Origin: Verrucomicrobiota bacterium
GTDB taxonomy: Bacteria; Verrucomicrobiota; Verrucomicrobiia; Limisphaerales; JAHEOI01
Length of the DNA: 35,308 nt
Assembly (NCBI GenBank): GCA_018610125.1
Contig: JAHEOI010000383.1
Coordinates: 1 to 35,308 of the forward strand
Direction: 5' to 3'
The notes beneath the pieces are model-generated. The model did not search any database and had not been told where the DNA came from. It was given only the letters and a program-made list of their open reading frames with translations. Shown here one piece after another: positions 1 to 35,308 of the stretch. The position numbers and the translations under genes are program-made. How positions within the stretch are numbered: the first letter of the stretch is position 1; every line of letters starts with the position of its first letter.

Positions 1-603
1 GCTCGGGCAGTGCACTGTCACGAAGGGGTATTCCTTCCGAGAGCTCTGGTCGTGCATCCAACGCGCCAGAACGCTCTTGCCGGTTCCACTTTCGCCGAGC
101 AATAGAATTGTGGCCGGCGTCACCGCCGCCTTTTTTCCCAGCTCAAAAAGACGCCTTACCTTCGGTTCGTTCGTCTCAAACGTCACGGTCGACCCTTCGC
201 CATTGTCCAATCGCGATTCCAGCGCCATGACACGCCCCTCTAATCGCCTCACATGGTCGATTTTGTCGAGGACCTGGCGTATTTGATCGGGCGTAAAGGG
301 TTTCGAAAGGTAATCAAAGGCCCCTGCCTTGATCGCCTTGACCGCCGTCTCAATCGATGCGAATGCCGTAAAGACCACCACGTGAAGGCCGGACTCGATC
401 CGAAGGAGCTTCGGCAACAGCTCCAAGCCATCCATTTCGCGAAGTCTCAGGTCCAACAAGGCGGCATCATACGACCCCTTTTGAAGCTTTTCGAGCGCAG
501 TCTGCCCGTCTTGAGCTGTCTCACACGAATGTCCAATGCCTACGATCGCGGTCGCGGTGCTTTTGCAAATGTTTGCATCATCATCGATCACAATCACATT
601 CAT
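1..603 (-). CDS. Sigma-54-dependent NtrC-family response regulator, partial (C-terminus beyond window start)
   Basis: Own translation of minus strand from ATG at 603: MNVIVIDDDANICKSTATAIVGIGHSCETAQDGQTALEKLQKGSYDAALLDLRLREMDGLELL...VFTAFASIETAVKAIKAGAFDYLSKPF...; receiver domain followed by LLLGESGTGKSVLARWMHDQSSRKEYPFVTVHC (AAA+ Walker A). Open at the window edge, so not in the ORF track. Confidence 0.93.
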   Translation of the reverse strand, partial: MNVIVIDDDANICKSTATAIVGIGHSCETAQDGQTALEKLQKGSYDAALLDLRLREMDGLELLPKLLRIESGLHVVVFTAFASIETAVKAIKAGAFDYLSKPFTPDQIRQVLDKIDHVRRLEGRVMALESRLDNGEGSTVTFETNEPKVRRLFELGKKAAVTPATILLLGESGTGKSVLARWMHDQSSRKEYPFVTVHCPS

Positions 604-795
604 ACGCCATAACCGAGCCTACGACCCATTCGACCGGAAATCAAAACCGCGGTCTGGGCGGTATCCCTCGCTTGCGATAACTGGAGAAAAGTAGGGACAC
701 AGAAGACTGTCAGCCCATGAGGGAAGGACCGCTTACCCTTTAGGCCTTTTCCCCTCTTGACTCCCCATGAAGCCGTGGTGAAGAGAGAAGTGGGA

Positions 796-819
796 ACGCC
801 GAGGACGGCGTCCCTATCA
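796..819. repeat. Dispersed hairpin repeat, copy 1 (ACGCCGAGGACGGCGTCCCTATCA)
   Basis: 24 bp identical to 26276-26299; core ACGCCG-AGGA-CGGCGT is a hairpin; both copies are intergenic and preceded by aagtg. Confidence 0.85.
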
Positions 820-1277
820 AGGAGGGAATCGTTTCGTTTTCCACATGGGGACGTCGTTCCCGAGGCCCCGTTCTTTAACGATAAAGCCGGAGCCCAATAC
901 ACTGAAATCGCCCCAAACGCGTATTGACTTAAGGTCTCTCCATACCCTGAACGGTAGTAGCGCCTGCGCTCTGCCGGGAACCACCCCCACGCAGCGCGAT
1001 CCCTAAACGCTCAGGAAACGATCCGGGCTCGCTTCAGTACAGGTCGCACCCGCCACCGGAGCGAACGCTGGATTACATCCCGGTGGACCATGAGACGGCA
1101 ATCGTTCACAAGGCCCCCCGGGATCACAGGCAAGCCTTCGGCGTGATGCTCGGTTCAGCACACCAAGCTCCCGCGACCCAACCTTACTCCTATGCGCCTC
1201 ACCTGGCGCCCGAAAGCCCGCCGACCCTCTTGCTCGATCACGCGGGCCGGCTATTGCCTCAATCGGCCTGAGGTTGG

Positions 1278-1712
1278 CTACTGGCTAATTTCAACCAGCT
1301 CCACGTCAAAGAGGAGGTTCTTGCCGGCGAGCGGATGATTGGCATCCACTGTGATATTTTCCTCACCCACGTCGGTAATCACGAGTCGCATCTGCTGCCC
1401 TCCGTCTGTCTGGGCTTGCAAAACTTTGCCTTCTTCGGGCTGCACATCCGAAGGGAGCTGGCTCTTCGGCACCTGTTGGATGAGATTGTCATCCCGCTCA
1501 CCGAAGGCTTCTTCAGAGGAGAGCCGCACCTGTTTCTGTTCCCCTTGTTTCAGTTCCTGAACCGCGTTTTCGAGTCCCGGAATAATCTGGCCTTCACCAA
1601 TCGTAAACTCGATGGGGTCTCGATCGTACGACGAATCAAAGACGCTGCCATCCTCTTCGAGAGTGCCTTTATAATGCACTTTCACCTTGTTGCCTTCTTG
1701 TGGTGTTTCCAT
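1278..1712 (-). CDS. FKBP-type peptidyl-prolyl cis-trans isomerase (SlyD-like)
   Basis: METPQEGNKVKVHYKGTLEEDGSVFDSSYDRDPIEFTIGEGQIIPGLENAVQELKQGEQKQVRLSSEEAFGERD...; start taken at internal Met; ORF extends to 1760. Confidence 0.93.
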   Translation of the reverse strand: METPQEGNKVKVHYKGTLEEDGSVFDSSYDRDPIEFTIGEGQIIPGLENAVQELKQGEQKQVRLSSEEAFGERDDNLIQQVPKSQLPSDVQPEEGKVLQAQTDGGQQMRLVITDVGEENITVDANHPLAGKNLLFDVELVEISQ

Positions 1713-1992
1713 TAGATCTGTCTTATTTGGTTTGGTCTTCGGGATCTTGATCGCGCTCATTTCCGCACTGGCGCAGTCAGCTGCTACCTTATCAATCCAT
1801 GCGGTCTTGCCCGATCCCGTCCATCGTGCGTCGCCCGGCAGCTCAAATCGAAACCGTGGCGGGCGCCCCTGGCACTATCCCGACTTACCGTTATTTCAAT
1901 CACCCTAAGAGCAAGCAAGGGATACATCAAGCAGCCATTTGGATCCGTCGTTTCTGCCACGCACGAAGCGTTGCCGAGACACGTGAGACGGA

Positions 1993-4521
1993 TCAGCCGG
2001 GTAATCTATCATACCGCGCGGCGTACCGTTTGAGCAATGCCGACGCAACTTCCTGCCAGATGTGGACCTTTTCAAATGAGTCCAATACCAGCTCCTTTTG
2101 CGGAATCAGCAGGCGATACCACGACGAATCATGCAGTAGCTCCCAAATTGCTTCCTTAGAGATCGTCAAGTGATACCAAGCCCGCTCCACCTTGAAGCGA
2201 TGCAGCTCAAAATAGAGTGCGTCCAGATCAAGCAGGCAGACATGCTTGGCGGTCAGGTGCCCTTCGTTCCGGCCTTTTTCGACGTTACCGCTCCGGATAT
2301 CTTGAGACCTTATGGCCTGAATCTCGGGGTACCAGTTGAGCACCACAGGGCTTTCGATCAGGTGTTGGGTTGGCTCGTCGTGCTCCGCACTCGGCTTTCG
2401 AAGGGTCAGGATCATCCCCCGCTTCATGGAAGCAGTGCCCGGTCTTGTGCTCACGGGCTTGCTCGTTTTGACCGAGCGTGCGGCATGATGTCCGAGGAAC
2501 GATACGCCTTCGTCTTCGAGGAAGTCGCGGAACCGCGCCATGTAATCGGCTTTGATGCCGAAGATATTAAGAGTCTCAAGCTCACGCATTTCCTCGGGAG
2601 GCTCGACTTCCTCCGGCAATTGCACCTTGCTGCTCCGCTTCAGGCACCGGTCGTACCCTTTCAACCGCACACCTCGACCAAAGAGCTGAATGATTTGAGA
2701 TCCCTCTCCGCTTCCGACGTTCATCAGCCCCATCGTGCTGACCCGCCAACTATCCCAGCCCTCGGTAAACTTCTTGGAGCCGATAAGGAGGTTGACCGTC
2801 GAGCTTGACTTGTTGATATCCCGAAAGAGAGATCCCGAGAAAGCCCGTTCGGTGACGACCAGCTCTTCCCGTTCGTCGCACAATTTGCAGAGCTGGGTGT
2901 CATTCCCCACGTTGATAACGCCAAACGGCTGACTGTCGCTTCCAAGCTTTAACGCGATTTCCCCTGGTGCCCCCTTTAGATTTTCCAAATGCAACAAGCC
3001 GCCGGCCGGGTTGTTGAACAAGGATGCAAGGATGGCATCGAATACCTGCTCCGCTGAGAGGTGGCAGTCATTCAGGTAACCGAATCGACCGGCAAAGATG
3101 TCCCGCCCATCTGCGTCACGCACTCCGTCATTCAGCACCCGAGCAATCCGTGCGACACTACCTTGCCGATCGCCAATGAATCGCGCCAGGAAAAGCAAAA
3201 TTTGCAGGATGTCGCTTGCCTCCTTCTTGCCCAGTCCGGCAGTCACACCCCCTCCGACAAAGACCCACAAAGGCTTCTCAAGATGGAACGGCCTCAATCG
3301 CTCTTTGTGCTTACGAAAGAGCCGTTGCTGCTGGTAAAAGGCAAGCAGACAACCGACAAGATACAATTCACGATCGTTTTCCGACGTGGCCTTGCCCGAC
3401 GTTGCCTCGGTGAGGTCGAGGTTCAGAATCTGAAAATCCTTGCCATAGCCATCGCTGTAAAAGAAGCGGTAGGAGTAGTCGAAAAGGACAGACCGAGCAT
3501 AATGATTGCTCATTCCCCTATCCCCTTTCACTGCCTGCCCGAACGTCGCCGAGTATTCAAACGAGAAGCCGTTCTCACACAACGCGTTTCGAAAGCGCAT
3601 CCATGCCCCCTCCTTGCCCCGAGTGGCACCTCGGTGTCCCTCATCAACAAGAACGAGATTATTTCCCTCAAAGGCATTCACGGCGATCGTCTTCTCACCC
3701 ATCTCGCTGCCGAGCTTGTGAATATCGATGATCTCAATCTCTTGCCATTCGCGGTGATGCCGCCCGTCCTTCCGGAACAGCCCGGCCCGCATTCCCGCTA
3801 CATCAAAGGCCTCAAGGTGCTGCCGACTCAGTCCCTCATTCGGCGTCAACAAGAGAATCCGGTTCAAGGGAGCGTGATTGCCATGCTTCTCTGAGTAGTG
3901 CCGATACTGGAGAATATTCATCTGCATGACGAGGGTCTTGCCCGAGCCGGTCGCCATCCAGTAAGCAAGCTTATTAAGCTGATGTCGTGCGTCGGCTTCC
4001 TCATTCATCGGAGGGACTCGATCCGAAGCCGGATGCGTGGCATTGTACGCCTCGATTTGCCGATTAAGGCTCTTCACCAAGGCATCGGGATCACGGAAAT
4101 AATGATCGAGGAAGACCTCGGTAAACAACAATGTCAGGTATTGAAAGTACTTCCACGTAATCGACTCTTCTCCCTTCACCAATCGAGCCTCGTTTAGCTG
4201 CCGTGTGTGCCGGACAATATTTCGGTCATACGCCAACAGGACTTCAGGTGGCAGCGTCTCACTGTTTTCCATTCGATCAGCGAGGGCGTAATAAAAATGG
4301 TGCACATTATTCTCATCCAGACCTTCGATTGCATCCGTGTCGATGCCGAATTTTTCCTTGAAAGCCCCCAGCAATGGCATTCGTCCTCTCGGATCGTCGA
4401 CATAGCCGTCGCTTGATTGGAGACCAAACAGTGTAAACAGCCACTGGTTGAGCGCCAGTTTGCGCGCGAAAGGCACCTGTTGCCGGTCATCACCCCGTCG
4501 TTTGGTCTCTCGCTTGGTCAT
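1993..4521 (-). CDS. Type III restriction enzyme Res-like DEAD/DEAH helicase subunit, apparently C-terminally truncated
   Basis: Walker A MATGSGKTLVMQMNI, DExH-type VLVDEGHRG, SATFG, helicase motif VI-like IQLFGRGVRLKG; 50 bp downstream of Mod. Ends ...ALLKRYAARYDRLPG*. Confidence 0.88.
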   Translation of the reverse strand: MTKRETKRRGDDRQQVPFARKLALNQWLFTLFGLQSSDGYVDDPRGRMPLLGAFKEKFGIDTDAIEGLDENNVHHFYYALADRMENSETLPPEVLLAYDRNIVRHTRQLNEARLVKGEESITWKYFQYLTLLFTEVFLDHYFRDPDALVKSLNRQIEAYNATHPASDRVPPMNEEADARHQLNKLAYWMATGSGKTLVMQMNILQYRHYSEKHGNHAPLNRILLLTPNEGLSRQHLEAFDVAGMRAGLFRKDGRHHREWQEIEIIDIHKLGSEMGEKTIAVNAFEGNNLVLVDEGHRGATRGKEGAWMRFRNALCENGFSFEYSATFGQAVKGDRGMSNHYARSVLFDYSYRFFYSDGYGKDFQILNLDLTEATSGKATSENDRELYLVGCLLAFYQQQRLFRKHKERLRPFHLEKPLWVFVGGGVTAGLGKKEASDILQILLFLARFIGDRQGSVARIARVLNDGVRDADGRDIFAGRFGYLNDCHLSAEQVFDAILASLFNNPAGGLLHLENLKGAPGEIALKLGSDSQPFGVINVGNDTQLCKLCDEREELVVTERAFSGSLFRDINKSSSTVNLLIGSKKFTEGWDSWRVSTMGLMNVGSGEGSQIIQLFGRGVRLKGYDRCLKRSSKVQLPEEVEPPEEMRELETLNIFGIKADYMARFRDFLEDEGVSFLGHHAARSVKTSKPVSTRPGTASMKRGMILTLRKPSAEHDEPTQHLIESPVVLNWYPEIQAIRSQDIRSGNVEKGRNEGHLTAKHVCLLDLDALYFELHRFKVERAWYHLTISKEAIWELLHDSSWYRLLIPQKELVLDSFEKVHIWQEVASALLKRYAARYDRLPG

Positions 4522-4571
4522 CCTTTCCCTTCCTTAAGCCTGACACTCCTCAAAGTGATACGGTAATCCAA

Positions 4572-7500
4572 TCACCCCTCAAACATGAGTCGATGGAAGT
4601 CCTCCTCGATTAACCGAGCTTTCCAGGTGTCATCCGCGGCTCGCACGACTTCCAGATTGTGATCGCCGTTGACGTAAATCAGGTCCAAGTCGTGGTCGCG
4701 TCCGACCAAGCCCCTCCTTTTGAGCCACTCATTAAGAACCAAGTTGTCCTGTTCGGCTCCTTCCCGAGGACCGAGCTCGATCGCCTTCGGCATTTTTCTC
4801 CAGATCACCAGTGCTCGCTTACCGTCAGGCAGCGTCCCCCTGACCGTCCGGAACCACCATAAGTCTCGGAGGTCGCCTGTCGGGTCCGGCTCCAAGGGTC
4901 CCTGAAGCCCGAGGTGCCCTTCTGGCGATCGCTCAAGGGCCACTGTAACAGTTTGCGGCGCCGCGATGTGCTCCACTCGCAGCCCGATAAGATAGTTGAA
5001 CGTCTCCAGCAGATCGATTTGGGTCTCTCGGCTCGCCCCACTGCCGGCCGGCTTCACTTTGAGCTTGTAATTCGTGGGGTCCAAGAAGGCGTCGATGTTC
5101 AGCAAGGAATTACTGCCTCGCGTCTCAACATCAAGGAAGTAACGAAGCAGGTATTGCTCCTTGAGTCCGCCGTCCCCTTGGGCCTCGGTTGACGCCAGGG
5201 CGTTCCGCCGTGCCTCGGTCCGGTTTAATTCCAAGTTATTGAGTGTGTCCTCGTACGACTCGAGGCGGAGGTATTTCACGACTTGAGAAAGGCCATCCTC
5301 GCTCTTTGGACGCCCCTCTCTCCAGTCACTCGAGTAAGCCGCCTTTACTACGCGCGGTTTCGTCACCGTATCGAAGTAATCCCCCATTTCCACGAGCAGA
5401 TACCCTCGGCTCCCGCCGTCTTGCCTGTTCAGACTGATCACGGCGTGTGCGGTCGTTCCCGAGCCCGCAAAGTAATCAAAGATCATGTCGGCGCTGTTCG
5501 ATACGGCAAACACGCAGTCCCTCACCGTATAGAGGGATTTCGGGAAATCAAACCGCCCTTTTTCAAAGCCCATATTCGTCAAAACCTTGGTACCATAATC
5601 GCCTGCGTTGTACCGGGACCCGTACCATACGGTCTTGAACTGGGTATCCGCCTTGGCCTTCATAATCCGGAGGTGACCGGATCGCGCCTTGTCTACCTTC
5701 AAGTGACGTTTGATTTTGGCCACCGTCTCGCGGGCATACCGCCATTTTCGCTCGACACCGTCCGCATCGACCGGATACACCGCGACGGTTCCATCGTTCA
5801 TTTGCACGTTCGGCCGGGCGGGATGGAAATCGTCATCGCACACATCGCCGAATCCGACAATCTTGTGGTCCTTCACATAAATCGGATAGAAGCAATTCCT
5901 CCCATCGTGGCGCAGCGACTCACCACCCCAATTTCGAAGGTTCGCGTATTCCCATTCCGTTTCGGGGAGCTCTGCCCGATTCAACTCGGCCAATTCCGGT
6001 GAGAGAACAAACACGGCAAAATCGTTTGTGTAGGAGAAATAACGCCCTTGCACTCCTTTACGATTGTGCTCGATTGCCACTGTTGTGATCGAACAATCAG
6101 GAAACATCTCCATACAGATTCGCTCAAGTCCGTTGCGCTCGTTCTCGTCGATCGCAATGACACATGAGCCATCTTCGGTCGACAACGAACGGGCAGCCTC
6201 GAGGCGATCGTGCATCAACGAAAGCCAAGAAGAATGCTTATAATTATTTTTGTATGCGATCTCGCTTGATAGCGAATTGTAAGGCGGGTCAATGTAGGTA
6301 CATTTGACGCCCTTCTCATAGCGTCGCTGCAATAATCGGATCGCTTGATAATTCTCCCCCTGCACCAGGAGTCCGTTTGTTTGATCTTCCAGCCCATGTA
6401 GGTTCTCAAGAATGCGCGCAGCCATCTCTTTTGGGAAAAGTGCCGTGTCGAGAGGGAGATAGGGATGCGCCCGCAAGAAATCCGTTGTCAACGGCTCCGA
6501 ATACCCGAACTTGGCCTTGAGGTTATCAATTTTAAACAGTCGAGCCCATTCCCTTCGCTGAGCATCATTTTGGGCAATCTCCGGATAAAACGCCTCAGGG
6601 ATGCGGTCGAGGGTAATGCAGTAATGGGCTTCAACGACAAACTTTTTCTTGAGCCAAAGCTTCTTTTGAAATTCTTCGAGCTGAGCGAGGAATTCGATAA
6701 TCTTATGGGCGATCTTTCGAATCACTTTAATTTTCGACAAACACTGCTCCAGTCGCGAGCCCGCTCCCGACTCCAGATCGTCCAGGTGCATGACCTCGTT
6801 TTTCACATAGAAATCGAGCTCCCGCCGAAGAAACCCGCCAAGATCCTTATGGATGAAATAATCAAAACTGTTTCTAGCGACAAATCGTTCCAGATGAGCC
6901 TTTAAGCGGCTGTAGCCGACCCGCTGACCGTTCGTATTGATTTCGGGCTTGGCCAACTCCGCCATCCATGGACGCAGAGACTCCGCCTCGACTGCCAATA
7001 GCTGATTAACCATCCGCTCGGTCAACTCCTTCTGTTTCGGCGGCTTCGGGCGCTTTTGACGCTTTTCTTGGCTCTTTCGCTCGTCCTCCGGCCAATCGCC
7101 CATTCTCGCCGGACGATCCTCAAATCGGATGACAAGCTCCCCCACCTCCTCAACGATCGAAGGTTCGCTCGCAAGCACCAGTACCCGATCGCCGTCGGCG
7201 GCCTTAACATTGTCGTGTTCCTCTTCCACCGCCCCCACCAAACGAAACCGCACTCGCATCGGATTTTCGTGGCTTTCGTCGTCTTGATGAGGCTTAAGTT
7301 TGAAGACGTAGTCGCTGAGAGACCGCCCGCTTTTGATATAGTATTGGTCACGATTGGCCCAGTGGAGCTTGACTTCTTCGCCCTCGTACGGAATCGCGTA
7401 GACGCCCGGCTTGTAGACGCGGTTGGGCAGAAAATCGCCATCTTGATAATAGCGACGGAAAAAGCGATAGAGGTGATCATAGACCTCATTCTCAAGCTGG

Positions 7501-7721
7501 GCGATATCCGTGCCTTTTTCGAAGGTGTCGGTGTCCTCCTTGGACGGACATTGTTCTTTGAAGGCCTCGCGGACCTGTGGCAGCAGCTCGTTATCCAGGA
7601 AATGGGTGATCTCGCCGGCCTTGACATGCATGATCCGATAGAGACCGAAATCCAGCTCGGGCCGGTCGAGCTGAAACAGCTCCTTCAGGAGAAGTATGAG
7701 CTGGTCGTGTTTCCGGCTCAT
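4572..7721 (-). CDS. Type III Mod-like adenine-specific DNA methyltransferase (beta-class motif order)
   Basis: TYIDPPYNSLSSEIAYKNNYKHSSWLSLMHDRL (motif IV DPPY) precedes MIFDYFAGSGTTAHAVISLNR (motif I); long N-terminal region of about 470 aa (ELFQLDRPELDFGLYRIMHVKAGEITHFLDNELLPQVREAF...). Confidence 0.94.
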   Translation of the reverse strand: MSRKHDQLILLLKELFQLDRPELDFGLYRIMHVKAGEITHFLDNELLPQVREAFKEQCPSKEDTDTFEKGTDIAQLENEVYDHLYRFFRRYYQDGDFLPNRVYKPGVYAIPYEGEEVKLHWANRDQYYIKSGRSLSDYVFKLKPHQDDESHENPMRVRFRLVGAVEEEHDNVKAADGDRVLVLASEPSIVEEVGELVIRFEDRPARMGDWPEDERKSQEKRQKRPKPPKQKELTERMVNQLLAVEAESLRPWMAELAKPEINTNGQRVGYSRLKAHLERFVARNSFDYFIHKDLGGFLRRELDFYVKNEVMHLDDLESGAGSRLEQCLSKIKVIRKIAHKIIEFLAQLEEFQKKLWLKKKFVVEAHYCITLDRIPEAFYPEIAQNDAQRREWARLFKIDNLKAKFGYSEPLTTDFLRAHPYLPLDTALFPKEMAARILENLHGLEDQTNGLLVQGENYQAIRLLQRRYEKGVKCTYIDPPYNSLSSEIAYKNNYKHSSWLSLMHDRLEAARSLSTEDGSCVIAIDENERNGLERICMEMFPDCSITTVAIEHNRKGVQGRYFSYTNDFAVFVLSPELAELNRAELPETEWEYANLRNWGGESLRHDGRNCFYPIYVKDHKIVGFGDVCDDDFHPARPNVQMNDGTVAVYPVDADGVERKWRYARETVAKIKRHLKVDKARSGHLRIMKAKADTQFKTVWYGSRYNAGDYGTKVLTNMGFEKGRFDFPKSLYTVRDCVFAVSNSADMIFDYFAGSGTTAHAVISLNRQDGGSRGYLLVEMGDYFDTVTKPRVVKAAYSSDWREGRPKSEDGLSQVVKYLRLESYEDTLNNLELNRTEARRNALASTEAQGDGGLKEQYLLRYFLDVETRGSNSLLNIDAFLDPTNYKLKVKPAGSGASRETQIDLLETFNYLIGLRVEHIAAPQTVTVALERSPEGHLGLQGPLEPDPTGDLRDLWWFRTVRGTLPDGKRALVIWRKMPKAIELGPREGAEQDNLVLNEWLKRRGLVGRDHDLDLIYVNGDHNLEVVRAADDTWKARLIEEDFHRLMFEG

Positions 7722-7744
7722 TGTGACTCTCCCTTAAGAAAATA

Positions 7745-8503
7745 CTATCGGCGTTTACCTCTCCGGTTTAACTCCACGCGCAGGAGCTGCGTCGTCCAGC
7801 GACGTCCTGTGCGAGTCCGGAATCCCTCTTCATTGAGCACACTAACGATGTCCTGGAAGGGAACCCCGCCCTCACGCTCCCGCTCGGCTTTGACCATAGC
7901 TTGCTCGAATTGCTCCTTGAAGCGATCCTTAACACTGACATGCACTCCGCTATTCTTGTGGTCCTTCCCTTCACGTTTTGCGGCCGCGCGCGCCTCTTTT
8001 TCCTTCCGTTTTTCTTCCTTCTCGCGAGACTGTGCTTTCAAAGCCTCTTGCGCCCGTTGTTTCCTCACTTCAGCGTCCTGATTCTTAATTTCCCGCAGCT
8101 TCTCCTCCAACCACAAATACACCTGATAATAGGGCGGTCCCTCAGACGAGCTTGCGGCAATTTTTTGATCGATCGATGCAAAGTCAATGTGATATTCGCT
8201 ACTGTATACATACCGAGTCATTGATTTCGTTCCATGCCGGATGGCGGATGGGCCGCTATTCGAGAGGGTGCTCAGCACCTCGGTGCAGAACGGCATCAGC
8301 CATGCACGAGCCTGCTCCTCCGTGAGACCGGCATACTTGGACCACCAGGCCAGCAGCCCGGTAAGCTGAATGCGCGGCGGATGCGCCTTCTGAAGTCGGT
8401 CCGGCTCAGGCCCCTGTAGGATCAGCTTTTTCAACCAATATGGAACCTCCGTCTGGGTCCCGCTCAGGGCCTCTTGCAGTATTGTCAGATGTTTCTGTCT
8501 CAT
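7745..8503 (-). CDS. Small accessory protein of the R-M cassette; charged coiled-coil linker plus recombinase-like HTH C-terminus
   Basis: 252 aa; 23 bp upstream of Mod; C-terminus PFQDIVSVLNEEGFRTRTGRRWTTQLLRVELNRRGKRR resembles the LNxxGxxTRxGxxW motif of recombinase/HTH domains; K/E/R-rich central segment. Confidence 0.8.
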   Translation of the reverse strand: MRQKHLTILQEALSGTQTEVPYWLKKLILQGPEPDRLQKAHPPRIQLTGLLAWWSKYAGLTEEQARAWLMPFCTEVLSTLSNSGPSAIRHGTKSMTRYVYSSEYHIDFASIDQKIAASSSEGPPYYQVYLWLEEKLREIKNQDAEVRKQRAQEALKAQSREKEEKRKEKEARAAAKREGKDHKNSGVHVSVKDRFKEQFEQAMVKAEREREGGVPFQDIVSVLNEEGFRTRTGRRWTTQLLRVELNRRGKRR

Positions 8504-8514
8504 TGGTTTCTTAT

Positions 8515-10044
8515 TTACTTATTTTCCAAAAACGAATTAAGCCCCATACGCTCGACTTGGAGGCCTTTCGGGATAAGGAGGCGATCCAAGATGACAAACA
8601 ATCCTTGGATAAGAATTGCCAACAGCGCCGCCGGGACCGCCCCTTGCAGAATGGTCCCGGGAGCGTTAAGATTCAAGCCGCTGATGATCGGCTGTCCCAA
8701 GCCCCCCGCACCGATAAGCGCCGCCAAGGTCGCTGTCCCGACATTAATGACGGCGCTTGTCTTCACGCCGGCAAGTATGGTTGCCGAGGCCATCGGGAGC
8801 TCGACCTTTAAGAGCCTAGTGCGCCAATCCAATCCCAAAGCAATGGCCGATTCGCGGATGGATCTCGGCAGGCTCTGCAGGCCGGACGCCGTATTGCGGA
8901 CAATCGGAAGCAAGCTGTAGAGAAAGAGCGCCAGAATCGCCGTCAACGGGCTGATCCCCAAGAACGGGATCGATACCAGGATTGCCAGCAACGCCAACGA
9001 AGGGATTGTCTGCACCACGCCGGCGGCGCCCAACACGCCATTGCCGAGCCACCCCGGATAGCTTGCAATGATTCCCAACGGGATCCCGACAACGACGGCG
9101 GCGGCCATTGAAATCCCTACCAGATAGAGATGCTCAAGCGTCCGGCTCGGTATCGGGCGAACCCAGTCGAGCCGACCCTCAGCGTAAGAGGCATGGCTCG
9201 ATTCCCGGCCAAAAAAGGCCATTGCGGCTTCGGTGTAATCATCTGTCCGCTCCGCTTTCGCGTTGAGACGGGTCATCATTGTGCTGTCGATCCGGCCCCC
9301 AAGCCCATTAATCGCCCGCTTAACCCGTGAGGCAAGATTGGTTCGATACAGGAAGACAGCTTGGTACGCCGGAAAGAAGTTTCGGTCGTCCTCGAGCACC
9401 GTCAGGTTATAATCGGCAATCTTGGCATCGGTGGAATAGGCATCTTTGACATCGATCGTTCCATCTCGAAGGGCTGTGTAACCGAGCGCATGATCAACGG
9501 TACGCACATCGGTCATGGTGAGATTGTAACGGTTCGTCAACGGATGCCATCCATCATTCCGATTCATGAATTCATGGGTTAAGCCGACTGTCAGTTCGGG
9601 ATGCTCCCGAAGATCGCTGATCGCCTCGATATCGAGACGCCTCGCGTGCTCACGCCGCATCACGAGAGCATAGGTGTTATTGAATCCCAGCGCCTCGCTC
9701 ACCCCGATTCCCTGCGACACCAGCGCTTGACGGATCGCTTCGATCCCCGAAATCGAGCTTTCCTTCAGGATCTGTTCTCGAATAGTCCCGGTGTACTCCG
9801 GATAGAGTGCGATTTGACCGTTCTTCAATGCGCGCCAGAGCACAATGGTACCGCCCATGCCCTGATGATGGACCACGTCAACGGTTTGTCGCTCCAACAG
9901 TATTCGGGCAATCTCACCGAGGACATACGATTCCGTAAACTTCTTGGAGCCAATGTGGACCTCCCGGGCGGCAGACCTGCCATCCGCGGCGCCCATCAGG
10001 AGTCCCATGCCGGCCAAAAGCAACGAAACAGGATAGCGTCTCAT
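8515..10044 (-). CDS. Osmoprotectant/quaternary-amine ABC transporter, substrate-binding domain fused to permease (SBP N-terminal, permease C-terminal)
   Basis: Signal peptide MRRYPVSLLLAGMGLLMGAADGRSA; SBP REVHIGSKKFTESYVLGEIARILLE...YPEYTGTI; permease YLVGISMAAAVVVGIPLGIIAS...VVQTIPSLALLAILV...GTATLAALIGAGGLGQPI. Start at 10044 gives an ATGA overlap with the ATPase stop (TCAT at 10041-10044). Confidence 0.93.
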   Translation of the reverse strand: MRRYPVSLLLAGMGLLMGAADGRSAAREVHIGSKKFTESYVLGEIARILLERQTVDVVHHQGMGGTIVLWRALKNGQIALYPEYTGTIREQILKESSISGIEAIRQALVSQGIGVSEALGFNNTYALVMRREHARRLDIEAISDLREHPELTVGLTHEFMNRNDGWHPLTNRYNLTMTDVRTVDHALGYTALRDGTIDVKDAYSTDAKIADYNLTVLEDDRNFFPAYQAVFLYRTNLASRVKRAINGLGGRIDSTMMTRLNAKAERTDDYTEAAMAFFGRESSHASYAEGRLDWVRPIPSRTLEHLYLVGISMAAAVVVGIPLGIIASYPGWLGNGVLGAAGVVQTIPSLALLAILVSIPFLGISPLTAILALFLYSLLPIVRNTASGLQSLPRSIRESAIALGLDWRTRLLKVELPMASATILAGVKTSAVINVGTATLAALIGAGGLGQPIISGLNLNAPGTILQGAVPAALLAILIQGLFVILDRLLIPKGLQVERMGLNSFLENK

Positions 10045-10775
10045 AAAAATGACAATGTTCGCTGCGCCGCCAGAAAGTCCGAGACAAACGGCTCGGCCGG
10101 CGACTCCCAAAGCGCTTGGAACGTCCCGACTTGAACTACTCGCCCCGACTCGAGCAACACGATCCGATCGCCGAAATACGCCGCCTCTGCCATATCATGC
10201 GTGACCAGCACAACCGTTCGCTGCAGCCGTTGAAAGATCGCCCGCAGCTCTTGCTGCAAATTCGCCCGCACTATTGGATCGAGGGCTGCCAATGGCTCGT
10301 CCAGCAAAAGGAGCTCCGGGTCCAAGATCAGCGCGCGCATCAAGCTGACCCGCTGGCGTTGTCCCCCGGAGAGCTGAACCGGATATCGTGCCAGCGCCCC
10401 TTCGGGAAATTTGGTCAATTCACAAAGCCAAGCAAGCCGGGCTTGATTTGTCTCTTCGGAGTAGCCCAAATACCGTGCCATCAACAAAACATTGTCGCGG
10501 ACCGTCATGTGTGGGAAGAGTCCCCCATCCTGGACAACATAGCCAATGCGACGTCGAATCTCAATGGCGTTGCCCTGATTCACATCCCGGTCTGCGACGC
10601 GAACGCGACCGCGCGTCGGAGAAATCAGAAAAAGGAGAAGCCTTAGCAATGTCGATTTGCCGCATCCACTCGGCCCGATCAGTGCGATCGTCCTTCCTTG
10701 CGGCAGGCTCAACGTAACCTCATTCAGCGCGACGTGCTCGCCAAAAGAGACCGTAACCTTTTCAAATGTCACCAT
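10041..10775 (-). CDS. ABC transporter ATP-binding protein (OpuCA/ProV/EgtV-like)
   Basis: MVTFEKVTVSFGEHVALNEVTLSLPQGRTIALIGPSGCGKSTLLRLLL...VQLSGGQRQRVSLMRALILDPELLLLDEPLAALDP; start chosen at internal Met (cat at 10773-10775). Confidence 0.94.
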   Translation of the reverse strand: MVTFEKVTVSFGEHVALNEVTLSLPQGRTIALIGPSGCGKSTLLRLLLFLISPTRGRVRVADRDVNQGNAIEIRRRIGYVVQDGGLFPHMTVRDNVLLMARYLGYSEETNQARLAWLCELTKFPEGALARYPVQLSGGQRQRVSLMRALILDPELLLLDEPLAALDPIVRANLQQELRAIFQRLQRTVVLVTHDMAEAAYFGDRIVLLESGRVVQVGTFQALWESPAEPFVSDFLAAQRTLSFL

Positions 10776-11883
10776 GCGTTTCGCTGAGAAGGTACTGCAC
10801 ACTGAAATAGCGCTGCTCATCCATCCAGACCTTTTCAAGGCGATAACCCGACCGGTGGATTAACGATTGAAATCCGCCCAATGTGTATTTGTAAGAATGC
10901 TCCACCGTAACCGGCTCGTTCGGCTCAAAGTTGACCGTAACACCCGCAAGGGTAATTGTTTGCCGACACGTGCTCACGAGCTGGTTCTCGACACGCCCGG
11001 CTTCCGCATTGTAAAACGCCCGGTGACGGAAGGCGTCGAGGTCAAACCCCGCTTGCAGTTCACGATTGGCGCGAGCGAGGATATTCTTGATAAAGCGAGC
11101 AGTGATCCCACGGGGATCGTTGTAAGCAGATTCCATCACAGAGCGCTCTTTTTGAAGATCCATGCCCAACAGAAAGGCATCCCCAGGATTACTTATTACG
11201 GCAAAACGTTTCAGGAAGGAAACGACCTCGCCCGGCTCAAAATTGCCGATCGTCGAGCCCGGAAAGAAGAAGACCGTTCGCTGAAACGCTCGCGTCGGCG
11301 TTGGAAGCTTAAGGGGCTTATGATAATCGGCGCAGACCGGCAACACCTCCGTTCGCGGATGACGTCGGCGGATGTCATGGGCCACCTCGATAAGCTGCTG
11401 CTTCGAAATATCGATCGGTATATAGGCAACGCAATCCTCCAATGCGCTCAAGAGCAGCTCGGTCTTGGCGCTGCTGCCGCTCCCCAGGTCGACCAGCACC
11501 GCATTCGGTCCGATCGCGCTCACAATTTCATTCAGGCAGCCTTTAAGGATCGATGTCTCCACCCGTGTCGGGTAATACTCTTCAAGCCCACAGATTTGCT
11601 CAAAGAGATCGGCTCCGACATCGTCGTAGAGGTACTTGCAAGGGACCCACTTCGGCAAATTTTGGAGCCCTGTCAAAAGGTCGCGCTGGAAATCGCTCGG
11701 GGTCGGCTCCACATCGTGAAGCACCACCTTCTCTTCGTGCGTCTCGCTGCCATGCTCCATATCATGCTCTGTCCCACAATGCCGGTCCGATATCGGCCGG
11801 ACCGGATTCCTCACCTTATTCTCAAATGCGCCCTCAAGCAGTGCCTGTATCGCGCCTTCATCAACTTTGGCAAGCTTAAACAC
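10762..11883 (-). CDS. egtD: L-histidine N-alpha-methyltransferase family protein (EgtD-like)
   Basis: LPKWVPCKYLYDDVGADLFEQICGLEEYYPTRVETSIL...VDLGSGSSAKTELLL...FFPGSTIGNFEPGE...EPVTVEHSYKYTLGGFQSLIHRSGY; real start may be the internal Met at 11760. Confidence 0.85.
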   Translation of the reverse strand: MFKLAKVDEGAIQALLEGAFENKVRNPVRPISDRHCGTEHDMEHGSETHEEKVVLHDVEPTPSDFQRDLLTGLQNLPKWVPCKYLYDDVGADLFEQICGLEEYYPTRVETSILKGCLNEIVSAIGPNAVLVDLGSGSSAKTELLLSALEDCVAYIPIDISKQQLIEVAHDIRRRHPRTEVLPVCADYHKPLKLPTPTRAFQRTVFFFPGSTIGNFEPGEVVSFLKRFAVISNPGDAFLLGMDLQKERSVMESAYNDPRGITARFIKNILARANRELQAGFDLDAFRHRAFYNAEAGRVENQLVSTCRQTITLAGVTVNFEPNEPVTVEHSYKYTLGGFQSLIHRSGYRLEKVWMDEQRYFSVQYLLSETHGDI

Positions 11884-12202
11884 CTCTCCATCACGTCACA
11901 AGCACAAAGCCTGCCCGGCGCGGTCACAAGCCCTATTTTTTGAGCGCGCCACTTGACATATTCCGCCAAACAGAAAAAAAAGAGAGACCGAGTCATGATA
12001 ACCGGTCCGGATGTTATGTTTGGCAAACAGCCTATAGGGACACTCCGACACTTTTTTGGGCGGCGGGAAGCTGTAATTCAGCCGCTCCCCTCAATGGCGG
12101 GAGTGGAACAACCCGAGGGATGGGACACACGCCCAAATCGGCGCAAGCGAATTTGGTTGAGAAGAACGGTCTATTGGAGGGCGATCTTGGAGGGCGATCA
12201 GC

Positions 12203-12550
12203 GTGTTATCAATCACGCTCGCGTTATCGATCACGCTCTTGGGGGCCGGCCTATCACCCGCTGTCAACTTGGCACGCGCTCAGGAATCTCCAATCCACAG
12301 CGGGATGGCTCGCGTTCATCCGACCGTCGCCAAGCACGGTATGGTGGCCACGCAGGAGGCCACCGCCACACATGGACATTACTACGGGTCTAGCGACCCG
12401 CGCCGAACCGGCGGACTGACACTCGGTATTGAAGCATGGCTTATGGAAGCGAGCGCTTTCCCAATCACGACATGGGTTTGGTTGCTGGCGCCAATGGCGC
12501 TGGTGCTGGCACTCTCCATCATCACCTTCTTCATGGAAGATCGAGACTGA
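12203..12550 (+). CDS. Small secreted/membrane protein of unknown function upstream of the symporter
   Basis: GTG start with GGAGGG (12189-12194) 8 nt upstream; signal-like MLSITLALSITLLGAGLSPAVNLARAQ and C-terminal TM TWVWLLAPMALVLALSIITFFMEDRD; stop 6 nt before the symporter start. Confidence 0.72.
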   Translation: MLSITLALSITLLGAGLSPAVNLARAQESPIHSGMARVHPTVAKHGMVATQEATATHGHYYGSSDPRRTGGLTLGIEAWLMEASAFPITTWVWLLAPMALVLALSIITFFMEDRD

Positions 12551-12556
12551 ACGATT

Positions 12557-14041
12557 ATGCCGCTTCCGGAACTGATCACCTTTGCTCTCTACCTCATCGG
12601 GATGCTGATCGTCGGGATCATTTTCTATCGGATGACCGGCAACCTTTCCGATTATATCCTTGGAGGACGAAAGCTTGGAGGGGCTGTCAGCGCACTCAGC
12701 GCGGGGGCGTCCGACATGAGCGGATGGCTGTTGCTCGGGTTGCCGGGGGCCGTCTATGTCAGTGGGATCAATCAATCCTGGATCGCTATCGGCCTGGTCT
12801 CGGGGGCCTACCTCAATTGGCAATTCGTGGCCAAGCGGCTTCGCCGCTACACCCAGCTCGCCAGTGACTCCCTGACGCTTCCGGATTATCTCGAAAACCG
12901 TTTCCAAGATCGTTCCCGGTTATTGCGTATCATTTCCGCGCTCGTCATTCTGGTGTTTTTTACCGTCTACACCGCGTCCGGACTGGTTGCCGGGGCACGC
13001 CTCTTCGAGAGCACCTTTGACATCGATTACCGCATTGCCCTCGGCGTCGGCCTGCTCGTCATCGTCTCTTACACCTTCCTTGGCGGCTTCCTGGCCGTGA
13101 GCTGGACCGATTTTGTGCAAGGGACGTTGATGTTCTTCGCATTGGTCATTGCCCCGATCGTTGCCATTCAAGAGCTTGGAGGCTGGAATGCCGTGGTACG
13201 AGAGGCTTCGAACATCAAGGGCGGCTCGATCGATATCTTCCACGACACGGGAAGAGTGGGAATCATTTCATTGATGGCATGGGGCCTGGGCTATTTCGGC
13301 CAACCTCACATCCTTGCGCGCTTTATGGCGATTCGCTCGCCTCGTCTCGTTCCACAGGCCCGGCTCATTGCCATGGTCTGGATGGTCTTAAGCATCCTGG
13401 GGGCCATTTTCGTCGGCTTCATCGGGATCGCCTTCTTTCATGACTCCCCGATCGATGACTCCGAGACCGTCTTTATCCGGCTCACACAGGCTCTCTTTAA
13501 CCCATGGATCTCAGGCATCCTTTTGGCCGCTATCCTTTCAGCCATCATGAGCACAGTCGATTCCCAGCTTCTGGTTTGCTCCAGCGCCATCACCGAGGAC
13601 TTTTATAAGTCCTTCCTGCGTCGATCGGCCGACGAGAAGGAGCTCGTTTGGATCGGAAGGGCTTCGGTGATCGTGATTGCCGTGATCGCACTGGGCATCG
13701 CCGCCGACCCGGAAAGTAAGGTGCTCGACCTGGTGGCGAACGCATGGGCCGGCTTCGGGGCATCATTCGGGCCCGTGATTCTCCTTTCCCTATTCTGGAA
13801 AGGGATGACACGTAGCGGCGCCCTTGCCGGAATGGTGGTTGGCGCCGTAACCGTCGTCGTGTGGATCCAGCTCGAGGGCGGTCTCTTTGAAATCTATGAG
13901 ATCCTCCCGGGATTCCTCCTAAGCAGCCTTGCCATCATTCTCCTAAGCCTCCTTGAGGGCGGTCCGAATGCCACAATCCGCCAAGAATTCGAATGGATAA
14001 CCAAAAGAGGCTCGGCAAGCGATCCAATCCCACCGGCATAA
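12557..14041 (+). CDS. putP: Sodium/proline symporter (SSS family, PutP-like)
   Basis: FRMTGNLSDYILGGRKLGGAVSALSAGASDMSGWLLLGLPGAVYVSGINQSWIAIGLVSGAYLNWQFVAKRLRRYT; multi-TM SSS signature including ILSAIMSTVDSQLLVCSSAITEDFYK. Confidence 0.95.
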   Translation: MPLPELITFALYLIGMLIVGIIFYRMTGNLSDYILGGRKLGGAVSALSAGASDMSGWLLLGLPGAVYVSGINQSWIAIGLVSGAYLNWQFVAKRLRRYTQLASDSLTLPDYLENRFQDRSRLLRIISALVILVFFTVYTASGLVAGARLFESTFDIDYRIALGVGLLVIVSYTFLGGFLAVSWTDFVQGTLMFFALVIAPIVAIQELGGWNAVVREASNIKGGSIDIFHDTGRVGIISLMAWGLGYFGQPHILARFMAIRSPRLVPQARLIAMVWMVLSILGAIFVGFIGIAFFHDSPIDDSETVFIRLTQALFNPWISGILLAAILSAIMSTVDSQLLVCSSAITEDFYKSFLRRSADEKELVWIGRASVIVIAVIALGIAADPESKVLDLVANAWAGFGASFGPVILLSLFWKGMTRSGALAGMVVGAVTVVVWIQLEGGLFEIYEILPGFLLSSLAIILLSLLEGGPNATIRQEFEWITKRGSASDPIPPA

Positions 14042-14271
14042 TGGGCTTCTCTCTACCAAGTTTCGGGGATCGATCTATGAGGCAGCCAAACCGAACGGGC
14101 AATTCTCAAGATGAGATAAATGGGTTTGGATAACGGACGCCAAGGAGGTGGGGGTGGGGAACCCCGCTGAAAAACGTACCGTTACCCAAACCACTATAAT
14201 CTTTACCACCTTTCTCCTGTGTTGTCCAGTCTCATTTAAGAAAAAATTTTCGATTTTTGCCGCCGTTTCGC

Positions 14272-14330
14272 TGCCTTTCAACGCCGCCTTTCAACGCCGC
14301 CTTTCAACGCCGCCTTTCAACGCCGCCTTT
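14272..14330. repeat. Tandem repeat, 13-bp unit CGCCTTTCAACGC, about 4.5 copies
   Basis: Three exact units at 14285-14323, a near-exact unit at 14272-14284 (tgcctttcaacgc) and partial cgccttt at 14324-14330. Confidence 0.95.
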
Positions 14331-14340
14331 GGACCCGCTC

Positions 14341-15795
14341 TCAGTGGGATAATCGGAGCGGTACCGGTTGAGAAACGGTTCCAACCGCTCGTTGATTTTC
14401 GCCGCGATCATCCGCTTCTCCGAGCTCCTTGCGGCCCTTCTTTGCCAACCTCCGTAAGCGTTTGACGATACCCGGGTGGCGAGAGGCGATGTTTTCCGTT
14501 TCGGCGACATCCTTTTTCAGGTCAAAGAGCTTTAAGGGGTGATGGCCCTTTGGTAGGTGCAATTTCCATCTGCCTGAACGCACTGCCTGAAGCTGATCAA
14601 CATGGTAATAATAAAACACGTCATGTGGGGATTCGGCATCCGCGGCACCGGTTAGAATCGGGCGGATATCCTGCCCATCGATAATGCGGTCCTGCGGAGG
14701 GGCAGCACCGGCAAGCCGAGCCAATGTGGGCATGAGATCCATGGAGGTCACCAATGCATCGGAAGATTCGCCCGCTGGAATGTTGCCTGGCCACCGGACA
14801 ACACAAGGGACTCGCATCCCGCCTTCCATCGTGGTGTACCCCCAACCTCCCAAAGGTTGATTCCTCCCTTGAGGCGGCTGCCGTTTCGGCGCTCCGTTAT
14901 CCGAGGTCCACAAAATCACGGTTTCTTGTTCCAGCTCCAAAGCTTTCAGAGCGGCCATTATCTGGCCGGTTGACCAATCGATCTCCTCGACGGCATCGCC
15001 ATAGGCGCCGTTCTCCGAATGACCTTTGAAGGCTTTGCTGGCAAATGGATGGCTGGTGCTGCCCGGCATCGAATGCGCCAGATAGAGGAGGAACGGGCGG
15101 TCCTCATGGTTTCGGATGAACCGAATCGCCTCCGAGGTGTAGCGTTTCGTCAGGGTGCTTCGATTCGCCGGGGCTTCAATGACCTTTTCATTTCGCATCA
15201 ACGGCAACGGCGGCCAATTTTTTCCCTCACGCTGGGTCATATCGTCGCTGTAAGGGATACCGTAATAATAATCAAATCCTTGTCGGGTCGGCAGGAAAAC
15301 CGGTTGGTCTCCCAAATGCCACTTACCGATGCAGGCAGTGGCATAACCCTCTTCTTTTAGCACCTCGGCGACCGTGACTTCGTCGGGATGCAAGCCAAAC
15401 CGCGAGACCGGCCTCAAGACCGCTCCATCCGTTTCCTGCATTCCAACCCGACGCGCATAACAACCGGTCATCAAGCTTGCCCGAGACGGCGTGCAGACAC
15501 CGGCAGTCATGTAAAAGCTCGTCAGCTTCATCCCCTCACGCGCCAGGCGATCCACATTCGGTGTGTGATGAAGTTTTGACCCGAAACAGCCGATGTCACC
15601 ATACCCCAGGTTATCGCAGAGAATCAGGATGAAATTCGGCGGCCTATCTTCTTGCGAAGCCTCGGCAGCTTGCCCCAAAAGCGAAAACAAAAGCAAGCCC
15701 CCTAGAAAAAGCCGAGACCGCTTCGCTCCGCACAAGATGCTTCCCGTTACCCGGCACAAACCGGACGATTGCCTTGGTTTCATTATCTTTTCCAT
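14341..15795 (-). CDS. Secreted sulfatase (arylsulfatase A-like)
   Basis: Signal peptide; RPPNFILILCDNLGYGDIGCFGSKLHHTPNVDRLAREG; formylglycine motif CTPSRASLMTG; WTSDNGAPKRQPPQGRNQPLGGWGYTTMEGGMRVPCVVRWPG. Confidence 0.96.
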   Translation of the reverse strand: MEKIMKPRQSSGLCRVTGSILCGAKRSRLFLGGLLLFSLLGQAAEASQEDRPPNFILILCDNLGYGDIGCFGSKLHHTPNVDRLAREGMKLTSFYMTAGVCTPSRASLMTGCYARRVGMQETDGAVLRPVSRFGLHPDEVTVAEVLKEEGYATACIGKWHLGDQPVFLPTRQGFDYYYGIPYSDDMTQREGKNWPPLPLMRNEKVIEAPANRSTLTKRYTSEAIRFIRNHEDRPFLLYLAHSMPGSTSHPFASKAFKGHSENGAYGDAVEEIDWSTGQIMAALKALELEQETVILWTSDNGAPKRQPPQGRNQPLGGWGYTTMEGGMRVPCVVRWPGNIPAGESSDALVTSMDLMPTLARLAGAAPPQDRIIDGQDIRPILTGAADAESPHDVFYYYHVDQLQAVRSGRWKLHLPKGHHPLKLFDLKKDVAETENIASRHPGIVKRLRRLAKKGRKELGEADDRGENQRAVGTVSQPVPLRLSH

Positions 15796-15881
15796 TGGGG
15801 CTAGACTCCTTTAATATCCATGACCGATTGGCAGCTTCATCGCGTTCGCATTCCCCTGACATTCATCAAACGTGGCCGATT

Positions 15882-16766
15882 TTAGCACTTTGAACAACGT
15901 TTAAGCCTCTTCCTTATGGCTCTCCCCAACCAAGAAAAATCTGTTTGATATAGCCGGCGCCATCGTGCTTTCGGTTGCGCCATCCGGTCAAGACGCCTGT
16001 GCAGCCGCTTGGCCAGAGTTGTTAAGCGATCGATCTCGAGATAGGCCATTAAAAACCGTAGGCGGTCCGTTTGGCTTACCCCTCGAAAGTGTCGATTGAG
16101 GCAATCGAGATCGCGGAGCACTGCTTGCCACCGAAACCAACATCGGCGCATGGACTCGAGGTCGATCAGGCACACGCCAACCTTATCTTCACCGACACTC
16201 CCGGATGAGTCGCTCGCCAATGGACCGCCAATGAACAGGTGCTTGGGATAGAGACTGCTATGGCAAAGGCGATGTCGGTGCATTGCGGCCACGTTGCTTG
16301 CGACTTGACGAACAATGCTTGCCCGGGTCGCCGGCGGAGGCCAACCGAAGCGGCGCCATCGGCGCAAAAGGTCTTCAATCGACACGAAATCCGTGAGTCC
16401 TTTGGTCATCATGACAGCACGCACATTGCCTCCTCCCCGACGCTTGGCGAAATAAACCGGTTCGATCGTCGACAGGCCACGCTCTTGACAATGGCGTATG
16501 TTCCGCCATTCCTTTTCGACCGTTGGAATGCCCGTCCATGGGTGACGTACCGTACGCCACAAAGAGTTCTTCTGAAGCTTGACGAAAACCTCAACGGAGC
16601 CGTCGGTCGGCAGCTTTAGCGTACAGCGGACGACACCGCTCCATCCGCTTCTCCAAGAATCCGGCGGTTCATACCATTCACCGGCAAGCCTCCAGACATT
16701 CTCGAAGTCGTGAATCCCATTGTGCCGGAGAATCTCGTGCCACCCCGACGCGATAAAATCAGCCAT
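15882..16766 (-). CDS. Lipopolysaccharide kinase/InaA family protein
   Basis: VFVKLQKNSLWRTVRHPWTGIPTVEKEWRNIRHCQERGLSTIEPVYFAKR...MHRHRLCHSSLYPKHLFIGG...CLIDLESMRR; ATG at 16766 (TTG alternative at 16799 directly abuts the upstream stop). Confidence 0.85.
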   Translation of the reverse strand: MADFIASGWHEILRHNGIHDFENVWRLAGEWYEPPDSWRSGWSGVVRCTLKLPTDGSVEVFVKLQKNSLWRTVRHPWTGIPTVEKEWRNIRHCQERGLSTIEPVYFAKRRGGGNVRAVMMTKGLTDFVSIEDLLRRWRRFGWPPPATRASIVRQVASNVAAMHRHRLCHSSLYPKHLFIGGPLASDSSGSVGEDKVGVCLIDLESMRRCWFRWQAVLRDLDCLNRHFRGVSQTDRLRFLMAYLEIDRLTTLAKRLHRRLDRMAQPKARWRRLYQTDFSWLGRAIRKRLKRCSKC

Positions 16767-16799
16767 GGTCGATTTCGGTGCCGGATCGGCCAAGCTCAA

Positions 16800-17405
16800 T
16801 CAGGTCCGATCTTTCCGGGCGATGACAACCGCCTTCGGTTGAAACGGCCAAGCGGCATAGCAGACCCGCGACACCCTTAACCCGGATTGCACGGCTGCCT
16901 TGTTGACGTCGGAGATCGGGAGGCTGCGGCGACGGGACCCGCGGCGCCTGTTAAACGGTGTCTCAATCCAGGCGGTAAACACGACCCCGTTGCGACCGAC
17001 TCGCCCAAAGCTGCTCAACAGACGTGCTCGTCGGTCCCCGTCCTGCAAATGGTGAAACAAGCGGTGACAGATGACCCAGTCAAACTGGTTTTCCGCGAAT
17101 GGGAGATGAAACACGTCACCCTGGCATACCATCCCGGAGGGCGCATTGGCGTTGTGCACCCGAAGCATCGACTCCGAGCTATCCAACGAGACCACCGCCG
17201 GAAATTTCTCCGTTAAGATGGAATGGATTCGACCCGTCCCGCATGGGGCGTCCAAGACCCGCTCGGCGCTGACGCCATTTAAAGCCCGCCGAAGCGCCAA
17301 CAACTCCAACCCGTGGCTTAGCCATCGGTCCGGTCGCTTTGCTTTCGTATGCCGGTCATATCGAACTGCCTGCTCGAAACCGTCGTAACGTTCATCCTTA
17401 ACCAA
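16800..17405 (-). CDS. Class I SAM-dependent methyltransferase
   Basis: ERVLDAPCGTGRIHSILTEKFPAVVSLDSSESMLRVHNANAPSGMVCQGDVFHLPFAENQFDWVICHRLFHHLQD. Confidence 0.9.
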   Translation of the reverse strand: MVKDERYDGFEQAVRYDRHTKAKRPDRWLSHGLELLALRRALNGVSAERVLDAPCGTGRIHSILTEKFPAVVSLDSSESMLRVHNANAPSGMVCQGDVFHLPFAENQFDWVICHRLFHHLQDGDRRARLLSSFGRVGRNGVVFTAWIETPFNRRRGSRRRSLPISDVNKAAVQSGLRVSRVCYAAWPFQPKAVVIARKDRT

Positions 17406-17776
17406 TTATTCTGTCCCTTTCCAATCGATCCATTCCCCCCACCTTCAATTGGACCCCATTAATCACGGTCTGTTCAACGTTTGTGCCATTGAACAAGCTC
17501 AACGATGCGGTCGAAAGCGCGTACGCGGCCCTGAATGTCAAACTGTTCAGGCAAAGTAGGGTCTGTTGTCGCTGACAACCGCCGTTTTGTCTCAAAAAGA
17601 CCCTTCGAGCAAGATCGGCAGCGACTCTTATCGCTTGACGCCTATGGCTTGTGTCATCAAGACTCGTCTTCATGCAACCTTGTCACGATCGCCAACGGCG
17701 TCTTGGGCCTGTTGAGCATGTCGAGGTTGAGGGCAATGGGAAACCGAATCGATAATTTTCCAGGGACCAAGCGATT

Positions 17777-20323
17777 ATGGACGAAATCACACGACGGCAA
17801 TTTATAAAGAATTCCGGGGTTCTTGCAGCCGGTGTGGCTGTGGGCAGTAGTTCCAACAGCCTTCTGGCAGAAACGGCTTCGGACGCCCCGAGCTTTGCGA
17901 GTGACTGGCAGCGACAGCCGGACCGCGTTTGGCTGGGGAGGGATTACTGGGCCAACCCACTGCGCGACTGGCGGCTCACAAAGGGCCGAATCGAACCTGT
18001 CAAGGCTGCCAGGGATCGCAATGTGCAGCTCCTGACACGACAGCTCGGTCAAAAGAAGGGGCGGCTGCAAATGAGCGTCACTGTAGGACGGGTCGGAGGC
18101 AAGCTCGCCTCGGGAAATGGAACAGCAGGGTTCTCCGTCGGTGTGCAAGGACCTCTTGAGGATTATCGCAGCGCCCTCATACGGGGACGTGGTCTTAGTG
18201 CCGGTTTGATATCCGACGGACGGTTGTTCATCGGGCAACAAACGTCGAAACGGCTAACGCTGGCAGGCTCAGTGACACTGCGCCTCGATGCCGAGCCATC
18301 CAAAAGCGGTTATCGACTGCGACTGACAGGCCACGACCCTGAAACCGGCAAAGTGCTCGGAGCCGTTGTCCACGATTCGGTGTCATCCGACACATTGGTC
18401 GGCAACCTTGCGTTGGTCTCGAACTTTGGCAAGCAATCGTTTCAGGGGTGGGGCCAAAAGGCGCCGCAAGGGACCGGCCGCTTTTGGTTTGCCGATTGGC
18501 AGGTAACCGGCGACAAGGTGGAAGCGCACGAAGAACGAGCGTTCGGCCCGATCCTGTTCAGTCAGTACACCCTTACGGGCGGTGTCATGAAGATGACCGC
18601 TCAGATGCCGCCGCTTGGCGAGCAGGACGAGAAAACAGTCCGACTCCAAGTAAAGCATGACGGGAAGTGGGCCACCATTGCGGAAGAGCAAATCGACCCG
18701 GATGCCCGTACAGCCACGTTCCGCGTTCCCGACTGGAGCTCCGAGGAGAGCACGCCCTACCGCTTGGCTTATGCAATCCGACACACCGACGGCACCGCTA
18801 AAGAGCACCAATGGACCGGGACAATCCGGCGCGAGCCGACTGAGAAGCGGGAGCTGGTGGTGGCGGACATCTCCTGCAACCATCACGACGCATTTCCGAA
18901 CTCGCAGTATGTCGCGAACATGGCCAAGGCCGACCCGGACGTGCTTACTTTTGTAGGCGACCAGTTTTACGAAGGGAGCGGCGGATATGGGATTGTGCGC
19001 GGGCCACTAAGCACGGCACTGCTCGATTACCTCCACCACTGGAATCTGCATGGGCTGACGTGGCGGGATCTGATGCGCGATCGACCGACCGTGACCATAC
19101 CGGACGATCACGATGTGTATCAAGGCAATGTGTGGGGTGAGTCCGGAGCGGCCAACGAGAAGGCGTTTCAGCGCGGCGGCTACCGCATGCAGCCCCGCTG
19201 GGTCAATACGGTGCATCGAACTCAAACCGCGCACCTGCCCGATCCTTACGACCCGACGCCCATCAAGCGGAACATCGGCGTCTACCACACTTCGATGACC
19301 TATGGTGGCGTCAGTTTTGCGATCCTTGCCGACCGAATGTTTAAAACCGGACCGGAAGGCGTTGTGCCGCCGACCGAGACGCGATCGGACTGGGTCACAA
19401 GCCCGGATTACGACGTGGAAAAGGCGGACGTGCCCGAGGCCGAATTGCTGGGCGAGCGCCAGTTGCGGTTTCTCCGCGAATGGGCCACGGATTGGCGCCA
19501 CGCGGAAATGAAGGCCGTTCTTTCCCAAACCATCTTCACCGCGATGGCGACCCACCACGGCGGACGAGACCATTACCTCGTGGCTGATTTCGACTCGAAC
19601 GCATGGCCTCAAACACCACGCAACAACGCTTTGCGCGAAATCCGCAAATGCTTTGCCGTGCACCTTGCCGGAGATCAGCACCTGCCGGCTGTGGTGCATT
19701 ACGGCATCGATGACCATCGCGATGCCGGAGTGGCGTTCGCAGGGCCTGCCGTCAACGTGGGCTACTTGCGGTGGTTTCACCCGAAATCACCGGGCAAGAA
19801 TCGCTCCTCGGATTCGCCACGGAACACCGGCGATTTCACCGACGGCTTTGGCCATCCGATGACCGTGCTTGCGGTCCATAACCCGGTGGACAATCCGGGC
19901 GGTCCGCCATTGGAGCGAATGCGGCGGAAGGCATCCGGGATCGGCTTGGCGCGTTTCGACAAATCGGCGCGCCGCGTTACGCTCGAATGCTGGCCTTACT
20001 TGGCGGACCCGACGAGGGATGAGCAATGCGAGGGCTGGCCGGTAGAGGTCGATATGCTCGACAACTATGGGCGGTCCCGTAACGCGATGTTGCCAACGCT
20101 CTCCATTCGAGGCGTCAAGCAGCCGGTCATTGACGTCCTAACGGAAGGGAACGAGCTGTTATACACGTTGCGGGCCCCGGGGGCCACCTATCAGCCGCCA
20201 GTATTCGAGGCAGGTCGGTACACCGTACGGGTGCGTGATCCGGAAAAAGGGATTGAACGGGAAATTTCCCCTCTCACGGCCAAAGCGCAACAATCGGAGC
20301 AAATCGAGGTGGACCTACGGTGA
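17777..20323 (+). CDS. Tat-exported PhoD-like alkaline phosphatase/metallophosphoesterase
   Basis: Twin-arginine signal TRRQFIKNSGVLAAGVAVG; DISCNHHD...TFVGDQFYEGSGGYG...VTIPDDHDVYQGNVWGE...LAGDQHLPAVVHYG. Confidence 0.92.
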   Translation: MDEITRRQFIKNSGVLAAGVAVGSSSNSLLAETASDAPSFASDWQRQPDRVWLGRDYWANPLRDWRLTKGRIEPVKAARDRNVQLLTRQLGQKKGRLQMSVTVGRVGGKLASGNGTAGFSVGVQGPLEDYRSALIRGRGLSAGLISDGRLFIGQQTSKRLTLAGSVTLRLDAEPSKSGYRLRLTGHDPETGKVLGAVVHDSVSSDTLVGNLALVSNFGKQSFQGWGQKAPQGTGRFWFADWQVTGDKVEAHEERAFGPILFSQYTLTGGVMKMTAQMPPLGEQDEKTVRLQVKHDGKWATIAEEQIDPDARTATFRVPDWSSEESTPYRLAYAIRHTDGTAKEHQWTGTIRREPTEKRELVVADISCNHHDAFPNSQYVANMAKADPDVLTFVGDQFYEGSGGYGIVRGPLSTALLDYLHHWNLHGLTWRDLMRDRPTVTIPDDHDVYQGNVWGESGAANEKAFQRGGYRMQPRWVNTVHRTQTAHLPDPYDPTPIKRNIGVYHTSMTYGGVSFAILADRMFKTGPEGVVPPTETRSDWVTSPDYDVEKADVPEAELLGERQLRFLREWATDWRHAEMKAVLSQTIFTAMATHHGGRDHYLVADFDSNAWPQTPRNNALREIRKCFAVHLAGDQHLPAVVHYGIDDHRDAGVAFAGPAVNVGYLRWFHPKSPGKNRSSDSPRNTGDFTDGFGHPMTVLAVHNPVDNPGGPPLERMRRKASGIGLARFDKSARRVTLECWPYLADPTRDEQCEGWPVEVDMLDNYGRSRNAMLPTLSIRGVKQPVIDVLTEGNELLYTLRAPGATYQPPVFEAGRYTVRVRDPEKGIEREISPLTAKAQQSEQIEVDLR

Positions 20324-20412
20324 CTTTATGACACGGTCTCTCGGGCTGCGATGCAACCAACCGGCTGACCGTGGCCCGGGAGCCGCTCTGGAAGCTATCT
20401 CACGCCGACTTT

Positions 20413-21117
20413 ATGAAGACGATTGGCATGCTCGGCGGAATGAGCCCGGAATCGACCCGGATTTACTATGAGCGTATCAACCGGAGGGTTCGCAAGGAGC
20501 TGGGTGACGATCACTCGGCGAAAATTATCCTATACAGCTTCGACTTTGCTCCTATCAAGCGCCTCGCCCATGATGGGGAGTGGGAGAAGCTCGCTACCGA
20601 ATTAATCAGGGCCGCCCAAAGTGTTGAGAAAGCCGGTGCCGATTTCCTGCTCCTTTGCACGAACACGGTGCACAAGGTAGCGGACGAAGTTCAGCAGGCG
20701 TTAAACCTGCCGATATTGCACATTGTCGATGTCACCGCCGCAGCCGCAAAGCATCATGGCTGCTCGTGTCTTGGGCTTTTGGGAACCAAGTTTACAATGG
20801 AAGGAGACTTCTATTCCGAGCGCCTTCGATCGAAGCACGGCATTGAGACGATTCTTCCCGGAGAGAGCGACCGGGAATGGCTGCATCACGTCATCTATGA
20901 CGAACTGTGCCGCGGTGAGATTTCTCCTGAATCCCAGCGGCAATGCTCCAAGATACTTGGAGAGCTCAAGCGCCGTGGAGCAGACGGACTGATTCTGGGC
21001 TGCACCGAGCTCTCGCTGCTGCGAGACGCTCTTGAGCTCCCACTCCCCATCTTTGACACGACCGAGCTTCACTCGGAGGCCGCGGCCGATTTCGCAATGG
21101 AGAGACCGCGTCGTTGA
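20413..21117 (+). CDS. Aspartate/glutamate racemase family protein
   Basis: MKTIGMLGGMSPESTRIYYERINR...ADFLLLCTNTVHKVADEV...CLGLLGTKFTMEGDFYSERL...GLILGCTELSLL; start at Met 15 of the ORF. Confidence 0.93.
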   Translation: MKTIGMLGGMSPESTRIYYERINRRVRKELGDDHSAKIILYSFDFAPIKRLAHDGEWEKLATELIRAAQSVEKAGADFLLLCTNTVHKVADEVQQALNLPILHIVDVTAAAAKHHGCSCLGLLGTKFTMEGDFYSERLRSKHGIETILPGESDREWLHHVIYDELCRGEISPESQRQCSKILGELKRRGADGLILGCTELSLLRDALELPLPIFDTTELHSEAAADFAMERPRR

Positions 21118-21149
21118 AACAACCTTAAGACTGAGCTCACACTGAGAGG

Positions 21150-21268
21150 CTACCTTCCTACTTTCCTACCTTCCTACTTTCCTACTTTCCTACTTTCCTA
21201 CTTTCCTACCTTCCTACTTTCCTACCTTCCTACCTTCCTACTTTCCTACCTTCCTACCTTCCTACTTC
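21150..21268. repeat. 8-bp tandem repeat array CTACYTTC (14 full units plus a partial unit overlapping the stop codon of the minus-strand gene)
   Basis: Continuous units from 21150; position 5 alternates C/T in the order C,T,C,T,T,T,T,C,T,C,C,T,C,C. Confidence 0.95.
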
Positions 21269-23703
21269 TCGACGACGCGGATACGAATGAATTGAGAATC
21301 GAGCTCGTCGATCGCGTTCCTTAAGCCTGCTGTGACTTCCTCAACCCCATTAGCGGAGGAGCGATTAATTTCCTCGGTAATCTCCTGCTCTTCGACTTGT
21401 CGCCAATGGATAAGGTCATCCGAGACCTCAATCCGGTATTCCACATGGTCCATTGCCTCGACCGGGCGCTTGAAGCGTAAGCCGAAATGGAGGCCGTTAT
21501 CCTTGCGTTGCAGATCGGCGTGCGCTTGCCCGCGGTCCTTGGGATCGATCGGGCTTGAGCTCATGGCCCATTCAACGAAATCGGGCGCGCCATCCCCATC
21601 AGCGTCACCCGGCTGCTTCGGCATAGGAGCTTCTCCCGACGGGCCTTCGTCCCTCTTTAACCATTTCTCCAGCCATCGTCCGAAAGGGTGACCGCGATTT
21701 ATCAGGAACATGGACCGGTCCACGGGCGTACCATTAATTCTTAAAACGAAGATGTGGTTTCCGGGGCGCAAGCCATGGAACTGAAACGTTCGGCTAAACA
21801 CCGGCTTTGGCAGCGGCGGGCTGTCTGGATTCTCCTCAAGGGCCATCCTGTCCACGAACAGATCCAAGTAGATTTTCCGTCCTTTGCGTTTTGACTCACC
21901 CCAATGATTCAGGGTCACGTCCCGACCGGTCTCGCTAAAATCGGCAGATGCGTGGATCTCAACCGTCTGCTCACCGACATTGGCCTTCATCTCCGTCAAG
22001 ACGTCGCTCCAAACACCTTGGCCATCGTCGTTATCCTCGTCATCCGGCCCTTTCCCCGGGGGAAGCTCCCCTTCGTCAGGACCCAGCATGAAACGTGTCT
22101 TGGCAAATGCAACCCCGTTCATTTGAAAAACGACCTCATAAGGACCGGCGTCAACCATCGCCGATCCCGAGCCCCCTGAGCCCTCGAGGTTTGGGGTATC
22201 GTCAAATGGGCTCTCCAGCAGCAGATAGCGATGCGTCTGGACCGTCGGCTCATCCGGCTCGCGGATGAATTGCACCGGGTTCGCCTTGGCGTTCAAAAGA
22301 AATCGATTTCCATCCCGGGTCGGCTCTCCCCAATCAATGATGGAATGATAAGGAAAGTCGAAAAAGGTCGCTCGCACATTGGCGAAGACCGCCTTCTCGG
22401 TTTGCTCGATCTTAATGGAAGCTTTTGCTGGAAACGGACGCTCATCTTTGCCCTCCGGAAAACGGAAGGCTTTTTTGGCGTAAGGAAAGCCATTGATGCG
22501 GTAGACGATTTGGTATTCCCCGGGCTCGGGAACCTCCAGATTATAGTTGAGGTTATAAGTCTCCGACTCGCCGCGCTTTTCCGGGATATGAAATTCCCCT
22601 TTGACCTCGCCATTGATCACAAAGGTTTTTCCCTCCAGGCGTGGCTTCCCTTGATCGCTAATATGATAGAAAGGTTCGAGGAACCGGAGGTGCGCGCGCA
22701 AGGAAACCGGACTCTCCTGCAAATCGCCCAAGATCAATTTCACCTCGGCGGGCACAGGACGGCCCTTGCCAATTTTCAAACGCTTTGAAGCCAAGTCTGT
22801 CTCGTTATCACGCACGACGAACCGGTAGTCGCCTTCTGGCAAATCGGACAGCTCGTAACGATGCGAGATTGGAGTGACCACCGGATTGACAATCTGGCCT
22901 TCCTCCGGGCCCTTGAATTCCACGTCCACCCACACCCGCTTTCCATCGCGCTGAACCTGCCCCCAATCAGTGACCTGGTAGCCAGAATTGCGAAATACGA
23001 GGGTCACTTCCGCCACCGTTCCTTCAGACGTGGCATGGATTTGAATCCGAGTTTTTAGCGGCGCGTTTGGGGGAGCTTCCCCAGTTTCCCCGATTCGATT
23101 GTGAAATGCCCCCAACAATGCCGGAGGGAGGGATTTGTCATCGTCGCGTCGAACTTGCTCAGGCTGCAGCAATACCGCGTATCGTCCGACGTTGGCTTTG
23201 GTCCATCCTTCCTCCGGGACAGGAATAGAATAAATGGCCTTCCAACCGTTCCGCTCCCGGGGCAACCTCTCGGAAGTCTCACCCAAGCGAGGCGGTACCA
23301 TTGGGGCTCCATGAGGTCCGTTTGAATCAAGTCTGCGGCCGTCAGGTTCCGCGCTTTTCGGGTCGCGAAGAGGCCTCTTCATTCGCCTTTCCTCGACTGT
23401 TTCCAAATACCCGATTTGGTTGTAGCCGCGCCGACTGACAATCCAGATATCCCCATCACCCAGGGATTCACGATCCACATCGCCACCATAAAACACGGTC
23501 ACTGTGTGGTCTTGGCTGCTTTCCGAATGGATGTCGGAAGCTTCCATTCGCGGAACGGATAAATCGATCACCTCGATTGGAACAGGCCCAGGCTCGGGGG
23601 AAACCCGGGAAGGGGGCTGAGCCAGGGAAGGGGTAACCAACATCACTCCCAGAGCCAACAAGCCATAGGATCTAAGAAAGTAGGTCAGCAATTGCGTTTT
23701 CAT
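21262..23703 (-). CDS. Secreted multi-domain protein with at least four internal Ig-like repeats and a DxDxDG calcium-type motif
   Basis: Signal peptide MKTQLLTYFLRSYGLLALGVMLVTPSLAQ; recurring WGxxxRxGxxx and GxYxxVxxxNGxxxAKxxF segments; PGDADGDGAPDFVEWAMSSSPIDP; C-terminal YRIEVSDDLIHWRQV...FIRIRV. Confidence 0.85.
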   Translation of the reverse strand: MKTQLLTYFLRSYGLLALGVMLVTPSLAQPPSRVSPEPGPVPIEVIDLSVPRMEASDIHSESSQDHTVTVFYGGDVDRESLGDGDIWIVSRRGYNQIGYLETVEERRMKRPLRDPKSAEPDGRRLDSNGPHGAPMVPPRLGETSERLPRERNGWKAIYSIPVPEEGWTKANVGRYAVLLQPEQVRRDDDKSLPPALLGAFHNRIGETGEAPPNAPLKTRIQIHATSEGTVAEVTLVFRNSGYQVTDWGQVQRDGKRVWVDVEFKGPEEGQIVNPVVTPISHRYELSDLPEGDYRFVVRDNETDLASKRLKIGKGRPVPAEVKLILGDLQESPVSLRAHLRFLEPFYHISDQGKPRLEGKTFVINGEVKGEFHIPEKRGESETYNLNYNLEVPEPGEYQIVYRINGFPYAKKAFRFPEGKDERPFPAKASIKIEQTEKAVFANVRATFFDFPYHSIIDWGEPTRDGNRFLLNAKANPVQFIREPDEPTVQTHRYLLLESPFDDTPNLEGSGGSGSAMVDAGPYEVVFQMNGVAFAKTRFMLGPDEGELPPGKGPDDEDNDDGQGVWSDVLTEMKANVGEQTVEIHASADFSETGRDVTLNHWGESKRKGRKIYLDLFVDRMALEENPDSPPLPKPVFSRTFQFHGLRPGNHIFVLRINGTPVDRSMFLINRGHPFGRWLEKWLKRDEGPSGEAPMPKQPGDADGDGAPDFVEWAMSSSPIDPKDRGQAHADLQRKDNGLHFGLRFKRPVEAMDHVEYRIEVSDDLIHWRQVEEQEITEEINRSSANGVEEVTAGLRNAIDELDSQFIRIRVVEK

Positions 23704-23920
23704 AAGCAGCCATTAAGCCGTGTGCGTTCCCCAAGGGGATTTCCCTAAGCTTCCGCACATTACGGTTTGCAAAGCAATAAGTATGCCATTGGGCACACCT
23801 ATTCCTCTCCAGCGGACATCCCGGACGGCGCCGAGAATGCGTACTGGAGCAACTGGAAATGGATCGAGCGCCCTGGCTCGCAAGAACACAAGAGCGGGAA
23901 GCGCCTGCCACTTCCTCAGA

Positions 23921-24031
23921 CTCACATTTTGGCGCGAATTTCAGTCGGTTTTAGGGTTTGCGCTTCGGGCCTGCGACGCACGCTAGCTTATCTTATGGAG
24001 TGCGCGTGACTTGTCACCGCCAAAATGTGAG
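23921..24031. repeat. Inverted-repeat-bounded 111-bp intergenic element
   Basis: ctcacattttggcg (23921-23934) is the exact reverse complement of cgccaaaatgtgag (24018-24031); 83 bp between the arms. Confidence 0.8.
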
Positions 24032-24038
24032 GGCTGCC

Positions 24039-24896
24039 TTAAAACGGGTCGGTGAGCAGCTTCCGATGTGGTTGGTGATCATTGTTCCAGCGACGAAGCG
24101 CCTCAGGGGTTTTCTTGAAGAGCTCTTTTCGATGGATTGTCTCGGTGTGCCCGTCAGCGAAGACGATGTTGTACTGACCGTCGTGGCGCTTTTTGGTCGC
24201 TTCGATGATACCGCTGCTACCGGGCCAAAATGTCGATTGCACCCCGTTGCGTGAGTTAATATCGATCATTGCCATCCCGCTGTAGGTTTCCCCTTCTTCG
24301 GCGCCGTATAAGCCGTTCATGATCACCCCGTTGACCCAGATGAGATGGGCATCTCCCAGGGCAATCATGTCACTGGGAGCCTTGACCTCCGACTGCTTAA
24401 CATGGATTCCGTGCTTCGGGATGTTGGCAAGATCCGGACGGGGCGGCGTTTGAAACAATGTCTTGGAGTAGATCCCTCCCAGCCCGAGCCGGCTGCGAAG
24501 GAATTTCGTCCCGTTGGCGTTATAACCATAACTTCCCAAAGGGACCCCTTGCCTGTTTCCCGGGACCGTTGCCCCTTCATAATCGGGACACCGGTAGAGC
24601 CCGTTCGTCCAGTTGGCATCGGTGTAATCTTCGATGCGCGCCGGCCAGTATTGGAATGTCTCCTCGGAGTAAGGATCCCAGTTAAATACCGGATAATGAT
24701 GGTTATCGAGCGTGTAAGAGGTAAGACCGATCCCTACCTGACGGAGGTTGCTCTTGCACTTGGCTGTCTTGGCTGCTTGTTTGGCCTCACCCAACGCAGG
24801 AAGAAGCAGCGACGCCAAAATGGCAATAATGGCGATCACCACCAGCAGCTCGATAAGTGTGAATCCGGCGGTCTTCTCGTTTCGCTGCCTCCTCAT
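24039..24896 (-). CDS. Type II secretion/prepilin-like protein (N-terminal cleavage/methylation motif)
   Basis: [58 protein letters not shown]-terminal [17 protein letters not shown]. Confidence 0.95.
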
Positions 24897-24926
24897 AACT
24901 CGATTCCAACGGCCCTGGAGACGACC

Positions 24927-26105
24927 TTATTTCTCTTCTTTCTCTTCAATCACGCGATAAAACCGCATTTTCTGACTTTTGTTGAGCGTGTCCACGCTAA
25001 ACGTGCCCGTGGTGGTATCCAATTCGGTCCATGAATCCGGATCAGAGAGATCGGAAGTGTATTCCACTCGGAACCCATTGACGCCGGAAACGTCATTCCA
25101 CTTCAGCAGAGCCTCGTTTTTGCTAATGCTGATGCCGAGCTCCAAAGGCTTCTGTGCCGGTCCCTGGTCATCATTCTCGGGATGGTTTGACGCGAACGTC
25201 CGTGTAAAAAAGGCCGCCGAAGTGAAATCGTCCGCCGGCGGGGTTCCTTCTTTAGGCCGTGAGGTAATCTGCGCTGCAATTCCCAAATCGTCCGCCACCC
25301 AATAATAATTTCGTACGAACCGGCGAGCAATCGTCTGGAGCCCGCTCCCTGTAAGGTCGGTCTGAAACTCAAGTTCCAGAAGCTCATTGACCCTCAAGCA
25401 TTTGGCAAACCCGATTTCGGGGAGATCGATCCGGCCGTACGCATCGACCTCGGCTTCCGTCTTACGGATAACGACCATACGGGTCGGGCCCAGAGTGAAT
25501 CCGTCTTCCCCTTCGTTATTGCCGGAGAAATTGATCGAATACTGCGTCGTATCACTCCACGTGTCCCCGAAGTTCATCGGATCGGGAAACTCGACAATTG
25601 GGGGATCGAATTTCGTCGCGGAGGGAGGGATTGTAATCAGGCCACCGGCATCAAGCTGCGCGAAGAACCCATGATTGATTCGCCCGGTGCCAGGTTGTTG
25701 AGTTATAAAGAGCCATTGGGGCGGGACCTTCGAAACATCCTCCGCGGTCCCGCTCTCCGCGGTAATATCAGTCATACGCTCAACAAGCTCCGCCTTGGGG
25801 AATGATTCGCTGTGCTCCACTTCCTCCGGCTTCACATAATCGAACCGAAAGGCGCGGTCCTTGGGGAAATTCCTATCGTCCGGGCCATCCTTCTTGAAGT
25901 CCCAAAGTTGAGGGCCACCGCGCTCCCCCAACAAGCCGGAAACGGATACCGTCCCCTCCGCCAAGTCAGGAAAACCGTTGTTGGCGTACACTTTGTAAAA
26001 CAGCCCCGCCTCGTCGTACATATCCGACGAGCTGATCGTAACCTGGGATTGAGCCAACTGGGGGATCACTCCCAAGGCCAATAAAATACATAGCGAAATC
26101 CTCAT
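24927..26105 (-). CDS. Secreted hypothetical protein
   Basis: Signal peptide MRISLCILLALGVIPQLAQS (ATG at 26105); C-terminal VEYTSDLSDPDSWTELDTTTGTFSVDTLNKSQKMRFYRVIEE; 30 bp upstream of the prepilin gene. Confidence 0.82.
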   Translation of the reverse strand: MRISLCILLALGVIPQLAQSQVTISSSDMYDEAGLFYKVYANNGFPDLAEGTVSVSGLLGERGGPQLWDFKKDGPDDRNFPKDRAFRFDYVKPEEVEHSESFPKAELVERMTDITAESGTAEDVSKVPPQWLFITQQPGTGRINHGFFAQLDAGGLITIPPSATKFDPPIVEFPDPMNFGDTWSDTTQYSINFSGNNEGEDGFTLGPTRMVVIRKTEAEVDAYGRIDLPEIGFAKCLRVNELLELEFQTDLTGSGLQTIARRFVRNYYWVADDLGIAAQITSRPKEGTPPADDFTSAAFFTRTFASNHPENDDQGPAQKPLELGISISKNEALLKWNDVSGVNGFRVEYTSDLSDPDSWTELDTTTGTFSVDTLNKSQKMRFYRVIEEKEEK

Positions 26106-26275
26106 ACCCAACCTATTTCGAGTTCTGTTTGGCTTACGATATTCCAACGCCGTCGCGCTCGGCAATTCTGGGGCCTTCCCTATCGGTACCACACCTCGGT
26201 GGTAACGCAATCCCCAATGCCATCTCGCCCCCTATAAAGCATATTCCGTGCCGGCTTGGGGCTGAGGGAAGTGAG

Positions 26276-26299
26276 ACGCCGAGGACGGCGTCCCTATCA
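26276..26299. repeat. Dispersed hairpin repeat, copy 2 (ACGCCGAGGACGGCGTCCCTATCA)
   Basis: 24 bp identical to 796-819. Confidence 0.85.
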
Positions 26300-26491
26300 G
26301 GGAAGATCCTCTGGTCGTGGCGCTCGGTAAGTTCGTCTTTGCTTCGTGCCCTTCGCGTACTTCGCGGATAACAATCTCCTTCTTTCTTATTTCCACATTT
26401 TCAATATTCCGCTCGAGTTTCCGTTGACGCGATTCGAAGGTCTTTTTTAAGATCCGGTTCCAGTTTCCTAAGATGTAACTCGAGTCATGTT

Positions 26492-28507
26492 ATGAAGAAA
26501 AAGACGACATCTTCCTCTAAGAGTGGTATTACCTCGGTGCTGCAGGAGGGACGGGTTTTCTCACCCCCGGAATCATTCGCCAAGGAGGCCCGGATCAAGA
26601 GCCTATCGAAGTACCGCAAGCTGTATCGCGAATCGATCAACGAGCCCGAGCGATTTTGGGACCGCGAAGCTCGGGAAGAGCTCGTCTGGTTCAAGGAATG
26701 GCGAAAGGTCCTCCAATGGAAGGCCCCCTATGCCAAGTGGTTTGTCGGTGGTCAGCTCAATGTCAGCTACAACTGCCTGGATCGGCATCTCGGCACGCCG
26801 ACAGCCAACAAGGCGGCGATTATTTGGGAAGGCGAGCCGGCCGAGCCCGGAAAACCGGGTGAAGAGCGAACGCTGACTTACCACCAACTGCACCGCCAGG
26901 TTTGTCAGTTTGCCAATGTGCTCAAGCGGAACGGGGTATCAAAAGGGGACCGTGTCATTATCTATCTCCCGATGGTTCCCGAGGCGGCAATTGCCATGCT
27001 CGCTTGCGCCCGCATCGGAGCCATCCACTCGGTCGTTTTCGGAGGATTTAGCGCGCAATCGGTGGCCGAACGGATCCATGATTGCCAAGCCAAGATGGTG
27101 ATCACGGCAGACGGTGGGTTTCGTCGAGGTGAGGTCGTCGCCCTGAAGGAAAAGGTCGACGAGGCCCTTGAGCTGGAGGACACAAACGGGACGACCTTGG
27201 CAGGGTCCGTCGAGAAAGTCATCGTCTTGCAGCGGACGGCCTCAGACGTTGAGATGCAATCCGGCCGAGATGTCTGGTGGCATGAAGAGCTCAGACAAGT
27301 CGACACGAGCTGCCCGGCTGAGAAGATGGATAGCGAAGCCCCACTTTATATCCTTTACACCAGCGGGTCTACTGGAAAGCCAAAAGGCATCCTCCACACC
27401 ACCGGTGGTTATCTGCTCGGAGTTAAGATGACAACCAAGTATGTCTTTGATATTCGGGATGACGACGTCTACTGGTGCACCGCCGATGTCGGGTGGGTCA
27501 CCGGACACAGCTACGTGGTTTACGGCCCGCTGGCCAATGGCGCCACCACCCTGATGTACGAGGGAGCCCCTAACTTCCCGGAACCGGACCGCTTTTGGCA
27601 GATCGTCGACAAATATTCCGTAACGATCATGTACACCGCCCCGACCGCAATTCGGGCATTCATGAAATGGGGCGATCAATGGCCGAAGCGTCATGATTTA
27701 AGCTCACTGCGACTCCTGGGGACTGTCGGTGAGCCGATCAATCCCGAGGCATGGATGTGGTATTATGAAGTGATCGGGGGGAAACGCTGCCCCATTGTCG
27801 ATACATGGTGGCAAACCGAGACAGGGGCAATCATGATCTCGCCATTACCGGGGACTACGCCGACAAAGCCGGGCTCGGCAACCTTGCCGTTCTTTGGGGT
27901 CGTGCCCGAAGTCGTCGACGAAGATGGGAAACCGGTCCCGAAAAATACCGGCGGCAAACTGATCATCAAGCAACCCTGGCCAAGCATGCTTCGCGGGATC
28001 TGGGGCGATCCGGAACGTTACAAACAGACGTACTGGAGTGAGGTCAAAGGATGTTATTTCACCGGTGACGGTTGCCGTCAGGATGAAGATGGCTATTTCT
28101 GGGTTGTCGGCCGAATCGATGATGTCTTGAATGTCTCCGGCCACCGGATCGGGACCGCCGAGGTGGAAAGCGCGCTCGTCAGTCACTCAAAGGTGGCCGA
28201 GGCAGCGGTGGTAGGACGACCGGACGAGGTCAAAGGCCAAGCCTTGGTCGCCTTTGTCACTGTCAAAGGGGGTGCCGACCCAACCCCCAAGCTCAGGGAG
28301 GAGCTCCGGAGTCACGTGGCCAAAGAGATCGGCCCGATGGCCAAACCCGACGATATCCGATTCGCCGAGGCACTCCCCAAGACCCGCTCCGGAAAGATCA
28401 TGCGGCGACTCCTCAAGGAGATCGCCTCCGGGGAGGAAGTCAAAGGAGACACGACGACCCTCGAGGACTTCACGGTCATTGCCAAGCTACAAGGCGAAGA
28501 AGACTGA
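26492..28507 (+). CDS. acs: Acetyl-CoA synthetase
   Basis: [28 protein letters not shown]...[72 protein letters not shown]...[17 protein letters not shown]...[16 protein letters not shown]. Confidence 0.98.
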
Positions 28508-28529
28508 GCCCTTGGCGGCTCCTTCACCT

Positions 28530-28563
28530 CATTCGTCTCCCTTCGCAAGAGGGGAGACGAATG
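28530..28563. terminator. Perfect 12-bp stem hairpin between convergent genes (possible terminator or 3' end stabiliser)
   Basis: CATTCGTCTCCC ttcgcaagag GGGAGACGAATG, 22 bp after the acs stop; no obvious U-tract. Confidence 0.6.
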
Positions 28564-28692
28564 CCTGGCGCAGACCAAAAACGATGTCTGCCACTGATGA
28601 CGTTCCATAATGCCGCGTCTTCGCGGGTCGTGGGAATGCCTCCCTCGGATAGAGCTGACCTCCGGGGGAGGGGAAAACCGATCAGACTCCAC

Positions 28693-29253
28693 TTAGCGTC
28701 GGAAAAGGACGATCAAGGCAACCCCAAACAAAGTGAGCGACAGAACCGAGTTTTCCGGGATCATTGAAGCCGGATAAACGAAAAAGCCTTCAAGGTTTCG
28801 CAGGAAAGTCGGACTCTCGGGAGCCCCGGCCTTTAACATGAGAGTATCCGACAACCCGGCCGCAATGTCGTTGCGCCCGCTCGCTACGACCGTTTCAAAT
28901 GTCTCACCGCCATTGACGTTCCACACCCGCACCTGAGCTCTTGCCTCCTGACCGGGAGCAATCCAGTCAACGGTGCGTGTCAGGTCTTCATCGACTCCCC
29001 AATAGCCGGCATTATCGCCAATCCCGAACGCGACCGGGTCACTGACTCGCTTAAATGGTTCCCGTGACTCGCCGGTCATCCCCAAATAGAGCTGCGCCAG
29101 ATATTGGGAACCGGCAAGCCGAGTCCCATCCAAGTGAAACACAGGGGCGTCGATTCCCTTGGAAGGCACACGGTTACTGAAATTAAACGTCCCTTGCCCG
29201 AACGCGGTCATCACCGCGAGCATCAAGCAGAGACTCAAGGATTTCGCCTTCAT
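28693..29253 (-). CDS. Secreted protein with PEP-CTERM-like C-terminal sorting signal
   Basis: Signal peptide MKAKSLSLCLMLAVMTAFGQ; C-terminus ASMIPENSVLSLTLFGVALIVLFRR (P-E-x plus TM plus RR). Confidence 0.75.
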   Translation of the reverse strand: MKAKSLSLCLMLAVMTAFGQGTFNFSNRVPSKGIDAPVFHLDGTRLAGSQYLAQLYLGMTGESREPFKRVSDPVAFGIGDNAGYWGVDEDLTRTVDWIAPGQEARAQVRVWNVNGGETFETVVASGRNDIAAGLSDTLMLKAGAPESPTFLRNLEGFFVYPASMIPENSVLSLTLFGVALIVLFRR

Positions 29254-29283
29254 AAATAACTCCAAGGCTTCTCCCGGTCGGGT

Positions 29284-32200
29284 TTATTCCACGGAAGCAT
29301 ATGCGGCCTGGCTCAGATTCCTAAATACACCACTGCCGGTCACCTCGTCACGAACCCCGCGTACCTGATAAAGTTTCGCGCCATCCGGAGCGGCTTCATC
29401 GGTGAATCCGGTCCCAGCCAGCGCTTCCTCGGTCAGCAGCTCGAATGGCCCCTCCAATCCATTGACTGAGCGATAGACAAAATAGCCAACCTGCGGAGAC
29501 GGCGGACCGTCCCAGCTAAGCGAAACGTCCCCACCCTCCGCCTCGGCGACCAGTCCTGTCGGAGGTGAATCCACATAGAGCCGCAATGTCGGATCGCCTA
29601 TCAAAGCGATATGGATGTTGTACCCGTTGCTCCAGTCGAATAAGACGAAATCTCGCGTATCCAAGCCATTAATGGTCTTGACGACACTTTTCCCTAGGCT
29701 ATCACCCCAGGCCATCGATTGCCACCGCTGTTTGAACCACCGTCCCCACAGCGCTGCCAAGCCTGAGCCGGTCGGGGCAAGGCTCGCTCGAAGCAAGTTA
29801 TCCTCGGTGTTCCATTCACCAAAAAACGAGCCGTCCAACACGTAGAAACCGGTATTCGGCGCCTTCGAAGGGTCCGCGAAGTCCGCTGTCGTGTGGGAAT
29901 GACTTTTGTTCCCCACCCCGATCGCGTCGTAAAAGCCGGCCCCAAATTGGAAGCCCCAGAGATAATTCCCCTGAGTCTTGAAATGGTTGACTTGACGTAT
30001 TCGCGTTGGCTCAAGCCCGAACCAGGCACTAACATTTTTGAGGGCATAGCTATAGAGCAAGCGATTGGGGTCAACTCCGAGCGATCCTCCGAAAAAACCA
30101 AGTGAGGCAACCTTATCTCGAAAACGAAGCTTGTGCTGCCGGTAGCGATGATTTTTATCAAGATACCGCTTGAGCAGGTCGATCTCAGAGATTAGGGCAA
30201 CCCCGTCCGGCGGCGTTTCAGTGAATGTCGGCAGATTGGCAAAATCGACTCGCCCGACAGCGACCTCGATGCTGGACGGGAAGCGTCGCTGATCAAAGAT
30301 CCCGTCGCTCGGCACGTTGGGCACGGGCGGAATGCCCCGGAGCCGGTCCTTTATCCCTTCATGCTCAAGAACGTCCGACCAGTGAATTCGAACGACTTTC
30401 ACCCCCTGCGATTCCGACACATCGATGCTCCCCAAGTCTTTGAGGAATTCGACCTTGAGGTAGCTCTCCCCATTGAGCGCTCTCTTCGTGACGGCTTCGA
30501 CGTTGACATTGCTCTCCGAGCCATCGATTGCCAGTCCCCGAAGCTCGAGAATGGAGATTTGGCGATCGGCACGAAAGGGCTGGACGTTGTCGACCTTAAT
30601 CCAACGGACATCGTTAGCAAGCACGTTGAAGTCCTCGGTTATTTGGGGGCCGGGCACGTGAAAATCTGAAGAGGTCTCGTAGAATGCGCCTGCCGGGTCA
30701 TTGTCTGTGACCGTTTCACGGGGCGGCATGACGGTATCGCCGTAATAAAAATCGACCGGCCATGGTCGATCATGGTGGCCATCGGGACGGAATTGCCCGG
30801 ACTGGGGGATCGGCACATGACCGATTAGGAATACGGCCCTCAAGCTCTCCGGATTCTTCTGATACTCGCTCTCGACGAGGGCTTTGATCTCACGGATTTT
30901 AGGGATATTGTTTTCCCAGTTTTGGTCGTCATGCCGAGGCACCTGATGTCGAGTTACCAGCCAGCCATCGCCGACGAGATCCCTTTTCAATCGGTCAAGC
31001 TCCGCACTCAGCTCGGGTGCCACGGTCTCGTCCACCAGCACCAATGCCCGCCCTCGTTCATGAATCACTTCCGGCTCCACTCTTGAAACAACGTACCGAT
31101 CAAACAGCTCATCCGTTGTCGATTTTTGCTCATCGAGATTCGCTTCTTCACGCCGAATTCGGAATTCATATCGAGTCGTCGGCTTGATAGCTGCCGGCGC
31201 ATTCGTATAGCTCCATTGGTGGTAGTTCCGAGCCAGCACGCTCCAATTTCGTTCGCCGACCGGGCGCCGTTCGATCAACACCGGGTCTCCGGGAATCCCT
31301 TTCCAATCGAGGCGAATTGTCTCCGGAGACGATTGGATCGAGGCGCTCAAGGTAAAATCATGAGAATACTTATCGATATCGCCCCCTGGGCGATAATTGA
31401 ACGTTTCCAGCTCCTCGAACGCCCCCTTGGCCGGTTTTGTGCCATCCCGAGCGCTTCCAATCGTCAGTCCGTCGCTCTCTCGAACCGACTTGGAAGGGAC
31501 CACTGTCATCCCATTACCCGCATTTGGGAGCCGCTCGTCATCGACTTCAATCGCCGTGAAAGTCGGCGTGTACGTCACAAGGATCTTATGCCATCGGTTC
31601 GCTTCCCAATCGATCGGGGCGACCACGTGCTTCTTCTCTTTCCCACCCGCCTGGGATACAAAACGGATCTCGTTTCCCGAGGCGTTGATGGAAACACCCC
31701 AGAAACCTTGAGAGGCGTCTTGGGCCGATTCTCCGACCGTCAACAATCGGGCAGTCTCTCCGGGCCCCTCACCCGAGCCCCAATTCGGTTTAAACCAAAA
31801 GCGAAAAGCGCCATTTCTTAGGTTGAAATTGGGGCTTCCATTCGGCTCGACATCTCGGTAACGAAGGATGGATTTCGGCTCGCTTGGCTTATGAGCCAAC
31901 GCAAGCCCTGCAAAACTTGGGACATTCGTCGTACCGACATTCTCTAAAGGCATCTGGCCCGTTTCGCCGACCATCGAGGCCTCATCAAACTTCCAATGGC
32001 CGAGACGAACGAACTCAACGCTGTCGGGATCCAAGGGATCGGTCCCGTCCTCGATCTCCTGTGCATCATTCCGTCCGTCGTAATCGCTGTCCTGTGCCTT
32101 GAGGTCGATTGTCGGAACGGTCACCAGGTCCACCGCCGCCTTCGCCAGTCGAGTGGAATCCGATTTCGTCAACGCACCGTCGCGATTTACATCCGCAAAC

Positions 32201-32412
32201 AGGGCTACTTCCGATGGCAACGGCGCCGTTCCCCGCAAGTGGTTGACCAGGAAAGCCACATCCTTAATCGTCAAGCGCCCGTCCTCATTAAGGTCCCCGG
32301 TCTGCTCAGGAAGCCCCCACGTCGGCGTCAGCTCACCCGCCCCAAGGATTATCACCAGGAAAAGGCAAAGGAGTGCCGAGAATGATGACGTTTTGGGCTG
32401 ACCGCTGTTCAT
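29284..32412 (-). CDS. Large secreted protein: N-terminal dockerin-like domain, LamG-like region, C25 peptidase-like region, C-terminal Fn3-like domain
   Basis: TGDLNEDGRLTIKDVAFLVNHLRG...FADVNRDGALTKSDSTRLAK (paired dockerin-type Ca loops); DSDYDGRNDAQEIEDGTDPLDPDS; LRAVFLIGHVPIP...YYGD and HIALIGDPTLRLY (C25-like); SPPTGLVAEAEGGDVSLSWDGP...GYFVYRSVNG (Fn3). Confidence 0.8.
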   Translation of the reverse strand: MNSGQPKTSSFSALLCLFLVIILGAGELTPTWGLPEQTGDLNEDGRLTIKDVAFLVNHLRGTAPLPSEVALFADVNRDGALTKSDSTRLAKAAVDLVTVPTIDLKAQDSDYDGRNDAQEIEDGTDPLDPDSVEFVRLGHWKFDEASMVGETGQMPLENVGTTNVPSFAGLALAHKPSEPKSILRYRDVEPNGSPNFNLRNGAFRFWFKPNWGSGEGPGETARLLTVGESAQDASQGFWGVSINASGNEIRFVSQAGGKEKKHVVAPIDWEANRWHKILVTYTPTFTAIEVDDERLPNAGNGMTVVPSKSVRESDGLTIGSARDGTKPAKGAFEELETFNYRPGGDIDKYSHDFTLSASIQSSPETIRLDWKGIPGDPVLIERRPVGERNWSVLARNYHQWSYTNAPAAIKPTTRYEFRIRREEANLDEQKSTTDELFDRYVVSRVEPEVIHERGRALVLVDETVAPELSAELDRLKRDLVGDGWLVTRHQVPRHDDQNWENNIPKIREIKALVESEYQKNPESLRAVFLIGHVPIPQSGQFRPDGHHDRPWPVDFYYGDTVMPPRETVTDNDPAGAFYETSSDFHVPGPQITEDFNVLANDVRWIKVDNVQPFRADRQISILELRGLAIDGSESNVNVEAVTKRALNGESYLKVEFLKDLGSIDVSESQGVKVVRIHWSDVLEHEGIKDRLRGIPPVPNVPSDGIFDQRRFPSSIEVAVGRVDFANLPTFTETPPDGVALISEIDLLKRYLDKNHRYRQHKLRFRDKVASLGFFGGSLGVDPNRLLYSYALKNVSAWFGLEPTRIRQVNHFKTQGNYLWGFQFGAGFYDAIGVGNKSHSHTTADFADPSKAPNTGFYVLDGSFFGEWNTEDNLLRASLAPTGSGLAALWGRWFKQRWQSMAWGDSLGKSVVKTINGLDTRDFVLFDWSNGYNIHIALIGDPTLRLYVDSPPTGLVAEAEGGDVSLSWDGPPSPQVGYFVYRSVNGLEGPFELLTEEALAGTGFTDEAAPDGAKLYQVRGVRDEVTGSGVFRNLSQAAYASVE

Positions 32413-32421
32413 TGAGCCCGC

Positions 32422-33474
32422 CTACTCCATTTCACCGGGCTGGGGTACTGTGGATTGGGAATGGATTGCTTGGAGCTGCTTTTCCAGCTCACCAACCCGA
32501 CGAAGCAAATCCGGAAGCTGTTGTTGCGCGATAAGCTGACGCTTCATCTGATGGCTTGGTTGTGCCGGCGAGCCGAACCATTTCTCGCCGGAACCGATAT
32601 TGTGCATCACTCCCGATTGACCCGCAACCGTGCTGCGATCGCCCAGCTTGAGGTGCCCCGCGACCCCTGTCTGACCGGCCAAAGTGACATAATTCCCAAG
32701 TTGAGTGCTCCCCGCAATCCCGGCTTGGGCCACGACAATGCAATGCTCACCGATCTCAACGTTATGAGCAATCATCACCAGGTTGTCGATCTTGCTCCCC
32801 CGACCGATCACTGTCGGTCCCAACGCCCCTCGATCAATCGTTACATTGGCACCGATTTCCACATCCTCTCGGATATCGACGTACCCGATTTGAGGCACCT
32901 TTAAATGACGCCCCGCTTCCATGACGTAGCCAAAGCCATCCGAGCCAACCACGCTATTGGCATGGATTCGTGAGCGATTCCCGATCAGGGATTTCGAATA
33001 AACGATGACCCCTGGAAAGAGCTGCGCTTCATCGCCGATGGCAGACTCGGCACCGACATAGTTATTGCCATGCAGCACGGCATGCTGACCAAGCCGGACA
33101 TTTTCCTCGATCACGCAATTGGGACCGACATAGGCCGACCCGGAGACCGTGGCACTCGAAGCAACCTCGGCGGTCGGATGAATTCCGGGTGTCCGTTGCG
33201 GCTCGGGAAAGAAAAACGGCACCACCTTGGCAAAGGCCACACGCGGCTTGGAAACCCGAATCAGCGCCTTCGATCCCTTGACCTGCTCTTCATCGACAAG
33301 GATTGCCGAAGCAGCGCTCTGCTCGGCCAAACGAAAATAATGGCTATTCTCGGCGAACGTCAGATCGCCCGGCTGGGCGTTCTCGGCCGCTGTAAAGCCG
33401 GATAGCTCCATCTCCGGATTCCCGTCCACCCATCCACCGATCCGCTCCGCGATGTCACCTGCAGTTATTGGCAT
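32422..33474 (-). CDS. lpxD: UDP-3-O-(3-hydroxyacyl)glucosamine N-acyltransferase
   Basis: Left-handed beta-helix hexapeptide repeats ([39 protein letters not shown]...[67 protein letters not shown]); start at 33474. Confidence 0.97.
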
Positions 33475-33531
33475 GATATTTCCCCTCACCGACCTTCCTT
33501 CCCCTAATTGCCTTAAGGCGATTTCCCTTAG

Positions 33532-33894
33532 TCAAATCCCTCGAGAATGCTCGATCTGATTCCCTTCGCCAAGGACAATGACACGGGGCTGCCATTTCTT
33601 GGCTTCGGCCGCCTCCAGCGTCACATAGCTCATAATGGTCAGACGATCCCCCTGCTTACCCAGATGCGCGGCGGCTCCGTTGAGGACAATATCTCCCGAC
33701 CCCCGTTTTCCCGGGATCGCATACGTCTCGAACCGGGCTCCGTTGGCCATGTTGCTACACAATACCCGCTCGTTCGGCAGAAGACCGACCTTTTCCATCA
33801 AGTCCTCGGCAACGGTCAGGCTACCTTCATATTCCAGATCGGCTTCCGTCACTTGCGCTCGATGGAGCTTCGATTTGAGTAAATGAACCTGCAT
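33532..33894 (-). CDS. panD: Aspartate 1-decarboxylase precursor
   Basis: MQVHLLKSKLHRAQVTEADLEYEGSLTVAEDLMEKVGLLPNERVLCSNMANGARFETYAIPGKRGSGDIVLNGAAAHLGKQGDRLTIMSY; GS self-processing site in YEGSLT. Confidence 0.97.
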   Translation of the reverse strand: MQVHLLKSKLHRAQVTEADLEYEGSLTVAEDLMEKVGLLPNERVLCSNMANGARFETYAIPGKRGSGDIVLNGAAAHLGKQGDRLTIMSYVTLEAAEAKKWQPRVIVLGEGNQIEHSRGI

Positions 33895-34121
33895 ACAGTC
33901 AAGTCACACGTTGACTCCCTCACTCCACCTTCATTATAAACAGCGAGACCGATCGGTTCAATCACGACTTGGAGATAAGAACGATACCGATAACGAACGA
34001 AAATGAGGCACGGGGAGCCGAAAGAGACGGTCATACGGATCGGTTCGAGGCGCTTATCCCGCTTCGTTGAGGCAGATCAGGTGACAGTTCCGACAATCAT
34101 AATACCAAATCAATCAAAGCA

Positions 34122-35195
34122 ATGAGCTCCCTCGGTGTAGCCCTTATAGGATGCGGCGGTGTCGCCCTGGCCAATCACGTGCCCGGATTGAAGCTTGCCC
34201 GCGATGCCGCATTGGTCGCCCTTTGCGACAGCAGCGAACAAGTGCTGGCGCAAGCAGCCGAAGCGACCGGGATCCGGACGACCCTCCAAGATTATCGGCA
34301 AATTATGGAGCTCCCGGAGGTGGACGCTGTGATCATCGCCACGCCGAATCGGTTCCACGCGCCAATGGCCAAGGCCGCTGCCTCGGCCGGCAAGCATGTG
34401 CTCTGTGAAAAGCCTTTGGCCATGGGCTACTCCGAAAGCCAAGCCATGCTCGATGCCGTCGACAAAGCCGGGATTTGCCACATGACGGCGTTCACTTATC
34501 GGTTTGTGCCGGCCATGCGATTCATGGCCCATCTGGTTGACAATGGTGAGATCGGCACCCCCTTTCACTTCCGGTCATCCCGGCTCCAAGACTGGAGCGA
34601 CCGCTATCTCGGATGGCGTCAATCTGCCGACCTTGCCGGCACCGGAGAGCTCGGGGACATGTTGTCACATCGGATCGACTTTGCCCATTTACTGTTCGGC
34701 CCGATCCAAGAAGTGGTCGCAGATCAACGGCAGTTCTTCCCCACACGCGAAGGAAACCCCTCCGACCTCGAGGATTGGGTAGGCCTGATGGCGCGATTCG
34801 CGAATGGAGCCACCGGCATGCTGGAAAGCAGCAAGGCCGCAAGCGGCCATGGCGAAGGCGGTTACAGCCAGGACTTTTGCGAGGTCACCGGCAGTCGTGC
34901 CAGCCTGATCTACAACCTCGAGCGTCCCAATGAAATCCAGATCGGCAAACAGGGAGAGAGGTTGAGCTCTGTCTCGGTCCCGCGAGACTTTTTGACACTC
35001 CCGGACAGCCCCCGAAACCCTGACGAGGGAGATCCCGTGGCCACATTCCGATACGATCAAGATATCGAATTCGTTCAAGCCATTCACGATCGCCGCCCCT
35101 GCCAACCCTCCTTTCATGACGGGGCTCGCGTGCAGGCCGTTATGGATGCAGCCCTCCAGTCAATCCATGAGCGAACTTGGACCTCGGTACCGTAG
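34122..35195 (+). CDS. Gfo/Idh/MocA family oxidoreductase
   Basis: LGVALIGCGGVALANHVPGLKLARDAALVALCDSSEQVLAQAAEATGIRTTLQDYRQIMELPEVDAVIIATPNRFHAPMAKAAASAGKHVLCEKPLAM. Confidence 0.96.
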   Translation: MSSLGVALIGCGGVALANHVPGLKLARDAALVALCDSSEQVLAQAAEATGIRTTLQDYRQIMELPEVDAVIIATPNRFHAPMAKAAASAGKHVLCEKPLAMGYSESQAMLDAVDKAGICHMTAFTYRFVPAMRFMAHLVDNGEIGTPFHFRSSRLQDWSDRYLGWRQSADLAGTGELGDMLSHRIDFAHLLFGPIQEVVADQRQFFPTREGNPSDLEDWVGLMARFANGATGMLESSKAASGHGEGGYSQDFCEVTGSRASLIYNLERPNEIQIGKQGERLSSVSVPRDFLTLPDSPRNPDEGDPVATFRYDQDIEFVQAIHDRRPCQPSFHDGARVQAVMDAALQSIHERTWTSVP

Positions 35196-35269
35196 CGAGG
35201 CATTACCTTTAGAGCCAAGCGAGCCACTCCCCCACGGCTCCGACTTGACCAGGCTCGCAAGTTGACCTA

Positions 35270-35292
35270 CCATTCGGTAAATAGCCGAATGG
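35270..35292. terminator. Perfect 8-bp stem hairpin downstream of the Gfo/Idh gene
   Basis: CCATTCGG taaatag CCGAATGG, 75 bp after the stop codon; no T-tract, so it could instead be an operator palindrome for a gene beyond the window. Confidence 0.4.
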
Positions 35293-35308
35293 AACCCCAC
35301 GGACAACA

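What the first reader, a model, noticed from the sequence alone, without database searches (positions are those of the whole stretch)
1993..4521. Res subunit appears to lack the C-terminal nuclease domain
Seen: Res ends at 842 aa with ...VHIWQEVASALLKRYAARYDRLPG*, followed by about 230 bp that shows no recognisable continuation before the FKBP start. Established (from memory): Res homologues paired with long Mod proteins of this type usually continue about 150-200 aa after this ALLKxY segment into a PD-(D/E)XK-like region (pattern like FYPDF..W...DPKG). Helicase motifs I, II, III and VI remain. Inference: restriction may be disabled, leaving a methyltransferase plus translocase, or cleavage is supplied in trans.
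Basis: partly seen in the sequence, partly recalled or inferred. Interest (0 to 1): 0.6.

Follow-up and report, generated by a model that had tools for sequence, protein, structure and literature searches.

The report
Type III restriction enzyme missing its nuclease
A bacterial DNA-modifying defence system has lost the DNA-cutting end of its restriction protein, so it can probably still mark DNA but no longer cut it; such decay of this enzyme class is already known and this is an ordinary example.

Summary
The Res ORF (1993-4521, minus strand, 842 aa) matches Type III Res proteins only up to residue 837, then has five unrelated codons and a stop. All 41 uninterrupted relatives collected are 1017-1322 aa and carry a further ~250-aa domain with F(Y/H)PDF...W...DPKG. 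The window has no trace of it in six frames. A nuclease profile found it in 5 of 5 control genomes and nowhere in the rest of this MAG (388 contigs, about 73% complete). So the coding DNA is absent; this is not a point stop or a frameshift. The cut falls inside a helix that in the nearest relative continues into the nuclease lobe, and the protein nests among nuclease-bearing relatives. Both points indicate a secondary, accidental truncation rather than an evolved short family. Mod keeps DPPY and FAGSG, and the motor keeps its helicase motifs. Best reading: a deletion or rearrangement removed the 3' end of res, leaving a probably modification-only (r-m+) system whose motor is purposeless or decaying. 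An assembly or binning join cannot be excluded without reads. Inactivated res beside retained mod is published for Neisseria, Haemophilus and Helicobacter, so novelty is low.

The parts
1993..4521 (-). Truncated Type III Res (SF2 motor): residues 1-837 homologous to full-length Res, then 5 unrelated residues and a stop
1993..2010 (-). Foreign tail DRLPG plus stop; homology to Res ends at codon 837 (2011-2013)
3934..3954 (-). Helicase motif I, ATGSGKT (residues 190-196)
   Evidence: G192, G194, K195, T196 invariant
3634..3645 (-). Helicase motif II, DEGH (residues 293-296)
2665..2688 (-). Helicase motif VI, QLFGRGVR (residues 612-619)
2416..2499 (-). Linker after the motor (around residues 675-702), about 14-19 aa shorter than in relatives, in frame and diverged; no trace of a compensated frameshift
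4572..7721 (-). Mod, N6/N4 adenine-type methyltransferase, 1049 aa; N-terminal loop shorter than in relatives
6279..6290 (-). Mod catalytic motif DPPY
5457..5471 (-). Mod AdoMet motif FAGSG
1761..1992 (-). Sequence after the break: no nuclease remnant in any frame; single copy in the MAG
1278..1760 (-). FKBP-type peptidyl-prolyl isomerase next to the break (probable start nearer 1712)

Best explanation
A horizontally spread Type III restriction-modification operon (mod then res) lost the 3' part of a normal res gene by a deletion or rearrangement whose join lies at about window 2010. The remaining gene makes a motor without a nuclease. Mod probably still methylates, so the cell would be modification-positive and restriction-negative, and the truncated Res is most likely functionless or decaying. 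Shown: the domain is absent from the contig, the motor and Mod motifs are kept, the break is inside a (predicted) helix, and the protein nests among nuclease-bearing relatives. Inferred: the deletion itself, loss of restriction, and continued methylation.
For: 41 of 41 uninterrupted relatives have the domain. No remnant in six frames of the window and none elsewhere in the MAG, with 5 of 5 positive controls. Window residue 837 aligns to residue 841 of the Methylohalomonas relative, inside a helix predicted at 820-853; in the window model the final helix stops at 838. The tree puts the window sister to that relative (98/92), with an end branch of 0.61 against 0.23-0.31 for neighbours. Relative-rate counts go the same way (1.2-2.3 to 1; controls 1.05-1.55), though not always significantly. 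102 of 106 near-invariant columns kept against 105-106 of 107-108 in near relatives. Mod keeps DPPY and FAGSG and 86 of 91 invariant columns. Precedents.
Against: The remaining 842-codon frame is intact and its helicase motifs are perfect, which a long-dead gene would not keep; the truncation must then be fairly recent or the motor still selected. The rate excess is modest and partly shared by Mod. No relative closer than about 60% identity was found to date the event. Reads were not available, so a mis-join is possible.
Confidence: 0.68

Rival explanations
1. Assembly or binning artefact: two unrelated pieces were joined at about 2010, and the real genome has a full-length res.
For: The window is from a MAG of 388 contigs, 72.6% complete. 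The break is abrupt and lies about 2 kb from the contig end. The FKBP past the join has no close match in 285 other genomes of the order at E 1e-30, its best matches lying in other classes of the phylum.
Against: G+C is even across the join. The junction DNA is single copy, with no alternative contig path. No orphan nuclease end was found on another contig of the MAG, though the bin is incomplete.
Confidence: 0.22
2. A working nuclease-less system: Mod guides the motor to unmodified DNA, and translocation, roadblock or a nuclease in trans gives the defence.
For: Open frame, intact motifs and in-frame indels only. A motor with a separate nuclease protein exists in the CglI/NgoAVII systems (PMC4267653).
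Against: No adjacent or genomic nuclease part found. No relatives share the short form. The truncation is inside a helix. EcoP15I work suggests the nuclease lobe helps form the sliding clamp (PMC11142916).
Confidence: 0.06
3. Mod has been kept for gene regulation by methylation, as in phasevarions with inactive res.
For: Mod motifs intact; published cases with inactive or deleted res.
Against: No phase-variation repeat was found in or upstream of mod. Nothing links it to a regulon, and the Mod rate is not clearly slower than that of Res.
Confidence: 0.04

Closest known systems
Type III R-M systems with inactivated res beside an active phase-variable mod (N. meningitidis, N. gonorrhoeae, H. influenzae, H. 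pylori; PMC2667262, PMC3230613)
   Same: Mod kept, Res broken; includes a 250-aa in-frame res deletion in N. gonorrhoeae and truncated res in H. pylori
   Different: Here the nuclease DNA is missing from the contig, and no phase-variation repeat is seen at mod
PADLOC REase_III PDLC03654 with MTase_III PDLC03646 (long-Mod Type III systems)
   Same: Same gene order and domain plan; both proteins score strongly
   Different: The last ~280 profile positions of Res are missing
EcoP15I (Mod2Res1)
   Same: Mod plus SF2 motor; normal C-terminal nuclease lobe with PD-ExK site (PMC11142916)
   Different: No nuclease lobe; no sequence-level match to a solved Res structure was found
CglI / NgoAVII
   Same: ATPase motor without a fused nuclease
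   Different: Those have a separate PLD-type nuclease, a 5mC methyltransferase and a different helicase family; none seen here

Membership tests
Type III restriction-modification system (functional) | Mod with DPPY and FxGxG motifs | tested here: met
Type III restriction-modification system (functional) | Res with SF2 helicase motifs (ATGSGKT, DEGH, SAT, QLFGRGVR) | tested here: met
Type III restriction-modification system (functional) | C-terminal PD-(D/E)xK nuclease lobe in Res | tested here: not met
   absent from window and MAG, present in all 41 uninterrupted relatives
Type III restriction-modification system (functional) | ATP-dependent cleavage between head-to-head sites; methylation of one strand | not testable with these tools
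   needs biochemistry or a methylome
Phasevarion (phase-variable mod with inactive res) | Simple repeat tract switching mod | tested here: not met
   only short 8-11 nt units, two copies each
CglI/NgoAVII-like split nuclease system | Separate nuclease gene in the operon | tested here: not met
   operon neighbours are an HTH_62 protein and FKBP

The most novel reading that the evidence does not exclude
The short Res is a stable, selected motor that works with Mod without any nuclease, for example blocking or remodelling unmodified foreign DNA by translocation alone.
Probability: 0.05. Interest if true: 0.5.

Novelty: new member of a known kind. Interest (0 to 1): 0.15.

Why it matters
It is a clear example of decay of a Type III system in an uncultured bacterium, and it warns that calls of 'Type III R-M present' from Mod and motor hits alone can count systems that cannot cut. 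Beyond that it is ordinary.

Tried and rejected
Premature stop or frameshift with the nuclease still encoded downstream: rejected, no remnant in six frames. A conserved short clade: rejected among the 41 uninterrupted relatives and the plasmid records. A compensated frameshift in the shortened linker: no support, other frames score no better than codon shuffles. A repeat-mediated deletion scar: no significant direct repeat at the break and no second copy in the MAG. A stable hairpin or terminator at the break: z = -0.81, nothing. Viral contigs: no match. Fold search of the models against the PDB gave only generic SF2 helicases at low TM-score, so it was not used. Sequence search of the PDB found no relevant relative. 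The empty site could not be shown, because the family has only this one genome.

Full report
Observation. The Res ORF runs from 4521 to 1993 on the minus strand and gives 842 aa ending ...ALLKRYAARYDRLPG*. Pfam finds only the ResIII/DEAD motor. PADLOC's REase_III model PDLC03654 (1154 positions) is matched up to position 874 by residues up to 837. Mod, upstream at 4572-7721, matches MTase_III PDLC03646 and the N6_N4_Mtase domain.

Relatives. One scan of one-per-species genomes gave 21 loci. All 21 Res ORFs continue past the ALLKxY segment, for about 250 aa, through F(Y/H)PDF..W...(F/I)xDPKG or a close variant. Searches of 293, 384 and 388 genomes of the same order, class and phylum added more. 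Of all relatives, 41 have an uninterrupted ORF reaching the position of the break; they are 1017-1322 aa by stop-to-stop ORF and all match nearly the full nuclease profile. Interrupted or contig-edge copies exist. In G359 the gene is split but the nuclease is kept. In G200 it is split and the nuclease half carrying PDF...DPKG is gone. So decay of res is seen elsewhere in the same order. Plasmid records that match across the Res also match the C-terminal part directly next to it.

The domain is really absent. tblastn of 13 relatives' C-terminal parts against the whole window gives significant hits only at the last ~24 residues before the break. The nuclease profile, run with filters off on all six-frame fragments of at least 12 residues, gives nothing but one E=5 chance match far away. 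In the whole MAG neither one relative's domain nor the profile is found, while the profile finds 5 of 5 control genomes. The MAG is 72.6% complete, so absence from the organism is not proved.

Nature of the break. Homology stops at codon 837 (window 2011-2013). The last five residues, DRLPG, have no counterpart; the aligner scatters them. In a structure prediction of the nearest relative, the matching residue 841 lies inside a helix at 820-853 that leads on to the nuclease lobe; the window's own model ends in the cut helix 817-838. Both models have modest confidence (pTM about 0.5) and are used only for local secondary structure. A cut inside a helix speaks for an accident rather than a domain-wise design. 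No repeat scar, second copy or special structure marks the join.

State of what is left. All helicase motifs are kept. 102 of 106 near-invariant columns are retained, against 105-106 of 107-108 in the nearest relatives. The linker after the motor is about 14-19 aa shorter, in frame, with no sign of a frameshift pair. On a tree of residues 1-837 the window is sister to the Methylohalomonas protein (98/92), inside a group spanning Acidobacteriota, Spirochaetota, Actinomycetota and Pseudomonadota, which implies horizontal spread. Its end branch is 0.61 against 0.23-0.31 for its three nearest single neighbours. Relative-rate counts lean the same way but are not uniformly significant, and Mod leans partly too. 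This fits relaxed constraint since the loss but does not prove it. Mod keeps DPPY, FAGSG and 86 of 91 invariant columns.

Mechanism. In Type III enzymes Mod2 recognises the site, the Res motor uses ATP to start sliding, and head-to-head meeting lets the nuclease lobes cut (PMC11142916). The nuclease lobe may also form part of the sliding clamp (same paper). Without it, cleavage cannot occur and long-range sliding may fail as well, while methylation by Mod should not need it. Hence the best reading is a modification-only remnant. That methylation continues is inferred.

Comparison. Inactive res with retained mod is published: inactivating res mutations in H. influenzae and N. meningitidis and a 250-aa in-frame res deletion in N. 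gonorrhoeae (PMC2667262), and truncated or frame-shifted res in H. pylori (PMC3230613). There the mod gene is phase-variable; here no repeat tract was found. As a member of functional Type III systems, this one fails the nuclease feature.

Verdict. Real in the sequence as given, most likely a secondary truncation, with an assembly join as the main rival. Ordinary in kind.

Caveats.

Noticed in passing
window 7745-8503 (-): A 252-aa protein with a recombinase-like HTH_62 domain sits 24 bp upstream of mod. None of the Mod-Res relatives' loci has it; three genomes of the order have distant relatives away from Mod-Res, one next to a gene that looks like tyrosyl-tRNA synthetase.
   Followed up: partly
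L030 (G200, same order): A second broken Res: the gene is split into two ORFs and the PDF...DPKG half of the nuclease is missing downstream.
   Followed up: partly
window 1278-1760 (-): The FKBP gene past the break has no match at E 1e-30 in 285 other genomes of the order, but about 50% identity to genes in other classes of the phylum, so it may be horizontally acquired or mark a join.
   Followed up: partly
window 4572-7721 (-), residues about 56-68: The Mod N-terminal region lacks roughly 30 residues present in the nearest relatives.
   Followed up: no
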